Below are positions 1 to 64,000 of a DNA stretch of 64,000 bases, piece after piece (the first letter of the stretch is position 1; every line of letters starts with the position of its first letter). The DNA lies in assembly GCF_006335145.1 (NCBI RefSeq), contig NZ_VDMN01000001.1:1736001-1800000 (forward strand), in the 5' to 3' direction. Origin of the DNA: Aliirhizobium smilacinae. Lineage in GTDB: Bacteria > Pseudomonadota > Alphaproteobacteria > Rhizobiales > Rhizobiaceae. The notes beneath the pieces are model-generated. The model was given only the letters and a program-made list of their open reading frames with translations, was not told where the DNA came from and did not search any database. The translations under genes were made by a program, and so were the position numbers.

Positions 1-3
1 ACA

Positions 4-2169
4 TTGATTGATGCAGGAGTGCCAAAGGAGATTTTTGTCGGCCGAGAAGACCTCACGCGCGGTATCGAGCTCGATATCTTATCCGCTCCGACGCAGGTGG
101 GCACGCCTTTGCAACATCTCATCTTGGCTGGTATTCCCGGGATGGGACGAACCTCTGTCGCGCGAAGCGTTGTGAACACCTCATTTTCTGGCATGAGACC
201 CGCGGGACCAGTCTTCGACCTGCCGGATATGGCTGAAGCAGCAGATATTCACCTGCGCTTGATGGAGGATCTTGATGGCGCTCTGTCTAAACAAGAGATC
301 GAACGGCAGCTGTCAGCTTTCCAACGTTTGGGCCCCGAAGAGCAGGCCTCGATGGTTTTGAGGTCGTTGAGTCATTGGGCTAAGTTAAACCAAGTTGTAG
401 TGCTACGAACCAGATGGGGTCTTAGGGATCGTAGCAGGAACTTGAAGCCTTGGCTCGAAGCCCTTTTCCGGCTTTCCACTGAGGTTCGAAATCTTCGTCT
501 TGTTTATATTTCGGAACGGAAGCTGCCCGCGGAGATACTGGCGCACGTCAAAAGCGCTCGCCAGTATGAGGTCACCGACTTATCCGAGCAAAATATCCAA
601 TACATTCTGAGCAAAAAAACCAACAGTCGGTACTTTGACATGGATTCGGCTGTAGCGATTTCCAAGAAAATACGAGGACATCCTGCGACGGCTCACCATG
701 TAGCGTTTCTCACGAACAGTGGCTTAAGCCTGAATTCTATGGATCTTAATCCCGAGCCGATCTACGCATTCCAAGATAAAACGTTAGACGCGATATTCTC
801 AAGTGGGATACTTGAGCCGATCCAGAAAAAAATACTCACTATCTTAGGGTGGTTTCCGAAGCTTCCTTTAAACCTGCTCACTGAGTTGATCGGTTCGAAT
901 GATCGCAAAAACCTAGTAGATAAAGTTTGGGACTTGCTTGATTATTCGCTTATTCAACTGGGAGAAGGAGGGAATTATAGCGTTCCTGAGGTGGTAGCAG
1001 CCAGAATTCGTCGTGATTCCGATATGGATTCGGCCTCGCTTTTCACCGCCGTCCGTAAGTTGATAGAGGCCAGGATCAAAGCTGGACATCTGGAGGCGGA
1101 CCTAATCGACGCCCTAATTATCGCAGTCGTGAACTTGGAGGGAGTCATACCCGAAGAGCTACGTTCTGTTCTTACAGGGTCGAATCTTCTTAGCCTTGTA
1201 ACAGAGCAGTTTCAGACCGCAAAAACCTTACCCAAGAAGCAAACCGAGGCGTTTCGGCGTGTTTACACTCTTTCTAAGATGGCGATAGGAATGAGGACGT
1301 CGGATGATGCCGTTGAGCAAATATTGTTCACAGGGGGCGATGCTGCGATCCGAGGAGGCATATACCCGGAGGACATTATCAGCTTTATGTCGGAGAAAGC
1401 GCTTCCCTCTGTCTACTACCTGATCGGAAGTCACGCGTTTTACATTGAAAAGGATTACGGGAAGGCTGCTAAAAACCTGTCTACCTCGCTTAGACTGAAA
1501 CATTTTAGGAACAGGAATGTTCGGCTGTTGGCGAAAGCATACATTAGAGATCAAAAGTTCTCAGCGGCGAAAGAGGCCTTAGACAAAATCCCCGATTTCC
1601 AGTTGTTTCGTGACACAGGCCTCCTCGTCCTGAAAATCAGATCCTTACGCGGCATGAGAAGTTTCAAAGAGGCTCAAGACCTCGAAAAGCAGCTCGATGT
1701 CGCTCCCGACGTTTTCGCTGAAAAATCTATCTACTTAGCGGGCCGCGCTTTTCGGGAAAACGATTTTCCCACGGCAAGAAAATATATCCTTGCTGCGAAA
1801 GCTTCCCCTAAGGGCAGCCGTCTTAGTATTGCCCTGCTAGAGTGCGCAATTGCCATTGAAGAGGGCGACCTAAGCCTTCTCGCCGAAACTGTCGAACTCG
1901 CCTTGGCTGCCGGTCGGCATTATGACGCGTGGCAAATGCAGGCTCGTACTGCAATAAAAAAGCGCGACTGGGGCGAGGCTTTAGCTCTGCTATCTCGGAT
2001 TGATCGCAAGGATTATTTCGATCTTCATCTCGAAAGCCGAGCGCTGCAAATAAAGAAAGAAGAGGCTGACATCGCTCGCGATCCTGCGGCGTTGGCCGAA
2101 ATCGACGCGCGGATTGAAGCTATACTTGTGGCGGGATATAAAACAATTGATGGTTATCGCGACGTGTAG
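4..2169 (+). CDS. STAND-like P-loop NTPase with TPR-type C-terminus, 5'-truncated by window edge
   Basis: Open from the first bases of the window, so the true N-terminus is probably missing; the TTG at position 4 is only the first possible start. Visible residues 8-14 (KEIFVGR) are the usual entry to a STAND/NACHT-type NTPase, which in known proteins often follows an effector domain such as TIR or a protease. Residues 43-50 (GIPGMGRT) form the Walker A loop, but the invariant Lys is Arg. I see no clear acidic Walker B, so ATP hydrolysis may be weak or lost. From about residue 400 the protein is helical with TPR/SEL1-like periodicity (for example AFYIEKDYGKAAKNL). This fits a sensor arm. Base composition is A+T-rich compared with the chromosome. 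By analogy with STAND anti-phage proteins it could be a defence sensor, but the effector part is not visible. Function is inference. Confidence 0.6.
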   Translation: MIDAGVPKEIFVGREDLTRGIELDILSAPTQVGTPLQHLILAGIPGMGRTSVARSVVNTSFSGMRPAGPVFDLPDMAEAADIHLRLMEDLDGALSKQEIERQLSAFQRLGPEEQASMVLRSLSHWAKLNQVVVLRTRWGLRDRSRNLKPWLEALFRLSTEVRNLRLVYISERKLPAEILAHVKSARQYEVTDLSEQNIQYILSKKTNSRYFDMDSAVAISKKIRGHPATAHHVAFLTNSGLSLNSMDLNPEPIYAFQDKTLDAIFSSGILEPIQKKILTILGWFPKLPLNLLTELIGSNDRKNLVDKVWDLLDYSLIQLGEGGNYSVPEVVAARIRRDSDMDSASLFTAVRKLIEARIKAGHLEADLIDALIIAVVNLEGVIPEELRSVLTGSNLLSLVTEQFQTAKTLPKKQTEAFRRVYTLSKMAIGMRTSDDAVEQILFTGGDAAIRGGIYPEDIISFMSEKALPSVYYLIGSHAFYIEKDYGKAAKNLSTSLRLKHFRNRNVRLLAKAYIRDQKFSAAKEALDKIPDFQLFRDTGLLVLKIRSLRGMRSFKEAQDLEKQLDVAPDVFAEKSIYLAGRAFRENDFPTARKYILAAKASPKGSRLSIALLECAIAIEEGDLSLLAETVELALAAGRHYDAWQMQARTAIKKRDWGEALALLSRIDRKDYFDLHLESRALQIKKEEADIARDPAALAEIDARIEAILVAGYKTIDGYRDV

Positions 2170-2292
2170 ATGCGTCTAACACTTATCAACGATACCAAGA
2201 CTTATACCGTACCATCGGGGTATACCCCTGTGTGACATGCCTATCGTTACAAGTCAGGCCGTAACATCTGGGTTGACGGCAGCTATTTGTGA
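2170..2292 (+). pseudogene. decayed small ORF directly after the NTPase gene
   Basis: The NTPase stop codon TAG is immediately followed by ATG (2170). A 21-codon reading frame ends at TGA (2233-2235), and the same frame then continues for 18 codons of protein-like sequence (HAYRYKSGRNIWVDGSYL) before a second TGA at 2290. The aromatic/basic composition after the stop looks more like a real protein end than random sequence. This suggests a short gene of about 40 residues broken by one nonsense codon. No family recognised. A perfect 12-bp palindrome (GGGGTATACCCC, 2217-2228) lies inside it. Confidence 0.25.
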
Positions 2293-2327
2293 CAAGGTAG
2301 CCTTGGGCCTAAAGCTTGAGGTTACAC

Positions 2328-2876
2328 ATGGCCCGCATTGGTTACGCACGCGTTAGTACAACTGACCAAGACTTACATAGTCAACTTGATCGCCTTCGCA
2401 GTGAAGGCTGTGAGATTGTCCGATCCGAAAAGGTTTCGGGTGCCAGTAGGGAGGGCCGCACCGAGCTGGCTACCGTTATCGAGTTTCTGCGGCAGGGCGA
2501 TGAGCTCCTTGTTACTCGGCTTGACCGGCTCGGGCGTGATACCCGCGATGTGCTCAACATCGTCCACGAGTGTCAGCAACGCGGGGCGTTTGTCACTATC
2601 TTGGACCCTCATGTCTCTACTCGCGGGGAAATGGGCCATGTCATTCTCACCGTACTCGGTATGGTCGCACAAATGGAGCGTCGGTTCATAAAAGAACGAC
2701 AGCGAGAGGGGATCGAGAGAGCAAAAGCAGCGGGCCTTTATAAGGGCGGCAAAACTCGCATAGACATCAGCCGCGTGAGATCCCTGTACCAAGAAGGATC
2801 GAGGCCAACGGCGATAGCCAAGGCCATCGGGTGCTCAAGGATGCAAGTGTACAGAATACTTAAGTCAATGCGATGA
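2328..2876 (+). CDS. serine recombinase, resolvase/invertase family
   Basis: A 182-residue small serine recombinase. The N-terminus MARIGYARVSTTDQ contains the catalytic Ser in the usual YxRVS context. It is followed by LDRLGRDTRD (the conserved DRLGR arginine region), a long E helix (MVAQMERRFIKERQREGI) and a C-terminal helix-turn-helix (RPTAIAKAIGCSRMQVYRIL). Full length for Tn3-resolvase/Hin-type enzymes. The ATG at 2328 was preferred over an upstream TTG because the protein family starts with M-x-x-IGYARVS and TTGAGG sits just upstream as ribosome binding site. No transposase gene is adjacent, so it is either a remnant of a Tn3-like element or the resolution/inversion enzyme of the island. 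Confidence 0.9.
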   Translation: MARIGYARVSTTDQDLHSQLDRLRSEGCEIVRSEKVSGASREGRTELATVIEFLRQGDELLVTRLDRLGRDTRDVLNIVHECQQRGAFVTILDPHVSTRGEMGHVILTVLGMVAQMERRFIKERQREGIERAKAAGLYKGGKTRIDISRVRSLYQEGSRPTAIAKAIGCSRMQVYRILKSMR

Positions 2877-2896
2877 ACCATTGTAAATCGCGTCGA

Positions 2897-4396
2897 TTAT
2901 TTCATAAAATATGCGAAAAATGGTGATGCTATCGCCGAGAGAAGCAAAAATGAAACCGTGAATATATTGTCAGTTAACATTCTTGCCCCACTAGTTGTGT
3001 AGGCTTCGGCCCAAGACCTGAAATACGGAAGGCAAATCCAAACAACGGTACATATATATATAATTATCGTGAGGAATATTGACGACAGGGCGGTAGGCAA
3101 CACAGGTATCATCAATTGGTTTTCGAAGTTATAGGAAAGCAATGAGCTAATGCCCGCCGTGCTCCACGCACTCATCGCAACGCCTTTCACGCAGTCTGCA
3201 TCACTTAGCATCAGAAACGCGGATCGGTCGACCTTCTTGACCGGTCGGCCGTCGCACACATAAACGACTTCGCCTTTGGCCTCCCGAACCAAGCCACTTA
3301 GAAAGCCGGTGTAGGTGATTTCATTCTCGTCGACCGTCTTGGCTTGGAGTGAAACCGCCTTTGCAAAGTCACCGCCGAAAAAGTTAATGTCCTGCATAAT
3401 CGAGCTATAGCTCGTCAAAAATGACCAGCCGGAGAGCTGTGAACGCCCCTCAATAAAGAAGCTGAAGCCACCATTGCCAAACAAGTCGCTAGCCGCTTCA
3501 TTGACACGGGCCTCCGTAATCCCCGGACTTGCCTCAATTAGTGCCGAAATCGAACTCGCAATCTCAGCCGCCGTTAAATCACCCCTTGTGAAGAGAAGAC
3601 TTCCACCCGCCGAAGGCATTTTCCCATCTATGGCTCGTTCGATTGTCGCCTCTGAGGCTTTAGCCGAGACAAATAGCCTTGGGTTACTATAGATCCAGCC
3701 ACTTTCCCCGATCGCTAAAGCTTCTTTACCAAGTTCATTTTCCGACTCATCTGGACGCTCCACACGGGGAGCAGCCAGCATTATTATCTCGCTCAAGCTC
3801 ATCTGTTGCCGCTGCACGCTCTCCAACAAAACAATACTTATTTTTGCGTCATGAGGGACCGTAGCTACTCTGTGCGAAACATACAGAAACACCGGAAGAA
3901 AAATTAACACCAAGAATAAGGACACTACTACATCAGCAACAGCTAAGAATATAACTTCGACAGGATTTTTACAGTAAGCTATCAATCTAGAGAATGTGAC
4001 TGTTTGGAAAAATGATATAGCATCAACCAATACGAACGATATAACTACAAAAACAGAGAACGGCCTCAGGGAAATTATACTCACCAAAAATGGCAACGTA
4101 TGCTTGTCAAATTCTTCATTGCTAAAAAAATACTGAGCGGAGTAGACAAAGAATATCGACACAAACCCAATGATACACAGCCTAATCAACCGGCGCAGAA
4201 AACCTCTTCCCAACGCAGCGGCCAGCAATGCGTTAAACAGGGAGACGCGTTCGGACACCGTCTGATGGCCGGAGCCGAAGATATAAATCGACAGCCTCTC
4301 TTTTAATTCTGCCTTTAGGATTCGGTCAAGAAAGTGAGCCACGGCAAGCGGACTGGCCAGCCCGACCACTGCCAGCAAGTGGAGTACTGTTTCCAC
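2897..4396 (-). CDS. multi-span membrane protein coupled to the retron RT; putative effector
   Basis: A 499-residue protein I do not recognise. It has about six hydrophobic segments: near residues 1-22, 70-92, 112-130, 148-174, 432-456 and 478-497. A soluble region of about 250 residues lies between segments four and five. The start is GTG at 4396 with AGGGAG about nine bases upstream. It begins only 13 bases after the RT-TOPRIM stop codon, on the same strand, so the two genes are almost certainly co-transcribed and probably translationally coupled. Some known retrons (for example Ec48) use small two-helix membrane effectors that act by damaging the inner membrane; this one is far larger and of different layout. 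A role as effector, or as membrane anchor or sensor for the RT, is inference. Its A+T-rich base use matches the RT gene and not the chromosome. Confidence 0.65.
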   Translation of the reverse strand: METVLHLLAVVGLASPLAVAHFLDRILKAELKERLSIYIFGSGHQTVSERVSLFNALLAAALGRGFLRRLIRLCIIGFVSIFFVYSAQYFFSNEEFDKHTLPFLVSIISLRPFSVFVVISFVLVDAISFFQTVTFSRLIAYCKNPVEVIFLAVADVVVSLFLVLIFLPVFLYVSHRVATVPHDAKISIVLLESVQRQQMSLSEIIMLAAPRVERPDESENELGKEALAIGESGWIYSNPRLFVSAKASEATIERAIDGKMPSAGGSLLFTRGDLTAAEIASSISALIEASPGITEARVNEAASDLFGNGGFSFFIEGRSQLSGWSFLTSYSSIMQDINFFGGDFAKAVSLQAKTVDENEITYTGFLSGLVREAKGEVVYVCDGRPVKKVDRSAFLMLSDADCVKGVAMSAWSTAGISSLLSYNFENQLMIPVLPTALSSIFLTIIIYICTVVWICLPYFRSWAEAYTTSGARMLTDNIFTVSFLLLSAIASPFFAYFMK

Positions 4397-4409
4397 GGCT
4401 CGAATCTCC

Positions 4410-6293
4410 CTAGGGCACAGAGTTTAGTTTAGAATCGTAGTCGATAATTGCGCCCTCAATCGCGGCAAGTAGAGGCACGAAACCCGCCCAATCAATCGTC
4501 GTGCGCTTCGGACGAACAATTTGACCAACCAAATCAGCTTTGCCGAAATGCGTCGCGCTATCGAAGTCGTTATCTTTCGAAAATTTTCTTCCCCCGATGT
4601 CTTGTGCTGACAACCAAGCCGAATCGAAGAGGTCCTCGATAGCTGAGCTTGACGCGGAACTACCGAAGGGGATCTTTATTATATAAAGATTTGAAACAAG
4701 GTGATAAAAAGCAGCAGTGGTCTTTAAGTCTTTCTTCCACCTGTTCCCAGCAACACTAAGCACCGCGCGACCTTCATCATCATTGTCCACCACGATAATA
4801 ACTGGATGCCTTGGGATAGTCTTAAACGGCTCCATAATTTTCGTGTATTCAGTAATGAATGGTTTCAGATTGGAGGCCCCCTCTCCTATCTGGTAGAATT
4901 TTCGCTTGTCCGTATGCTTGTAGAAGCTCGCCTTAACCTCACCGTCGCCTCCGGCATCGAAAAGCGTTGGAAATAACGCACCCAAACTCTTTATGGCTGC
5001 ACTTATATAAAGCCCGTCGGTAATGCCTTCTCCGACAATTACGGGCTTCTCCATGCCGTGAAACGAACGGTAGTTCAGTAAATGTCGATACAATGTAGTA
5101 AACGATTTCTGCTGCTTGCAGAATTCGGCTTCACGTTCGCGAAATGCTACTGGCTGCTGTTTTTTTGGAAGATAGTCGATAGAAACTTTAAGTCGGCTGC
5201 GCCGTATTGAATAGATAAAGTCCATCCTTCCTTGAAGTTTGTAAGCCGGGAAGCGATGCCACTCTCCGTTTATTTTTTCATGACAAGTGCCCCCAGTGAA
5301 AAGGTGGTCGCACATGCTGCGAGCAAGCTTATAGTAGGTCGCAGACACATTGACGGCCTGATTCACAGTCAGGCCAGTGACATCTTGCCTCGATTTTGGA
5401 AGCTGCATTCGACTCTTGTCGTGATTGATCCGAAAGCCGGAGGCATAGACGCGGCCGACCAAACCATCACCAGCGACCCAACGGTCTGTGGTCCCTGAGA
5501 CAAGTCGAGCAATTGCAGGAGAGAATGCTTTCTCGTTCGTGGAGAAAGTTAAGTCGTCAGCGTATCGTGTGTAGCTGCAGTTCCCATTTGCGGCCAATTT
5601 ATTTAGCTGAACATCAAGAATGTGGCCGATGAAATTGGAGATAACGGGTGAGGTTGGAGCACCTTGCGGCAACTGATTTCGAAAACACACGAGTTGCGCA
5701 ATCATCGTCGCGATTGCTGGATCAAGCTTGAAATTCTGGTCGGCAACAAAAAATGCTCTGACTCTACCGAAGCTAATCGATGGAAAGAAATCTTCCAGAT
5801 CGGCGTTGAACACATAGCGTTTTTTAACGTGAACCGTAGCGTTGGTAGTAATACTGTATTTATCTTTGAAACCATGAGCTAAAACGCAGCTAGAAGGGTG
5901 CGAGCCATCAAATGCCGGATCGATCCGGCGCTGCTCTAGGTCGTTGTAGATTTCGGACAGCAGCCTTGCTAGCTTTCCCTGAATTCGCTTCAACCCGTCT
6001 TTAGGAGCAGTTATATGCCGCCACCCGCCATTTTTTTTAGGAATTTGGTAGTCAACATACTTCTGATGCGGTGCCGCCTTGTACAGCCAAAAGCTGAGAA
6101 CCTTGGTTTGCTCCTTTAGCACTGCGGCCAATTGATCCAAGGACTTTACGTTTCTGAGTCTAGAGACCGACTGCGTGACTATAGGTGGCAAGGCTCGCGG
6201 ATACTCGTTGGCGACCGTCAGGTGACGATAGGATTTTACAGTATAGCGGTCCGTACTGTATTCAGCATTGACCGTAACGGCGTAGTCAACCAT
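4410..6293 (-). CDS. retron-type reverse transcriptase with C-terminal TOPRIM domain
   Basis: A 627-residue protein with all hallmarks of a retron RT. In order: an N-terminal helical region; IPKKNGGWRHITAP near 84-97 (RT motif 1); NATVH at 151-155, the retron-specific NAxxH motif; DLEDFFPSI at 165-173 with the first catalytic Asp; QGAPTSPVISN at 210-220; YADD at 244-247, the catalytic pair; and VTG at 305-307, the retron VTG motif used in template recognition. The C-terminal 200 residues carry a TOPRIM fold signature: GEGITDG near 421-427 (catalytic Glu) and DNDDEG at 503-508 (the DxD pair). This is the domain order of retron Ec67-type proteins, in which the TOPRIM nuclease is the fused effector. 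It heads a two-gene operon with the membrane protein. A candidate ncRNA lies directly upstream. It should make msDNA, and anti-phage function is expected by family. Confidence 0.9.
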   Translation of the reverse strand: MVDYAVTVNAEYSTDRYTVKSYRHLTVANEYPRALPPIVTQSVSRLRNVKSLDQLAAVLKEQTKVLSFWLYKAAPHQKYVDYQIPKKNGGWRHITAPKDGLKRIQGKLARLLSEIYNDLEQRRIDPAFDGSHPSSCVLAHGFKDKYSITTNATVHVKKRYVFNADLEDFFPSISFGRVRAFFVADQNFKLDPAIATMIAQLVCFRNQLPQGAPTSPVISNFIGHILDVQLNKLAANGNCSYTRYADDLTFSTNEKAFSPAIARLVSGTTDRWVAGDGLVGRVYASGFRINHDKSRMQLPKSRQDVTGLTVNQAVNVSATYYKLARSMCDHLFTGGTCHEKINGEWHRFPAYKLQGRMDFIYSIRRSRLKVSIDYLPKKQQPVAFREREAEFCKQQKSFTTLYRHLLNYRSFHGMEKPVIVGEGITDGLYISAAIKSLGALFPTLFDAGGDGEVKASFYKHTDKRKFYQIGEGASNLKPFITEYTKIMEPFKTIPRHPVIIVVDNDDEGRAVLSVAGNRWKKDLKTTAAFYHLVSNLYIIKIPFGSSASSSAIEDLFDSAWLSAQDIGGRKFSKDNDFDSATHFGKADLVGQIVRPKRTTIDWAGFVPLLAAIEGAIIDYDSKLNSVP

Positions 6294-6301
6294 CGCGAAA
6301 C

Positions 6302-6564
6302 ACGACAGAAAAATCTATCCGCGAGCAGAAGGGAAATTTGCTGAGTCGGAATCATCCGTCAATTGCATTTTTCAACGCACGGGCGAGCATGCGTAGATTT
6401 TCGGCTACGTGTTGTCCGCCTCGATAAAATCTGCTGACGCCTTAAGAACAGTGTACCCACCGGAAGGCCACCCTGCGGATCGGAGTGGGTTTTACGAGGT
6501 ATGTTGGTTAGGCAGCAACGGGGCAAGGAGTAAGGAAATCTAGCTAATCCTTGTTATCTGTCGT
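6302..6564 (-). ncRNA. candidate retron msr-msd ncRNA (boundaries tentative)
   Basis: Retron ncRNAs lie just upstream of the RT gene and are closed by an inverted repeat, a1/a2. Here the RNA strand has ACGACAGA (6564-6557) and its exact complement TCTGTCGT (6309-6302), the latter ending eight bases before the RT start codon. The enclosed length, 263 nt, is plausible for an msr-msd. TTAGC, the context around the branching G in retron Ec86, occurs ten bases inside a1 (6547-6543). Between the repeats are three possible hairpins: 6455-6490 (6-bp ends), 6392-6409 (5 bp) and 6364-6379 (6 bp closed by a GAAA tetraloop). No long msd stem is obvious by eye. The 8-bp repeat could arise by chance at the few-percent level in windows of this size. 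It also overlaps a possible integrase scrap. Confidence 0.4.
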
Positions 6565-6657
6565 CGCAGAACTAGATCGTTGATCGTCAAGCAGGTCTGC
6601 CCACCATTGCACCTTCGTCTCCAGCTGCTGGTGCTTTTTCGCCAACGATGGACCCAG
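6544..6657 (-). pseudogene. scrap of a tyrosine-integrase C-terminus
   Basis: A 37-codon open stretch with no start codon, bounded by a stop at 6658-6660 and ending in TAG at 6544-6546. It contains VQWWADLLDDQR. The intact integrase at 8049-9245 ends with MQWWADMLDEAR, so the two share Q-W-W-A-D, L-D and R in register near the C-terminus. This suggests a relic of a second, earlier P4-type integrase. The segment is short and the match could be chance. Confidence 0.35.
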
Positions 6658-6894
6658 CTAGCAGCCTTCGGGCCCCTCTCAACGGCATATGGTGCTGATG
6701 CGGGCGTGGTTAGGGCCGGGAGGACGTTTCTGTTAAATCTTTTGATAAACAAACCCGTTGAGGGATCACGGGCAGGCAGATTTCTCAAAGTCTAAAATTA
6801 TGCATCAGAGCTTTTTCGGGCAAAACCAGCTTTCTTGAATTAACCCGGTTGCAACTTAATGGAGATATAGAGAGGTTGTTATCGGGAGCGTTGT
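6658..6894 (-). other. intergenic stretch with no convincing gene
   Basis: Short open frames exist on both strands but show no family resemblance, no good ribosome binding site and no sensible composition. The part next to 6895 is A+T-rich and should contain the promoter of the PAP2 gene. More integrase remnant could be present in other frames but I cannot support it. Confidence 0.3.
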
Positions 6895-7827
6895 ATGCAA
6901 ATCCTCCGAAATCCGCGCCACTTCCTCTTGGCCATTACGGTTTTTTCTTACGTATCCATTTATGGCTTGGCATTGGCTGTCGGCTTCAAGATCGATGTGC
7001 GGGATAGTCTGCAGAGTATAATCGGGATCGCCCTCATTACTGCCTCCCTCAGTCTGCTGGCATCAAGATTGCAGATGCAGGCACTACGCGCAGTAGCTGA
7101 ATGTGTGGGGTGTGGTTTACTGCTGATTGCGCCCATCGCGCTGTCGACATATCTGGCTATAGGAACAAACCTTCCTCTGGCAGATGCGCAGCTCGCTGCT
7201 TGGGATCGCATGCTCGGTATCGAGTGGGTCACTTTGATGCGATGGATTGATGAGCGCGACTTGCTGTCACAATTTCTCAACTGGGCTTATCGGACATTCT
7301 CGTATCAGCTTCTACTCTGGCCGGTAGTCCTGATCCTTTGCAACAGAGTCGAGCGAGCCTATCAAATGGTAAGCGCATATGCTGTGCTGTGCCTCGCCTC
7401 CAGTGCGATGTCGATTTTGTGGCCAGCGGTGGGGACCTACACATATTACGGCTTCGATGCAGATAGCCTTGCTAATATAGATCGCACCTACGGCTATTAT
7501 TTTCTCGACCAGTTTCATGCTGTCCGGGATAACCCGAACTTTGTGTGGAGGCTCGCGGAAAGCGTCGGCATTCTCACATTTCCGTCAGTCCATGCAGGCG
7601 TTGCTGTGCTGTGTGCGTGGGCGATGTGGGAGGTGCGCTTTTTCCGCTATCCGGTTCTTATGATTAACATAGGCATGGCAATTTCGGCGGTTCCAGACGC
7701 AAACCACTATGTGGTCGATGTGATAATGGGCTGTTGCGTAGCGTTGTACGCTGTTGCTTTTGTGGTCATGATGACGAGACGCAGATCGGCACCTGTTCTT
7801 CATTATGCCCGGATTGATGCTCGATAA
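6895..7827 (+). CDS. PAP2-family membrane phosphatase/phosphotransferase
   Basis: A 310-residue integral membrane protein with about six to seven hydrophobic helices. Two PAP2 active-site blocks are visible: FPSVHAGVAV (the PSxH motif) near residue 230 and ANHYVVDVIMG (the HxxxD motif) near residue 265. GTYTYYG near 180 resembles the AUR1/inositolphosphotransferase branch (PAP2_3). Family members hydrolyse or transfer phosphate between lipid or polyprenyl phosphates at the outer face of the membrane. It sits alone between the retron and the integrase, divergent from the RT, and could be cargo of the island. No partner gene hints at the substrate. Confidence 0.8.
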   Translation: MQILRNPRHFLLAITVFSYVSIYGLALAVGFKIDVRDSLQSIIGIALITASLSLLASRLQMQALRAVAECVGCGLLLIAPIALSTYLAIGTNLPLADAQLAAWDRMLGIEWVTLMRWIDERDLLSQFLNWAYRTFSYQLLLWPVVLILCNRVERAYQMVSAYAVLCLASSAMSILWPAVGTYTYYGFDADSLANIDRTYGYYFLDQFHAVRDNPNFVWRLAESVGILTFPSVHAGVAVLCAWAMWEVRFFRYPVLMINIGMAISAVPDANHYVVDVIMGCCVALYAVAFVVMMTRRRSAPVLHYARIDAR

Positions 7828-8048
7828 GCATTTCTACCTTGTAACGGAAGTTGGCGAAATACCGCTCTGCCCTGTGGGTGTGGGTAACCCGTTCGGGCTG
7901 GTACCTGACGGATCGAGTAACAAAGTCACGATTATTTTTGTTGCTATGGTGTTGCTTTGAATCAAGATTCGGAGCGGTAAAATTTAGAAAAACCATTTAA
8001 TAGCAACGGAGTATTGGAATTCTGGAAAAGGTGCAGCCAGCCCTTTGC

Positions 8049-9245
8049 TCAGTCTGACTTTATAGTGCGCGCTTCGTCGAGCATGTCAGCCCACCACTGC
8101 ATCATCTTCACGCGCTCTTCCCAGTAGGTGGCGCGGTTGTAAACTCGGCGAACCTTGGAACCATCCAGATGCGCGAGTTGGGCCTCGATGGCATCAGGTT
8201 TGAATTCACCCGATTCGTTCAAAATGCTACTCGCGGACGAGCGGAAGCCATGCGCCGTATGCTCATCACCGCCGACCCCCATTCGCCGCAATGCCGAGTT
8301 CATAGAGTTCTCCGAAAGAAGCTTCTTGCCAGACATCATCGACGGGAACACGTAGACGCTCTCGCCGTACAGTTCCTGCATTTGCATGATTACTCCAACC
8401 GCTTGATGTGACAGCGGGATATGATGCTCACGACGCATCTTTGCCTTTGCTGCAGGTATCGTCCAAATAGCACTCTTGAGATCAAGCTCGCCCCACTCCA
8501 TCGAACGCGTTTCTCCGGGACGCGCAAAGCACAGCGCCTGAATCTTCAGCGCTGCCACCAGCGACGGCCAACCTTCGTAGCCGTAAATCGCTCGCATGAC
8601 GCCTCCAAGTTCGCGGCGTGTCGTTAAGGCGGGGTGGCTGGTAGGAACGTGACGCTGAAGCGCACCGCGCAGTGCCGATGTCGGATCCGCCTCGGCCCGC
8701 GCCGTTGCGATGGCGTAGCGGAATACACGCCCAATCGTCGAACGTGTGGCCAACGCGCTTTCGACCCTACCGCTTTTCTCAATGCTGGTGAGTACCGAAA
8801 GAACGTCCTTGGCTGTGATTTGCGTGATCGGGTATGGCGCAATTTTAGCTGCAAGAACCGTCAACATCCACGTATTTTTAGCGATGGTGGGTTCTGCTCG
8901 CCTATCTCGGCGGAGCTTGTCAATGAATTCTTCAGCGATCAGGCCAAACGTGTTGCCAGCAGCCGCCTTTGCTTCTAGTTGCTGCCGCTTCTTCGCGAGC
9001 GACGGGTCATGCCCCTCAGCCAGCTTTCTCTTAGCGTCGTCTTTGCGACCACGTGCCTCGGCGAGCCCCACGGCAGGGTACATGCCAAGCGTTAGGGTCT
9101 TTCGCTTGCCAAAATAAGAGTAGTCAAACCGCCACGACTTGCCGCCTGCCTTGGAAATGAAGAGATAAAGGCCGCCCCCATCTGGCAATTTGCGGGGCGC
9201 ATCTGATGCCTTTGCATTACGTACTTGGATGTCAGTCAAAGCCAT
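8049..9245 (-). CDS. P4-type tyrosine integrase
   Basis: A 398-residue site-specific recombinase. The N-terminus (MALTDIQVRNAKASDAPRKL, then DGGGLYLFIS and KTLTLGMYPAVGLAEAR) is the arm-binding DUF4102 domain typical of P4/CP4-57 integrases. The catalytic residues are visible in RPGETRSMEW (Arg I), HTAHGFRSSAS (HxxR), AHLDGS (His) and VRRVYNRATYW (Tyr nucleophile). Start at 9245 was chosen over a start 33 bases upstream because MALTDIQVRNAK is the family N-terminus. It is transcribed away from tRNA-Gly, 210 bases from the tRNA 3' end, the standard arrangement for an element that uses a tRNA 3' end as attB. Confidence 0.93.
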   Translation of the reverse strand: MALTDIQVRNAKASDAPRKLPDGGGLYLFISKAGGKSWRFDYSYFGKRKTLTLGMYPAVGLAEARGRKDDAKRKLAEGHDPSLAKKRQQLEAKAAAGNTFGLIAEEFIDKLRRDRRAEPTIAKNTWMLTVLAAKIAPYPITQITAKDVLSVLTSIEKSGRVESALATRSTIGRVFRYAIATARAEADPTSALRGALQRHVPTSHPALTTRRELGGVMRAIYGYEGWPSLVAALKIQALCFARPGETRSMEWGELDLKSAIWTIPAAKAKMRREHHIPLSHQAVGVIMQMQELYGESVYVFPSMMSGKKLLSENSMNSALRRMGVGGDEHTAHGFRSSASSILNESGEFKPDAIEAQLAHLDGSKVRRVYNRATYWEERVKMMQWWADMLDEARTIKSD

Positions 9246-9308
9246 TTTACGGTATCGGCCCTCGCACAGCTCGCACAATACCGAGTTTTTTACCGTGAAA
9301 TAGGCTGG

Positions 9309-9431
9309 ATGTCACGCGCGACAAAACGCAAACATGGACAACCTGCTGCCGCCATCCGCAGCTTAACAACCGATCAAGCAGCTGTTTTCATTTACTTAAA
9401 TAGACATCCATGGATGACCGTGGACGAATGA
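9309..9431 (+). CDS. small ORF between integrase and tRNA, faintly excisionase-like
   Basis: A 40-codon frame with ATG at 9309, ending 24 bases before the tRNA 3' end. The run LTTDQAAVFIYLNRHPWM is reminiscent of the first half of an excisionase-type winged helix (LTTxEAAxFLxVSRPxL), then stops. It may be a truncated xis or antitoxin-like scrap left at the element junction, or a chance ORF. Weak ribosome binding site. Confidence 0.2.
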   Translation: MSRATKRKHGQPAAAIRSLTTDQAAVFIYLNRHPWMTVDE

Positions 9432-9454
9432 CACAATTGATGGGGAGAGGTAGC

Positions 9455-9528
9455 TGGAGCGGGTGAAGGGAATCGAACCCTCGTATTCAGCTTGGGAAGC
9501 TGCTGCTCTACCATTGAGCTACACCCGC
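9455..9528 (-). tRNA. tRNA-Gly (CCC anticodon)
   Basis: Read on the minus strand: acceptor GCGGGTG pairing CACCCGC, D-arm GCTC/GAGC, anticodon loop TTCCCAA giving CCC, T-arm AGGGTTCGATTCCCT, discriminator T and encoded CCA at 9455-9457. One mismatch at the top of the anticodon stem. The 3' end faces the island, which makes it the likely attachment site. Confidence 0.95.
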
Positions 9529-9607
9529 TTGCGCTTCGCAGGTTTCCAACAACGGATCGCGGCTGTCAAGACCGGTCAACATGCCCGGTCGGGGCCAAGC
9601 GTCACGT

Positions 9608-10699
9608 TCAGCCGCGGAAATGCTTGGAGAGTTTGAGGCCCTGCGCCTGATAGTTCGAGCCAAGGCCCGAGCCGTAGAGACCTTCCGGGTGCTCCAGCAT
9701 GTGTTCGTAGACCAGCCGACCGACAATCTGGCTGTCTTCGAGGATGAACGGGACTTCGTGGCTGCGCACTTCGAGCACGGCTCGGCTGCCGCGGCCACCT
9801 GCGGCTTCATGTCCGAAGCCGGGATCGAAGAAACCGGCATAGTGGACGCGGAATTCACCGACCAGCGGGTCAAAGGGCGTCATTTCGGCGGCATAAAGCG
9901 GCGGTACATGCACTGCCTCGCGCGAAACGAGAATATAGAACTCGTCCGGGTCGAGGATCAGCTCGTTGCGGCCGCGGCTATAAAGCGGCTCCCAGAAATC
10001 GAAAAGGTCGTGCTGGGCCTTCTTGTCGACATCGACAACGGCGGTGTGGTGCTTGCCGCGATAGCCGATCAGACCGTTTGCATCGCCCTTCAGGTCGATC
10101 GACAAAGCGATGCCGCCGCCCGATACGTTCGGCGTTGCGGATGCGACCAGCGTTTCCTTTTCATGAAGATGCAGCAGCTCCGGTTCCGACAGAAGCGCGT
10201 TGCCGATGCGGAAACGGATCTGTGACAGGCGCGAACCCTGGCGCGCAACGATCGGGAAGGTGCGCGGCGAGATTTCGAGATAGAGCGGGCCGGAATAGCC
10301 GGCCGGGATCTTGTCGAATTCCTGGGCGTAATCGGTGATGACGCGGGTGAAGATATCGAGGCGGCCGGTGGACGACTTCGGGTTGGCCGAGGCGGACATC
10401 TCCGCCGGCAGATCGAGGCGTTCCATCAGCGGTACGATATAGACGCAGCCAGTTTCCAGCACTGCGCCTTCGGACAGATCTACAACATGCAGCTTCAGCC
10501 GATCAAGCTTGTCGGAGACGAGGCTGGATGGGCCGGGCATGAAACTGGCACGGACGCGAAACGCCTTCGAACCAAGACGCAGATCCAGGCTCGCCGGCTG
10601 GATCTGGTCACGATCGAGTTCGCGCTCGGCAATCAGCCGTCCCGTTTCGAAGAGCGCCGCGATTGCGCGGTCCGCCAGAATTCCCGTTTCGCGTGTCAT
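9608..10699 (-). CDS. dcd: dCTP deaminase, long alphaproteobacterial form
   Basis: A 363-residue protein matching the double-length 2'-deoxycytidine 5'-triphosphate deaminase of rhizobia. The N-terminal part carries IQPASLDLRLG and the SSTGRLDIFTRVI block of the dUTPase/Dcd fold, in which Ser/Arg bind phosphate. A second, diverged copy of the fold follows from about residue 190. The reaction is dCTP to dUTP plus ammonia, feeding dTMP synthesis. Start at 10699 (MTRETGILADRAI) was chosen over one 36 bases upstream because it matches the family start and has GAAAGAAA in front. It is divergent from metZ and shares the 10700-10780 promoter region with it. Confidence 0.88.
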   Translation of the reverse strand: MTRETGILADRAIAALFETGRLIAERELDRDQIQPASLDLRLGSKAFRVRASFMPGPSSLVSDKLDRLKLHVVDLSEGAVLETGCVYIVPLMERLDLPAEMSASANPKSSTGRLDIFTRVITDYAQEFDKIPAGYSGPLYLEISPRTFPIVARQGSRLSQIRFRIGNALLSEPELLHLHEKETLVASATPNVSGGGIALSIDLKGDANGLIGYRGKHHTAVVDVDKKAQHDLFDFWEPLYSRGRNELILDPDEFYILVSREAVHVPPLYAAEMTPFDPLVGEFRVHYAGFFDPGFGHEAAGGRGSRAVLEVRSHEVPFILEDSQIVGRLVYEHMLEHPEGLYGSGLGSNYQAQGLKLSKHFRG

Positions 10700-10780
10700 G
10701 ATATTTCTTTCAAATTTTGGCGGTGACAAAACCAAATACAGGCCATTGACGCAAGCAGATGCGAGGCGTAAGCCAGCTTT

Positions 10781-10836
10781 ATCCCGTGGTGATTTGCCGG
10801 TCGGCTTGCAGCCACGTTAAACAAGTGGCTAAAAAG
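10781..10836 (+). promoter_or_regulatory. SAM-II riboswitch
   Basis: The core CCGTGGTGATTTG, then GGCTTGCAGCCACGTTAA, then ACAAGTGGCTAAAAAG reproduces the SAM-II (metA motif) consensus almost base for base. P1 pairs CGTGG with CCACG, and the 3' AAGTGGCT pairs back into the loop as the pseudoknot. It precedes metZ by 63 bases. Binding of S-adenosylmethionine should switch off metZ, the known role of this class in Rhizobiales. Confidence 0.95.
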
Positions 10837-10847
10837 ACCGGGTTGCT

Positions 10848-10879
10848 AAAACCGGTCTGCTTTTGCGGCCGGTTTTTTT
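10848..10879 (+). terminator. intrinsic terminator hairpin in the metZ leader
   Basis: AAAACCGG (10848-10855), one unpaired T, CTGC, loop TTTT, GCGG, then CCGGTTTT and a T run. This is a 12-bp stem with seven Ts. It stands between the SAM-II aptamer and the metZ start. The CCGGTC part can instead pair with GACCGG at 10836-10841, directly 3' of the aptamer, forming a competing hairpin. The pair could be a transcriptional on/off switch. Confidence 0.75.
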
Positions 10880-10899
10880 GTTTTGGAATGGGGATTAGC

Positions 10900-12078
10900 A
10901 TGACGAACAAATGGCGCCCGGCAACCACACTCGTTCACGGCGGTACGCTCCGCTCGCAATATGGCGAGATGTCGGAAGCGATCTATCTGACGCAGGGCTT
11001 TGCATATGACAGTTCGGAAGCGGCCGAGGCGCGCTTCAAGGGCGAGACCGAGGGCTATATCTACGCCCGTTACGGCAGCCCGACAAACGACATGTTCGAA
11101 AAGCGCATGTGCGCGCTGGAAGGTGCGGAAGAAGCCCGCGCCACGGCATCCGGCATGGCCGCCGTGTCTGCCGCGCTTTTGTGCCAGTTGAAGGCCGGCG
11201 ATCATATCGTCGCAGCCCGCGCACTGTTCGGTTCCTGCCGCTGGGTGGTCGAGACGCTCGCTCCGCGTTACGGCATCGAATGCACGCTGGTCGACGGCCG
11301 CGACCTCGCTAACTGGGAAGCCGCGATCCAGAAGAATACCAAGGTGTTCTTCCTCGAGAGCCCGACCAACCCGACGCTCGAAATCGTCGATATCGCAGGC
11401 GTGGCCAAGTTGGCCAACCAGATCGGCGCCAAGGTCGTGGTCGACAACGTGTTTGCGACGCCACTCTTCCAGAAGCCTCTGGAACTCGGCGCCCATATCG
11501 TCGTCTATTCGGCCACCAAGCATATCGACGGCCAGGGCCGCAGCCTTGCCGGCGTCATCCTGTCGGACAGCGAATGGGTGACCGAGCATCTGCAGGACTA
11601 TTACCGCCATACCGGCCCGGCGATGTCGCCGTTCACCGCCTGGACGCTGATCAAGGGACTTGAAACCCTGCCGATCCGCGTCAAGGCGCAGACGGACAAC
11701 GCCTCGAAAATCGCAGACTTCCTCGCCGAGCACAAACATGTCGCCAAGGTCATCTATCCCGGCCGCAAGGACCATCCGCAGGCGGATATCATCGCCAAGC
11801 AGATGACCGGCGGCTCGACCCTGATCTGCTTCGAACTGAAGGGCGGCAAGGAAGCGGCCTTCAAGCTGCAGAACGCTCTGGACGTGGTGACGATTTCCAA
11901 CAATCTGGGCGACACGCGCAGCCTGATCACGCATCCAGCGACGACGACGCACAAGAACCTCACCGACGAGGCGCGTGCCGAACTCGGCATTTCGCCGGGG
12001 ACCGTGCGCTTCTCGGCCGGCATCGAAGACGGCGAGGATCTGCTGGAAGATTTCGCCAAGGCGCTGGCGGCGATCTGA
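10900..12078 (+). CDS. metZ: O-succinylhomoserine sulfhydrylase
   Basis: A 392-residue PLP enzyme of the Cys/Met metabolism family. Visible landmarks: YARYGSPTNDMFEKRM near the N-terminus, the DNVFATPLFQ block with the PLP-binding Asp, and SATKHIDGQGR with the Schiff-base lysine. It makes homocysteine from O-succinyl- (or O-acetyl-) homoserine and sulfide. The ATG at 10900 lies after the riboswitch and terminator with GGGGA upstream; the longer frame that begins in the riboswitch was rejected. Placement behind SAM-II supports the methionine-pathway assignment over cystathionine gamma-synthase. Confidence 0.93.
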   Translation: MTNKWRPATTLVHGGTLRSQYGEMSEAIYLTQGFAYDSSEAAEARFKGETEGYIYARYGSPTNDMFEKRMCALEGAEEARATASGMAAVSAALLCQLKAGDHIVAARALFGSCRWVVETLAPRYGIECTLVDGRDLANWEAAIQKNTKVFFLESPTNPTLEIVDIAGVAKLANQIGAKVVVDNVFATPLFQKPLELGAHIVVYSATKHIDGQGRSLAGVILSDSEWVTEHLQDYYRHTGPAMSPFTAWTLIKGLETLPIRVKAQTDNASKIADFLAEHKHVAKVIYPGRKDHPQADIIAKQMTGGSTLICFELKGGKEAAFKLQNALDVVTISNNLGDTRSLITHPATTTHKNLTDEARAELGISPGTVRFSAGIEDGEDLLEDFAKALAAI

Positions 12079-12094
12079 GGCTTTTCAGTCTATC

Positions 12095-12129
12095 GATATG
12101 GTGAATTCGAAAGCCGGATTCACCATATC
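12095..12129 (+). terminator. inverted repeat after metZ
   Basis: GATATGGTGAAT (12095-12106) and ATTCACCATATC (12118-12129) form a perfect 12-bp stem with an 11-base loop, 17 bases after the metZ stop. No T run follows, so it is either a rho-independent-like stop of weak type or a 3'-end stabilising hairpin. Confidence 0.55.
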
Positions 12130-12296
12130 AGTTATCCCTAATTCCAAGAACAGATCACAGTTTCTCGCGTAAACCGCGAGTTTTCTTGACGTTTGCGGCC
12201 TCTTGTACGATATGCGGGGATGTAGATTGCAGGTTCTACAGCCTGGCTCGCTTACAATAAACGATGTCCGGCGCTGTAGTTTTGAGGTGTTTGTCC

Positions 12297-12689
12297 ATGT
12301 ACCGCGCCCGGACAAGAGATATAGAAGTTGCCGTAGAGCCGTTCTATCTGGAAGATCAATCCAGTCCGGAAGAGAGCCGCTATGTCTGGGGCTATCGCAT
12401 CGTCATCGAAAACCATTCGATCCATACGGTGAAGCTCGTTCACCGGTATTGGCATATCACCGACCAGAACGGCCTTGTCGATGAGGTCGATGGCCTTGGC
12501 GTCGTCGGCGAACAGCCGCGGCTGCAACCGGGCGACAGCTATGAATATTCTTCGGGCTGCCCACTCGACACGCCATCCGGATTGATGTTCGGCTATTACG
12601 ACATGCAGACGGAAGAAGGCGAGGTGTTCAAGGTTGACATTCCCGCCTTCTCGCTGGATTCACCCGGCCTGAACCGGGTGCTGAACTGA
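12297..12689 (+). CDS. apaG: ApaG/CorD family protein
   Basis: A 130-residue protein with the ApaG beta-sandwich signature: [40 protein letters not shown], then [20 protein letters not shown]. Full family length. In Salmonella CorD influences cobalt/magnesium handling, and the fold resembles the substrate-binding part of F-box proteins; the bacterial biochemical role is not settled. The start at 12297 is supported by TTGAGGTG just upstream; an in-frame ATG 33 bases earlier lacks one. Convergent with hslO. Confidence 0.9.
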
Positions 12690-12699
12690 GATTTTCGGC

Positions 12700-13689
12700 T
12701 CAGGCCGGCGCGAATTCCGCCATTTCGTAACGATAGGTCGTCGAGCAGAACTCGCAGGTGACGGCGATCTGACCATCCTCCTCGCTCGCCTCGATTTCTT
12801 CGGCGGTGAAGCCGGAGAGTACGCCCTTGATCTTTTCGCGTGAGCAGCCGCAGCGGTCGAAAACAGTCTGTGGATCGTAAACCCGCACTCCGCGCTCGTG
12901 GAACAACCGGTAGAGAAGCCGCTCGGTGGCGACCTGCGGATCCGTAAGTTCGTCGGTGTCGATCGTTTCGACCAGCGACCGTGCCTCGCTCCAGGTGTCA
13001 TCCGCCAGATCGGTCTCGCGCTCGTCGCCATCACCACCATGAAGATCCGGATGGCGCATGCGCTCCGGAGCTTGCGGCAGAAACTGCGCGATCAAGCCAC
13101 CTGCCCGCCAGTTATGGCGCGGTTTGCCATCCTCATCGCGGTCGAAAAGCTCGGCCACGCCAAGGCGGACACGGGTCGGGATCTGCTCGGACTGACGGAA
13201 ATAGACGCCGGCAATTTCTTCCAGCGACGAGCCGTCCATCGGCACGATACCCTGATAGGGCTGCATGCCGCGTCCCTGATCGATGGTGAAGGCAAGCACG
13301 CCGTTGCCGAGAAGCTCCGGTGGCGACGTTCTGCCATCCTGGACGGCAGCGGCAAGCGCATGTTCGTCGTAACGAGCATAGGCGCGCAGCGCGTCGGGCG
13401 CGGAGAAGTCAGCCACCAGAAGATCGACCGGACCGTCGCCCTTGGTCTGGACGGTGAACTTTCCTTCAAACTTGAGCGAGGTGCCAAGCAGCGCCGTCAG
13501 CACGACCGCTTCGGCAAGCAGCCTTGCGACCGGCGCCGGATAATCATGGCGACCAAGGATGGTATTGAGGAGCGGACCAAGCTGCACCGCGCGGCCACGA
13601 ACATCCAGACCTTCGACCTGGAAGGGAATTACCCTGTCGTCACCGGCAAAGTGGAGGTCGTTTAATTCCACAGTTGCTTCCGCCATCAT
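12700..13689 (-). CDS. hslO: Hsp33 redox-regulated chaperone
   Basis: A 329-residue Hsp33 homologue. Conserved N-terminal fold (LGPLLNTILGRHDYP, LLAEAVVLTALLG) and the C-terminal zinc switch with RCGCSREK and CEFCSTTY, giving the CxC...CxxC quartet that binds zinc when reduced and forms disulfides on oxidative stress. It is the last gene of the argD-argF-hslO cluster on the minus strand, 190 bases after argF. The start is ambiguous between two adjacent ATGs at 13689 and 13686. Confidence 0.93.
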   Translation of the reverse strand: MMAEATVELNDLHFAGDDRVIPFQVEGLDVRGRAVQLGPLLNTILGRHDYPAPVARLLAEAVVLTALLGTSLKFEGKFTVQTKGDGPVDLLVADFSAPDALRAYARYDEHALAAAVQDGRTSPPELLGNGVLAFTIDQGRGMQPYQGIVPMDGSSLEEIAGVYFRQSEQIPTRVRLGVAELFDRDEDGKPRHNWRAGGLIAQFLPQAPERMRHPDLHGGDGDERETDLADDTWSEARSLVETIDTDELTDPQVATERLLYRLFHERGVRVYDPQTVFDRCGCSREKIKGVLSGFTAEEIEASEEDGQIAVTCEFCSTTYRYEMAEFAPA

Positions 13690-13879
13690 CTCACTCCTTC
13701 ACGCCGAGGTTCTCGGGCCTTGCCCCCGACCTTTACACAAACGGGCTCGAAAGCGGAACCGCTGGCCGCAGGAAAGTAACAGGGGTGTCTGTTGAAGCGC
13801 CGACATCAGCACAGCGCGTTTTGAAAGCCGACAGATGGTGCCGGCTTCAGGCCAATTCAAGACCGCAAGTGGTGCAGGA

Positions 13880-14797
13880 TCAGACCGCGCCGAAGCACCA
13901 GGCCAGGATGGACTTCTGCGCATGAAGCCGGTTTTCCGCCTCGTCGAAGACAACCGACTGGGGACCGTCGATCACCGCATCCGTGACTTCTTCGCCCCGA
14001 TGGGCCGGCAGGCAGTGCATGAACAGTGCATCAGCCTTGGCCTGCTTCATCAGTGCCTCGTTGACCTGATAGGGCTGGAAGATGTTGTGACCACGCGCCT
14101 TGTGCTCCTGGTTCATCGATACCCAGGTATCGGTGACGACGACATCGGCACCGGCGACGGCGCGCTCGACATCATGGGTGAGCATGATCTCGCCGCCGTT
14201 GTTGCGCGCCCAGTTCAAAAATTTGTCATGCGGCTCCGAGCCCATCGGAACGGCCATGTTCATCTTGTAACCGAAACGGGCGGACCCTTCGACCAGCGAA
14301 TGCAGTACATTGTTGCCGTCACCCGTCCAGGCGATCGTCTTGCCGGTGATAGGGCCGCGATGTTCTTCGAACGTCATCAGGTCGGCCATGATCTGGCAGG
14401 GGTGCGTGTCGTCGGTCAGCGCATTGATGACCGGCACCGTCGCATGTTCCGCCAGCTCCAGAAGGCGCTTGTGATCGGTGGTGCGGATCATGATGGCATC
14501 GACGTAACGGGAAAGAACCTTGGCCGTGTCTCCGATCGTTTCGGCGCGGCCGAGCTGCATCTCGGTGCCCGACAGGAAGAGCGTCTCGCCGCCCAGCTGG
14601 CGCATGCCGACATCGAAGGACACGCGCGTGCGGGTGGAGGGTTTCTCGAAGATCATTGCCAGCATCTTGCCGGCCAGGGGCTTGTCCGCCGTGCCGGCCT
14701 TGGTGGCCTGCTTGCGGGTCTTCGCATCATCGAGGATAGAGCGCAGATCGACCGCAGAAACGGCGGAGAGATCGAGAAAATGCTTGGGAGATGCCAT
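13880..14797 (-). CDS. argF: ornithine carbamoyltransferase
   Basis: A 305-residue enzyme that makes citrulline from ornithine and carbamoyl phosphate in arginine synthesis. Visible motifs: [12 protein letters not shown] (the STRTR carbamoyl-phosphate site), [11 protein letters not shown] (HPxQ) and [13 protein letters not shown] (HCLP, ornithine site). Normal length. It follows argD by 52 bases on the same strand, so it is part of an argD-argF operon. Confidence 0.96.
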
Positions 14798-14849
14798 TAC
14801 CTTGTTCCCTTGGGGAGGGAACCGGAAAAGGTGCCCTCTCTACGTATCC

Positions 14850-16046
14850 TTAAGCGGATTTTTTCAGCTGCTCAGCGGTCAATGTCTCTGCGGCACGCTC
14901 GATGCGGCGAAGGCCTTCGCGTGCCTCTTCGGCGGTAACGACGAGCGGCGGCAGAATACGGACGACATTGTCGCCGGCCATCACGGCCAGCATCTTTTCG
15001 TCGCGCATGCCGGAAATAAGATCGCCAGCCGGTACCTTGGCTTTGATGCCGAGGAGAAGCCCTTCGCCACGGATTTCCTCGATCACGGCCGGGAACCGAT
15101 CCTTGAGGGCCGCAAGGCCCTGGCGGAAGACAAGCGCTACGTCGCGCACGTTTTCAAGGAAACCGTCTGCCAGCACGATGTCGAGCACGGCATTACCGCA
15201 GGCCATGGCCAGCGGATTGCCGCCATAGGTCGTGCCGTGGATGCCGGGCTTCATTCCGGATGCTGCTTCTGCCGTGGCAAGGCAGGCGCCGAACGGGAAG
15301 CCGCCGCCGATGCCCTTGGCGATCGCCATTATATCGGGCGTGATACCGGCCCACTCATGCGCAAACAGCTTACCGGTGCGGCCGACGCCGGTCTGCACTT
15401 CGTCGAGGATCAGCAGCAGGCCTTTTTCGTCGCAGATGCGGCGCAATTCGCGCATGAATTCCTTCGGCACCGGGCGCACACCGCCCTCGCCCTGGATCGG
15501 CTCGATCAGCAGTGCGCCGGTGTTTTCGTTGATCGCCGCATTGAGTGCGTCGAGATCACCGAACGGAACCTGGTCGAAGCCCTGGGCTTTCGGACCGAAG
15601 CCCTCCATATATTTTTCCTGACCGCCGGCAGCGATCGTGGCGATCGTGCGGCCGTGGAAGGCACCTTCGAAGGTGATGATATGGAATTTTTCCGGATGAC
15701 CCTTGGAGTAGTGATACCGGCGGGCAGTCTTGATGGCGCATTCCAGCGCTTCCGCGCCGGAATTGGTGAAAAACGCCTTGTCAGCGAATGTGGCTTCCGC
15801 CAGCCGGCGAGCCAGCCGCTCCTGCTCCGGGATTTCGTAGAGGTTGGACAGATGCCAGACCTTTTCGGCCTGCGACTTCAGCGCCTCCACCAGATGGGGA
15901 TTGGCATGGCCGCAGGATGTAACCGCAACGCCCGCGCCGAAATCGAGATATCGCTCGCCACTTTCCGTCACAAGCCAAACGCCCTCACCGCGCTCAAAGC
16001 GCAGGGGAGCCCGGGCAAACGTGTCGAAAAGCGCAGTCTCAGCCAT
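14850..16046 (-). CDS. argD: acetylornithine aminotransferase
   Basis: A 398-residue class III PLP aminotransferase. [18 protein letters not shown] and [18 protein letters not shown] are typical of Arg[20 protein letters not shown] contains the PLP-binding Asp, and [14 protein letters not shown] contains the Schiff-base lysine. It converts N-acetylglutamate semialdehyde to N-acetylornithine and may double as succinyl-diaminopimelate aminotransferase. Start at 16046 was chosen for the strong AGGAG ten bases upstream; a frame 36 bases longer lacks this. Confidence 0.95.
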
Positions 16047-16171
16047 GGCGACATCACTCCTAAGGAGTCCGACAAGGGACATTCCAGAAAATCAAAATGC
16101 CGCCCTCGGGGCGGCGGCGGCACTATCGCCACTCAGACCTGCCATGTCAATAAAACTCACGGAAATATGGG

Positions 16172-16416
16172 GATTCGGAGTATTTTGCTGCGCGTTCACA
16201 ACCCAACCGGTAGCTGTGGCATAAATGACTCTGTCGGACAGCAAGTTGGGGAAAACCCGGAAATCGATTCGCCGCGATTCCGAGGACTCTTGTCACGGAG
16301 TCTGCCGACCTCTAGGTTAAAGATCAATTACTAGACTGCATGCGGCGGAACTAGTCACCAAAAGCATAGATATAGTGCCTGTTGCGGAATGTTTCCGCGG
16401 CATTGGTGAGGGATTC
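16172..16416 (+). promoter_or_regulatory. cluster of GANTC (CcrM methylation) sites upstream of gcrA
   Basis: GANTC occurs at 16172, 16227, 16266, 16276, 16285, 16298 and 16412, seven times in about 245 bases where about one is expected by chance. In alphaproteobacteria CcrM methylates GANTC once per cell cycle, and GcrA acts at promoters with methylated GANTC. The 405-base gap between argD and gcrA therefore looks like a cell-cycle-controlled promoter. I see no gene in it. Confidence 0.7.
16317..16331 (+). promoter_or_regulatory. candidate CtrA box upstream of gcrA
   Basis: TTAA, seven bases, TTAC: seven of eight specified positions of the TTAA-N7-TTAA CtrA consensus. It lies 120 bases upstream of the gcrA start. 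In Caulobacter CtrA represses gcrA, so the position is sensible, but a single near-match is weak evidence. Confidence 0.45.
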
Positions 16417-16451
16417 TGCATGCCACCAACGTTCAAAGGCGGAGAACGGGC

Positions 16452-16988
16452 ATGAACTGGACGGACGAGCGCGTCGAGAAACTGAAGAGATTGTGGTCGG
16501 AAGGCTTGAGCGCCAGCCAGATTGCTGCACAACTTGGAGGCGTAAGCCGCAATGCCGTGATCGGCAAGGTCCATCGTCTCAATCTGCCGGGTCGTGCGAA
16601 AGCCGGTGGGTCGATTGCGACAAACCGCGCAGCAAAGCGTCCAGCCGCCGCTGCTCCTCGCCCCCAGACCTTTGCAGCCCGCCCGGCAACGCGCCCTGTA
16701 GCCCGCCCGGTTGGCGCGACCGCACTTAAGGAAGAGGCCGAGTTCGAGATTTCCCAGGAGCTGGTCTATCGTCCGGCCTCCAACGTCGTCCTGCCGATCT
16801 CCCGCAAGCTCGCCCTGACGGAACTGACCGAACGCACCTGCAAATGGCCAGTCGGCGATCCGCTGACCGACGAGTTCCATTTCTGCGGTTGCGAGTCCCC
16901 GGACAATTCGCCGTATTGCACCTATCACGCAAAGCTCGCCTACCAGCCCGTCAACGAGCGTCGCAGGCCCAGCGCCGCACGCGGTTGA
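16452..16988 (+). CDS. gcrA: GcrA cell-cycle regulator
   Basis: A 178-residue protein beginning MNWTDERVEKLKRLWSEGLS and followed by SASQIAAQLGGVSRNAVIGK, the GcrA helix-turn-helix that recognises methylated GANTC. The linker (about residues 60-105) is Ala/Pro/Arg-rich. The C-terminal sigma-70-interacting part has CKWPVGDP and FHFCGCESPDNSPYC. GcrA is an essential or near-essential transcription factor of alphaproteobacteria. The GANTC-rich promoter suggests self-control through DNA methylation. Confidence 0.95.
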   Translation: MNWTDERVEKLKRLWSEGLSASQIAAQLGGVSRNAVIGKVHRLNLPGRAKAGGSIATNRAAKRPAAAAPRPQTFAARPATRPVARPVGATALKEEAEFEISQELVYRPASNVVLPISRKLALTELTERTCKWPVGDPLTDEFHFCGCESPDNSPYCTYHAKLAYQPVNERRRPSAARG

Positions 16989-17013
16989 TCGCTACAATTC
17001 AAAGATTACGATC

Positions 17014-17039
17014 AAGCGGGCTCAGGCCCGCTTTTTTTG
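17014..17039 (+). terminator. terminator of gcrA
   Basis: AAGCGGGC, loop TCAG, GCCCGCTT, followed by a run of Ts. It starts 25 bases after the gcrA stop. Confidence 0.9.
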
Positions 17040-17194
17040 TGCCTGCCGCCTGATCTTGCGCCTTGCGCAAAGCAGCCTTGTCGACCCGAACCTTGCCCGC
17101 GGCAACAGAAACACCTATTTAACAGCTGCGAGGACGACCTCCCCCAGAATGGGTATATGAGCCGGGACGACCCGGATAACCCACGGGGTCCCAC

Positions 17195-17632
17195 ATGCGT
17201 ACGACACGCGACCGTATTCGCCACGCCATCAGTTTCGAACTCATCGGACTTGCAATCTTCACGCCGCTCGCAGCGTTCGTCTTCGGCTTGCCGGTCGAAC
17301 ATGTCGGCGTTGTCGGCATCGTTTCCGCGACACTCGCGACCGGATGGAACTACGTCTACAATCTCGGCTTCGACCACCTGATGCAGAAATTCCGCGGCAG
17401 CACGCAAAAGACAATCGCTTTGCGTGTGGCACATGCCGTGGTGTTCGAACTTGGTCTTCTGGTCGTGCTGATGCCGTTCATCGCCTGGTATCTCGGCATA
17501 AGCCTTATGCAGGCACTGGTGATGGATATAGCGTTTGCCCTGTTCTACCTGGTCTACGCATTCTTCTTCAATCTGGCCTACGACCGGGTGTTGCCTCTGC
17601 CTGAATGGCGGGAGAAGGTACAAGTCCAATAA
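17195..17632 (+). CDS. PACE-family efflux transporter
   Basis: A 145-residue protein made of two tandem bacterial transmembrane pair domains, four helices in all. Each half begins with an R/HA..FE signature (RHAISFELIGL near 9 and RVAHAVVFELGL near 77) and ends with an aromatic Asn/Asp motif (WNYVYNLGFD near 51, FFFNLAYDR near 122). This is the AceI/PACE family, which exports biocides such as chlorhexidine and, physiologically, short diamines. It stands alone after the gcrA terminator. Confidence 0.85.
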   Translation: MRTTRDRIRHAISFELIGLAIFTPLAAFVFGLPVEHVGVVGIVSATLATGWNYVYNLGFDHLMQKFRGSTQKTIALRVAHAVVFELGLLVVLMPFIAWYLGISLMQALVMDIAFALFYLVYAFFFNLAYDRVLPLPEWREKVQVQ

Positions 17633-17640
17633 GCAATCGA

Positions 17641-17664
17641 CCCGGATGCGTTATGCGCTCCGGG
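17641..17664. terminator. bidirectional terminator between PACE gene and phoB
   Basis: CCCGGA at 17641 and TCCGGG at 17659 enclose a second short pairing (GCG/GCG-type) to give a strong hairpin between two convergent genes. It could stop transcription from both sides. T runs are short. Confidence 0.5.
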
Positions 17665-17697
17665 CCGATCTAACTTTTGGTGCAGGGTAGGAAACGA

Positions 17698-18387
17698 TCA
17701 GGATTCCATCGAATAACCGGCACCGCGGACGGTGCGGATGACATCCTGCATGTTGGAGAAATTGAGCGCCTTGCGCAGGCGACCGACATGCACGTCGACG
17801 GTGCGTTCGTCGACATAGATGTCATGGCCCCAGACGCCATCGAGCAGCTGCGAGCGTGAGAAAACGCGGCCGGGCGAGACCATCAGGAACTCCAGAAGAC
17901 GGAATTCGGTCGGCCCGAGGCGCACTTCACGGCTCTTGCGATGAACGCGATGGGTTTCGCGATCAAGCTCGATATCGCCACAACGCAGCACGCTGGAGAG
18001 AACTTCCGGCTTGGCGCGGCGAAGCATCGCCTTGACGCGTGCCATCAGCTCGGGCGTCGAAAACGGCTTGACGACATAGTCGTCGGCACCGGTAGCGAGA
18101 CCGCGAACACGTTCGCTTTCCTCGCCGCGCGCCGTCAGCATGATGACCGGCAGGCGCTCGGTTTCCGGCCGCATGCGCAGCCGCCGGCAAAGCTCGATGC
18201 CGGAAACGCCCGGAAGCATCCAGTCGAGGATGAGGAGATCGGGCGCACGTTCCTGCAGCCTGATCTCGGCTTCATCGCCTCTCAGAATGGTTTCGACCTC
18301 GTAACCCTCGGCTTCAAGGTTATAACGAAGGAGGACGCTAAGCGCCTCCTCGTCTTCCACGACCGCAATTCTTGGCTGCATGCTCAA
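17698..18387 (-). CDS. phoB: phosphate regulon response regulator
   Basis: A 229-residue OmpR-family regulator. The receiver has VVEDEE (acidic pocket), LILDWMLPG (phosphorylated Asp) and a conserved lysine in YVVKPFS. The DNA-binding half ends HDIYVDERTVDVHVGRLRKAL, as in PhoB. It binds Pho boxes and recruits sigma-70 when phosphate is low. It is the last gene of the phoR-pstSCAB-phoU-phoB cluster. Confidence 0.95.
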   Translation of the reverse strand: MSMQPRIAVVEDEEALSVLLRYNLEAEGYEVETILRGDEAEIRLQERAPDLLILDWMLPGVSGIELCRRLRMRPETERLPVIMLTARGEESERVRGLATGADDYVVKPFSTPELMARVKAMLRRAKPEVLSSVLRCGDIELDRETHRVHRKSREVRLGPTEFRLLEFLMVSPGRVFSRSQLLDGVWGHDIYVDERTVDVHVGRLRKALNFSNMQDVIRTVRGAGYSMES

Positions 18388-18406
18388 TACGCTCCGTCAC
18401 ACATAC

Positions 18407-19120
18407 TCAGTCGGCGATAGCGCCGACCGTATTGGCCGTGTCGTCCTTCGGACGTTCGCCTTCCGGCACTGCACCCGTCGTCATGTAGTAGATGGTTTCC
18501 GCGATATTGGTCGCATGGTCACCGATGCGCTCGATGTTCTTGGCGCAGAATAGGAGATGAGTGCAGGTGGTGATGTTGCGCGGATCTTCCATCATATAGG
18601 TCAGAAGCTCGCGGAACAGCGACGTGTACATCGCGTCGATTTCTTCGTCGCGCAGACGGATCGCTTCCGCCTTTTCGGCCGAACGGCTGGCATAGACATC
18701 CAGCACGTCCTTCAGCTGAACTGCTGCGAGATCCGACAGATGCTCGAGACCGCGGGCCAGCTTGCGCGGAACGCCAGTGCCCTGAACGGCAATAACGCGC
18801 TTTGCCGTGTTCTTGCCGAGATCGCCGACGCGTTCGAGGTCAGCTGCGATGCGCAGCGTACCGATGATTTCGCGCAGGTCGTTTGCAACCGGCTGGCGGC
18901 GCGCAATCGTAACGATCGCCTTGTCCTGGATCTCGCGCTCGGCGTGATCGAGAATGACGTCGTCGGAAATGACCTTCTGCGCCAGTGCAGAGTCGGAGTT
19001 GACCAGAGCGCGCACGGCATCGCCGCACATCTGCTCCGCCAGGCCGCCCATTTCAGAAATGCGACGGCGCAGATACTTCAGTTCTTCGTCGTAGGCCGAC
19101 AGGATATGACTTGATACCAT
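18407..19120 (-). CDS. phoU: phosphate-transport accessory regulator PhoU
   Basis: A 237-residue all-helical protein with two PhoU repeats, each with the metal-binding E/DxxxD-type motif (for example RVGDLGKNTAKR and RIGDHATNIAE). PhoU couples the Pst transporter to PhoR and damps signalling when phosphate is plentiful. The start at 19120 (MVSSHILSAYDEEL) matches the family; the upstream extension does not. Confidence 0.94.
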   Translation of the reverse strand: MVSSHILSAYDEELKYLRRRISEMGGLAEQMCGDAVRALVNSDSALAQKVISDDVILDHAEREIQDKAIVTIARRQPVANDLREIIGTLRIAADLERVGDLGKNTAKRVIAVQGTGVPRKLARGLEHLSDLAAVQLKDVLDVYASRSAEKAEAIRLRDEEIDAMYTSLFRELLTYMMEDPRNITTCTHLLFCAKNIERIGDHATNIAETIYYMTTGAVPEGERPKDDTANTVGAIAD

Positions 19121-19167
19121 CTTATTGTCCTCAAAATCCGTAACAGCGGGCAACAGGCGACGGCCAA

Positions 19168-19983
19168 TCAGCCGAAGCGGCCCATGATGTAATCCTGGGT
19201 GCGCTGGTCATCCGGATTGGTGAACATCTTGTCGGTATCGTTCTCCTCGACCAGCTGGCCGAGATGGAACATTGCGGTGCGCTGGGAAACGCGGGCGGCC
19301 TGCTGCATCGAGTGCGTGACGATGACGATCGTGTAGTTGGCACGCAGTTCGTGGATCAGCTCCTCGACCTTGGCGGTGGCGATCGGGTCGAGCGCCGAGC
19401 AGGGCTCGTCCATCAGGATGACTTCCGGAGAGACGGCGATGGCACGGGCGATGCAGAGACGCTGCTGCTGGCCGCCGGACAGGCCGGTGCCGCCTTCATG
19501 CAGACGATCCTTGACTTCGCCCCACAGGCCCGCACGCTGCAGGCTGGCTTCGACGATGGCATCCATCTCCGCCTTGCCGCGGGCAAGACCGTGGATGCGC
19601 GGGCCGTAGGAGATGTTTTCGTAGATCGACTTCGGGAACGGGTTCGGCTTCTGGAACACCATGCCGACACGGGCACGCAGTTCGACGACGTCGATTTCCT
19701 TGTCGTAGATATCATCGGTGTCGAGCGTGATCTTGCCGGTGACGCGGCAGTTCTCGATCGTGTCGTTCATGCGGTTCAAAGTTCGCAGGAAGGTCGACTT
19801 GCCGCAACCCGACGGGCCGATGAGCGCAGTTACCGTGTTTTCGCGGACGTTCAGGTTGACGTCGAAAAGCGCGCGCTTCTCGCCGTAATACACCGACACG
19901 TCCTTGCCAATCATCTTGTACGCGACTTCATTCATCTTCTTGTCCAGCGCCTTCTCAACTGCTGCTTCTGACAACATATTCAT
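19168..19983 (-). CDS. pstB: phosphate ABC transporter ATP-binding protein
   Basis: A 271-residue ABC ATPase. Walker A is GPSGCGKST, the signature is [14 protein letters not shown], and Walker B is [31 protein letters not shown] and [14 protein letters not shown] are typical of PstB. It energises the PstCA permease. Thirteen bases or fewer separate it from pstA, so they are translated from one message. Confidence 0.96.
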
Positions 19984-19995
19984 TGTGTCGATCTC

Positions 19996-21312
19996 CTACC
20001 ACCGGCGTTCGAAACGCCGCCGCAACAGAATTGCGCCTACGTTCATGACAATGAGGAAAAGGAGCAGGATGATGATCGCTCCCGAGGTTCTTTCGACGAA
20101 GGCGCGTTCCGCCTCGTTTGCCCACATGTAGATCTGCACCGGCAGAGCCGTCGACGGATCCATCGGGGTCGTCGGATAGTTGGCGACGAAAGCGACCATG
20201 CCGATCAAAAGCAACGGCGCGGTTTCGCCGAGCGCATGCGCCAGGCCGATGATCGTGCCGGTCAGGATGCCCGGCATGGCAAGCGGCAGGACGTGATGGA
20301 AGATGGTCTGCATCTTCGAGGCGCCAAGGCCGAGAGCCGCCGCGCGGATCGAGGGCGGGACCGCCTTCAGAGCTGCGCGGGTGGCGATGATGATCGTCGG
20401 CAGGGTCATCAACGTCAGGACGAGACCACCGACCAGGGATGCAGAACGCGGCAGGCCCATGAAGTTGATGAAGACCGCCAGACCCAGCAGACCATACACG
20501 ATCGACGGTACCGCTGCGAGGTTGTTGATGTTGACTTCGATCAGATCGGTGAACTTGTTCTTCGGTGCAAATTCCTCGAGGTAGATCGAGGCGGCAACAC
20601 CGATCGGCAACGCAAGGACCAAGACGATCAGCATCATGTAGAATGAACCGATCAGGGCCACGCCGACGCCGGCGGCTTCCGGACGGCTGGAATTACCGTT
20701 GACGAAAATGCCGGTGTTGAAATGCTTGCCCAGCGCGCCGGCTTCGGCAAGCTGGTTCATCCAGCCGACCTGCTGGTCGGAAACCTTGCGGTTGTTTTCC
20801 GTGACCGTGAGGTCGATCTGTCCCTTGAAGGCACTGTCGACATCACCGGCTGCAAGCAAGGAGACTGTCTGTGTGGTGCCGACGATCTGCGGATTGGCGA
20901 CAACCATGTCACGCAGCTGACCACGAACGGCATCCGAGATCATCTGGTTGACTGCGCGAAGACCTGCGCGGTCGCCTTCGGCAACACCGAGCGCCTTGGC
21001 AACGGCATTGCGGGCAATGAGCGGATAGTTCGCCGTCAACAGCTTCTGCGGATCGGTGGCGCGCTCATTGTCCTTGTCGATGATCTGTTCGGAAAACTCG
21101 ACAGGAACGGTGATCATCGTCTGCTGGAAGGCGGTGTAACCCTTGGAAACGACCGACCACAGAAGCAGCGCCAGAAACAGAAGCCCGAAAGACAGGGCGG
21201 CAATGCCATAGGCGCGGAAGCGGCGTTCTGCAGCGTAGCGGCGCTTGATGCCGATATCGCGACGGGCGGGCTTCGCCAGGACGCCGGCGGGGGAAGAAAC
21301 CACGTCGGTCAT
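19996..21312 (-). CDS. pstA: phosphate ABC transporter permease PstA
   Basis: A 438-residue membrane protein, longer than the enterobacterial PstA because of a periplasmic insert of about 200 residues between the first helix and the permease core, a known feature of alphaproteobacterial PstA. The permease core has GVAASIYLEEFAPKN and the EAA-like loop RAAALGLGASKMQTIFHHVLP. Start at 21312 overlaps the pstC stop by four bases (ATGA), which supports it over a frame 54 bases longer. Confidence 0.93.
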   Translation of the reverse strand: MTDVVSSPAGVLAKPARRDIGIKRRYAAERRFRAYGIAALSFGLLFLALLLWSVVSKGYTAFQQTMITVPVEFSEQIIDKDNERATDPQKLLTANYPLIARNAVAKALGVAEGDRAGLRAVNQMISDAVRGQLRDMVVANPQIVGTTQTVSLLAAGDVDSAFKGQIDLTVTENNRKVSDQQVGWMNQLAEAGALGKHFNTGIFVNGNSSRPEAAGVGVALIGSFYMMLIVLVLALPIGVAASIYLEEFAPKNKFTDLIEVNINNLAAVPSIVYGLLGLAVFINFMGLPRSASLVGGLVLTLMTLPTIIIATRAALKAVPPSIRAAALGLGASKMQTIFHHVLPLAMPGILTGTIIGLAHALGETAPLLLIGMVAFVANYPTTPMDPSTALPVQIYMWANEAERAFVERTSGAIIILLLFLIVMNVGAILLRRRFERRW

Positions 21313-22793
21313 TCGTACTGCTCCCGGTATTTGCGCACAATGAAGAGCGCGTAGATATTGAGGCAAAGCGTGATCACGAAGAGCGTGATACCAAGCGCGA
21401 AGGCGACGAGCGTCTGCGGCGAGGTAAATTCAAGGTCGCCCGTCAGCTGGCTGACGATCTTGACGGTCACCGTGGTCATCGGCTCGAAGGGATTGAGCTG
21501 CATGCGGGCGGCAACACCGGCGGCAAGAACCACGATCATGGTTTCACCGATGGCGCGTGAGGCGGTCATCAGCAGAGCGCCGACGACACCCGGCAGAGCT
21601 GCCGGCATGACGACCTTCTTGATGGTTTCCGACTTGGTCGCGCCGAGACCGAGCGAACCGTCACGCAGTGCACGGGGCACGGCAGTGATGATGTCGTCGG
21701 ACAGCGAGGAAACGTAGGGGATCAGCATGATACCCATGACGAAACCGGCCGTCAGAACGCTCTGCGCCTGGATGAAGTTCATGGCATTGCCGGTGACGAT
21801 GCCGTTGATATCGGCCGACAGGTCACGCAGGAACGGACCGACCGTGGTCAGCGCGAAGAAGCCGTAGACGATGGTCGGAATGCCGGCGAGCACTTCGAGC
21901 AGCGGCTTGGCGACCGACCGAAGCCTCGGCGACGCGTATTCCGACATGTAGATCGCCGAGAACAGGCCGACCGGAACAGCGACGAGCATGGCGACGAGGC
22001 CGATGTAGAGCGTTCCTAGAAGCAGCGGGATAAGACCGAACTGGCCTTCCGACGCCGTGGTACCGGCTGCAGCAAAACGCGGATCCCAGACCGTGCCGAA
22101 GAAGAATTCCCAGGCCGGAACGCGGCCGAAGAAGTGGCCGGCTTCCGTCAACATCGACATGACGATGCCGACGGTCGTGATAATCGCGATCGACGAAGCG
22201 ACAACCAGCGCGCCAAGGATGACACGTTCGACCCTGTTGCGAGCGCGGAAGCGATGCGAGATGCGGTTGTAGGAAAGACCGGCACCGATCAGAGCCACAA
22301 TCAGGACAACAGCCGTCATGACACGGTTGCTGATCTTGTTCATCGCATTGAGATCGCCGGCGGATGCGACCATGTACGGCTCGGGATCACCGGCAAGCGC
22401 GACGCCCTTGGTACCGAGCGTATTGCGAAGTTCGGCAGGATTGCTGCCGACTCTGTCGATCTCTTCAAGCGTCAGGACATCCATGCCGCGAGCGAGCGAT
22501 GAGACCATGCCGAAGGCAAGCCCCTGCTCCGCCACCGACCGGGCTTTCACGTCCTCGGGAAAGCCGCCGCGGACAGTGGAGTTGATATAAAAAGGGCTGG
22601 CAATCAGCCAAGCGGCGAGAACGACCGCCGCTGGCAGCACCGCGCAAATTGCGACGAACGCGCCATAATAGCCAGGGCGGGAATGTAGCTTGGAGGACAA
22701 GCCGCCGGCAATTGCCAGCGCATGTCGAGTCCCGACGACATAACAGACGACCGCAATGATCGCCAAAATCAACAAGATCAGTGGTGTGCTCAT
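21309..22793 (-). CDS. pstC: phosphate ABC transporter permease PstC
   Basis: A 494-residue permease with about eight helices. Like PstA it has an enlarged periplasmic insert (about residues 60-170). The permease core has GLFSAIYMSEYASP and the cytoplasmic EAA loop RDGSLGLGATKSETIKKVVMP. Start at 22793 (MSTPLILLILAI) fits the first helix. It overlaps pstA by four bases. Confidence 0.93.
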   Translation of the reverse strand: MSTPLILLILAIIAVVCYVVGTRHALAIAGGLSSKLHSRPGYYGAFVAICAVLPAAVVLAAWLIASPFYINSTVRGGFPEDVKARSVAEQGLAFGMVSSLARGMDVLTLEEIDRVGSNPAELRNTLGTKGVALAGDPEPYMVASAGDLNAMNKISNRVMTAVVLIVALIGAGLSYNRISHRFRARNRVERVILGALVVASSIAIITTVGIVMSMLTEAGHFFGRVPAWEFFFGTVWDPRFAAAGTTASEGQFGLIPLLLGTLYIGLVAMLVAVPVGLFSAIYMSEYASPRLRSVAKPLLEVLAGIPTIVYGFFALTTVGPFLRDLSADINGIVTGNAMNFIQAQSVLTAGFVMGIMLIPYVSSLSDDIITAVPRALRDGSLGLGATKSETIKKVVMPAALPGVVGALLMTASRAIGETMIVVLAAGVAARMQLNPFEPMTTVTVKIVSQLTGDLEFTSPQTLVAFALGITLFVITLCLNIYALFIVRKYREQYE

Positions 22794-22928
22794 TAGAATC
22801 CCCCGGCCTACCGCCATCGGCGGCAGCCACTACCGCACAATTCCCATCACCGGAACCGAATTAGTTGCAAATACCCAAGTCAATTCAGGGTCGCCTTGCG
22901 AGGCGCCGACACAAAGCCGAAAAGAGAC

Positions 22929-22954
22929 CGGCGCCGCCCAAAAGCGGCGCCGGA
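22929..22954 (-). terminator. stem-loop between pstS and pstC
   Basis: CCGGCGCCGC and GCGGCGCCGG form a perfect 10-bp G+C stem with a six-base loop, eight bases after the pstS stop. On the minus strand it is followed by a pyrimidine stretch ending TTTT. It probably works as partial terminator or 3' stabiliser, giving more PstS than PstCAB. Confidence 0.65.
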
Positions 22955-22961
22955 TCGTTAA

Positions 22962-23996
22962 TTACATGGTCTTGCCGGCGGCGAAGTCCTTACGGACCTG
23001 TTCGCGCTGATCGTCCGGAGCGGCAACGAGGCCGTATTCGGCGAGCGGGCTTTCCGGGCCAACCATATCGTCAGAGATGAAGAACTCGACGTATTCCTTC
23101 AGGCCCGGGATGACGCCCAGGTGAGCCTTCTTGACGTAGAAGAAGAGCGGGCGGGAAACCGGGTACTTGCCGGAGGAGATCGTTTCGGTCGAAGCGACGA
23201 CGTTCGAAACGGTTGCAACCTTCAGCTTGTCCTTGTTGTTCTCATAGAAAGCCAGGCCGAAAACGCCGAGGCCGGTCTTGTTGGCAGCGATACGAGCGAG
23301 CGTTTCGGTGTAATCGCCGTCGATGTCTACAGCAACGCCGTCCTTACGGACTGCAACGCACTTGGCAGCAGCCTGCTTGGCATCGGTGATGAGAGCCTTG
23401 ATGGCGTCAGTTGCGCCGGCTTCCTTGCAGCCTTCAGCCATGATCTTCTCTTCGAAGACTTCGCGGGTGCCGTGCTTGGAGCCCGGGATGTAGGCAGCGA
23501 TCGGGCCCTTAGGCAGGGTAGCGTTGATGTCCGACCAGTTCTTGTAAGGGTTGGCGACGAGCTTGCCGTCAACAACAACTTCAGCGGCGAGAGCCTTGTA
23601 GAGATCCTTCGGCTCGATCTTCATGTCGCCGTTGGAGCTATCGGCAGCAAATACGATGCCGTCGTAACCGATGCGGATTTCCTGAACGTCGTTGACGCCA
23701 GCGGCCTTGCAGGCCTCGGCTTCGCTCTTGTTGATCGGACGCGAAGCGTTGGCAACGTCGATCGTGCCTTCACCAACGCCCGAGCAGAAAGCCTTCAGAC
23801 CACCGCCTGTGCCGCCGGATTCAACAACCGGAGCCTTGAAGTTCGGGAAGGTCTCGGCAAAAGTTTCAGCAACGATCTTGGCGTACGGCAGAACGGTGGA
23901 CGAGCCGGCAACCTGAACCTGGTCGCGCGCAGCGGCAACGCCGGCGAATGCGACAGAGGCCACGAGGGCAGCTGCAGAAAGTTTCAACATGTTCAT
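22962..23996 (-). CDS. pstS: phosphate-binding periplasmic protein
   Basis: A 344-residue exported protein. The signal peptide is LSAAALVASVAFAGVAAA with cleavage near residue 23. The phosphate-binding loops are VAGSSTVLPYAK near the mature start and ESGGTGGGLKAFCSG. It feeds phosphate to PstCAB. It is first in the pst operon, with a candidate Pho box upstream. Confidence 0.96.
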   Translation of the reverse strand: MNMLKLSAAALVASVAFAGVAAARDQVQVAGSSTVLPYAKIVAETFAETFPNFKAPVVESGGTGGGLKAFCSGVGEGTIDVANASRPINKSEAEACKAAGVNDVQEIRIGYDGIVFAADSSNGDMKIEPKDLYKALAAEVVVDGKLVANPYKNWSDINATLPKGPIAAYIPGSKHGTREVFEEKIMAEGCKEAGATDAIKALITDAKQAAAKCVAVRKDGVAVDIDGDYTETLARIAANKTGLGVFGLAFYENNKDKLKVATVSNVVASTETISSGKYPVSRPLFFYVKKAHLGVIPGLKEYVEFFISDDMVGPESPLAEYGLVAAPDDQREQVRKDFAAGKTM

Positions 23997-24109
23997 CGAT
24001 ATTCTCCCATGATGGGTTTTGTGAAAGCGTCTGTCGCCGGCTTTCGCACCTGCCGGCTTCTGGCCCGCTCCTATTAGCGGTCCTTGACCTCAGCTTTTAT
24101 GTCACTTCG

Positions 24110-24127
24110 ATGAAACATTTGTGACAA
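24110..24127 (-). promoter_or_regulatory. candidate Pho box upstream of pstS
   Basis: On the minus strand: TTGTCAC-AAAT-GTTTCAT, which agrees with CTGTCAT-AWAW-CTGTCAY at 14 of 18 positions. It lies about 115 bases upstream of pstS in the A+T-rich gap after phoR. A second GTGACAT word follows eleven bases on. PhoB control of pst is established in rhizobia; this exact site is inference. Confidence 0.5.
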
Positions 24128-24189
24128 ATTAAGTATTTGATTTCAAATAATAAAAATGCTGCACACCAGTGCAATGCATCAGATTTATG

Positions 24190-25437
24190 TCAGAACCGCA
24201 CGGTAAACTCGGATCCCTTGCCAAGTTCCGACTTCACAATCAGCCGCGCGCGGTGCCTGGTGAGGATATGCTTGACGATCGCAAGGCCTAGTCCGGTGCC
24301 TTTCTTTGATCGGCTGTCGGCCACGCTGACCCGATAAAAACGCTCGGTAAGTCGCGGCACATGCTCTGCAGGGATGCCCGGGCCGCGGTCAACGACACTG
24401 ACCTCGACAGGTTGCGATGGCTCGTTGCGCAGGAAGACATCGACGAACTTGCCCTCCTGACCATATTTGCAGGCGTTCTCGATCAGGTTCTCGACAACCT
24501 CCACCAGTTCGTCGCGATCGCCCAGAACCTCGACCTTCTCATCCGGCAGATACAGGCGGATTTCGACTCCGAGTTCCTCGGCGAGCGGCAGCAGCGCATC
24601 ACGGACATGACCGATAACCGGGCGCAGATCGACGGATTGATCCGGCGCGATATGGGATTTCAGTTCGAGCCTGGACAGCGAGAGAAGATCATCGACGAGG
24701 CGGCTCATCCGGGTCGCCTGATCCAGCATGATGCCGAGGAAACGCTCCTTCGCCGCATCATCGGAACGTGCCGGGCCCTGCATGGTTTCGATGAAACCGC
24801 GCAGCGAGGCAAGCGGCGTGCGTAGCTCGTGGCTGGCATTGGCGACGAAATCGGACCGCATGCGATCGAGACGGCGAAGCTCGGAAATATCCCTGAACGA
24901 CAGCAGGAAAAGCTCTTCGCCCGCGTCCACGGGCTCGATAGGCGCGATCCGCAACAGGTAGACGCGCTCAGACGGGAGACGCTCGGAATGTTCGATCTGA
25001 TTGGGTTCTCCCGTCGCGATCGTCTCGTTGACCATGTCGAGAATACCCGGCGAGCGCAGACGCGCGGAAAGGTGCGAGCCGATCGGCAGCAGGCCAAGCG
25101 CCCTTTCAGCAGCCTTGTTTTCCCATCGAACGACCGCTTCGGCATTCAACAACAGAACCGGGATATCGAGGGCCGAGAGCGTGGCTGCTATCCCTGGTAA
25201 CGGATCCCGGGAGAACTCGTCTTCCTCGGTCTCATCAGGCTCCGGAACGGAAACAACGACCGGGCGACGTGCCGCGACGATGGCCACCAGGATCAGCCAG
25301 GCACCTGCGACCACGTACCACGACAGGCCCGCAGCAACAGCCGCGACTGCAACGACCGTCAACAGGAACAGGAGAAGCCATTCCCTTCTCACCGCAGCGA
25401 TGAGACCTCCGCCTGCCTGCCCTGCACTCGACGCCAT
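24190..25437 (-). CDS. phoR: phosphate regulon sensor histidine kinase
   Basis: A 415-residue membrane kinase. Two N-terminal helices (about 13-55), a PAS-like region (LSALDIPVLLLNAEAVVRWENKAA), the H-box FVANASHELRTPLASLRGF with the phosphorylated His, and the ATPase motifs NLIENACKYG, DRGPGIP and GTGLGLAIVKHI. It phosphorylates PhoB. It precedes pstS on the same strand with 193 bases between, so pst has its own promoter. Confidence 0.94.
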   Translation of the reverse strand: MASSAGQAGGGLIAAVRREWLLLFLLTVVAVAAVAAGLSWYVVAGAWLILVAIVAARRPVVVSVPEPDETEEDEFSRDPLPGIAATLSALDIPVLLLNAEAVVRWENKAAERALGLLPIGSHLSARLRSPGILDMVNETIATGEPNQIEHSERLPSERVYLLRIAPIEPVDAGEELFLLSFRDISELRRLDRMRSDFVANASHELRTPLASLRGFIETMQGPARSDDAAKERFLGIMLDQATRMSRLVDDLLSLSRLELKSHIAPDQSVDLRPVIGHVRDALLPLAEELGVEIRLYLPDEKVEVLGDRDELVEVVENLIENACKYGQEGKFVDVFLRNEPSQPVEVSVVDRGPGIPAEHVPRLTERFYRVSVADSRSKKGTGLGLAIVKHILTRHRARLIVKSELGKGSEFTVRF

Positions 25438-25630
25438 GACATCCTCAACTGAAGTCCGGGCCAGATTCCCGGTATTTGTCTGATAAACTTGCGTTCATAT
25501 AAGTCTTCCATGACACTTGTGCATCAAAGCCTATGGAAAACCTATGTTGGAATGCCACCTTTCAGATAGCGTGGCGCCGAGGCGTATCGCGCCGCCACCA
25601 TAGATGCCACAGGCAAAGAGGAGAGCAAGC
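25438..25630. promoter_or_regulatory. divergent promoter region phoR / ppk2
   Basis: The 193 bases between the divergent phoR and ppk2 starts must hold both promoters. I could not pick out a convincing Pho box here. GAGGAGAG in front of 25631 is the ppk2 ribosome binding site. Confidence 0.35.
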
Positions 25631-26509
25631 ATGTCAACAGGCGAAAGCAGGACGGTCGACCTGACGATCGGGGGAAAAAAGCGCCGGTTCGACATCGACG
25701 ACCCAACTCTGCCGGGCTGGATCGACGAACGAGCGCTTTCCTCTGGAGACTATCCTTACGACGACAAGTTGAACCGGGACAAATACGAGAAGCAGCTGGA
25801 GAAGCTGCAGATCGAGCTGGTGAAGATGCAGTTCTGGATGCAGGCGACCGGAAAGCGGATGGTGGCACTGTTCGAGGGCCGGGACGCGGCCGGCAAGGGT
25901 GGAACGATCTTTTCCATCCGGACCTATCTCAATCCGCGCTCAGCGCGTGTCGTCGCCTTGACCAAACCGACGGAGACCGAGGCCGGGCAATGGTATTACC
26001 AGCGCTACGCGACGCATTTTCCAAGCAAGGGCGAGATCGTGCTCTACGACCGTTCCTGGTACAACCGTGCCGTGGTCGAGCCCGTGATGGGATTCTGCAC
26101 GCCCGCTCAATATGACAGCTTCATGCGGGCGACGCCGCGCTTTGAAAAGCTGCTGGTGGAAGATGGTGTCCATTTCTTCAAGTTCTGGCTCGATATCGGC
26201 CAGGAAATGCAGCTGAAGCGGTTTCACGACCGACGCCACGATCCATTGAAGATCTGGAAGCTCTCGCCGATGGATGTCGCTGCACTGACGAAATGGGACC
26301 AGTATACCGAAAAGCGCAATAAAATGCTGGAGGAAACCCATACGAAGGACGCGCCCTGGGCGATCCTGCGGGCCAACGACAAGCGACGGTCACGGTTGAA
26401 TGCGATCCGCCACATCCTGCTATCGCTCGATTATGAGGGCAAGGACAAGGACGCGATCGGCGAGATCGATGACAAGATCCTCGGTTTCGGACCGAAGTTT
26501 CTCAAGTAG
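25631..26509 (+). CDS. ppk2: polyphosphate kinase 2
   Basis: A 292-residue single-domain PPK2. [14 protein letters not shown] is the Walker A region, [20 protein letters not shown] the Walker B block, and [16 protein letters not shown] the lid/C-terminal signature. Such enzymes move phosphate between polyphosphate and nucleoside diphosphates. Start at 25631 is set by the GAGGAGAG ribosome site. Location beside phoR-pst links phosphate uptake to polyphosphate storage or use. Confidence 0.93.
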
Positions 26510-26536
26510 CGGGCAATTTCCACCAGGGCTGCCGGG

Positions 26537-27817
26537 TCACTGACCCGGCAGAGCGCGGACGGAATAGATGAAGACCGGGCGATCGGTACCCTGAAGACCG
26601 CTGTTGACGAGAATGCGGCCGGGAGCGTTGGGCGCCATCGTGCGATCGAAACTGACTTTGAAGAGTGCGTCGAGCTTTTCCTGGGTTGCGGTAAAGCGAT
26701 GGCGTGAGCACGTGCCGAGACTGCCGAAATCGCAGCGAACCGAAAGCTGTGACTGCTGATTGACCGCCGACTGGATGGTGAGGGCAAGTGTGGAGCTTTT
26801 GCCGGCCAGTTCGCGCAGGACCTCGACAGGGACTTCGATCGCGATATCTCCTGCGGCATTCGGCGTGGCGGAACTGATCCTGAGGGCTTGGCCTTCTGTC
26901 CCAGTCGCAATCTGGGCCTGGGCCTGAGAGCCTGCTCTGAAGACGGCCCCCTCTTTCGGTTCGAAGATCGCCGCCCATTCTTCCGAGAAGCCGCCACGCG
27001 ACGAGAGCACCGACGGCCCCTGCCCAGAAGCGTTAAACGCTGCGGGGCGATTGGCGCTGCGCATCGCCTCATCGACGATCGACTGCACCATGCCAGACTG
27101 GTAGAAGATGAAGCAGCCCACCGCGACCACGCCAAGCGTGACGATCCAGGTTATCAGGTGGGACAAAAAGCCTCGTTTTTTGCGGCGCGCGCGGCCTGCA
27201 GGCGCATCAGGCGATGCCTTGCCCTTGCGACCTTTTCGTCCTTTAGCCTTGGTGTTCGGCGAGATCTCCTCGATAGCCGGAGCTTCCTGCACTACGGTCG
27301 AAACGGGTTCCGCCCCATAACCTGCCGGCGCGATTTTTGGAGCCACCGAGGGCGCTTCGGGATGGCTGCTCGCCGTAGATCCCGATCGTGTCACCCCACC
27401 CAGCGCGCCGGTATCGGTTGCGTAAGCAGGCGACGCACGAGAAGCGTCGAGAGGCACCGCGACGTCGGGAGCGGAGGGCGAGGCGCCCTGGCGAACGGGC
27501 GCATCAACTTCGATGAAAGGATCGACATCCGCCCCCAAAACAGGCTGGGCCGATTGCGCCAGACGATCGATCTCTTCGTTTTCGATTTCGCCGATCTTGT
27601 CTTCCAGGCGCTTTCGCTGCTGCATGATGACGAGGTTATCGGTAACGCCCTGCTTGCGCAGGCCGGCATCGAGCGCCTGACGGGCGGACTGATAGATCCG
27701 GGCGCGCACCTGGCCATCGCCGCGTTCGGCGCGATCCAAGGCATTTCTTATGGCTGTTTCCAGGCCGCTCACTGCCGGTCCTTCCGGTTCATTCCAACTC
27801 TCGGGCGCGATTTTCAT
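26537..27817 (-). CDS. conserved hypothetical single-span protein
   Basis: A 426-residue protein I do not assign to a family. Residues 1-90 are charged and helical (ARIYQSARQALDAGLRKQG, RKRLEDKIGEIENEEIDRL). A Pro/Ala-rich linker runs to about 190, then a basic patch KGRKGRKGK and a transmembrane helix near 215-240 (LITWIVTLGVVAVGCFIFYQ). The C-terminal 180 residues are Ala/Ser-rich and contain RCDFGSLGTCSRHRF with two Cys, probably periplasmic. It looks like an N-in, C-out envelope protein of rhizobia. Convergent with ppk2. Confidence 0.75.
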   Translation of the reverse strand: MKIAPESWNEPEGPAVSGLETAIRNALDRAERGDGQVRARIYQSARQALDAGLRKQGVTDNLVIMQQRKRLEDKIGEIENEEIDRLAQSAQPVLGADVDPFIEVDAPVRQGASPSAPDVAVPLDASRASPAYATDTGALGGVTRSGSTASSHPEAPSVAPKIAPAGYGAEPVSTVVQEAPAIEEISPNTKAKGRKGRKGKASPDAPAGRARRKKRGFLSHLITWIVTLGVVAVGCFIFYQSGMVQSIVDEAMRSANRPAAFNASGQGPSVLSSRGGFSEEWAAIFEPKEGAVFRAGSQAQAQIATGTEGQALRISSATPNAAGDIAIEVPVEVLRELAGKSSTLALTIQSAVNQQSQLSVRCDFGSLGTCSRHRFTATQEKLDALFKVSFDRTMAPNAPGRILVNSGLQGTDRPVFIYSVRALPGQ

Positions 27818-28019
27818 CCCACCCGCGTTTTAACCTCTCGGTAACGTCTAAGACGCCGAACTGCAAGAAGGCGTCCCAACTCATCCCGGGATGAGACCGC
27901 CGAAACATGGTGGCAAATCCATGTCCATCGAGGCCACGTGACCAAATCACGCCGACTTCCCCCCGTGAAAATCATCTGATACACCATCTTACGTAAAGGT
28001 AATTCGGGAGGTTTCCTTC

Positions 28020-29006
28020 ATGCTTCCAGCGGTCCTCAAGGACAGGCTGCGGCTGCCGGTCGTGGCATCGCCGCTCTTCATCATCTCGCATCCGGAACTG
28101 ACGCTGGCGCAATGCAAGGCAGGCATCATCGGCTCCTTTCCGGCCCTGAATGCGAGGCCTGAAAGCCAGCTGGACGAGTGGCTGGCGCAGATTACGGAAG
28201 AGCTTGCGGCCCATGACGCAGCCAATCCCGGCAGGCCATCGGCGCCGTTTGCCGTCAACCAGATCGTCCACACGTCCAACAAGCGGCTGGAACACGATCT
28301 GATGATGTGCGTGAAATACAAGGTGCCGATCGTGATCTCATCGCTCGGCGCCGTAACGGAAGTGAACGCCGCCGTGCATTCCTATGGCGGGATCGTGCTG
28401 CATGACATCATCAACAACCGGCATGCGAATTCCGCCATCCGCAAGGGAGCGGACGGGTTGATCGCGGTCGCAACCGGTGCTGGTGGCCATGCGGGCACAG
28501 TGTCGCCCTTCGCGCTGGTGCAGGAAATCCGCCAATGGTTCGATGGGCCGCTGCTGCTGGCGGGCGCAATCGCCACCGGCGGTGGCATCCTCGCGGCACA
28601 GGCTATGGGCGCCGACATGGCCTATATCGGCTCGCCCTTCATCGCCACACACGAGGCCCGCGCGTCTGACGGCTACAAGCAGATGATCGTGGATTCGAAT
28701 GCAGCTGACATTGTTTATTCCAATTATTTCACCGGCATTCACGGCAATTATCTGAAAGGCTCGATCGCGGCGATGGGGATGGATCCGAACGCATTGCCGG
28801 AGGCCGATCCGTCGAAAATGGATTTCGAAAAGGCGACAACCGGCGCCAAAGCCTGGAAAGAAATCTGGGGCGCCGGCCAAGGCGTGGGCGCAGTCAAGAC
28901 AGTCTCATCGGTCGCTCAACTGGTCGATCGGCTGGACGGAGAATATCTGGCGGCCCGACAAAGGCTCGGCCTTCAAGCCGGCGGGGCTCCGTTCGGGGAA
29001 AAATGA
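28020..29006 (+). CDS. nitronate monooxygenase (2-nitropropane dioxygenase family)
   Basis: A 328-residue FMN TIM-barrel enzyme. The N-terminal RLPVVASPLFIISHPEL, GADGLIAVATGAGGHAG (phosphate-binding Gly-rich loop with the catalytic His of class I enzymes) and AIATGGGILAAQAMGADMAYIG are diagnostic. It oxidises alkyl nitronates such as propionate 3-nitronate with oxygen. Monocistronic; tRNA-Thr follows. Confidence 0.9.
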   Translation: MLPAVLKDRLRLPVVASPLFIISHPELTLAQCKAGIIGSFPALNARPESQLDEWLAQITEELAAHDAANPGRPSAPFAVNQIVHTSNKRLEHDLMMCVKYKVPIVISSLGAVTEVNAAVHSYGGIVLHDIINNRHANSAIRKGADGLIAVATGAGGHAGTVSPFALVQEIRQWFDGPLLLAGAIATGGGILAAQAMGADMAYIGSPFIATHEARASDGYKQMIVDSNAADIVYSNYFTGIHGNYLKGSIAAMGMDPNALPEADPSKMDFEKATTGAKAWKEIWGAGQGVGAVKTVSSVAQLVDRLDGEYLAARQRLGLQAGGAPFGEK

Positions 29007-29092
29007 CAGGATCGCGAAAACCGGCTTGAAATCGGAATTGGTTGCCTGTATCAGCGCATCACTCGCAGATCGGCGCCCGTCGCCGCTGCCGG

Positions 29093-29168
29093 GCCGCTTT
29101 AGCTCAGGTGGTAGAGCACATCATTCGTAATGATGGGGTCGCAGGTTCGAGTCCTGCAAGCGGCACCA
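29093..29168 (+). tRNA. tRNA-Thr (CGT anticodon)
   Basis: Acceptor GCCGCTT with AAGCGGC, D-arm GCTC/GAGC, anticodon stem CATCA/TGATG with loop TTCGTAA (anticodon CGT), T-arm GCAGGTTCGAGTCCTGC and encoded CCA. 76 nt. No integrase stands next to it. Confidence 0.95.
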
Positions 29169-29226
29169 TTTTCCACTTCCCTTTATCAGCTCCTGCACTT
29201 GCCGCCGAGAACGCTCGTTGCGGGCT

Positions 29227-31044
29227 TCAGTGTTTGATGCTTACGTTTGGGTCATCTGCCTGAATTGCCTTCAAGTGGCCGATTACCCGTGTTTCGATCT
29301 CGGTCGTTGCGCGATCCCTGTCGCGCAGGTCCACGGCATAACTGTTCCGCAACAGGTACCAGAACGTCCGCAGTTCATCCGGTGACAGTCTGGATTTGCC
29401 GGGAACGAACTGAGCTGAAAAGTCGCCGGGTTCTTTGCAGACGAAACAGCCTGCCATGTAGTCTGCACGGCCAAAAACAAAGACCGGCCTTTCGTGGAGC
29501 AGCGCTTCCGCACCGACGCCCGAATTGATGACGCATACCGCTTCTGCTTTGGGGATGATGGCGTGGATGCTCGAATAGACCTGGCGGACGGTGCTTTTGG
29601 AAACAAGTTCGCCAAGATAATGCGAGACCTCCGGGGTCGTGCATAGAGGATGCCGCTTGACGACAACCGACAGGCCTTGGGTCTCTGCGGTGTGGATGAC
29701 TTCGTCCAACATTTCGAACAGGTTGAGATAGGCCAGTTGGCTGACGGCATCGCCGATCAGCTGCAGCGCCACGAAAATGAATTTTTCCGGCAGTTCCTCG
29801 ACATCCGAGACATCCGCCTGCCGGTATTTCGAAAGATTGCCGCCGATGACGCGTTGCTTTTCCAGCTCGAAAAAGTCGCGAGCGGCCTGCGGAGACACAT
29901 CAGCAGAGTGAAGTTCGGACAAGGTCATAGCGGAAATTTTCGACCAGCCCGCATAACCACGCCGATCGAAGCTGAACAGGGACGGCCTATCGGTCTCCTT
30001 GAAATGAAGGCCGAAATCCGTGTCGGAAACTGTGTGATAGGCAAAAAAAGGCGTGGGCAGGTTTAGCACCCCATGGGTCCGCAATCGGCTCCTGACCGAA
30101 TAGGATATTCCGTGCTTGTCGAGAGCCTTGACGATGCCTGAGAGGACGAACCGTATGTCCGAGCGGAAGCCCGGATAATCAATCTTGTTTCGGCGAAAAG
30201 CTGCGGCTGGCAACAGGATGACGGGCAGAGCATTGACGGGTGCTTGTGTACCGGCGGCCCGAGCCAGAATGTCTTCATGGGCACGGCGGATCACGTGATG
30301 GTAGCCCGCGGTCTCATCTACGATGGATCGGAGTTCGACGGTTCGTTTTTGTGCCATCGTCGTCCCGGATACGCCGGGCGAGGAAAGGAAGTGCTGCGCA
30401 CCGTCCAGGTCGAACAGGCTAAGCTTGGCGGTCACCACATCGCCCATGTGCTCCCGCGCCAGGGCTTTATCCTTTTCGATGTCTCCGAGTTGCGCGATCA
30501 GATGCCTGATGGCGCCGGCAAAAATATCTTCGCGATCACATGCTTCGGCGGAAAGGGCAGTCGATAGAGCCAGCGTCAGGTCGAGGTAATCCGGCTCCGC
30601 CTGCATGAATGCCAGCCCGTCTTCAGCCAACCGTTCATGGTAACGCAGCTGATCGGGGTCGTCCGTCTCGGCGGGGCGGTTCATACCCTCTTGCTGACGC
30701 ACGGATGCAGCGCGCAACAGCGCGGCCGCGCCGGGAGATAGTCGTGGATCGTCGAGGATTTCGGTCAGACGTCGCGCTTGACCGGGCTCCACCACTCTGG
30801 CGATATAGGTGGATATGCCCCAGAAGGTGAGCTGTCTTTTCCGCATGTAAAGGACAAAGAGGTTTTCTGCCGCCTCAGGGCGGTTGGCATGGTATTCGAT
30901 CAGCATCCGGCCTTCGAAGACGAGGGCTGACAACTTTCGCAAAGAAGCATGTGGCGGAATTACAAATGCGGCGGCGCCAAGCAGGATGCGCATGGTCCGC
31001 AGGTTTCGTCCTGCCCGCACCCTCTTTTCGATATTCCCGATCAT
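29227..31044 (-). CDS. KpsC/KpsS-like capsule-type glycosyltransferase
   Basis: A 605-residue protein. The last 250 residues resemble the capsule synthesis/export family that includes Kdo-transferases KpsC and KpsS: FIFVALQLIGDAVSQLAY, then VVVKRHPLC, then SSIHAIIPKAEAVCVINSGV and GAEALLHERPVFVFGRADY. These residues form the nucleotide-sugar site in that family. The first 300 residues are helical and TPR-like. It lies just downstream of a glycosyltransferase on the same strand (76 bases apart), suggesting joint work on a surface glycan or glycolipid. No other capsule genes are near, so the substrate is unknown. Confidence 0.6.
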   Translation of the reverse strand: MIGNIEKRVRAGRNLRTMRILLGAAAFVIPPHASLRKLSALVFEGRMLIEYHANRPEAAENLFVLYMRKRQLTFWGISTYIARVVEPGQARRLTEILDDPRLSPGAAALLRAASVRQQEGMNRPAETDDPDQLRYHERLAEDGLAFMQAEPDYLDLTLALSTALSAEACDREDIFAGAIRHLIAQLGDIEKDKALAREHMGDVVTAKLSLFDLDGAQHFLSSPGVSGTTMAQKRTVELRSIVDETAGYHHVIRRAHEDILARAAGTQAPVNALPVILLPAAAFRRNKIDYPGFRSDIRFVLSGIVKALDKHGISYSVRSRLRTHGVLNLPTPFFAYHTVSDTDFGLHFKETDRPSLFSFDRRGYAGWSKISAMTLSELHSADVSPQAARDFFELEKQRVIGGNLSKYRQADVSDVEELPEKFIFVALQLIGDAVSQLAYLNLFEMLDEVIHTAETQGLSVVVKRHPLCTTPEVSHYLGELVSKSTVRQVYSSIHAIIPKAEAVCVINSGVGAEALLHERPVFVFGRADYMAGCFVCKEPGDFSAQFVPGKSRLSPDELRTFWYLLRNSYAVDLRDRDRATTEIETRVIGHLKAIQADDPNVSIKH

Positions 31045-31119
31045 CGCGCCTGCCTTGAGCCGTCAACGGACTGCGCCGAGGTATAGAGCGGTTCGAGACC
31101 AAATGGAAAGGTCGCGGCT

Positions 31120-32271
31120 TCAACGAGACGTTGACGCAGAACTCAGTTCGCTCGTCTCGGTGCCGATCGTCATCGTGTTGCCGCGCCAGTCGAACGAACC
31201 GCTCAGCCAGCTTCTGACCCAGATCGCCGGCGCCAGAACATCCCGCACCAGCATGGCCGGCAGGGTCCAGACGGAAAGCCGCCAGTTCTTTGTCCAGATC
31301 AAAGCGAGTTCAGGAAGATAGACAGCGGCAAGAACAGCAAGGGCGGCTGCCACAAACGATGTGTCGCCGGTCGGTAAGGCCACGGCAGCAAGCGCGAGCA
31401 AAAGTGGCGGCAGGCAACCGAGCAAAATCTCAGGCGCGAAGAAGGCCGGGAACGTGACCCTTCGCAGGCGCGCCCAGCGAGCCTGTCGCGACCAGATCTG
31501 GGCGAGTTCACGCCGGCCGAGCGGCTGTTCGAAGGGCGAGGAAACGAGATGGACCTTGCGGCCGAGGCGGCGCACAAGCTTGGTCGCGGCGGCATCCTCC
31601 GCGATCTCCGCACCAAGTGCGGCAATGCCGCCTTCGGCATCCAGCATCGGCTTGAACCACAACATGCTTTTGCCCTGGGCGAAACCAAGGCCGACGGCCT
31701 CGCCGGCATATTGCCAGCGCGCCTGCTGGGAATTGAGGAACGCGCATTCGACCTCGGCCCAGAAACCTTCCGGCCGCGAGCCGAGTGGGGTCGAGCAGAC
31801 GAGACCGGTATTGGCGCGCCGCGCCGCCATCAGATGGGCGATGTAATCGCGCGGCATCAGTACGTTGGAATCGGCCAAGACGACCCAGTCGTTGACCGCG
31901 GCGCGCCAACCCTTGACGCAGTTGTTGAGTTTCGGATTGGCGCTGACGCGATCGTCACCAACGAGAAGGCTTGCCTTAACCTGGGGGTGCCGCTCCATGA
32001 CGTCCTTCACAGACGGGATGACCGGGTCCCTTGCATCGGCAACGCAGAAGATCAGCTCGTAATCCGGCCAATCGAGATCGAACGCCCGTTCCAGCGTGAG
32101 GCTGGTGAAATTTTCGATGCCGCAGGCGGGGATGACGACGGAGACCGGCGGTTTTTCCGACAGTTCAGGTGCCGGCTGGCCGTTGCGGGAGAGGCGCCGG
32201 ATTGCGACACCGATGCTGATACCGTTTGCGGCGATCAGCACGCCGGATGCGAGGCTAAGAAAAAGCGACAT
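31120..32271 (-). CDS. GT21-type glycosyltransferase (ceramide glucosyltransferase family)
   Basis: A 383-residue membrane glycosyltransferase. It has an N-terminal helix, then a GT-A domain with VSVVIPACG, FCVADARDP (first Asp), VLADSNVLM (DxD-like), EIAEDAAATKL (catalytic Asp) and RQARWARLRR, the (Q/R)xxRW motif. Two or three C-terminal helices follow. This is the pattern of ceramide glucosyltransferases and bacterial HpnI. The likely role is glycosylation of a membrane lipid. Start at 32271 has GGAGAC upstream; the longer frame does not fit the family. Confidence 0.82.
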   Translation of the reverse strand: MSLFLSLASGVLIAANGISIGVAIRRLSRNGQPAPELSEKPPVSVVIPACGIENFTSLTLERAFDLDWPDYELIFCVADARDPVIPSVKDVMERHPQVKASLLVGDDRVSANPKLNNCVKGWRAAVNDWVVLADSNVLMPRDYIAHLMAARRANTGLVCSTPLGSRPEGFWAEVECAFLNSQQARWQYAGEAVGLGFAQGKSMLWFKPMLDAEGGIAALGAEIAEDAAATKLVRRLGRKVHLVSSPFEQPLGRRELAQIWSRQARWARLRRVTFPAFFAPEILLGCLPPLLLALAAVALPTGDTSFVAAALAVLAAVYLPELALIWTKNWRLSVWTLPAMLVRDVLAPAIWVRSWLSGSFDWRGNTMTIGTETSELSSASTSR

Positions 32272-32425
32272 CAAGCAGTCTCCGTTGGGCCTCGATATGT
32301 CAGCGTCGGGAATCGCCTTCATACGGCGCGGCTCATCGGGCTTGGCGAAGGAGCCAAGCATGGACAGATGTCAGGCACATGACAGAGCTGGGGACGCCAT
32401 GGGGCGACGCGATATACCCACCGCT

Positions 32426-33541
32426 TTATTCGGAGATCAGCCGCCAGACCTCGTCGGCAATTGCAAGCGACGAGGTAAGCCCTGGAGATTCGATGCCATA
32501 GAGCGCCACGTAACCCTGATGGCCGGTTAGCTGCGGCCCCTGGATGATGAAGTCGCCGCCACCGCCGCCTTCCGGCCCGACGGTCTTCGGCCGCACACCG
32601 GCATAGGCAGGCTGGAGAGACGCGTCCTTCAGATGCGGCCAGTATTTGCGGATCGCGGCGTAGAACTTTTCCGAGCGTGCCGGATCGACGTCATAATTCG
32701 GTGCATCCACCCATTCGACATCCGGTCCGAAGCGCGCCTGGCCGGCAAGATCGAGCGTCAGGTGGGTACCAAGACCGCCCGGCTCCGGCACCGGATAGAT
32801 CAGACGGGTGGCGGGCGCCTTGCCGGACAGGGCGAAATAGTTGCCCTTGGCATAGGCACGGTGCGGGATTTTTGCCTCATCGAGCCCCGCCAGATTTTCG
32901 GAGACGGACCATGCCTCAAGGCCTGCCGAATTGATGACGAGCCGGGCTTTCGCATCGAAGGGATCGCCGCCGCCGACAGAGAGTAACAGACCTTCCGCCG
33001 TCAGTTCGCCGGATAGCACAGGGGAATTGACGACGACCGTGCCGCCATGCGCCTCGATATCGGCGATATAGGCATCCATCAGTCCGTGGCTGTCGATGAT
33101 GCCGGTCGAGGGCGAGACGAGCGCCGCATGGCCTTCGATCTGCGGCTCGAGTGCGTGAAGTTCTGCAGCATCGATGAGGTAACAGTCATCGACCCCGTTG
33201 GCTGCGGCCTGTTTCAGCAGTTTTTCCAGATAGGCGACCTCGGCCGCACTGGAGGCGACAACAAGCTTGCCGCATTGCCGGTGCGGGACGTGGCGTTCGC
33301 GGCAATAAGCGTAAAGCGCCTCCCTGCCCTTGACGCAGAGTTCCGCCTTGCGGCTGCCTGTCGCATAATAAAGGCCGGCATGGATGACCTCGCTGTTGCG
33401 CGACGAGGTGATGCTGCCGGTCAGCGGCTCGCTTTCGAGGACGATGACCTCCCTGCCCGCAATCGCCAGCCGACGGGCGATCGCCAGGCCCACGACGCCA
33501 CCACCGATCACGACGCAATCGAGGTCGAGAATTTCCCCCAT
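32426..33541 (-). CDS. FAD-dependent oxidoreductase, L-2-hydroxyglutarate oxidase-like
   Basis: A 371-residue DAO-fold enzyme. The Rossmann dinucleotide site is DCVVIGGGVVGLAIARRLA. SRNSEVIHAGLYYATGSRKA and KLVVASSAAEVAYLEKL are close to the LhgO/YgaF family, and the C-terminal YVALYGIESPGLTSSLAIAD binds FAD. It probably oxidises L-2-hydroxyglutarate or a similar 2-hydroxy acid. Start at 33541 precedes the Rossmann strand by nine residues; the 102-base longer frame has no family support. Confidence 0.85.
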   Translation of the reverse strand: MGEILDLDCVVIGGGVVGLAIARRLAIAGREVIVLESEPLTGSITSSRNSEVIHAGLYYATGSRKAELCVKGREALYAYCRERHVPHRQCGKLVVASSAAEVAYLEKLLKQAAANGVDDCYLIDAAELHALEPQIEGHAALVSPSTGIIDSHGLMDAYIADIEAHGGTVVVNSPVLSGELTAEGLLLSVGGGDPFDAKARLVINSAGLEAWSVSENLAGLDEAKIPHRAYAKGNYFALSGKAPATRLIYPVPEPGGLGTHLTLDLAGQARFGPDVEWVDAPNYDVDPARSEKFYAAIRKYWPHLKDASLQPAYAGVRPKTVGPEGGGGGDFIIQGPQLTGHQGYVALYGIESPGLTSSLAIADEVWRLISE

Positions 33542-33669
33542 GCAATTCCCCCTATCCTGATCCCCTTGGCTGCTCTTCGGGCTTTCAGGACGGCCCGAAT
33601 ATTGTAGGACTACATTCCTCAAACAGCCGCGTTTCGAAATCAAGCGGCAACTAATTTTCGGGAGGCGGT

Positions 33670-34623
33670 ATGCTGAAGATTGTTTTCCTCGATCGCGACA
33701 CGATCGGTCCGGCGGTCACGATCACCCGCCCGAGCTTTCCCCATGAATGGGTCGAATACGGCAAGACGCCGGAAGCCGAGGTCGCAGCCCGGATCCGCGA
33801 TGCCGATATCGTCATCACCAACAAGGCGCCGGTGCGCGAAGCATCGATTGCCGCTGCGCCGAAGCTGAAGATGATCACGGTGGCGGCGACCGGTTATGAC
33901 GTTATCGATCTCGCCTTTGCCAAGCAGCGCGGCATCGTGGTTTCGAATATCCGCGGTTATGCGGTCAATACCGTGCCGGAGCATACGTTTGCGCTGATCT
34001 TCGCGCTTCGACGCTCGATCGTCGGTTTCCGTGAGGATGTGATTGCCGGCGAATGGCAGCGCGCCAACCAGTTCTGCTTCTTCACCCACCCGATCCGCGA
34101 TCTGGCCAATTCCACGATCGGCATTTTCGGAGGCGGAACCTTGGGCAAGTCAGTGGCCCGGATTGCCGAGGCGCTGGGCATGACGGTTCTGTTTGCCGGA
34201 CGCAAGGGGGCAAGCGAGGTGACTGAGGGTTATACGCCATTCGAGACGGTGCTCGAGCAGGCGGACATCATCACCCTGCACATGCCGCTGAAACCGGAGA
34301 CGCGCGATCTGATCGGGATCGACGAATTCCGCAAAATGAAAAAACATCCGCTGATCATCAATACCGCACGCGGCGGACTGGTGAACGAGGCGGATCTGGT
34401 GACGGCGCTGAACGAGGGACTGATCGGCGGCGCCGGGTTCGACGTGCTGACCAAGGAACCGCCGGCCGCGGACAATCCGCTGCTGACCGTGATCGACCGG
34501 CCGAATGTGATCCTCACCCCGCATGTCGCCTGGGCGAGCGACGAGGCGATGCAGGATCTCTGGGCCCAGGTCGTCGAGCATATCGAGAATTTCCAGAAGG
34601 GCACGCCTTCGAACGCTCTCTGA
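33670..34623 (+). CDS. D-2-hydroxyacid dehydrogenase
   Basis: A 317-residue NAD-dependent dehydrogenase. TIGIFGGGTLGKSVARIAE is the NAD site, NTARGGLVNEADL contains the catalytic Arg region, DVLTKEPPAADNPLL the Glu, and LTPHVAWASDEA the catalytic His. Similar to glycerate/hydroxypyruvate reductases. Divergent from the FAD oxidoreductase across a 128-base promoter gap. Confidence 0.9.
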   Translation: MLKIVFLDRDTIGPAVTITRPSFPHEWVEYGKTPEAEVAARIRDADIVITNKAPVREASIAAAPKLKMITVAATGYDVIDLAFAKQRGIVVSNIRGYAVNTVPEHTFALIFALRRSIVGFREDVIAGEWQRANQFCFFTHPIRDLANSTIGIFGGGTLGKSVARIAEALGMTVLFAGRKGASEVTEGYTPFETVLEQADIITLHMPLKPETRDLIGIDEFRKMKKHPLIINTARGGLVNEADLVTALNEGLIGGAGFDVLTKEPPAADNPLLTVIDRPNVILTPHVAWASDEAMQDLWAQVVEHIENFQKGTPSNAL

Positions 34624-34801
34624 TGTGGCCGGCTTTTGCATTCCATCACACCCAGAGCTGAGCGTTTTCGGGAATGTGTCAAAGTGGTAATTCAGGTTTA
34701 GCGAAAGATTCAGGTCTTTGCGGCAAGGTCAAACCATGGGTAATGGTGGCCGCGCGTGTTGAAATCGCTGGATGGGCCGCCCTCTGGGGAAGGTTTATTC
34801 G

Positions 34802-35062
34802 ATGACTGAGAAGCTCAGCGCCGCCGTGCGGGAATTCATTGCGGAAAACTTTCTGTTCCGCGCCGATGCGGAACTCGATGACGACCAGTCTCTTTTGGAA
34901 AGCGGCGTGATCGATTCCACCGGCGTGCTCGAAGTCATCGCGTTTCTGGAGCAGACCTTCGGCATTTCCATCGCGGATGAAGACATCGTTCCGGAAAACC
35001 TCGACAGCATCAACAACATGACCCGCTATCTGGCATCGAAGCTGCCGGCTACGGCGGCCTGA
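34802..35062 (+). CDS. stand-alone acyl carrier protein
   Basis: An 86-residue carrier protein. The phosphopantetheine attachment serine is Ser39 in SGVIDSTGVLEVI, followed by TFGISIADEDIVPENLDSI as in ACPs/PCPs. The start at 34802 follows GGGGAAGG. It is distinct from a housekeeping AcpP, whose DSLDTVE motif is absent. First of a three-gene set with an adenylate-forming ligase (15 bases on) and an NAD-synthase-like amidase-ligase. Confidence 0.88.
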   Translation: MTEKLSAAVREFIAENFLFRADAELDDDQSLLESGVIDSTGVLEVIAFLEQTFGISIADEDIVPENLDSINNMTRYLASKLPATAA

Positions 35063-35077
35063 TCCGGCGGACCGGTC

Positions 35078-36646
35078 ATGCGTATCGAGGATCATCTTCG
35101 CCAGAGCGCCGGCCGTTTCGGATCGAAAACGGCACTGATCGCCGGCGAGATCCATCTGTCTTATGTGGAACTGGACGGGCTGTCGGATCGACTGGCGGCC
35201 AGTCTGATTGCGCGAGGGATCGGTGCCGGTGACCGGGTTCTGATGATCGCCGAAAACTCTGCCGAGGCGGTGGTGGCGTTTTTCGCTGTGTGGAAAGCGG
35301 GCGCCGTGCCCTGCCCTCTGCATGCCACGATCAAGCAGGACAAGCTGCGCGCCATCATTGACAGCACGACGCCTTTTGCGATCTTCACGCAGGCCCGGTT
35401 CTTCGGCGTGGTGGGTGCCGCGTCGAGCGCTGCGGAATGCGCTCCTCTCAAAATTTTGTTCGGCACGACGCCGGTGAATGTCGTCGAAGGCTGGCTGACC
35501 TATGCGGCGATGGTCGCTCGCGACATCACCAATGAGCTGCCGCGACAGCCGGACGGTGAGGCGCTGGCTATTCTGATCCACACATCGGGCTCGACCGGCA
35601 CGCCGAAGGGCGTGATGCATAGCCATGCCAGCTTGCTTGCCGCCTGCGGCTCGATCATCACCTATTTGGAAAACACAGACGACGACATCGTGCTGAGCGT
35701 TCTGCCCATCTCCTTCGGTTACGGCATCACGCAGATCCTGACCATGGTTATGGTCGGCGGCACTCTGGTGCTGGAGAAGAGTTTTGCCTTTCCGCGCAAG
35801 GTGCTTGCCCGGCTGGTGGAAACGAGAGCGACCGGCTTTCCGATCGTTCCCGCCATGGCGGCACTGATCGCCGGCATGCAGGATCTGGCGCCGAGTTTTC
35901 TGCCCGATTTGCGCTACATCACCAGCGCTGCCGCCGCCATGCCACCCTCCACCACGCAGCGCCTGCGCGAATTGTTGTCGGAAACCCGGCTTTTCCTGAT
36001 GTACGGCCAGACGGAATGTATAAGAGCGAGCTACCTGCCTTCCGACGAGGCGGACCATCGGCCGCTTTCCGTCGGCCGCGCCATTCCGGGTGGTCACGCC
36101 TATGTGATCGATGAGGCGGACAATCCGGTGCCGCCCGGCGTGACCGGCGAACTGGTGGTCGAAGGCCCACATGTGATGACGGGTTACTGGCAGGACGATC
36201 CGGCAAGCGTGAACAAGGTCACTTCCGTCGACGGCGGCCGCCGGCTTTATACGGGCGACCTGTTTACGACCGACGAAGACGGCTTTCTCTATTTCGTCAG
36301 CCGGCGCGACGACATCATCAAGACGCGTGGTGAAAAGGTCAGCCCTCAGGAAGTGGAGCGGGTGCTTTACGCCCTGCCCGGCATTCGCGAGGCGGCCGTC
36401 GCGGGCGTCGACGACGCGGTCTTCGGTCAGTTGATCCGCGCCTACGTGGCGCTCGAGCCATCGGCCGAACTCTCCGAAAAAGAGATCCTGCGCCACTGCG
36501 CGCTCAACCTCGAAGACTACATGATGCCGAAGAGCGTGGAGTTTCGCGACGCGCTGCCGAAGACGAGCACCGGCAAGATCAGACTGACCGCTGACCCATC
36601 AATTTCCGAACCGCTCGGACCCGAAAGCAAGGAAAACGCTGCATGA
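35078..36646 (+). CDS. class I adenylate-forming acid ligase
   Basis: A 522-residue ANL-family enzyme. HTSGSTGTPKGVMHSH at 168-183 is the ATP P-loop, MYGQTECIRASYL the A5 region, YTGDLFTTDEDGFLYF A7, SRRDDIIKTRGEKVSPQEVE A8, and PKTSTGKIRL has the A10 lysine. It activates a carboxylic acid as the acyl-adenylate. The carrier protein next to it is the natural acceptor. The substrate cannot be read by eye. It overlaps the next gene by four bases (ATGA). Confidence 0.9.
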   Translation: MRIEDHLRQSAGRFGSKTALIAGEIHLSYVELDGLSDRLAASLIARGIGAGDRVLMIAENSAEAVVAFFAVWKAGAVPCPLHATIKQDKLRAIIDSTTPFAIFTQARFFGVVGAASSAAECAPLKILFGTTPVNVVEGWLTYAAMVARDITNELPRQPDGEALAILIHTSGSTGTPKGVMHSHASLLAACGSIITYLENTDDDIVLSVLPISFGYGITQILTMVMVGGTLVLEKSFAFPRKVLARLVETRATGFPIVPAMAALIAGMQDLAPSFLPDLRYITSAAAAMPPSTTQRLRELLSETRLFLMYGQTECIRASYLPSDEADHRPLSVGRAIPGGHAYVIDEADNPVPPGVTGELVVEGPHVMTGYWQDDPASVNKVTSVDGGRRLYTGDLFTTDEDGFLYFVSRRDDIIKTRGEKVSPQEVERVLYALPGIREAAVAGVDDAVFGQLIRAYVALEPSAELSEKEILRHCALNLEDYMMPKSVEFRDALPKTSTGKIRLTADPSISEPLGPESKENAA

Positions 36647-37641
36647 CCAACGTCCCCGCCGCACTGAAAAAGACTGCCGCGTTTTCCGCACACAGCCTCG
36701 TGCTCGACGCGGAAGCCGAGATCGGGCGTATCTGCGAATGGCTGCGCGCAACGGTGCTGAAGGACCTGCGCAAACGCGGTGCGGTGCTCGGCCTTTCCGG
36801 CGGCATCGATTCCAGCGTCACGGCAGCGCTCTGCGCCCGCGCGCTCGGAACGACCAAAGTGACCGGCGTGTTCATGCCGGAACATGACAGCGACCCGGAC
36901 AGTTTGCGGCTCGGCAAGGCGCTGGCGGAAGCGGTCGGCATCGAAACCGTGCTGGAAGATATCGGCCCGTCGCTTGCCGCCCAGGGCTGTTATGCGCGCC
37001 GCGACGGTTTCATCCGCCAGGTCGTGCCGGAATTTTCTGACGGCTGGGGCTGCAAGGTGGTGCTGGAAAATGCATTGACCGGCCGGGGCTACAATATCTC
37101 CTGGCTGGTGGTCGCCAATCCGGCCGGAGAACAGAGCCGCCACCGCATGCCGCTCGACGTCTATCTCGGCATGATCGCCGCCGCCAACATGAAGCAGCGG
37201 ACACGCAAGCAGATCGAATATTACCATGCCGACCGTTTGAACTTTGCGGTTGCCGGGACGCCGAACCGGCTGGAATACGACCAGGGCTTTTTCGTCAAGA
37301 ACGGCGATGGCGCAGCCGATTTCAAGCCGATCGCGCATCTCTACAAGACCCAGGTCTATCAGCTGGCGGAAGCGCTCGGCGTGCCGGAAGAAATCCGCCG
37401 CCGTCCGCCGACGACCGACACCTGGTCTCTGCCACAGGGGCAGGACGAATATTATTTCTCGCTGCCTTACGACCGGATGGATCTCTGCCTCTACGCGCTG
37501 GATAACGGCATTTCCCGAGAGGAAACCGCCGATGCCGCGGCGTTGACGCCGGATCAGGTGGATGCCGTATGGCGCAATATCGCCTCGAAGCGGAAAGTGG
37601 CAGATTACCTGCATGCCCAGCCGACGACGATGCTGGACTAA
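36643..37641 (+). CDS. nadE: NAD+ synthase-like ATP-pyrophosphatase in ACP operon
   Basis: A 332-residue protein with the adenylate-forming PP-loop VLGLSGGIDSSVTAAL at 48-63 (SGGxDS) and the NadE blocks GTPNRLEYDQGFFVKNGDG, HLYKTQVYQLAEALG and RRPPTTDTWSLPQGQDEYYF. It has no nitrilase/glutaminase domain, so it would use free ammonia. Rhizobia usually rely on a long glutamine-dependent NadE, so this may be a second copy. Translational overlap with the acid ligase suggests a role tied to the carrier-bound acid rather than, or besides, NAD synthesis. That last point is inference. Confidence 0.85.
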   Translation: MTNVPAALKKTAAFSAHSLVLDAEAEIGRICEWLRATVLKDLRKRGAVLGLSGGIDSSVTAALCARALGTTKVTGVFMPEHDSDPDSLRLGKALAEAVGIETVLEDIGPSLAAQGCYARRDGFIRQVVPEFSDGWGCKVVLENALTGRGYNISWLVVANPAGEQSRHRMPLDVYLGMIAAANMKQRTRKQIEYYHADRLNFAVAGTPNRLEYDQGFFVKNGDGAADFKPIAHLYKTQVYQLAEALGVPEEIRRRPPTTDTWSLPQGQDEYYFSLPYDRMDLCLYALDNGISREETADAAALTPDQVDAVWRNIASKRKVADYLHAQPTTMLD

Positions 37642-37647
37642 AGGAAC

Positions 37648-38757
37648 TCAGTCGAAATCGTCGCCGATCAGGCGCATCCAGTTTTCTCCCGCCAGACCGC
37701 TGATCAGGGCCTCTCCCGACCTGATCGGCTGAAGCAGGCTCTTGTCCTTGGCATGGGCAACGAAAAAAGCGCGGCCGTAAAACAGCGTCTTGCGGCTGAT
37801 GAGTTCAGGCGTCAGCCATGGATGGCCGGCGCCGCGAATGGCCACGCAACCCGAGGCATCGGCATGGGCAAAAAGGTCATCCACCAGCTCGCCGGCGACG
37901 TTCGGGGCACAGACGGCCTGCAGCAGCCAGCCGATGCCGCCGGGGCGATGGTAATAGACGTAACAGCCGACCAGCTCACCATTGCGGGATTCGGCAATAC
38001 GCCATGAGGGCTTGCCGAATTGGCGCTTTTCCTGCGCATGGTCCATGAACCAGTCCAGCGAAGCGCGGTCCCATTTCGGGCGCAGGGGGAAAAGTTCGGA
38101 CAGCTTTAGCACCGCCTCGGCAAACTCTTCCCGCGATGCATCCCAGAAATTCACCCGTCCGGCGCCATGGATCGGCGGCGCGCGAAAACTCTTGACGCCC
38201 ATGCGCTCGATCACGCCATCGGAAAGCGACGCCACGGGACGCAGGAACCGTGCGGCTTTCAACCCACGCTCTGCCACCTGGATGGCGGTCCCGGTCGGTC
38301 GTAGAATACGCAGCCAGTTGAGGCTGTAGGCGATATCCAGTGGCAGAGCGAGCTTCTGCCACATTCCGAGCGCCAGGGAATTGGCCGTTTCCGTCAGCGA
38401 AATATCCTGCGGTCCGGTAAGGAATGAACGCAACAGGCGCGCACCCGCAAGTGGGTTCTGTTCGTGCCGATCGACCATCATCGAGCCGGCATAGGCTGCG
38501 CGGATGGGACGGCCGTTTATCTCCAAGCGGGATGGAAAGACGCCGATAAAACCCTGCACACCGCCACTCTTGTCGATGAAAACCTTGGAGCGAATTTCCT
38601 CGTCATACCAGGGGTGGTCGAAAAACACCTCGCGCAGATACTGGATCATCGAGGGACGGACAGGCTGGGAATTGCGGAACGTCTTCTGGAACAGTTCAGC
38701 GACCGAGGGCAGATCCTCCCGCTCCAGATCGCGAACCCCGCCTGCCTTTTCCGCCAT
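37648..38757 (-). CDS. GNAT-type acyltransferase-like protein
   Basis: A 369-residue protein with an N-terminal GNAT-like fold (VRDLEREDLPSVAELFQKTF, then RAAYAGSMMVDRHEQNPLAGARLL, the position of the acyl-CoA pyrophosphate loop) and a diverged second half ending in a further acetyltransferase-like unit (GELVGCYVYYHRPGG). It may be a tandem GNAT. It ends six bases from the nadE-like gene, convergent. With a carrier protein and acid ligase close by, transfer of a carrier-bound acyl group is one possibility. Start may be 38757 or nine bases upstream. Confidence 0.65.
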   Translation of the reverse strand: MAEKAGGVRDLEREDLPSVAELFQKTFRNSQPVRPSMIQYLREVFFDHPWYDEEIRSKVFIDKSGGVQGFIGVFPSRLEINGRPIRAAYAGSMMVDRHEQNPLAGARLLRSFLTGPQDISLTETANSLALGMWQKLALPLDIAYSLNWLRILRPTGTAIQVAERGLKAARFLRPVASLSDGVIERMGVKSFRAPPIHGAGRVNFWDASREEFAEAVLKLSELFPLRPKWDRASLDWFMDHAQEKRQFGKPSWRIAESRNGELVGCYVYYHRPGGIGWLLQAVCAPNVAGELVDDLFAHADASGCVAIRGAGHPWLTPELISRKTLFYGRAFFVAHAKDKSLLQPIRSGEALISGLAGENWMRLIGDDFD

Positions 38758-38821
38758 GACACCCATCCCCACCGGCCAAACCGCCACGGCGGGACCGTGC
38801 CAGAATAGGCTTAAGCAAACG

Positions 38822-38845
38822 AAAAGAGGCCCACTTGGGGCCTCT
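38822..38845 (-). terminator. terminator of PRC-barrel gene
   Basis: On the minus strand AGAGGCCC and GGGCCTCT form an 8-bp stem with a short loop, followed by TTTTC. It lies about 20 bases after the PRC-barrel stop. Confidence 0.75.
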
Positions 38846-38865
38846 CTCTGTGTTATCTTGTCGGA

Positions 38866-39258
38866 CTACATCCAGTAGGGCGGTACGCCGTAGTAGTCGT
38901 AGACCTTCCTGTCATTGGCCTTATAAAAACTGTCGTCATCGAGATCGTGATATTTCGGAGCGCCAGTGATCTGGTCCTTGGTCAGGTCGATGCGGTAACC
39001 ATCAAGCTCCTCGTCATAGCGAAGCTTTTCCCAGGGCAGCGGATAATAGTCGTCGCCAATGCCGAGGAACCCGCCGAAGCTCAATACGGCGTAACCGACA
39101 CGGCCACCGCGTTTTTCCAGCAGAATACGGGCGACCGAACCAATCCGCTTGCCATCGGCGCCATAGACTGCCGTCCCTTCGACCTTGTCGCTGGCGATCA
39201 GCGACGGCGTGTCTTTCACGTAAGGATCCTGTCCAGCGCGGGGTTCATGATGCAACAT
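38866..39258 (-). CDS. PRC-barrel domain protein
   Basis: A 130-residue single PRC-barrel protein: LIASDKVEGTAVYGADGKRI, GSVARILLEKRGGRVGYAVL, FGGFLGIGDDYYPLPWEKL. The same small beta-barrel occurs in photosynthetic reaction centre H subunits and RimM. Stand-alone versions are common and often stress-induced in rhizobia; the molecular role is not known. The C-terminus is Tyr-rich (VYDYYGVPPYWM). Confidence 0.88.
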   Translation of the reverse strand: MLHHEPRAGQDPYVKDTPSLIASDKVEGTAVYGADGKRIGSVARILLEKRGGRVGYAVLSFGGFLGIGDDYYPLPWEKLRYDEELDGYRIDLTKDQITGAPKYHDLDDDSFYKANDRKVYDYYGVPPYWM

Positions 39259-39492
39259 GAGTTACTCCTTTCAAGTCGTTTCTCGTGATGGGAATAGAAC
39301 TTCCGTGCCTCACAATCGTTCCACAGGTCGTTGCTCACCTGCGACAATTGACGCTTACGTTAAAGTCAGATAGCTGTCCGAGAATGGACCAGTCTTTTCC
39401 GGTTCCTGTGAATGACCTAATATAGGTATTGGAGAAGTGGAGGACTTTTCCAATATCTTGAGGTAAGGCCAACGAGCATGGAGGATGCTCTC

Positions 39493-41187
39493 ATGAACGA
39501 ACAGGTGGCGAGAGCCCCGACGAACCCGCGCAAGATCTGGATACAGTCGTATCCACCCGGGGTGCCCGAAGAGATCGCGCCATTGGCTCACCGGTCGCTC
39601 GGGCAGTTGTTCGAAGACAGTTGTGCCCGTTATGGCGACCGTCCTGCTTTCACCAGCATGGGAAAATCGCTGACATTTCGCCAACTTGAGGCCGAGAGCA
39701 GCAAGATCGCCGCATGGCTGCAAGCCAAAGGCCTCGAAAAGGGCGACCGCGTGGCGGTCATGCTGCCCAACGTTCTGCAAAACCCGGTGATCGTCTACGG
39801 CATTCTTCGTGCAGGCCTTGTGGTCGTCAACGTCAACCCGCTCTACACGCCACGCGAACTCGAATACCAGTTGAAGGATTCCGGTGCGAAAGCGCTGTTC
39901 CTGCTGGAGAATTTTGCAGGCACCGCGCAGCAGGTGTTGCCGGCGACTGCGGTGAAGCATGTTGTCGTCGCAACGATGGGCGACATGTTGGGCCTGAAGG
40001 GGCATATCGTCAATCTGGTCGTGCGGAAGGTCAAGAAGCTGGTACCGGCATGGTCGCTGCCCGGCCATTCGAGCTTCAAGGCGGTGCTTACTAAGGGCGC
40101 GAAGACGGCGGCAAGGCCGGTCGACGTTGGCCCTCATGACGTCGCCTTCCTGCAGTATACGGGCGGCACGACCGGCATATCCAAGGGAGCGATCCTCACC
40201 CATGCCAACCTTCTGGCCAACAAGGAGCAGATGGGGACGTGGCTGGAAACCGCCTTCCTCAACAAGCCCCGCCCGGAACAGCTGCAATTTCTCTGTGCGC
40301 TGCCGCTCTATCATATCTTCGCGCTGACGGTGAATTCGCTGATGGGGGTTGCGACCGGCAGCCATAATCTGCTGATCGCAAATCCGCGCGACATTCCTGC
40401 ATTCGTGAAGGATTTGCAGAAGAATCCGGTTCATATCTTTCCGGGGCTCAATACGCTGTTCACTGCACTGATGAACAATGCCGATTTCCAGAAACTCGAT
40501 CACTCCTCGCTGCTTCTGGTGTTCGGCGGTGGCATGTCGGTGCAGAGGCCGGTCGCGGAACGATGGCTGGCGATGACCGGTTGCCCGATCACGGAAGGGT
40601 ACGGGCTTTCCGAAACGTCCCCGGTCGCGACGGCCAACCGGCTCGATGCGAAGGAATTCTCCGGCATGATCGGCCTGCCGGTCTCGTCGACGGAAATCGC
40701 GATCCGCGACGACGACGGCCATGATGTCGACCTCGGCAATGTCGGTGAAATCTGCATCCGCGGCCCGCAGGTGATGGCGGGTTACTGGAACCGGCCGGAC
40801 GAGACAGCCAAGGTGATGACCGCCGATGGCTTTTTCCGCTCGGGCGACATGGGCTACATGGATCGACAGGGTTACGTCAAAATCGTCGACCGCAAGAAGG
40901 ACATGATCCTTGTTTCCGGGTTCAACGTCTATCCGAACGAGGTCGAGGAAGTCGCGGCAATGCATCCCGGCGTGCTGGAATGCGCAGCGGTCGGCATTGC
41001 AGACCCGAATTCCGGCGAGGCGGTGAAACTCTTCGTGGTGAAGAAGGACCCGGATCTGACCGAGGCCGATCTCAAGGCCCATTGCGCGGCAAACCTGACC
41101 AACTACAAACGCCCTCGCATCATCGAGTTTCGCGATCAGTTGCCGAAATCCAATGTCGGCAAGATCCTGCGGCGGGAGCTGCGTTAG
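39493..41187 (+). CDS. fadD: long-chain fatty-acid-CoA ligase
   Basis: A 564-residue ANL enzyme. P-loop QYTGGTTGISKGAILTH, YGLSETSPVA, RSGDMGYMDRQGYVKI, DRKKDMILVSGFNVYPNEVE and the terminal PKSNVGKILRREL with the catalytic Lys are typical of FadD. It activates exogenous fatty acids for beta-oxidation. Two starts are possible, 39478 and 39493. GGAGG lies eight bases before 39493, so that one was chosen. Confidence 0.93.
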   Translation: MNEQVARAPTNPRKIWIQSYPPGVPEEIAPLAHRSLGQLFEDSCARYGDRPAFTSMGKSLTFRQLEAESSKIAAWLQAKGLEKGDRVAVMLPNVLQNPVIVYGILRAGLVVVNVNPLYTPRELEYQLKDSGAKALFLLENFAGTAQQVLPATAVKHVVVATMGDMLGLKGHIVNLVVRKVKKLVPAWSLPGHSSFKAVLTKGAKTAARPVDVGPHDVAFLQYTGGTTGISKGAILTHANLLANKEQMGTWLETAFLNKPRPEQLQFLCALPLYHIFALTVNSLMGVATGSHNLLIANPRDIPAFVKDLQKNPVHIFPGLNTLFTALMNNADFQKLDHSSLLLVFGGGMSVQRPVAERWLAMTGCPITEGYGLSETSPVATANRLDAKEFSGMIGLPVSSTEIAIRDDDGHDVDLGNVGEICIRGPQVMAGYWNRPDETAKVMTADGFFRSGDMGYMDRQGYVKIVDRKKDMILVSGFNVYPNEVEEVAAMHPGVLECAAVGIADPNSGEAVKLFVVKKDPDLTEADLKAHCAANLTNYKRPRIIEFRDQLPKSNVGKILRRELR

Positions 41188-41191
41188 GCCG

Positions 41192-41240
41192 CTAGAGTAT
41201 CTCCGCCTTTCTTCGAAACGCGAAACTACTCTAGCTTTTT
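41192..41240 (+). terminator. terminator of fadD
   Basis: CTAGAGTA (41192) and TACTCTAG (41227) form an 8-bp stem with a long loop, followed by CTTTTTG, just after the fadD stop. A mosaic palindromic repeat begins a few bases on. Confidence 0.6.
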
Positions 41241-41244
41241 GTTT

Positions 41245-41294
41245 GAGCGCAATTCCGGACGCAAAACCGGCTTCCACTTTTGCTGGAATTGCTC
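41245..41294 (+). repeat. RIME-type intergenic palindromic element, copy 1
   Basis: GAGCGCAATTCC, GGAC, GCAAAA, an eleven-base centre, TTTTGC, T, GGAATTGCTC. This is a compound palindrome with two paired arm segments, the architecture of the mosaic repeats scattered in Rhizobium/Agrobacterium genomes. A diverged copy with the same layout lies at 46201-46246. Confidence 0.6.
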
Positions 41295-41431
41295 CAGCGC
41301 CGTTGCAACACGGCGACAGGTTAAAACCAAGAGTGACTTGTCGCCGTCACCTCCCCCGTTTAGCAGTGGACGGCACCTTCGCGCTCCATTACCCAGAGGT
41401 TGTGGTGCCGGGAAAAGCTGTTGGAGTTCGC

Positions 41432-42679
41432 TTGCAAAACCGTGCCGGATTTTCGTTTCGCCTGATTGCCGTCGTTTCTGTTCTGGCCGCCCTTTCGGGA
41501 TGCGCCGGAAGGCCTGAAGGCGTGCTGGTGCCAACGGCCGGGGCTTCCGCACCCGGAGCCTCCAATGTCGATGTGCTTGTCGCAACGACCCGCAAGTCGA
41601 CTGAACAGCCGGGCGTGCTGTTTTCCGGCGAGCGCGGCAAGGAACCAACAGTTACCGAGATTGCGGTGTCGATCCCTCCCGACAGCGCCCGTGAAGTAGG
41701 TCAGGTGCAATGGCCGAAGAAACTTCCGGCCAATCCTGCGAAGGAATTTGCCACCCTTTCGGTCAAGCCGATAGAAGCGACGGATGCCCCGCGCTGGCTT
41801 CGTGGCCACCTGACGAAAAGCCGGCGGGTGATGGTGTTCGTCCACGGTTTCAACAACCGTTATGAAGATGCGGTGTACCGCTTCGCCCAGATCGTGCATG
41901 ACAGCGGCGCCGATGCGGCACCGGTGCTGTTCACCTGGCCATCGCGTGGCAGCATCTTCGCCTATAATTACGACAAGGAAAGCACCAACTATTCCCGCGA
42001 CGCGCTGGAGACGATGTTACGCCGGCTCGCAACTGAACCCAGCGTCGATGAAGTGACGATCATGGCCCATTCTATGGGCTCATGGCTGACAGTCGAGGCT
42101 TTGCGCCAGATGGCGATCCGCGACGGACGCGTCGCACCGAAGATCAAGAATGTCATTCTCGCATCGCCCGATCTCGACGTCGACGTGTTTGGCAGACAGA
42201 TGGCGGAACTGGGCAAGAACCGTCCGCATTTCACCCTCTTCGTCTCGCAAGACGACCGGGCACTCAGCCTGTCGCGCCGTATCTCAGGCAATATCGATCG
42301 TCTGGGCCAGGTGGATCCGACGATCGAGCCTTATCGCACCGAGTTCGAAAAATCAGGCATCGTCGTGCTCGATCTTACCAAGCTGCAGGGCGGCGATCGC
42401 CTGAACCACGGCAAATTCGCCGAAAGCCCGGAAGTGGTGAAGCTGATCGGCAACCGCCTGATTGCAGGCCAGACCGTGACCGACAGCGATGTCGGGCTTG
42501 GCGAACGGCTGGGCGCCGTGGCGCTCGGAACGGCGCAGACGGTCGGCGGCGCGGCCAGCGTCGCCGTCAGCACGCCGATTGCCATCTTCGACCCGACGAC
42601 ACGACGCACCTATAACGACCAGGTCGGCCGGTTCGGGCAGGCGCTCGGCAATACGGTTGAAACGGCTGTCGGCCAATAA
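41432..42679 (+). CDS. lipoprotein alpha/beta hydrolase (DUF900 family)
   Basis: A 415-residue protein. FRLIAVVSVLAALSGCAG is a lipoprotein signal peptide with a LSGC lipobox. The hydrolase domain starts VDVLVATTRKSTEQP. RRVMVFVHGFNNRYEDAVYR is the oxyanion block and VTIMAHSMGSWLTVEALRQM contains the nucleophile Ser (AHSMGS). It is probably anchored in an envelope membrane and hydrolyses an unknown ester or amide. The start is uncertain: TTG at 41432 has GGAG five bases upstream and gives a normal signal peptide; GTG codons at 41402 and 41405 are alternatives. Confidence 0.8.
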   Translation: MQNRAGFSFRLIAVVSVLAALSGCAGRPEGVLVPTAGASAPGASNVDVLVATTRKSTEQPGVLFSGERGKEPTVTEIAVSIPPDSAREVGQVQWPKKLPANPAKEFATLSVKPIEATDAPRWLRGHLTKSRRVMVFVHGFNNRYEDAVYRFAQIVHDSGADAAPVLFTWPSRGSIFAYNYDKESTNYSRDALETMLRRLATEPSVDEVTIMAHSMGSWLTVEALRQMAIRDGRVAPKIKNVILASPDLDVDVFGRQMAELGKNRPHFTLFVSQDDRALSLSRRISGNIDRLGQVDPTIEPYRTEFEKSGIVVLDLTKLQGGDRLNHGKFAESPEVVKLIGNRLIAGQTVTDSDVGLGERLGAVALGTAQTVGGAASVAVSTPIAIFDPTTRRTYNDQVGRFGQALGNTVETAVGQ

Positions 42680-42786
42680 GCTGGACAATTGATCGGGCCG
42701 TTACGCAAAAGACGCTTCGCTTCCGCTTGATTTGAACAGGAAAGCGAATAGGTTCCCGTGCATCATCTGCAGAATGCGAGGAAACC

Positions 42787-44412
42787 ATGAAGACCATCGT
42801 CAAAGATCTCAAATCCACCGCAGATAAAACCAAAGCAACGGATATCCGTGCCGCCTTCGTCAAGGATGCCGGACGCTTCGAGAAATTCAGCGCCCGTTTC
42901 GACGACCTCACGATGGACTATTCGAAGACTGCAGTGAACGAGGAGATCCTCGCGCTCTTCGAAAAGCTTGCGGAAGCCGGCGGAGTGGCGAAAAAGCGCG
43001 AGGAGATGTTCTCCGGCGTCGCCATCAACTTCACCGAAAACCGCGCAGTCTTGCATACGGCGCTTCGCAATCGCTCGAATACGCCGGTGCTGGTTGATGG
43101 CAAGGACGTGATGCCCGATGTCAACGCCGTGCTGGCTGCGATGGGCAAGTTTGCCGATGGCATCCGGTCCGGTGCCTTGAAAAGTGCGACCGGCAAAAAG
43201 ATCACCGATGTCGTCAATATCGGCATCGGCGGTTCGGATCTCGGCCCGGTCATGGCGACACTGGCGCTTGCGCCTTTCCACGATGGACCGCGGGCGCATT
43301 TCGTCTCCAATGTCGACGGCGCCCATATTGCCGACACGCTGAAGCTGCTCGATGCGGAAACGACCCTGTTCATCGTCGCTTCGAAGACATTCACGACGAT
43401 CGAAACGATGACCAATGCCGCTTCGGCACGCAAGTTCATCGCAGACAAGCTTGGCGACGACGCCGTGCAGCACCATTTTGCCGCCGTCTCGACGGCGCTC
43501 GAAAAGGTTGCAGCCTTCGGCATCGATGCGACACGTGTCTTCGGTTTTTGGGACTGGGTCGGCGGTCGTTATTCGATCTGGTCGGCCATCGGCCTGCCGC
43601 TGATGATCGCGATCGGGCCGGAGAATTTCGGCAAGTTCCTCGATGGCGCGCATGCCATGGACAACCATTTCCGCACGGCGCCTGTTCGCGAAAACCTGCC
43701 GATGCTGCTGGGCCTGATCGGCTTCTACCATCGCAACGTTCTGGGTTACCCGACACGCGCGATCCTGCCCTATGACCAGCGCCTCCTGCGCTTCCCGGCC
43801 TATCTGCAGCAGCTCGACATGGAATCCAACGGCAAGGGCGTGACGATCGACGGTACGCCGGTCGAAGGCAATTCCGGCCCGGTCGTCTGGGGCGAGCCCG
43901 GCACCAACGGCCAGCATGCCTTCTATCAGCTGATCCACCAGGGCACGAGCATCATCCCGGCCGAATTCATGATCGCGGCGAACGGTTTCGAGCCCGAACT
44001 ACGTCATCAGCACGATCTTCTGATCGCCAATTGCCTAGCACAGTCGGAAGCCCTGATGAAGGGCCGCACTTTCGAGGAAGCCAAGGCTCAGCTCACCTCC
44101 AAGGGCATGGACGACAAGCAGGCGGACTTTATCGCCCCGCATCGGGTGTTCACCGGCAATCGTCCGTCGATCACCTTCGTGCATGACAAGCTGACGCCAT
44201 TCGCGTTCGGCCGCCTCGTAGCGCTCTACGAGCACCGCGTCTTCGTCGAAGGCGTATTGTTCCGCATCAACTCCTTCGACCAATGGGGCGTGGAACTCGG
44301 CAAAGAACTGGCGACGGGCCTGCTTCCGGTCGTCGAAGGCAAGGAAAGCGCCGAGGGGCACGATTCATCGACGCAGGGCTTGGTGAAGACGCTGGCCGGA
44401 CTGAAGAGATAA
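42787..44412 (+). CDS. pgi: glucose-6-phosphate isomerase
   Basis: A 541-residue phosphoglucose isomerase of usual length. [58 protein letters not shown] and [16 protein letters not shown] carry the PGI signatures and active-site Glu, His and Lys. It interconverts glucose- and fructose-6-phosphate. A strong terminator follows. Confidence 0.96.
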
Positions 44413-44436
44413 ACTTCGATAGTATCCAACAAAAAG

Positions 44437-44469
44437 CCCTCCGGAATGGTGTTTCCGGAGGGATTTTTT
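44437..44469 (+). terminator. terminator of pgi
   Basis: CCCTCCGGAA and TTCCGGAGGG, a perfect 10-bp stem with six-base loop, then ATTTTTTG. The mirror strand has AAAAA before the stem, so it can also serve the convergent sugar kinase gene. Confidence 0.92.
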
Positions 44470-44487
44470 GTTCGTACCTGATGAGCC

Positions 44488-45414
44488 TTACAGCCCGATC
44501 TCGTTTGCAAATGGCGGGTTCGCCCCAGCGCGTGAGACGGTAACCGCAGCAGCCTTGGCGCCAAGCGCCAGCGCCGCGGCGATCTGGTCTTCGGTCAGCT
44601 TTGCCACCTGCGCCTTGGTGAGCAGGTTCTGCATCTTGAGCGATGCCAGAATGCCGGCATCGAACGTATCGCCGGCGCCGACCGTATCGACGACCGTCAC
44701 CCGTTCGCTCGGCACAGTCACCTTGTGATCCGCCGTGTAGCCGACGGCACCTTCGGCGCCGCGGGTGACGACGACAAGCTTGGCACCGTGATGCAGCCAA
44801 TGGCGGGCGAGCGTATCCTCATCACCTTCCAGCCCGAACCAGGCAAGATCCTCATCCGAGAACTTGACGATATCGGACATCGCCGCCATGCGGCGGATAC
44901 GGGCGAGATGGGATGCCTTGTCCTTGATGAAACCGGGGCGGATGTTCGGATCGAGCGAGATGACGCGCTTTTCATGTTCGCGAACCATCAGCGCCTCGTA
45001 GGTCGAGCCGCAGGGTTCAGGGATCAGGCTGATGGCGCCGAAATGCAACGCCTCGCATTCATCGCCAAGCGCCGGCAGATCGGCCTCGGTGATCATGCGG
45101 CCGGCCGTGCCTTCGTCATAAAAGGCGTAGGTCGCGTGGCCATCCACCAGCTTGACGAAAGCGATGGTCGAAGGGCGCGAGGCAATGGCGCAGTAGCTGA
45201 AATCGACATTGCTCTTGCGCAGCGTGTCGCGCAGGATATCGCCCATCATGTCGTCGGCGAGGCCGGTGAAGAAAGCAGCCGGGACGCCGAGACGCCCCAG
45301 CGCAATTGCGGTGTTGAAGACGGCACCACCCGCGTAAGGCGCAAAGCCCGGTTCACCGAGCGTGGTCTCACGCGGCAACATGTCGATCAAAGCTTCGCCG
45401 CAGCACAGGATCAT
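44488..45414 (-). CDS. PfkB-family sugar kinase, probably fructokinase
   Basis: A 308-residue ribokinase-fold kinase. MILCCGEALIDMLP, GGAVFNTAIALGRLGVPAAF (first PfkB signature) and VDTVGAGDTFDAGILASL (second signature with catalytic Asp and anion hole) are visible. Proximity to pgi supports fructose phosphorylation, but substrate is inferred. Start at 45414 has GGGAGG upstream; the much longer frame is spurious. Confidence 0.88.
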   Translation of the reverse strand: MILCCGEALIDMLPRETTLGEPGFAPYAGGAVFNTAIALGRLGVPAAFFTGLADDMMGDILRDTLRKSNVDFSYCAIASRPSTIAFVKLVDGHATYAFYDEGTAGRMITEADLPALGDECEALHFGAISLIPEPCGSTYEALMVREHEKRVISLDPNIRPGFIKDKASHLARIRRMAAMSDIVKFSDEDLAWFGLEGDEDTLARHWLHHGAKLVVVTRGAEGAVGYTADHKVTVPSERVTVVDTVGAGDTFDAGILASLKMQNLLTKAQVAKLTEDQIAAALALGAKAAAVTVSRAGANPPFANEIGL

Positions 45415-45472
45415 CGATTTCCTCCCCGAGATCATTGTTTCGCTCATCGATACCTGAGCTTTTATATCTGCG

Positions 45473-46168
45473 CTAGAGCGAAAGCTCAGACACCCCGCCA
45501 TTGCGGGCTGACCATTCAAGCGGCGCGTCGAGGAAGGATTCGACTTCCGACAGGGTCTTGTCGTCGAACAGCTTCTGCTCGCGGGCAACTGCGAGAACAT
45601 TACGCCAAGTCGAGATGTGATGAAGCTGGACATTGCCGTTTGCGAAACGCTGCTCGGCTTCCGGGTAGATGCCATAATAGAAGAGCGCAATGCCGTGATC
45701 GACAATACCGCCGGCAGCGCGGATCGCATCGATGAAAGTGAACATGGAGCCGCCGGCAGTGGTCAGATCCTCGATCACCAGGACGCGGGCGCCTTCCGGC
45801 ATATGACCTTCGATCTGTGCATTGCGGCCATGGCCCTTCGGCTTCTTGCGGCAATAGATCATCGGCAGGCCGAGACGCTCGGAGAGAAACGCTGCGAAGG
45901 GAATGCCCGCAGTTTCGCCACCGGCAATACAGTCGAATTTCTCGAAGCCGGCGTCACGCATGATGGTTGCTGCGGCAAAATCCATGACGGCAGAGCGAAT
46001 GCGCGGATAGGAGATCAGCTTGCGGCAATCGATATAGACAGGGCTCATCATGCCGGAGGAGAACTTGTAGGGCTTGTCGGCGCTGAAATGTACGGCTCCG
46101 ATCTCCCAGAGCATCTTTGCCATCAGTTCGGCCATTACATTTCGGTCGATAAATGTGGTCTGGATCAT
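45473..46168 (-). CDS. pyrE: orotate phosphoribosyltransferase
   Basis: A 231-residue enzyme. [20 protein letters not shown] near the N-terminus, [20 protein letters not shown] and the PRPP loop [17 protein letters not shown] are PyrE landmarks. It converts orotate and PRPP to OMP in pyrimidine synthesis. The pathway partner pyrC lies 1.4 kb away. Start at 46168 ([10 protein letters not shown]) was chosen; the upstream extension runs into a repeat element. Confidence 0.93.
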
Positions 46169-46200
46169 GCCCGCTCCTTGATCGCTGCTTTTTTCATCCG

Positions 46201-46246
46201 CAAGTCCGAACGCGAAACCGCTGCACACTTTCGCTGGACATTGCTT
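46201..46246. repeat. RIME-type intergenic palindromic element, copy 2
   Basis: CAAGTCC, GAAC, GCGAAA, an eleven-base centre, TTTCGC, T, GGACATTG. Same spacing of arms and centre as the element at 41245-41294 with compensating base changes, so the pairing is conserved though the sequence differs. Confidence 0.5.
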
Positions 46247-46315
46247 GAAACCACGCGCCGCAATAGCAGCATGCGCAGGGCTTAGCCAGCGAAACAGCGA
46301 CGCAGCGCAAAGTTT

Positions 46316-47497
46316 TCAGGCTGAAGTGCGGCTGTCGGGCGATGGAGGGATGGACCGGAGATAGGAAGCGATTTCGACCCGATCGCGCCCGGCCCTCTTT
46401 GCCTCGTAAAGTGCGCCATCAGCAAGATTGAGGACGGCTTCGAACGGCTGGCCTTCGGGCAGCCCCACGGATACCCCCGCGCTGACCGTGCAGCGAACGA
46501 GTTTTCCATCGATGACGATATCGCGGGCGGCGAAACGCATCCGTACCGCGTTGGCGATCCGTTCGGCGCGGCCGGGCATGACCTCGCCGACGACCATGGC
46601 AAACTCTTCGCCCCCCAGTCGCGCAGCAGATGCCGCAGGAACCATCTCCGCCATCATATCCTGCGCAAAAAGTTTGAGAACCTCGTCCCCGGCAGAGTGG
46701 CCGAACCGGTCATTGATCGTCTTGAAGCGGTCGATATCGAAAACAATGACGGCCGTGGAGGCATTCAGCTTTCGTCCGCCATATTGATCGAACAGGGCCC
46801 TGCGATTGAGCAGGCCGGTCAGGGCATCGGTCATCGCCTCATGCCGGTGAATGGCCGCCATCCGCCATTGGTGAAGAGCAAGCGACAAGGCTCCGATACC
46901 AGTCATTCCGGCGATGCAGATGCCTATATTGAGATCCTCGGCCCAGTTCGTCGGCGCCTCTTTCAAGCTCAATCGGCCATCCGCGATCAGGACGGCAGCG
47001 CAGAGAGCGAACGAAAAGCCGCTGATGCAATAGAGAACGACCATGCCGACCAGAGGCCCGGGAGCCTCCTTGCGTGCCGTCCAGTACTGGCAGCCCGTGC
47101 CGACCAAAAGGATGGCCGTCAGCACGTTCATGATGATCAGGCCAAGACCGTTGAGGCCTACAAGGATGAGGGGCATGCCGAGCGCGAGGCTGACAAAGGA
47201 AAGCACACCGGCTAGGCGCCAGGGAGACGAGCCTGTACGGAACTGGACAGATGCCGCATAGATGGTGGAGAAACCGCACATCAGAAGCGCGTAGGCGATT
47301 GCGGCCGGAGCGATACCTGACTGTGCGGTGAAGGAACTGTAGGCCGCGATGCCGGCCACGATCAGGAAAAGCGAAATAACCAGGGTCAGAAGAAAGGAGT
47401 CCGCCCGGCGGGAAAACCAGGTACCGAACAAGGTGACCATCAGGCATGCGGCGGAAACACCAAGCGCAAGCAGAAGAGACTGATAGTCGAGCATCAT
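46316..47497 (-). CDS. membrane-bound diguanylate cyclase
   Basis: A 393-residue protein with six or seven N-terminal helices (about residues 8-205), then a GGDEF domain starting DALTGLLNRRALFDQ. The active site is RLGGEEFAMVV (GGEEF), with FDIDRFKTINDRFGH upstream. The RxxD inhibitory site five residues before GGEEF is absent, so product feedback may be lacking. It should make cyclic di-GMP. It stands alone between pyrE and pyrC. Confidence 0.92.
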   Translation of the reverse strand: MMLDYQSLLLALGVSAACLMVTLFGTWFSRRADSFLLTLVISLFLIVAGIAAYSSFTAQSGIAPAAIAYALLMCGFSTIYAASVQFRTGSSPWRLAGVLSFVSLALGMPLILVGLNGLGLIIMNVLTAILLVGTGCQYWTARKEAPGPLVGMVVLYCISGFSFALCAAVLIADGRLSLKEAPTNWAEDLNIGICIAGMTGIGALSLALHQWRMAAIHRHEAMTDALTGLLNRRALFDQYGGRKLNASTAVIVFDIDRFKTINDRFGHSAGDEVLKLFAQDMMAEMVPAASAARLGGEEFAMVVGEVMPGRAERIANAVRMRFAARDIVIDGKLVRCTVSAGVSVGLPEGQPFEAVLNLADGALYEAKRAGRDRVEIASYLRSIPPSPDSRTSA

Positions 47498-47551
47498 GCT
47501 GGATTTCTCTTCGAAGATTTCTTCAATATACGAGCAGAAGCTAAGATGAGA

Positions 47552-47581
47552 ATCTCTCCAAAGTGTTACCTTCGGAGAGAT
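47552..47581 (-). terminator. inverted repeat between pyrC and cyclase gene
   Basis: ATCTCTCC (47552) and GGAGAGAT (47574) form an 8-bp stem with a 14-base loop, 43 bases after the pyrC stop on the minus strand. No good T run; it may be a weak terminator. Confidence 0.35.
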
Positions 47582-47623
47582 ACAACCCGAATAAAATTAT
47601 TTCGGCAGTAACAATCGATAACG

Positions 47624-48664
47624 TCAGTCTACGACATTCCAGAAGATCTGGAAGCCGGGGTCGAAGACGGTGACCGCACCGGCACCGGTATCACGCTTTG
47701 CTGGAAATTCGACCTGAGCATCCTGTTTCTCAAGCGTGATCATCTCGGCATTAGGCTGCAGCCCGTACCAGGCGGGGCCATTCAGCGATGCAAATGCTTC
47801 CAGCTTGTCCAGTGCATTGTCCTGCTCGAAGACATGCGCAAGGCAGCTCATCGTGTTGACCGACGTATAGATGCCGGCGCAACCGCAGGCGCATTCCTTC
47901 AACGGATCGACATGCGGGGCAGAATCCGTGCCGAGGAAGAAGCGATGGTCGCCCGATGTCGCAGCGGCCCGCAACGCGAGACGATGGCTTTCGCGCTTGG
48001 CGACCGGCAGGCAATAATAATGCGGGCGGATGCCGCCGACGAGGATGTCGTTACGGTTGATGATCAGGTGATGGGTGGTGATCGTGCCCGCGAGGTTCGC
48101 CTTGGACGACTTGATATAGTCGATGCCATCCGAGGTCGTGACGTGTTCCATCGTCACCTTCAGTTCCGGAAGCCGCTTGCGCAACGGGTCGAGCACCGTT
48201 TCGATGAAGACTGCCTCGCGATCGAAGATATCGACCTCAGGCGTCGTGACTTCGCCATGCACGCAGAGCGGAAGGCCGATCTTTGCCATGCGCTCCAGAA
48301 CCGGCATGGCTTTTTCGAAATCACGCACGCCGCCATGGGAATTGGTCGTGGCACCGGCAGGGTAAAGTTTTACGGCGGTGATCAGCCCGCTTTTCTTGCC
48401 CTCTTCGACGTCATCCGGGTTGGTGTGCTCCGTCAGGTAGAGGGTCATCAACGGCTCGAACCTATGCCCCTTCGGCAAAGCAGCCATGATCCGCGTGCGG
48501 TATGCGGCGGCATCCGCCGTCGTCACCACCGGCGGAACAAGGTTCGGCATGATGATCGCGCGGGCGAAATGCCGGCTCGTATCTCCGATCACGCCTTCCA
48601 GCACGGCACCATCGCGCAGGTGGAGGTGCCAATCGTCAGGACGGCGAATCTGGAGCGTTTTCAT
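47624..48664 (-). CDS. pyrC: dihydroorotase, class II
   Basis: A 346-residue zinc amidohydrolase. [20 protein letters not shown] holds the HxH zinc pair, [15 protein letters not shown] the carboxylated Lys, VHGEVT and EHVTTSDG further zinc His, and FLGTDSAPH the catalytic Asp. It closes carbamoyl aspartate to dihydroorotate. E. coli-type length. Confidence 0.95.
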
Positions 48665-48914
48665 GGATCTGTTCCGCTAAGAGTTTCGAGAATGTCGATC
48701 CCGCTTAACATCAAAGCAAACGTAAAGACAATCTAGCAGCCCGCCGAAGGATCACGGAAACCTCCAATCGCAATCGGCACTATGCGGCTAAGGTTCACGG
48801 GATCGTGCGAGTTGCGCAGGCTCTGAACGAAGGTTCTACGCAAAATACGCGGAACAAGCACGCGGGTGCTGCGTTCATTAAGCAATCTGAAAGTGTTTTG
48901 AGTCGGAGCGAACA

Positions 48915-49838
48915 ATGAAATCCCGGACTCTGAAAGTCAACAAGGGTTTTGCGATTACCACAGGTGCCGCTGTCGCGATTCTTGCGCTGACGGTTTCGCC
49001 CGACGCCGCGGAACGCAACAACCTCCTCCTCGCATCCGTCCAGCAAGGCGATTGTGATCGCCTGGCCGGCAGCCCCTACGACCAGCAGCGCAACGGCGAA
49101 TTTGCTCCGGTCAACATTGCCGATATCGGCAATCAGGCCGTCGAAGCATGCCGCATGGCTTTCGATACGACGGGAAACCCCCGTTTTGCCTACCAGCTCG
49201 GCCGCGCACTCAATAGCGTCGATGAACCCGATCAGGCAATGAGCGCCTACAACACGGCGGTGCAGAACGGTTACGCAGCGGCGATGGTCAATTACGGCAT
49301 GCTGATGGGCCGCCTCGGCGACGACAAGGCAGAGTTCGCCTATTATCAAAAGGCAGCCGACAGCGGCAACACTCTCGCCGCCTATAATCTCGGCGTTGCC
49401 TATCGTGACGGTCTCGGCACGCAGCCGGATGTCAACAAGGCACTGCAATGGTTCGAAAAGGCCGCGGCCGACGGTGACGACACTGCGGCGTTTAATATCG
49501 GTGCGATCTATGACGAAGGCCAGTTCGTCGATGCCGACGACCAGACGGCCATCGCCTGGTACGACCTTGCTGCCCAGCGCGGCAATACGGATGCGATGAT
49601 CAATCTCGGCATCATGTATGAAACCGGCGAAGGCATTGCGGCCAATGCCGAAAAGGCCGCCGAGATGTATCGTCAGGCAGCTGCAAAGGGTGACCTGTTC
49701 GGCGCTTCCAAATACGCGCAGTTCCAGGAACTGGGTATCGTGCCTGCACCCAATCAACAGGGCCTGGAAGGGGTAAGCTCCCTGGTCCTGAAACAGGGCG
49801 ACGTCGAGACGCCCGCCAAGATCGGCAGCGATATCTAA
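48915..49838 (+). CDS. exported Sel1-repeat protein
   Basis: A 307-residue protein with an N-terminal hydrophobic segment (FAITTGAAVAILALTVSPDA), then four or five Sel1/TPR-like repeats. Examples are AMVNYGMLMGRLGDDKAEFA, AAYNLGVAYRDGLGTQPDVN, AAFNIGAIYDEGQFVDADDQ and AMINLGIMYETGEGIAANAE. Such repeats scaffold protein contacts; in rhizobia the periplasmic regulator ExoR is one example, but this is not clearly ExoR. Likely periplasmic. Confidence 0.82.
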   Translation: MKSRTLKVNKGFAITTGAAVAILALTVSPDAAERNNLLLASVQQGDCDRLAGSPYDQQRNGEFAPVNIADIGNQAVEACRMAFDTTGNPRFAYQLGRALNSVDEPDQAMSAYNTAVQNGYAAAMVNYGMLMGRLGDDKAEFAYYQKAADSGNTLAAYNLGVAYRDGLGTQPDVNKALQWFEKAAADGDDTAAFNIGAIYDEGQFVDADDQTAIAWYDLAAQRGNTDAMINLGIMYETGEGIAANAEKAAEMYRQAAAKGDLFGASKYAQFQELGIVPAPNQQGLEGVSSLVLKQGDVETPAKIGSDI

Positions 49839-49842
49839 CAGA

Positions 49843-50883
49843 TCAAACGATATCGCCGGCCGAAGGGCCCCAGACGTCGGTCATGGCAAAACCATCGGCC
49901 AGCGGGTCGAACGGGTCGAGCGCGACCTGATGCAGACCGAAAGTGAATCCGCGGCCGGCGATCGTTGGAATGATTGCCGGCTTTCCCGCGACATGCGTTT
50001 CGGCGGCAAGGCCGACCTCGAATTGCGTGCCGATGATCGAGCGCGACAGGAATACGTCTCCGACCTTCACCTTGCGGCGCGCATGCAGCGTCGCAAGATT
50101 GGCAGAGTTACCCGTGCCGCACGGCGAGCGATCCGCCCTGCCCGGCCACATGGTGGTGCAGGTGCGAACGGTGCCATCGGCCTCCGTATCGCGAAACATT
50201 ACATAGGCGACACCTGAGATCGCCGGAATTTCCGGATGGACCACCGGGATTTGCCGGTTGATCAGATCCTTTAGGATCATGCCCGCCTGGACGAGCGCCG
50301 CCGCATTCTTCTTCTCGATGGTCAGGCCGATCTGGGAGACGTCCACCAGACCGTAGAAGATTCCGCCATAGGAGATATCCAGCGTGATCTCACCCCATTC
50401 CGGCGTGTGCAGTTTCACGTCCAGCTCGTGAACGAAAGACGGGACCATGGTGAGCTTTACCTTCTCGCAGCGACCGTCACGGCAGGTGGCCACAGCCCTG
50501 ACGAGACCGGCCGCCGTTTCCAGCGTGACGACCGTCTCCGGCTCCTTCATCTCGACGATACCGGCCTCCAGAAGCGCGGTTGTGGCGCAGATCGAGTTGG
50601 AGCCTGAGCTGGCATGTGCCTGATCCGGCTGCAGGATGATGAAGGCGGCATCCGCATCCGGGTGTTTTGGCGGCAGGAGAAGGTTGACGGAGCCGATCGG
50701 CGTGCCGCGTGGCTCGAGGCAGAGGAAGCGGCGAAGCTCCTGCCCTTTCGGGTCGGAATTCATCCAGGCGAGCTGCTCTGCGACGGTATTGCCGGGGATC
50801 TTCGGGACGCCACCGATCGCCACGCGACCAATCTCGCCTTCGGCATGAACATCCAGCAACTGGATCGTACGCTTCCATCTCAT
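49843..50883 (-). CDS. proline racemase family enzyme with Ser/Cys active site
   Basis: A 346-residue member of the proline racemase superfamily. The second catalytic residue is present as Cys255 in DRSPCGTGNSA. The first is changed: the usual M-C-G-H is S-S-G-S (92-95), so Ser93 replaces the Cys and Ser95 the His. The family includes proline racemase and 4-hydroxyproline epimerase (Cys/Cys), trans-3-hydroxyproline dehydratase (Thr/Cys) and a Ser/Cys group. So epimerase or dehydratase of a hydroxyproline is likely, but which cannot be decided here. No catabolic partner genes are adjacent. Confidence 0.85.
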   Translation of the reverse strand: MRWKRTIQLLDVHAEGEIGRVAIGGVPKIPGNTVAEQLAWMNSDPKGQELRRFLCLEPRGTPIGSVNLLLPPKHPDADAAFIILQPDQAHASSGSNSICATTALLEAGIVEMKEPETVVTLETAAGLVRAVATCRDGRCEKVKLTMVPSFVHELDVKLHTPEWGEITLDISYGGIFYGLVDVSQIGLTIEKKNAAALVQAGMILKDLINRQIPVVHPEIPAISGVAYVMFRDTEADGTVRTCTTMWPGRADRSPCGTGNSANLATLHARRKVKVGDVFLSRSIIGTQFEVGLAAETHVAGKPAIIPTIAGRGFTFGLHQVALDPFDPLADGFAMTDVWGPSAGDIV

Positions 50884-51104
50884 GGCACTCGACTCCGAAC
50901 GGACAGCAGCGGCTCAGCCGGCTGCAGCAAAGAACTGATTCACAGGTCTGTTCTGGATAGCGCAAGCCGTGTGCTCTGCCCATCGGGCACGCACTTAAAC
51001 GGTGTGAAATTTTCCACGAGATAGGGATCGAACCGGCATATTCCGGATGGCAACGGCAAAGCATGTTGCCGCGCGATATTCAGTGATCAATTGGAAAGAA
51101 AGAA

Positions 51105-51181
51105 TGGCGCACCCGAAGAGATTCGAACTCCTGACCCCCAGATTCGTAGTCTGGTGCTCTATCCAGCTGAGCTACGGGTGC
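51105..51181 (-). tRNA. tRNA-Arg (ACG anticodon)
   Basis: On the minus strand: acceptor GCACCCG/CGGGTGC, D-arm GCTC/GAGC, anticodon stem CCAGA/TCTGG with loop CTACGAA (ACG), T-arm AGGAGTTCGAATCTCTT, discriminator G and encoded CCA. 77 nt. Confidence 0.95.
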
Positions 51182-51316
51182 GTCTGTCAGCGGTGTGTTC
51201 CGCTGGCGTGGCGATCCTCTAAAGGCTGCCGAGAAGGATTGCAAGCGATTATTCCCGGCTTGATGTCATTTTATCTTCAAAAAACAAACAAGCCTTTGTT
51301 TTTGCGTGTTTTTTAC

Positions 51317-52813
51317 TCACGCCCTGGCGCGGTAGTCCTCCAGGGAGACCGGGCGGTCGGGAATTTCGATGCGGAATTGCGTGCCCGGACCGGGCTTTTC
51401 AACGAGGGCGATCGTGCCGCCATGGGCCAGCACAAGCTCGCGTGCGATAACCAACCCCAACCCCGTGCCACCCGAACGCGCAGACCCCCTGAAAGCGGAG
51501 AACAGGTTCTCGCGTGCCTTACGTGGCATGCCGGGCCCGGTGTCATCGACGGTGATGCTGACGACGCTGCCGAGGCGGTGGGCGGACAGGGTGACCCGTC
51601 GGACGACTTTCGGATCATTGGCATCATGGGTGAGCAAGGCCTGGACCGCGTTACGGCAAAGATTGTGAACCACACGGAAAATCTGTTCGCCGTCGCAATC
51701 GACTTCCACGTCTTCCGATATCTGCTCGATGAACTCGATACCGGCATCCGGATCGATGGCCAGCATGTCGCGCACTTCCTGGCAAAGGTCGTTCAGATTG
51801 ACCCGCCGGCGGCGTGGGGCAGCCTCCGATGCCTGACCATAGGCCAGAACCTCGTTGGTATAACCAACCGCCCGGTCGATGGTACGCAACAGCTTCGGGG
51901 CGAAGCTTCTGACCATCGGATCTTCGACATCCGTCAAGCGGTCGGACATCAGCTGAGCCGAGGCGAGGATGTTGCGCATGTCGTGGTTGATCTTCGATAC
52001 GGCGAGGCCCAGATCCGCGAGATTCTTCTGCTGCTTCAGCGTTCTCTGAAGCTCGACCTGCATTGCCGCAAGATGCCGCCCAGCCACGGCCAACTCACCG
52101 CGGGAACGATCGGCGGAGAAAACGCGGGTGGGATCGTCCGGCCGCTCGGAAAACAGCTGCATGCTGTGCGTCAACCGCCGGATCGGCGAAATCATCATCC
52201 GATTGATCGCGAGGAAGATAAGCACCGCCGTGATCAGGGAAATCAGCAGGGAGATCAGAAACATCGTCTTCGAATATTTCAGCATGTCCTTGCGAAGGGC
52301 GGTATCGGTCATGACCAGTTCTATGATCATGTCGCTTTCGCCGACCGGTCCGAAAACGCGCATCACCCGGTTGCCACCGAAGACAAGCGTATCCAGTGAA
52401 TCGCGCATCGAGCCGAGCAGAGATGTGTGGGCAAGATCGTACTGGGCATCGACTTCCGGCGGGACTTCGATCGCGGCCAGCAGCCGGGACGTTCCGTCCT
52501 TGCGCAATGCAATGACCTTGGTCCCCGTCGCCAGCAGCGTATCGTCCTGTACGGCGCGCGGCAGTTCGGCAGGTTGAAGCCCATCGATCACGATGCCGGC
52601 GGCGGCGGCGGTATCAAGGCGGTCACGCAGCCAGTTCATGCGCATGCCGGAAATGGACGGCATGAAGATCAGGATTTCGGCCAGCATGACGAATATAACT
52701 GTCAGCCACAGCAAACGACCGGAGAGCCCGCGCAGGATCGTCGGCATCGGCTCCGGTCCGGCGCCGTCTGGCCAGGTTCCCTGACGTTCCGAGGTGTGAA
52801 CCTCGCTATCCAT
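51317..52813 (-). CDS. sensor histidine kinase
   Basis: A 498-residue membrane kinase. The first transmembrane helix is near 28-52 and the second near 180-205 (FLISLLISLITAVLIFLAI), with a periplasmic domain of about 125 residues. Then HAMP-like ISPIRRLTHSMQL, the H-box LAVSKINHDMRNILASAQLM, an N-box with NLCRNAVQALL, and G-boxes DDTGPGMP and GGTGLGLVIARELV. HDMRN instead of HELRN is characteristic of a rhizobial subgroup. No response regulator is adjacent, so it is an orphan kinase. Start at 52813 has GGAG six bases upstream. Confidence 0.88.
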   Translation of the reverse strand: MDSEVHTSERQGTWPDGAGPEPMPTILRGLSGRLLWLTVIFVMLAEILIFMPSISGMRMNWLRDRLDTAAAAGIVIDGLQPAELPRAVQDDTLLATGTKVIALRKDGTSRLLAAIEVPPEVDAQYDLAHTSLLGSMRDSLDTLVFGGNRVMRVFGPVGESDMIIELVMTDTALRKDMLKYSKTMFLISLLISLITAVLIFLAINRMMISPIRRLTHSMQLFSERPDDPTRVFSADRSRGELAVAGRHLAAMQVELQRTLKQQKNLADLGLAVSKINHDMRNILASAQLMSDRLTDVEDPMVRSFAPKLLRTIDRAVGYTNEVLAYGQASEAAPRRRRVNLNDLCQEVRDMLAIDPDAGIEFIEQISEDVEVDCDGEQIFRVVHNLCRNAVQALLTHDANDPKVVRRVTLSAHRLGSVVSITVDDTGPGMPRKARENLFSAFRGSARSGGTGLGLVIARELVLAHGGTIALVEKPGPGTQFRIEIPDRPVSLEDYRARA

Positions 52814-52903
52814 ACGGATCTCCAATTTCAGCCACGGGTTTCAACTCCCCGTGTATGCGTCCATTTTACCGCGTCACCAAGATTTGAACACCCCAGGCAA
52901 ACG

Positions 52904-52935
52904 CAAAAGGCGGAGGCAAACCGTGCCTCCGCCTT
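52904..52935 (-). terminator. terminator of the chemoreceptor gene
   Basis: AAGGCGGAGGCA and TGCCTCCGCCTT form a perfect 12-bp stem with a five-base loop. On the minus strand it is followed by TTTTG, about 105 bases after the chemoreceptor stop. Confidence 0.8.
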
Positions 52936-53041
52936 AAATTTCGGTAATGTTAGCACTGAAAGTATGCCCCAATCCCTCGGATTGGCTCATCAAACTTCAG
53001 GTCGTTATCTGATCGCAAGCCTTCATGCGACATGCGTCTGA

Positions 53042-55051
53042 TCAGAATTCTTCCCAGTCTGCGGTGTTGGCTGCCGCTGCGGAGCTACGTCCACCGAAAG
53101 CACGGCCGATCGCGGCGGTCAGTTTTCTTGCCGGCGACGGCTGTGGGCGATGAGCATTATCGGCCGATGCAAGGCGCGTCGAACGGCCGGCCTCTTCGTC
53201 GATCCTGAAATGCGCAACGAGGCGATAGAGCGCGTCCGCTTCGGATGAAAGCTTGCTGGTTGCTGCCGAGCTTTGTTCCACCATGGCTGCGTTCTGCTGG
53301 GTGACGTGGTCCATCTGGTTGACCGCGGTATTGACCTCGGCGAGACCGGTCGCCTGCTCGCGAGACGCGACGGCGATCGAATGGATGTGGTCGTTGATGC
53401 GGGTGACGCGCGCCTCGATCTCCGAAAGCGCCTCACCGGTTTTCTGCACCAGCTTGACGCCGCCCGCGACTTCCTCGCCCGACTTGCCGATCAGACCCTT
53501 GATGTCTTTCGCGGCGCTGGCGGAACGCTGAGCAAGTTCGCGGACCTCCTGGGCAACAACGGCAAAACCCTTTCCGGCCTCGCCGGCCCGTGCCGCCTCG
53601 ACGCCTGCGTTCAAAGCAAGAAGATTGGTCTGGAAGGCGATTTCGTCGATCACGTTGGTGATCTGGGCAATTTCGCGGGATGCCTGCTCGATGCGGCCCA
53701 TTGCCTCGATGGCATTGCGCACGACGGCACCGGACTGGACGGCACTTTCCTTCGCTTCGCCGACCATAGTCGTCGCTTCATTGGCCCGTTCGGTCGAAGT
53801 CCTTACGACGGATGTGATTTCATCCAGCGCGGCCGACGTTTCTTCGAGGGCTGCGGCCTGCTGCTCTGTGCGCTTCGACAGATCGTTTGAAGCACTGCTC
53901 AGCTCGGAAGCCCCGTCATTCATGGCGCCGGTCGCATTGCGGACCTTGCCCATGGTGGACTGAAGCGTCTGCATCGTGCCGTTGACGTTTTCTTGCAGTT
54001 CGGCAAACGCGCCCTTGAACTCGCCCCGCATGCTGTCGGTCAGATCGCCATCCGACAGGCTTCTGACAACGCGGCGCGTCTCGGATACGCCTGCATCGAC
54101 GCTTTTGACCAGCTGGTCGATGTTGCGGGCAACGCGGTCAAGGCTTTCGACGCCCCACTGCTTGTCGATACGGCGGGTGAAATCGCCCTCGGCCGCCGCC
54201 TGAACGACGGCCGACATGCGTGTCTGCAGATCGTCGCTTTTCGCTTTCAGGCCGGCTTCGGCATCGGTCATGCGGGCGACTTCGAGACCATTTGTCTTGA
54301 AGACTTCGACCGCTGCGGCCATGTCGCCGATCTCGTCCTTGCGGCCAGAGAAGGGTACGGAGGCGTCATAATCGCCCTGCGCCAGACGGCCCATGGAAGA
54401 GGTTAACTTGAGGATCGGTCCGCTGATCTGGCTGCGTCCGAGATAAAGACCGAAGCCCAAACCACCGCCCACACCGAAGATTGCAACGATGAGGACGGAG
54501 TAAAAGATCAGGTTGCCGAAAGAACTCATCTCGGCGCTCAGCACGTCGAGATCGGCCAGATCCGAGGCGACCACCTTGTCGATCTCGGCCTGGTAGGCCT
54601 TGCGGTTGGCCCGGTTGGCGTCGTTATTGCCCTGAACGTTGGCGGCCTGCGGGCCTTCCGTTGCACCAAGGCGCACTGTTTCGGTGCGGAATGTCTTGAA
54701 TTCCCTGAAGCCCGCCGTGAGTTTTTCGAACTGCGCCTTCTGGGTCACGGGAACGACCGCCGCCCAATCCGCGACCAGCTTCTCCATATCGCCGAGGCTT
54801 TTCGTCACGCTTTCGCCAAAGGGCTTGGCGGTATCTATGTCCTTTGCCGCGTACATGCCGCGGGCGTCCATCACCACGGCAGTCACAAGACGGTTCAGCC
54901 GTTCGCCCTTATAAACACGGTCGGCAATATTGGCGTAGGCACTCTGCTTGTCATTGTATTCGGTAACCGCGAAGACCGACAATCCGGCAATTGCGCATGC
55001 GACAAGGCTCATCAACCCCACGAGAAGGTTGATCTTTACTCCAATTTTCAC
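53042..55051 (-). CDS. methyl-accepting chemotaxis protein with C-terminal xWxxF tether
   Basis: A 669-residue chemoreceptor. The first helix is INLLVGLMSLVACAIAGLSV, followed by a periplasmic domain of about 150 residues, a second helix near 185-207 (FYSVLIVAIFGVGGGLGFGL), HAMP, and the signalling hairpin with IDEIAFQTNLLALNAGVEAA. The last residues are DWEEF, the xWxxF pentapeptide that in enteric receptors binds CheR and CheB, so it may be a high-abundance receptor that assists others. Start is GTG at 55051 preceded by GGAGGGGA; a GTG 21 bases upstream lacks one. Confidence 0.93.
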   Translation of the reverse strand: MKIGVKINLLVGLMSLVACAIAGLSVFAVTEYNDKQSAYANIADRVYKGERLNRLVTAVVMDARGMYAAKDIDTAKPFGESVTKSLGDMEKLVADWAAVVPVTQKAQFEKLTAGFREFKTFRTETVRLGATEGPQAANVQGNNDANRANRKAYQAEIDKVVASDLADLDVLSAEMSSFGNLIFYSVLIVAIFGVGGGLGFGLYLGRSQISGPILKLTSSMGRLAQGDYDASVPFSGRKDEIGDMAAAVEVFKTNGLEVARMTDAEAGLKAKSDDLQTRMSAVVQAAAEGDFTRRIDKQWGVESLDRVARNIDQLVKSVDAGVSETRRVVRSLSDGDLTDSMRGEFKGAFAELQENVNGTMQTLQSTMGKVRNATGAMNDGASELSSASNDLSKRTEQQAAALEETSAALDEITSVVRTSTERANEATTMVGEAKESAVQSGAVVRNAIEAMGRIEQASREIAQITNVIDEIAFQTNLLALNAGVEAARAGEAGKGFAVVAQEVRELAQRSASAAKDIKGLIGKSGEEVAGGVKLVQKTGEALSEIEARVTRINDHIHSIAVASREQATGLAEVNTAVNQMDHVTQQNAAMVEQSSAATSKLSSEADALYRLVAHFRIDEEAGRSTRLASADNAHRPQPSPARKLTAAIGRAFGGRSSAAAANTADWEEF

Positions 55052-55526
55052 GGTTATCCCCTCCAAAGACACCAGAACAGCACCAACAGCAGCCGCTATT
55101 CTTGATACTTGCGAAAATTAGCATAAAATTGTTAATAATGGCTGATCGGCATGACGATCTAAACCTGCCAGACGGCGCAAAAATATCGCGCCCAGGCACT
55201 CTATTCAGTGATATATTTTCTCACAACTTGAGCTATTGCCCGCAAAGCGGAAATATCCACCAAAAATTGCAACCTTTGGAAATCAAATCCGCCACGATAA
55301 ATATTAATAATTGTATTCGCGTTCACTTAAATACAAATGACGAAAACGCTTCATTCCTGCCAATCAAGGCCTGCTGATTGACTTTCAGGCTCAACCTGAA
55401 CTATATGCCCGCGCGCTCAGACGGCGGACTGCCTTATGCATCCTCACGTTTTGCGCATTTTCCGAAACGCTCTTGCTTCGATAGAGGCAATCTTCAAGAA
55501 GGGCCGCACACCGCGGCATTAAAAAA
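55052..55526 (+). promoter_or_regulatory. A+T-rich gap with rpmH promoter
   Basis: No credible gene. A 91-codon frame exists (55102-55377) but has no ribosome site or family features. A sigma-70-like promoter reads TTGACT (55378-55383), 18 bases, TATATG (55402-55407), pointing at rpmH with a leader of about 110 bases. Confidence 0.45.
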
Positions 55527-55661
55527 ATGAAGCGTACCTACCAACCGTCCAAGCTTGTTCGCAAGCGTCGTCATGGTTTCCGTGCCCGCATGGCTACCAA
55601 GGGTGGCCGCAAGGTTCTTTCGGCTCGTCGCGCACGCGGCCGTGCCAGTCTGTCGGCCTAA
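55527..55661 (+). CDS. rpmH: 50S ribosomal protein L34
   Basis: A 44-residue basic protein, starting [20 protein letters not shown] and ending [13 protein letters not shown]. Universal L34 sequence. It is followed 24 bases later by rnpA, the usual bacterial order rpmH-rnpA-yidC. Confidence 0.97.
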
Positions 55662-55685
55662 CGGCCGACTTGCCCGGATCGGGCA

Positions 55686-56078
55686 GTGACGACGAGTAAA
55701 GACACGAAAAACACTGTCGGGCGGTTGAAAAACCGGCCGCAGTTTCTTGCTGTTCGCAAGGGCGAAGCACGCCGCGGGAGAACGTTTCTCCTAGAAGTTC
55801 TCGATCGCAAGCAGCCTGATGAGCCGCCCCGTGTCGGCTTTACCGTTACCAAGAAGCACGGCAACGCCGTCGAGCGGAACCGTATGCGCCGGCGCCTGAA
55901 AGAGGCGGTGCGCAAATCCGCCGGATTTGCAATGGAAAACGGACACGACTATGTGATCGTCGCGCGCAGGGAGGTGCTCGGCATTTCCTTCCCAAATTTG
56001 ATCGAACAGCTTGCAGCACGGATTGAAGGCAGGCAAAAAGCCAAGCCTGTCTCAGGAACACCCTCCAGGAAAGCATGA
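55686..56078 (+). CDS. rnpA: ribonuclease P protein component
   Basis: A 130-residue protein with GTG start. [39 protein letters not shown] (substrate-leader-binding cleft and RNR motif) and [14 protein letters not shown] are RnpA landmarks. It is the protein subunit that helps RNase P RNA process tRNA 5' ends. Overlaps yidC by four bases. Confidence 0.95.
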
Positions 56079-57883
56079 TGGAAAAAAACCGAAATTACTT
56101 CATCGCGATCGGCCTATCGGTCGTCATCGTCCTTGCCTGGCAGTTCCTCTACATGAACCCGCGCATGGAAGCGCAGCAGCGTGCCGCTGAAGCCCAGCAG
56201 GCATTGCAGCAGCAGCAGGCCGCGCAGAACCCGACATTCACGCCGGAAAGCCCCGGCGCGGCCACGACCACCGGCAATCTGCCGGGTGCCGGCCAGGCCC
56301 AGGCGACTGCAACCCGCGACCAGGCGCTTGCCAAGTCCGCCCGCGTCGCAATCGATACTCCGGCCGTTTCTGGTTCGATCAATCTGACCGGCGCCCGCTT
56401 CGACGACCTGAAGCTGCGCGAGTATCATGAGACCGTCGATGACTCGAGCCCGCTGATCACGCTCTTCTCGCCGGCAGATACCCATGACGGTTATTTCGGT
56501 GAAGTCGGCTATATCGGCAGCGATACGAGCGGTGCGGTTCCCGGCCCCGGCACGACCTGGACGCTTGCGGGCGGCGACAAGCTGACCACGACGACCCCGG
56601 TGATACTGTCCTTCACCAATGAAAAGGGCGTCGTCTTCAACCGTACGATCTCGATCGACGATCACTACCTGATCTCCGTCGCCGACAAGATCGAGAACCC
56701 CGGTGCGGAAGCGATCACCCTTTCCTCCTACGGCCGTATCACTCGCAACAACAAGCCGGTGACACCTTCGGTCTGGGTTATCCATGAGGGTTTCCTCGGC
56801 GTACCCGGTACGGATGGCAGCCTCAGCGAGCACACCTATTCCAGCATCGAGAAGGAAGCCGTCACCAATGCGAAGGCAACCGGCGGCTGGCTTGGCATAA
56901 CCGACAAATACTGGGCAGCCACCATCGTGCCGCCGCAGACCATGCCCTACGAAGGCCGGTTCACGCATTTCACCGATGGTCAGCCGCGTTATCAGGCAGA
57001 CTACAAGGGTGATGCACTGACCATTCAGCCCGGCCAGTCGACCGAGTTGAAGAACATGGTCTTCGCCGGCGCGAAAGAAGTGCCGCTCGTCGCCCGTTAC
57101 GCCCAAGACTACGCAATTCCGCATTTCGACCTGCTGATCGACTGGGGCTGGTTCTATTTCATCACCAAGCCGATGTTCCAGCTGATGGACTTCTTCTTCC
57201 GTCATGTCGGCAATTTCGGTGTCGCGATCCTGCTGACGACCGTTGTCGTCAAGCTCATCTTCTTCCCGCTCGCCAGCAAGCAGTACGCTTCGATGGCCAA
57301 CATGAAGCGCATGCAGCCGAAAATGACCGAGCTGAAAGAAAAGCACGGCGACGACCGCATGGCGCTTCAGCAGGCGATGATGGCGCTTTATAAAGAAGAG
57401 AAGATCAACCCGATCGCCGGCTGCTGGCCAGTGCTCCTGCAGATCCCGGTCTTCTTCGCGCTCTACAAGGTCATCTACGTCACGATCGAAATGCGCCATG
57501 CACCGTTCTTTGGCTGGATCCAGGATCTGTCCGCACCGGATCCGACCTCGCTGTTCAACCTGTTCGGTCTCCTGCCCTACGACGTTCCGCACTTCCTGAT
57601 GATCGGCGTATGGCCGCTCGTCATGGGCATCACGATGTTCCTGCAGATGCGCATGAACCCGACACCGCCGGATCCGACCCAGGCGATGATCTTTACCTGG
57701 ATGCCACTGGTCTTTACTTTCATGCTGGCGTCGTTCCCGTCGGGTCTCGTCATTTACTGGGCATGGAACAATACGCTGTCGGTTTCGCAGCAGGCAGTGA
57801 TCATGAAGCGCCACGGCGCCAAGATCGAGCTCTTCGACAATCTCAAGGGCCTGTTCAAACGAAAGCCGGCAGAGAGTAAATAA
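56075..57883 (+). CDS. yidC: membrane protein insertase YidC
   Basis: A 602-residue Gram-negative YidC. N-terminal helix [20 protein letters not shown], a large periplasmic beta domain (about 60-360), then the conserved five-helix core: [40 protein letters not shown] and [20 protein letters not shown]. It inserts membrane proteins alone or with SecYEG. It overlaps rnpA by four bases and ends at a strong terminator. Confidence 0.97.
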
Positions 57884-57888
57884 CCCAG

Positions 57889-57923
57889 AAAACCCCGGAT
57901 GCCGGATCGGCCTCCGGGGTTTT
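57889..57923 (+). terminator. terminator of the rpmH-rnpA-yidC operon
   Basis: AAAACCCCGGA and TCCGGGGTTTT, an 11-bp stem with 13-base loop, then CTTTTTG. Its position rules out the longer frame that begins inside it as the start of the next gene. Confidence 0.92.
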
Positions 57924-58036
57924 CTTTTTGTCCCTCTGCGAAATCCCGGCCCTCGAAAAAGCCAGTGAAGCTTGACATCCGGCACCAAAACCCGGATGCG
58001 ATTGGCGTTTTACTGGACACGAAGATAGAAAAGCGG

Positions 58037-58675
58037 ATGACCACCAACGACAAGCCCATATTCGGCAAGCCCTGGATTTTCATCCGCGGCGTGCCTTCGA
58101 TGAAATTCCTTCCGCCTGAAGGCCCTCTCGAGGTTGCCTTCGCCGGCCGTTCCAACGTGGGCAAATCGTCGCTCATCAATGCGCTGGTCGGCCAGAAGGG
58201 ATTGGCGCGGACGTCCAACACGCCCGGCCGTACGCAGGAACTCAACTATTTCGTTCCGGATGGCTATTCGGGCCAAGTAGGCGACCTGCCTCCAATGGCT
58301 CTGGTCGACATGCCCGGCTACGGCTATGCCGAGGCGCCGAAGGAACTGGTCGATGCCTGGACGAAACTCGTCTTCGACTACCTGCGCGGCCGCTCGACAC
58401 TGAAGCGCGTCTATGTGCTGATCGACAGCAGGCACGGGCTGAAGAAGAACGACGAAGACGTTCTCGATCTGCTCGACAAGGCTGCCGTTTCCTACCAGAT
58501 CGTGCTGACCAAAACGGACAAGATCAAGGAACCGGCCGTGCCGAAGCTGCTTGAAGAGACGCAGGAAAAAATCCGCAAGCGCCCTGCCGCCTATCCTTTC
58601 GTCCTCTCCACCTCCTCCGAAAAGGGCAAGGGCGTGGACGAGTTGCGCGCAGCGATCGCCGAGGCCGTGCGCTAA
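58037..58675 (+). CDS. engB: ribosome biogenesis GTPase EngB/YsxC
   Basis: A 212-residue TrmE-Era-like GTPase. G1 is [15 protein letters not shown]2 region [15 protein letters not shown]3 [14 protein letters not shown]4 LTKTDKIKE and G5 STSSEKG. It takes part in 50S assembly. The start at 58037 is 113 bases after the yidC terminator. In many rhizobia argB follows engB; here about 2.2 kb with a sigma-factor group lies between. Confidence 0.95.
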
Positions 58676-58722
58676 GAGCGCTATCTATTTGTTTCACGCA
58701 ATTCCAGATTGCTCAAAAACGC

Positions 58723-58758
58723 AAAAAATCCGGTCGCCCCTGTGGGGAGCGGCCGGAT
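58723..58758 (-). terminator. terminator of fasciclin gene
   Basis: On the minus strand ATCCGG and CCGGAT flank an inner CGCTCCCC/GGGGCG pairing, followed by TTTTTT. It starts 34 bases after the fasciclin stop. Confidence 0.85.
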
Positions 58759-58792
58759 CTCAATGCAAGCTGCAGGTTCGGGCGAACCGCGC

Positions 58793-59350
58793 TTACATTT
58801 TAGGAAGCAGAACCTTGTCGATCACGTGAATGACGCCGTTCGACTGCTTGACGTCGGCGATCGTGACGTGGGCAACGCCGCCCATTTCGTCGGTCAGAGT
58901 GATCTTGCCCATGCTTTCCTTGGCTTTCAGGATGCAGCCGCCGACGGTCTTGACGTCATGGGTGCCCTTGTCGTCCTTGATCATCTTCTCGATGGCCGTC
59001 GACATCGCGTCGGCAGCCACCACGTGGCAGGTCAGCACTTTCGTCAGCTGAGCCTTGTTTTCAGGCTTCAGAAGCGTGTCGACCGTGCCCTTCGGCAGTG
59101 CCGCGAAGGCTTCGTTGGTCGGGGCAAATACTGTGAACGGCCCCTTGCCTTCAAGCGTCTCGACCAGGCCGGCTGCCTTTACGGCCGCAACCAGCGTCGT
59201 GTGGTCCTTGGAGTTGACCGCATTCTCGATGATGTTCTTGTTTTCATACATGGCTGCACCGCCCACCTTGGGGTTGGCGGCATGCGCGCCGACAGCAATG
59301 GCGGAGACTGCGGTTGCGATGGCAAGTGTGCGAAGTGTGGACTTGAACAT
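58793..59350 (-). CDS. secreted fasciclin-domain protein
   Basis: A 185-residue protein. The signal peptide is TLRTLAIATAVSAIAVGAHA. One FAS1 domain follows: NIIENAVNSKDHTTLVAAVK, GKGPFTVFAPTNEAFAALP (H1 box) and NGVIHVIDKVLLP (H2 box). Such proteins are secreted or periplasmic and may take part in adhesion. Downstream on the same strand as the sigma/anti-sigma pair, 178 bases after the anti-sigma stop, as in the SigK/RskA/MPT70-type arrangement. Confidence 0.92.
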   Translation of the reverse strand: MFKSTLRTLAIATAVSAIAVGAHAANPKVGGAAMYENKNIIENAVNSKDHTTLVAAVKAAGLVETLEGKGPFTVFAPTNEAFAALPKGTVDTLLKPENKAQLTKVLTCHVVAADAMSTAIEKMIKDDKGTHDVKTVGGCILKAKESMGKITLTDEMGGVAHVTIADVKQSNGVIHVIDKVLLPKM

Positions 59351-59476
59351 GACTTCTCTTCCTCCCGAAGGATCTCGCCCCGGCGCGGATACGCGCCTTT
59401 CAAAGGCTTGCCGCCCAACCAGAGCGGCGACATGAGAAAAGACGGAGTGCAGCCGAAAAGAGTTTCAGGTCGAACC

Positions 59477-59506
59477 AAAAAAACGGCCTGAAACTATCAG
59501 GCCGTT
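59477..59506 (-). terminator. terminator of the sigma/anti-sigma operon
   Basis: AACGGCCTGA and TCAGGCCGTT form a 10-bp stem with a five-base loop, followed on the minus strand by a run of Ts. It separates the regulators from the fasciclin gene, which must therefore have its own promoter. Confidence 0.88.
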
Positions 59507-59528
59507 GATTTTAATGAGGTATTTCAGA

Positions 59529-60260
59529 CTAGATGCCTTGCGCCTTACCGGATGCGATCACCGGCCCGGTCGGCTGGCCGGTCGGCGAGCCACCGAAAGG
59601 CTCAAGGCTGACGGCAAAGGTTACCCCATCCCTGAGGCGCGGCCGCAAGTCGGCGGGAATATCGACAGCGCCCTCGCCCGTCTGCGGCAGGATGCCGAGA
59701 GAAACCGGTGCAGCGCCGCCGTCGGGCACGAGCCAGAGCTGCAGCGAGCGTGCATCGTCGGCCTTCGCAGCGACCGGCATGAGCTGCAAGCGTCCGCTGC
59801 CGGTGTCGTAACGCGCCATGAGGCCGAGAGCGGCGTTATTGTCGCCACTCAACTCCGCCACAAGCGCCTGGGATGGCGGTGCTTCGCCGATCCATCCGGA
59901 TTGGAACGATGCGTAGGTGGCCAGTGTCGCAAACGATGCAATTGCCAGCCCGCGCCACAGAGCTAGCGAGTTCCACCAGCCACCAGCCGAAAGCAGTTGC
60001 TGCTGGAATGTCCTGGCGGGAAACAGTCTGGCTTCAATCCTGGAATATGTCCGTGATGGCGGCGCCTGTTCTTCGTAGTCGGTGTCGAAGCCGGCTAGAT
60101 TTTCCTGCCAGTTGGCCACCATGGCCGCGAATGCCCGGTCCTTGCCGATACGAGCCTCGACCTTTCGGCGATCCGCCTCCGGCAGAACGCCCAGCACATA
60201 TTCCCCGGCCAAAAGCTGGTCGCGGGAGCGATCCCCTTCGCTTTGTTCCGGCTTGCTCAT
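59529..60260 (-). CDS. RskA-type membrane anti-sigma factor
   Basis: A 243-residue protein. The N-terminal 80 residues (LLAGEYVLGVLPEADRRKVE) are the sigma-binding anti-sigma domain. A transmembrane helix lies near 105-125. The C-terminal domain has LQLWLVPDGGAAPVSLGIL and VSLEPFGGSPTGQPTGPVIA, typical of RskA. It should hold the ECF sigma factor inactive until proteolysis. The start at 60260 overlaps the sigma stop by four bases (ATGA). Confidence 0.88.
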   Translation of the reverse strand: MSKPEQSEGDRSRDQLLAGEYVLGVLPEADRRKVEARIGKDRAFAAMVANWQENLAGFDTDYEEQAPPSRTYSRIEARLFPARTFQQQLLSAGGWWNSLALWRGLAIASFATLATYASFQSGWIGEAPPSQALVAELSGDNNAALGLMARYDTGSGRLQLMPVAAKADDARSLQLWLVPDGGAAPVSLGILPQTGEGAVDIPADLRPRLRDGVTFAVSLEPFGGSPTGQPTGPVIASGKAQGI

Positions 60261-60799
60261 CGATCGAGACACTCTCTCAGTTTCAGAAGGCTGCGTCGCA
60301 GCCAGGTTCGCATTGTATTGATCGGGACTGCGTGCCTTTCGGCCAGTTCCTGATAGGTCAGGCCTTCGACATAAGCACTGCGTACTGCACCGGCACGGTC
60401 AGAATCCAACTCCTCCATGCACCTGTCAATGCGCTTGCCTTCCCATTTCATCACTGCCGCATTTTCCGGCCCCGGTGCCGGATCGGCGATCTGCCAATCC
60501 TCATCCGTGCTTTCGCCCGTTGGTCGACGCGCTCTCAATACGTCAATAGAATGGTTTCGAGCGATCGTCACCAGCCATGCCATCACACTGTTGCCTGCCG
60601 CGGCAAAACGCCCGGACCTTTGCCAGATCTTGACGAAAACTTCCTGCAAAGCGTCTTCCGCCTCACCACGATCTTTCAGAATACGAAGGCAGGCGGAAAA
60701 AAGTTTCGGCGAGACTTGAGAATAAAGTTCTGCAAATGCTGCCCTGTCGCGTAGTGCCACACGCCCGACCAAGGCGGCGATGTCGCTTTCTGGTGCCAA
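60257..60799 (-). CDS. ECF sigma factor, SigK-like
   Basis: A 180-residue sigma-70 family protein. Region 2 is RDRAAFAELYSQVSPKLFSA and DRGEAEDALQEVFVKIWQ; region 4 is GAVRSAYVEGLTYQELAERH followed by VPINTMRTWLRRSLLKL. The start is taken as TTG at 60799 with GGGAGG just upstream, giving the standard ECF length; an upstream TTG at 60889 has no ribosome site. Coupled to the anti-sigma gene. Confidence 0.88.
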   Translation of the reverse strand: MAPESDIAALVGRVALRDRAAFAELYSQVSPKLFSACLRILKDRGEAEDALQEVFVKIWQRSGRFAAAGNSVMAWLVTIARNHSIDVLRARRPTGESTDEDWQIADPAPGPENAAVMKWEGKRIDRCMEELDSDRAGAVRSAYVEGLTYQELAERHAVPINTMRTWLRRSLLKLRECLDR

Positions 60800-60933
60800 A
60801 TCAACCTCCCGTGCCGATGGAGAATCGCGTTTTCCCCACTCTCCAACTGCTACGGCCAAATCTTTCCACCAGATTGTTTCATCTGTCAAAAAGATGCGCT
60901 AAAAGCGCCGCACCTTTGATGTGAGGGATTTTC

Positions 60934-61821
60934 ATGACGACGTCAGACAGCGAACTCCAGGCCAAGCTTCTCGCCCAGGCTCTGCCCTATATGCAGCGCT
61001 ATGAAAACAAGACGATCGTGGTGAAATACGGCGGCCACGCGATGGGCGATACCGAACTCGGCAAGGCGTTTGCCGCCGACATCGCGCTTCTGAAGCAGTC
61101 CGGCGTCAACCCGATCGTCGTCCATGGCGGCGGCCCGCAGATCGGCGCCATGCTGTCCAAGATGGGCATCGAATCGAAATTCGAAGGCGGACTTCGCGTC
61201 ACTGACCAGAAGACGGTCGAGATCGTCGAGATGGTTCTCGCCGGTTCGATCAACAAGGAAATCGTCGCGCTGATCAACCAGACCGGCGAATGGGCGATCG
61301 GCCTGTGCGGCAAGGACGGCAACATGGTCTTTGCCGAAAAGGCGAAAAAGACGATCGTCGATCCAGACAGCAATATCGAGCGCGTTCTCGATCTGGGTTT
61401 TGTCGGCGAGGTGGTCGAAGTCGACCGCACGCTGCTCGACCTGCTTGCCAAGTCCGAGATGATCCCGGTCATCGCACCGGTTGCTCCGGGCCGTGACGGT
61501 GCCACCTACAATATCAATGCCGATACCTTTGCCGGCGCGATTGCCGGCGCGCTGCATGCGACGCGTCTGCTGTTCCTCACCGACGTTCCGGGCGTGCTCG
61601 ACCGTGACAAGAACCTGATCAAGGAACTGACGGTTGCGCAGGCGCAGGCGCTGATCAAGGACGGCACGATCTCCGGCGGCATGATCCCGAAGGTCGAGAC
61701 CTGCATCGAGGCGATCCGCTCCGGTGTTCAGGGTGTCGTCATTCTTAACGGCAAGACCGCCCATTCCGTGCTGCTCGAGATCTTCACCGAGCACGGTGCC
61801 GGCACGCTGATCGTGCCCTGA
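60934..61821 (+). CDS. argB: acetylglutamate kinase
   Basis: A 295-residue amino-acid kinase. [13 protein letters not shown] (ATP-binding Lys), [15 protein letters not shown] (phosphate loop), [14 protein letters not shown] and [19 protein letters not shown] are ArgB signatures. It phosphorylates N-acetylglutamate in arginine synthesis, the same pathway as argD and argF 45 kb to the left. The N-terminal helix before TIVVKYGG is the extension seen in arginine-inhibited hexameric enzymes. Confidence 0.95.
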
Positions 61822-61847
61822 TCTGATAATGATCGCGATTTGAGGGG

Positions 61848-61871
61848 AGGCGCCGGTGAGGCGCCTTTTTT
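61848..61871 (+). terminator. terminator of argB
   Basis: AGGCGCC, loop GGTGA, GGCGCCT, then a T run, 27 bases after the argB stop. Confidence 0.9.
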
Positions 61872-61875
61872 CGTT

Positions 61876-62778
61876 TCAGCCCGCCAGCAACCCGAGGATG
61901 CCCGCCACGATCAACATGCAGCCTAAAATCTCCATGCGGTTGATCCGCTCGTGGAAGAGGAAATAGGAAGCCATGAAGGTGAAGACGAGTTCGATCTGGC
62001 CGAGTGCCCGGACATAGGCCACCTGCTGCAGCGTCATGGCGGTAAACCAGCCGGCAGAACCGAAGACGCTGGCCAGGCCCACCAGCGACGAAGAACGCCA
62101 GGTCTTCAGCACCTGCACGATCTCGTTCTTGTCCTTCCAAAACATCCAGATCAGCATGAAGACGGTCTGGAAGGTGGTGACGCAGGCGAGTGTCATGGCG
62201 GCCTGCATGACCGGGTTCGGCCCGTCAAGCGATAGCGACGCGCTGCGATAGGCGACTGCCGAAATGCCGAAGACCGCACCGGAGGCGATGCCGACCAGTG
62301 CAGTGCGACTGGCCAGCGCCGTGACGGTGTTCCTCCATGACAGGGGCATGCGCGCCATCGAGATCAGCATCACGCCGATGACACCGGTGATGATCGCGCC
62401 GATTGCGCCGATCGTCAGTTTTTCGCCGAGCAGGATGAACCCGAAGATAGCCGCCTGAACCGGCTCGGTCTTCGAATAGGCCGTGCCGACGGCGAAGTTT
62501 CTCAGCGAGAAAAGGTGGACCAGCATGATGGTGGCGAAGATCTGTGCCAGACCGCCGATCACGGCCCAGATCGCAAAGCTCCAGTTGATCCGCGGGACGG
62601 GGTATCCCGCGAGATGATGCAACAGGACGCCATAAAGAATGGCGACCGGGAAACCGTAACCGAAACGGACGAAGCTCGCGCCGCGCGTGCCCAGCCTGCC
62701 CTGAAGATGTTTCTGCATTGCGGAGCGCAGGTTCTGCAGGAAGGCGGCAGCAATGGTGATGGGGATCCAGAGTTCCAT
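61876..62778 (-). CDS. DMT/EamA-family transporter
   Basis: A 300-residue membrane protein with ten hydrophobic helices in two EamA repeats. The first repeat ends FAVGTAYSKTEPVQAAIFGF and the second ends GQIELVFTFMASYFLFHERI. Substrates in this superfamily are metabolites such as amino acids or nucleotides; nothing here narrows it. Convergent with argB. Confidence 0.85.
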   Translation of the reverse strand: MELWIPITIAAAFLQNLRSAMQKHLQGRLGTRGASFVRFGYGFPVAILYGVLLHHLAGYPVPRINWSFAIWAVIGGLAQIFATIMLVHLFSLRNFAVGTAYSKTEPVQAAIFGFILLGEKLTIGAIGAIITGVIGVMLISMARMPLSWRNTVTALASRTALVGIASGAVFGISAVAYRSASLSLDGPNPVMQAAMTLACVTTFQTVFMLIWMFWKDKNEIVQVLKTWRSSSLVGLASVFGSAGWFTAMTLQQVAYVRALGQIELVFTFMASYFLFHERINRMEILGCMLIVAGILGLLAG

Positions 62779-62882
62779 ACAATCGCGGTATCACGCGCAC
62801 GGATTTATCGCCAAGCCGGAAGCCGCTCGCAGCCGTCGCCTTTTCGATTTTCTTTATGAGCGAGGCAGTGCATAAGCGAAAC

Positions 62883-63596
62883 ATGGACAAGAAACCCAAG
62901 ACCGCTGCCGACGCTGCCGATTTCGCTCATATCCGTGACTGGGTCTTCGATCTCGACAACACGCTTTACCCACATCACATCAACCTGTTTGCCCAGATCG
63001 ACGTCAACATGACGGCCTATGTGCAGGAGTTGCTGCAGCTGGAGCGGGACGAGGCGCGGGCGTTGCAGAAGCGCTATTACCACGAACACGGTACGACGCT
63101 TCAGGGGCTGATGCTGCACCATGGCATCGATCCGGACGGATTTCTCGAACGAGCGCATGCGATCGACTATTCCATCCTGCTGCCCAACCCCGAACTGGGC
63201 GAGGCGATCGAGGCGCTGCCGGGCCGCAAGTTCATCTTCACCAATGGCAGCGTGCCGCATGCGGAAGCGGCCGCGAGAGCACTCGGCATCCTCGACAATT
63301 TCGACGACATTTTCGACATCGTCGCAGCAGGTTACGTGCCGAAGCCGGCAGGCGAGACCTACGACAAGTTTGCCAGCCTGCACCGGGTCGATACGGCCAA
63401 CGCGGCAATGTTCGAGGATCTGCCGCGCAACCTCACCGTTCCCAAGACACTCGGCATGCGCACCGTGCTTCTGACGCCGCGCAATCTCGACGACGTGCTG
63501 ATCGAACGCTGGGAAATGCTGTCGGAGGAGGACGATCACATCGATTATGTGACTGACGATCTCGCCGGTTTCCTGAAGGGTATCGTGCCGGGCTGA
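62883..63596 (+). CDS. HAD-family pyrimidine 5'-nucleotidase
   Basis: A 237-residue HAD phosphatase of the SDT1/Phm8 type. DWVFDLDNTLYPHH carries the nucleophile Asp, FIFTNGS motif II, GYVPKPAGETYDKF motif III with Lys, and MFEDLPRNLTVPKTLGM motif IV. It dephosphorylates UMP/CMP-like nucleotides in homologues. Start at 62883 matches the family; an ATG 27 bases upstream is possible. Confidence 0.85.
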   Translation: MDKKPKTAADAADFAHIRDWVFDLDNTLYPHHINLFAQIDVNMTAYVQELLQLERDEARALQKRYYHEHGTTLQGLMLHHGIDPDGFLERAHAIDYSILLPNPELGEAIEALPGRKFIFTNGSVPHAEAAARALGILDNFDDIFDIVAAGYVPKPAGETYDKFASLHRVDTANAAMFEDLPRNLTVPKTLGMRTVLLTPRNLDDVLIERWEMLSEEDDHIDYVTDDLAGFLKGIVPG

Positions 63597-63684
63597 CGTT
63601 CCAGGCGCAATTGCAGCATTACAAACAATTCATCCACATTACGGGAGTTTAAGTGGTTGCCAGAGCTTGGCGGCCATATCTTGT

Positions 63685-63700
63685 GGTTATCGAAATAACC
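63685..63700. promoter_or_regulatory. palindrome upstream of EF-hand gene
   Basis: GGTTAT, CGAA, ATAACC: a 6-bp perfect inverted repeat 16 bases upstream of the next start codon. It could be a repressor site or a small leader hairpin near the ribosome site (GGAAGGAA). Confidence 0.35.
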
Positions 63701-63715
63701 GGAAGGAACCCGTCT

Positions 63716-64000
63716 ATGACCGCTAAGAAGATCGTTTTGGCGACCCTCGGTGCCGTGCTGGTCGCAGGAGCCGCAATCCCGGCATTCGCCGCACCGGATC
63801 GCCCGGAGCGCGGCCCAGGTGGCCCCCACGGCATGATGCGCGGCGCGATGATGCAGGACGTGACCTTCGTCCGCCTGCTGAAGACCGCCGATACCAACAA
63901 GGACGGCAAGATCAGCAAGGAAGAAATGGCCGCCCGCCAGGACGCCCTGTTTACCGAGATCGACGCCAACAAGGATGGCAACATCACTCGCGGCGAGCTT
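63716..64000 (+). CDS. exported EF-hand protein, 3'-truncated by window edge
   Basis: 95 codons are visible and the frame is still open. The signal peptide is KIVLATLGAVLVAGAAIPAF with cleavage after AFA. Two EF-hand loops follow: DTNKDGKISKEE and DANKDGNITRGE, both with the full set of calcium-binding positions 1, 3, 5 and 12. Between them is a Gly/Met/Arg-rich stretch. Likely a periplasmic calcium-binding protein of the kind common in rhizobia. GGAAGGAA lies ten bases upstream of the ATG. Confidence 0.85.
   Translation, partial: MTAKKIVLATLGAVLVAGAAIPAFAAPDRPERGPGGPHGMMRGAMMQDVTFVRLLKTADTNKDGKISKEEMAARQDALFTEIDANKDGNITRGEL

What the first reader, a model, noticed from the sequence alone, without database searches (positions are those of the whole stretch)
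6302..6564. Putative msr-msd RNA bounded by an 8-bp a1/a2 repeat just upstream of the RT
Exact complementarity of ACGACAGA and TCTGTCGT closes a 263-nt region that ends eight bases before the RT start. A TTAGC motif sits ten bases inside a1, as around the branching G of known retrons. Hairpins include one with a GAAA tetraloop. This is the expected place and size of a retron ncRNA.
Basis: partly seen in the sequence, partly recalled or inferred. Interest (0 to 1): 0.7.

Follow-up and report, generated by a model that had tools for sequence, protein, structure and literature searches.

The report
Ec67-type retron, its RNA relocated
The region does hold the RNA of a retron, a known bacterial anti-phage system that copies part of its own RNA into DNA, but the real RNA is a 134-base stretch that overlaps the predicted start of the enzyme gene, not the 263-base region that was proposed.

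Summary
The gene at 4410-6293 (-) is an Ec67-family (type I-C) retron RT-Toprim fusion. The 8-bp repeat is real (6302-6309/6557-6564), but exact arms of 8 bp or more occur in 323 of 1000 shuffles. The 263 nt fold no better than shuffles (z -0.78) and show no conserved block upstream of 6326. The true msr-msd is 6326-6193 (-), 134 nt, closed by an exact 11-bp a1/a2. A covariance model from 21 homologous RNAs, window left out, hits it at 72.8 bits, E 2e-16; Ec67's own RNA scores 73.4. In 34 RNAs 98.9% of cells pair and 16 of 19 pairs covary. The retron sits in a ~19-kb island at tRNA-Gly. It is a new member of a known kind.

The parts
6193..6326 (-). retron ncRNA (msr-msd), 134 nt
   Evidence: Covariance model R1 from 21 homologues without the window: 72.8 bits, E 2e-16 over 64 kb, both strands. 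RNA fold z -3.74, 0 of 200 shuffles as good.
6316..6326 (-). a1 arm, GCTCGCGGATA
   Evidence: Exact complement of a2, 11 bp; 2 of 1000 shuffles reach 11 bp. The fourth pair is C-G here and T-A in the five closest relatives, changed on both sides.
6315..6315 (-). predicted branching G (2',5' primer), in TAGA
   Evidence: Invariant A-G-A around this column in 21 of 21 homologues; same place as rG15 of Retron-Eco2 in PMC12405507 (Results section read). The chemistry is inferred.
   Evidence: 6 of the 7 modelled pairs of this helix show changes on both sides, 97.4% of cells paired, in 34 RNAs, 33 distinct.
6205..6278 (-). msd, predicted template of about 74 nt (alternative end 6266, 62 nt)
   Evidence: 5' start of the DNA opposite the A before GT-a2, end 9 nt past the msr hairpin, both by the geometry of Eco2 (PMC12405507; Ec67 RNA of L108; letters). 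Inferred; end uncertain.
6193..6203 (-). a2 arm, TATCCGCGAGC
4410..6191 (-). RT-Toprim fusion, 593 aa from TTG 6191 (the mechanical ORF from ATG 6293 gives 627 aa)
   Evidence: padloc RT-Toprim_I-C 1.9e-189 from residue 40; NF038237 retron_Ec67_fus 625.9 bits, cut-off 450, from residue 44; PDB 9lm3 Ec67, E 1e-95, residue 40 aligned to residue 4. In 33 of 33 other loci an in-frame start follows a2 (in L099 only 70 nt on). TTG itself is inferred.
   Evidence: Two adjacent pieces in one frame resemble the window's own integrase (14 aa at 79%, 13 aa at 62%; E 0.31 and 0.28). Weak one by one.
8049..9278 (-). tyrosine integrase of the island
   Evidence: Phage_integrase, Phage_int_M and Arm-DNA-bind_3
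9455..9474 (.). att repeat: 20 bp at the 3' end of tRNA-Gly, exact second copy at window coordinate -9838
4..2169 (+). 3' part of a TIR-NTPase-TPR gene in the same island, starting left of the window
   Evidence: L094:9988-12669, Pfam TIR_2 1.9e-12, padloc TIR-NLR 7.8e-9 over residues 46-164; the TPR match is below Pfam's cut-off

Best explanation
A complete type I-C (Ec67/Eco2-family) retron. One transcript of the - strand carries the 134-nt ncRNA and then the RT-Toprim gene. a1 and a2 pair; the RT binds the msr hairpin, primes from the 2'-OH of G6315, and copies the msd from A6205 to about 6278 into a short DNA of about 74 nt whose 5' end is a T. The msDNA holds RT-Toprim in a silent complex. 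When a phage nuclease damages the msDNA, the Toprim domain is freed, cuts RNA and stops phage growth. Shown here: the RNA's place, pairing and conservation, the protein family and its catalytic residues. Inferred from Retron-Eco2: the joint transcript, priming, DNA ends, silencing, trigger and RNA cleavage.
For: Blind model hit, 72.8 bits; Ec67 itself 73.4 bits with the same model (L108, whose RT residues 41-626 equal Ec67 1-586). RT-Toprim loci outside the training set: 12 of 14 hit at E 2e-9 or better, and the odd L053 at 24.6 bits, E 5e-4; of 34 loci in which only the RT part matched the window's protein, 0 hit at E up to 1. 98.9% of cells paired against 79.5% in shuffles and at most 45.2% when slid; 16 of 19 pairs change on both sides (21 of its 34 RNAs trained the model). 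a1/a2 11 bp. RT and Toprim residues conserved in 19 of 19 usable proteins, 4 of 23 dropped. 7 of 297 family genomes carry the RNA, and these 7 also have a full-length or N-terminal RT-Toprim match.
Against: No msDNA, RNA or phage data. The predicted msDNA alone (75 nt, 6279-6205) folds no better than shuffles as DNA (z -0.72, 52 of 200). No sigma-70-like promoter in 6100-6900 (0 found, 0.8 expected). The RT start is a TTG; the only in-frame ATG lies inside the ncRNA. The metal-B serine of Eco2 (S513) is Ala here, but only 2 of 19 have Ser; I could not place the catalytic lysine that PMC12405507 numbers K562, as residue 562 of the chain printed is not Lys. The model misses L101 and L102: L101's RT match covers only residues 209-624, so its 5' part seems lost, and L102 starts at the record's first base.
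Confidence: 0.94

Rival explanations
1. One reading: a 263-nt ncRNA at 6564-6302 closed by the 8-bp repeat, branching at TTAGC.
For: The letters are there.
Against: Near chance level, fold no better than shuffles, no conserved block upstream of 6326 in the 5 closest homologues, model silent there; its arms are parts of other features.
Confidence: 0.01
2. [quoted passage not shown] the same RNA is either translated or reverse-transcribed.
For: The frame is open from 6293, and ATG is as a rule a stronger start than TTG (general knowledge). The RefSeq CDS of Ec67 in L108 also starts inside its ncRNA (CDS 1097, ncRNA 1051-1177). 10 of 34 loci have an in-frame start inside the ncRNA.
Against: 24 of 34 loci have none; in the 33 others an in-frame start follows a2. 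Family profiles begin at residue 40-44. The Ec67 protein of the solved structures starts 40 codons after L108's annotated start.
Confidence: 0.05
3. A decaying retron: RNA and protein are still recognisable but no msDNA is made or sensed.
For: No ATG after a2, weak DNA fold of the msd, no promoter match, and a lower model score than the 5 closest relatives (72.8 against 95-101; but those 5 trained the model).
Against: Open frame, checked catalytic residues kept, and a1/a2 exact with a double change against the closest relatives, which speaks for selection on pairing.
Confidence: 0.1

Closest known systems
Retron-Eco2 (Ec67), type I-C, E. coli
   Same: RT-Toprim in one chain (PDB 9lm3 E 1e-95); ncRNA of like length, branch G directly after a1, one msr hairpin, msd of 67 nt there and about 74 here.
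   Different: Distant in sequence (324 bits by phmmer against 1325 for Ec67 itself); TTG start directly after a2; in an integrase/tRNA-Gly island here, whereas the Ec67 copy L108 lies beside a phage portal gene.
Type I-C retrons of the closest relatives found (L032, L033, L034, L002, L038)
   Same: Protein 42-52% identical (L038 over its N-terminal part only); similar first 40 nt of the RNA.
   Different: The window has a different msd, an msr hairpin shorter than in four of the five, and C-G for T-A in a1/a2.
Retron-Eco1 (Ec86), type II
   Different: Stand-alone effector and an extra msr stem-loop according to PMC12405507; padloc II-A scores far lower (1.3e-54 against 1.9e-189).

Membership tests
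Retron type I-C (Ec67 family) | Retron RT with intact YADD and retron motifs | tested here: met
   YADD, and N and H of NAxxH, in 19 of 19 usable proteins including the window; window RQDVTGLTVN
Retron type I-C (Ec67 family) | C-terminal Toprim domain with its acidic residues fused to the RT | tested here: met
   padloc RT-Toprim_I-C over residues 40-624; NF038237 above cut-off; counterparts of E374, D378, D460, D462 and E515 and a Lys (546 of the chain) in 19 of 19, S513 counterpart Ala. Pfam shows only the RT domain
Retron type I-C (Ec67 family) | Upstream ncRNA with a1/a2, branch G after a1, msr hairpin and msd | tested here: met
Retron type I-C (Ec67 family) | msDNA with a 2',5' branch | not testable with these tools
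   needs nucleic acid from cells
Retron type I-C (Ec67 family) | Anti-phage effect by Toprim RNase | not testable with these tools
   reported for Eco2 (PMC12405507)
Retron type with a separate accessory gene | A partner gene kept beside the RT in homologues | tested here: not met
   The adjoining membrane-protein gene 2897-4396 has no match (E up to 0.01) in 12 homologous loci examined, one of which (L063) ends just after its RT, and occurs in 2 of 199 family genomes, own included

The most novel reading that the evidence does not exclude
The transcript is dual-use: the ATG inside the msr hairpin, or the TTG one base after a2, is opened or closed by a1/a2 pairing and RT binding, so the msDNA precursor controls how much RT-Toprim is made. 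The open frame through the ncRNA of Ec67 itself (L108) would be the same device.
Probability: 0.06. Interest if true: 0.5.

Novelty: new member of a known kind. Interest (0 to 1): 0.25.

Why it matters
It corrects where the retron RNA is and where its enzyme starts, which decides what one would clone to test defence or to make DNA in cells. It also shows a trap: trusting the first ATG can put the start of an Ec67-type RT inside the ncRNA and hide it, as here and in the RefSeq CDS of Ec67 in L108, which has 40 extra codons. The covariance model made here, trained mostly on Alphaproteobacteria, also finds the RNA in gammaproteobacterial and Bacilli loci outside its training set. No Rfam family matched this ncRNA or that of any of ten such loci.

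Tried and rejected
Rejected: the 263-nt ncRNA. Rejected: the downstream membrane-protein gene as a retron partner. Led nowhere: Rfam, no retron family in the window or at permissive threshold in 6100-6700; viral contigs, 0 relatives; genome contigs, 1 relative; phage records, 43 with a match but 1 covering at least 80% of the protein; paper search for five terms on type I-C retron RNA in rhizobia, 0 papers; promoter scan. One search stopped on an error in my script after the BLAST table; one search finished it. One search picked wrong frames for two of 18 proteins (L002, L055) and was replaced, which used 19 of 23 and dropped L038, L051, L052 and L057 as shorter than 500 aa. L053 was left out of the model because its RNA is far longer. 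G699, which has an RT-Toprim match and a strong RNA (L036, 110 bits), is not among the hits; it may not have been drawn. A motif in the msd (UCCUU in 12 of 31, 2.8 expected; 2 of 33 dropped as near-duplicates) is not used as evidence, because the sequences are related. Structure prediction was not run, since Ec67 structures exist.

Full report
On the - strand the two 8-base arms, the spacing to the ATG at 6293, TTAGC and the GAAA hairpin are all there. As a signal they are weak. Exact arms of 8 bp or more in a comparable layout arise in 8.3% of 3000 dinucleotide shuffles with the 3' arm within 30 nt of the ATG, and in 323 of 1000 under a looser layout. The 263 nt fold at z -0.78.

The enzyme. 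The ORF 4410-6293 (-) is an Ec67-family RT-Toprim fusion: padloc RT-Toprim_I-C 1.9e-189, NCBIfam retron_Ec67_fus 625.9 bits against a cut-off of 450, PDB 9lm3 and 9i2f 'Retron Ec67 protein' E about 1e-95. These matches begin at residue 40-44; query residue 40 aligns with Ec67 residue 4. The first ~35 residues thus have no counterpart in Ec67. That was the first hint that the ATG at 6293 is not the start.

The RNA. Relatives were gathered from 397 order, 394 family and 385 class genomes, one named contig and four plasmid records. I read the DNA upstream of 23 loci, window included. A script found near-perfect arms around the conserved RNA in 21 of 23; for L002 and L053 it chose other pairs and I set the arms by eye. 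The window's arms are GCTCGCGGATA and TATCCGCGAGC, 6326-6316 and 6203-6193; 11 bp is reached by 2 of 1000 shuffles.

Blind test. I aligned 21 homologous RNAs without the window and without L053. RNAalifold gave 19 pairs, 16 with double changes. The model searched over the whole window hits 6193-6326 (-) with 72.8 bits, E 2e-16; the next hit has 11.3 bits. Over 6100-6700 with filters off, the same stretch read on the other strand gives 12.5 bits and nothing else exceeds 1.5. Control: of 34 loci in which only the RT part matched the window's protein, 0 hit at E up to 1. RT-Toprim loci outside the training set: 10 of 12 (misses L101 and L102) and 2 of 2 E. coli loci. The longer L053 gives 24.6 bits. 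In 297 family genomes the RNA is found in 7, and these 7 also have a full-length or N-terminal RT-Toprim match.

Ec67 as yardstick. The RT of L108 (E. coli NCTC8623) equals the solved Ec67 protein letter for letter over Ec67 residues 1-586. Its RNA scores 73.4 bits with the model, about what the window scores.

Covariation with the window included. In 34 RNAs (33 distinct) 98.9% of cells pair; shuffles give 79.5%, slid structures 27-45%; 16 of 19 pairs have double changes, and all 10 pairs of a1/a2 do. 21 of the 34 trained the model and the alignment is fitted to the structure, so this count leans towards it, made on a MAFFT alignment, was not fitted to a given structure. Against the five closest relatives the window itself carries a double change in a1/a2 (T-A to C-G).

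'a2' (6309-6302) is, but for its first base, the 5' arm of the msr hairpin CTGTCGTG-TTT-CGCGATGG (6308-6290). The ATG at 6293 lies in its 3' arm. 'a1' and TTAGC lie in, and at the TAG stop of, a reading frame 6651-6544 that reads PSLAKKHQQLETKVQWWADLLDDQRSSSATTDNKD; two pieces resemble the island's own integrase (79% over 14 aa, 62% over 13 aa; E about 0.3 each). I take it as a probable integrase remnant. Upstream of 6326 the alignment with the five closest homologues shows no conserved block.

Start of the enzyme. After a2 the first in-frame start is TTG 6191, giving 593 aa; Ec67 has 586 (PMC6868368, passages seen). In 33 of 33 other loci an in-frame ATG, GTG or TTG follows a2, though in L099 only 70 nt on, inside the conserved part; 24 of 34 have no in-frame start inside the ncRNA, 10 have. 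RefSeq's CDS for Ec67 in L108 begins inside its ncRNA, 40 codons before the start of the solved Ec67 protein.

How it most likely works. Read from PMC12405507 (abstract and the whole Results section): in Eco2 the branch is rG15 directly after a1, then 4 nt, a 23-nt hairpin, 9 nt single strand, and the msd of 67 nt. RT-Toprim and msDNA form a trimer that its authors call self-inhibitory, the Toprim domain has RNase activity, and escaper phages carry denB mutations. Laying this geometry on the window gives branch G6315, hairpin within 6310-6288, msd about 6278-6205, msDNA 5' end TCGTTGGCG. By alignment to the relatives' AAT|G the far end could instead be 6266. The catalytic positions checked are kept in 19 of 19 usable proteins, except the S513 counterpart, which varies. 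Silencing, trigger and RNA cleavage are inferred from Eco2. The predicted msDNA folds weakly as DNA, which I count against full confidence.

Surroundings. The island runs between exact 20-bp repeats at window -9838 and 9455 (tRNA-Gly 3' end). Of six congeneric regions compared, two (L088, L093) keep synteny up to -9940 and -9907 and resume it at 9453 and 9444, a third (L092) stops at -10079, and three do not show the left junction. The integrase is at 8049-9278. The island also carries a TIR-NTPase-TPR gene. The membrane-protein gene just after the RT (4396, RT stop at 4410) was not found beside the homologous retrons; its one other relative in 199 genomes lies next to a different gene.

Verdict. 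An ordinary but intact-looking type I-C retron, a new member of a known kind, with the ncRNA and gene start now placed.

Noticed in passing
   Followed up: partly
L108, E. coli NCTC8623: The RefSeq CDS of Ec67 starts inside its own ncRNA (CDS 1097-2977, ncRNA 1051-1177) and has 40 codons more than the solved Ec67 protein, the same start problem as here.
   Followed up: yes
window 4-2169 and 512 bases to the left (L094:9988-12669): TIR-NTPase-TPR gene, TIR-NLR-like, in the same island as the retron: a second likely defence gene.
   Followed up: partly
window 9455-9528 and relatives L088, L093: tRNA-Gly looks like an insertion hotspot: different DNA beside it in congeneric genomes, and second partial copies of the tRNA end about 44-51 kb away in G1164, G684 and G1174.
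   Followed up: partly
msd of 31 type I-C RNAs: UCCUU (AAGGA in the DNA) in 12 of 31 against 2.8 expected in shuffles; relatedness not corrected.
   Followed up: partly
window 2897-4396 (-): Protein of 499 aa with long hydrophobic stretches and no Pfam match, just after the RT; rare, one distant relative (26% identity) in G477, next to a gene that reads like a ribonucleotide reductase (name recalled, no profile run).
   Followed up: partly
window 17126-17175 and 10776-10853: Guanidine-II and SAM_alpha riboswitches.
   Followed up: no
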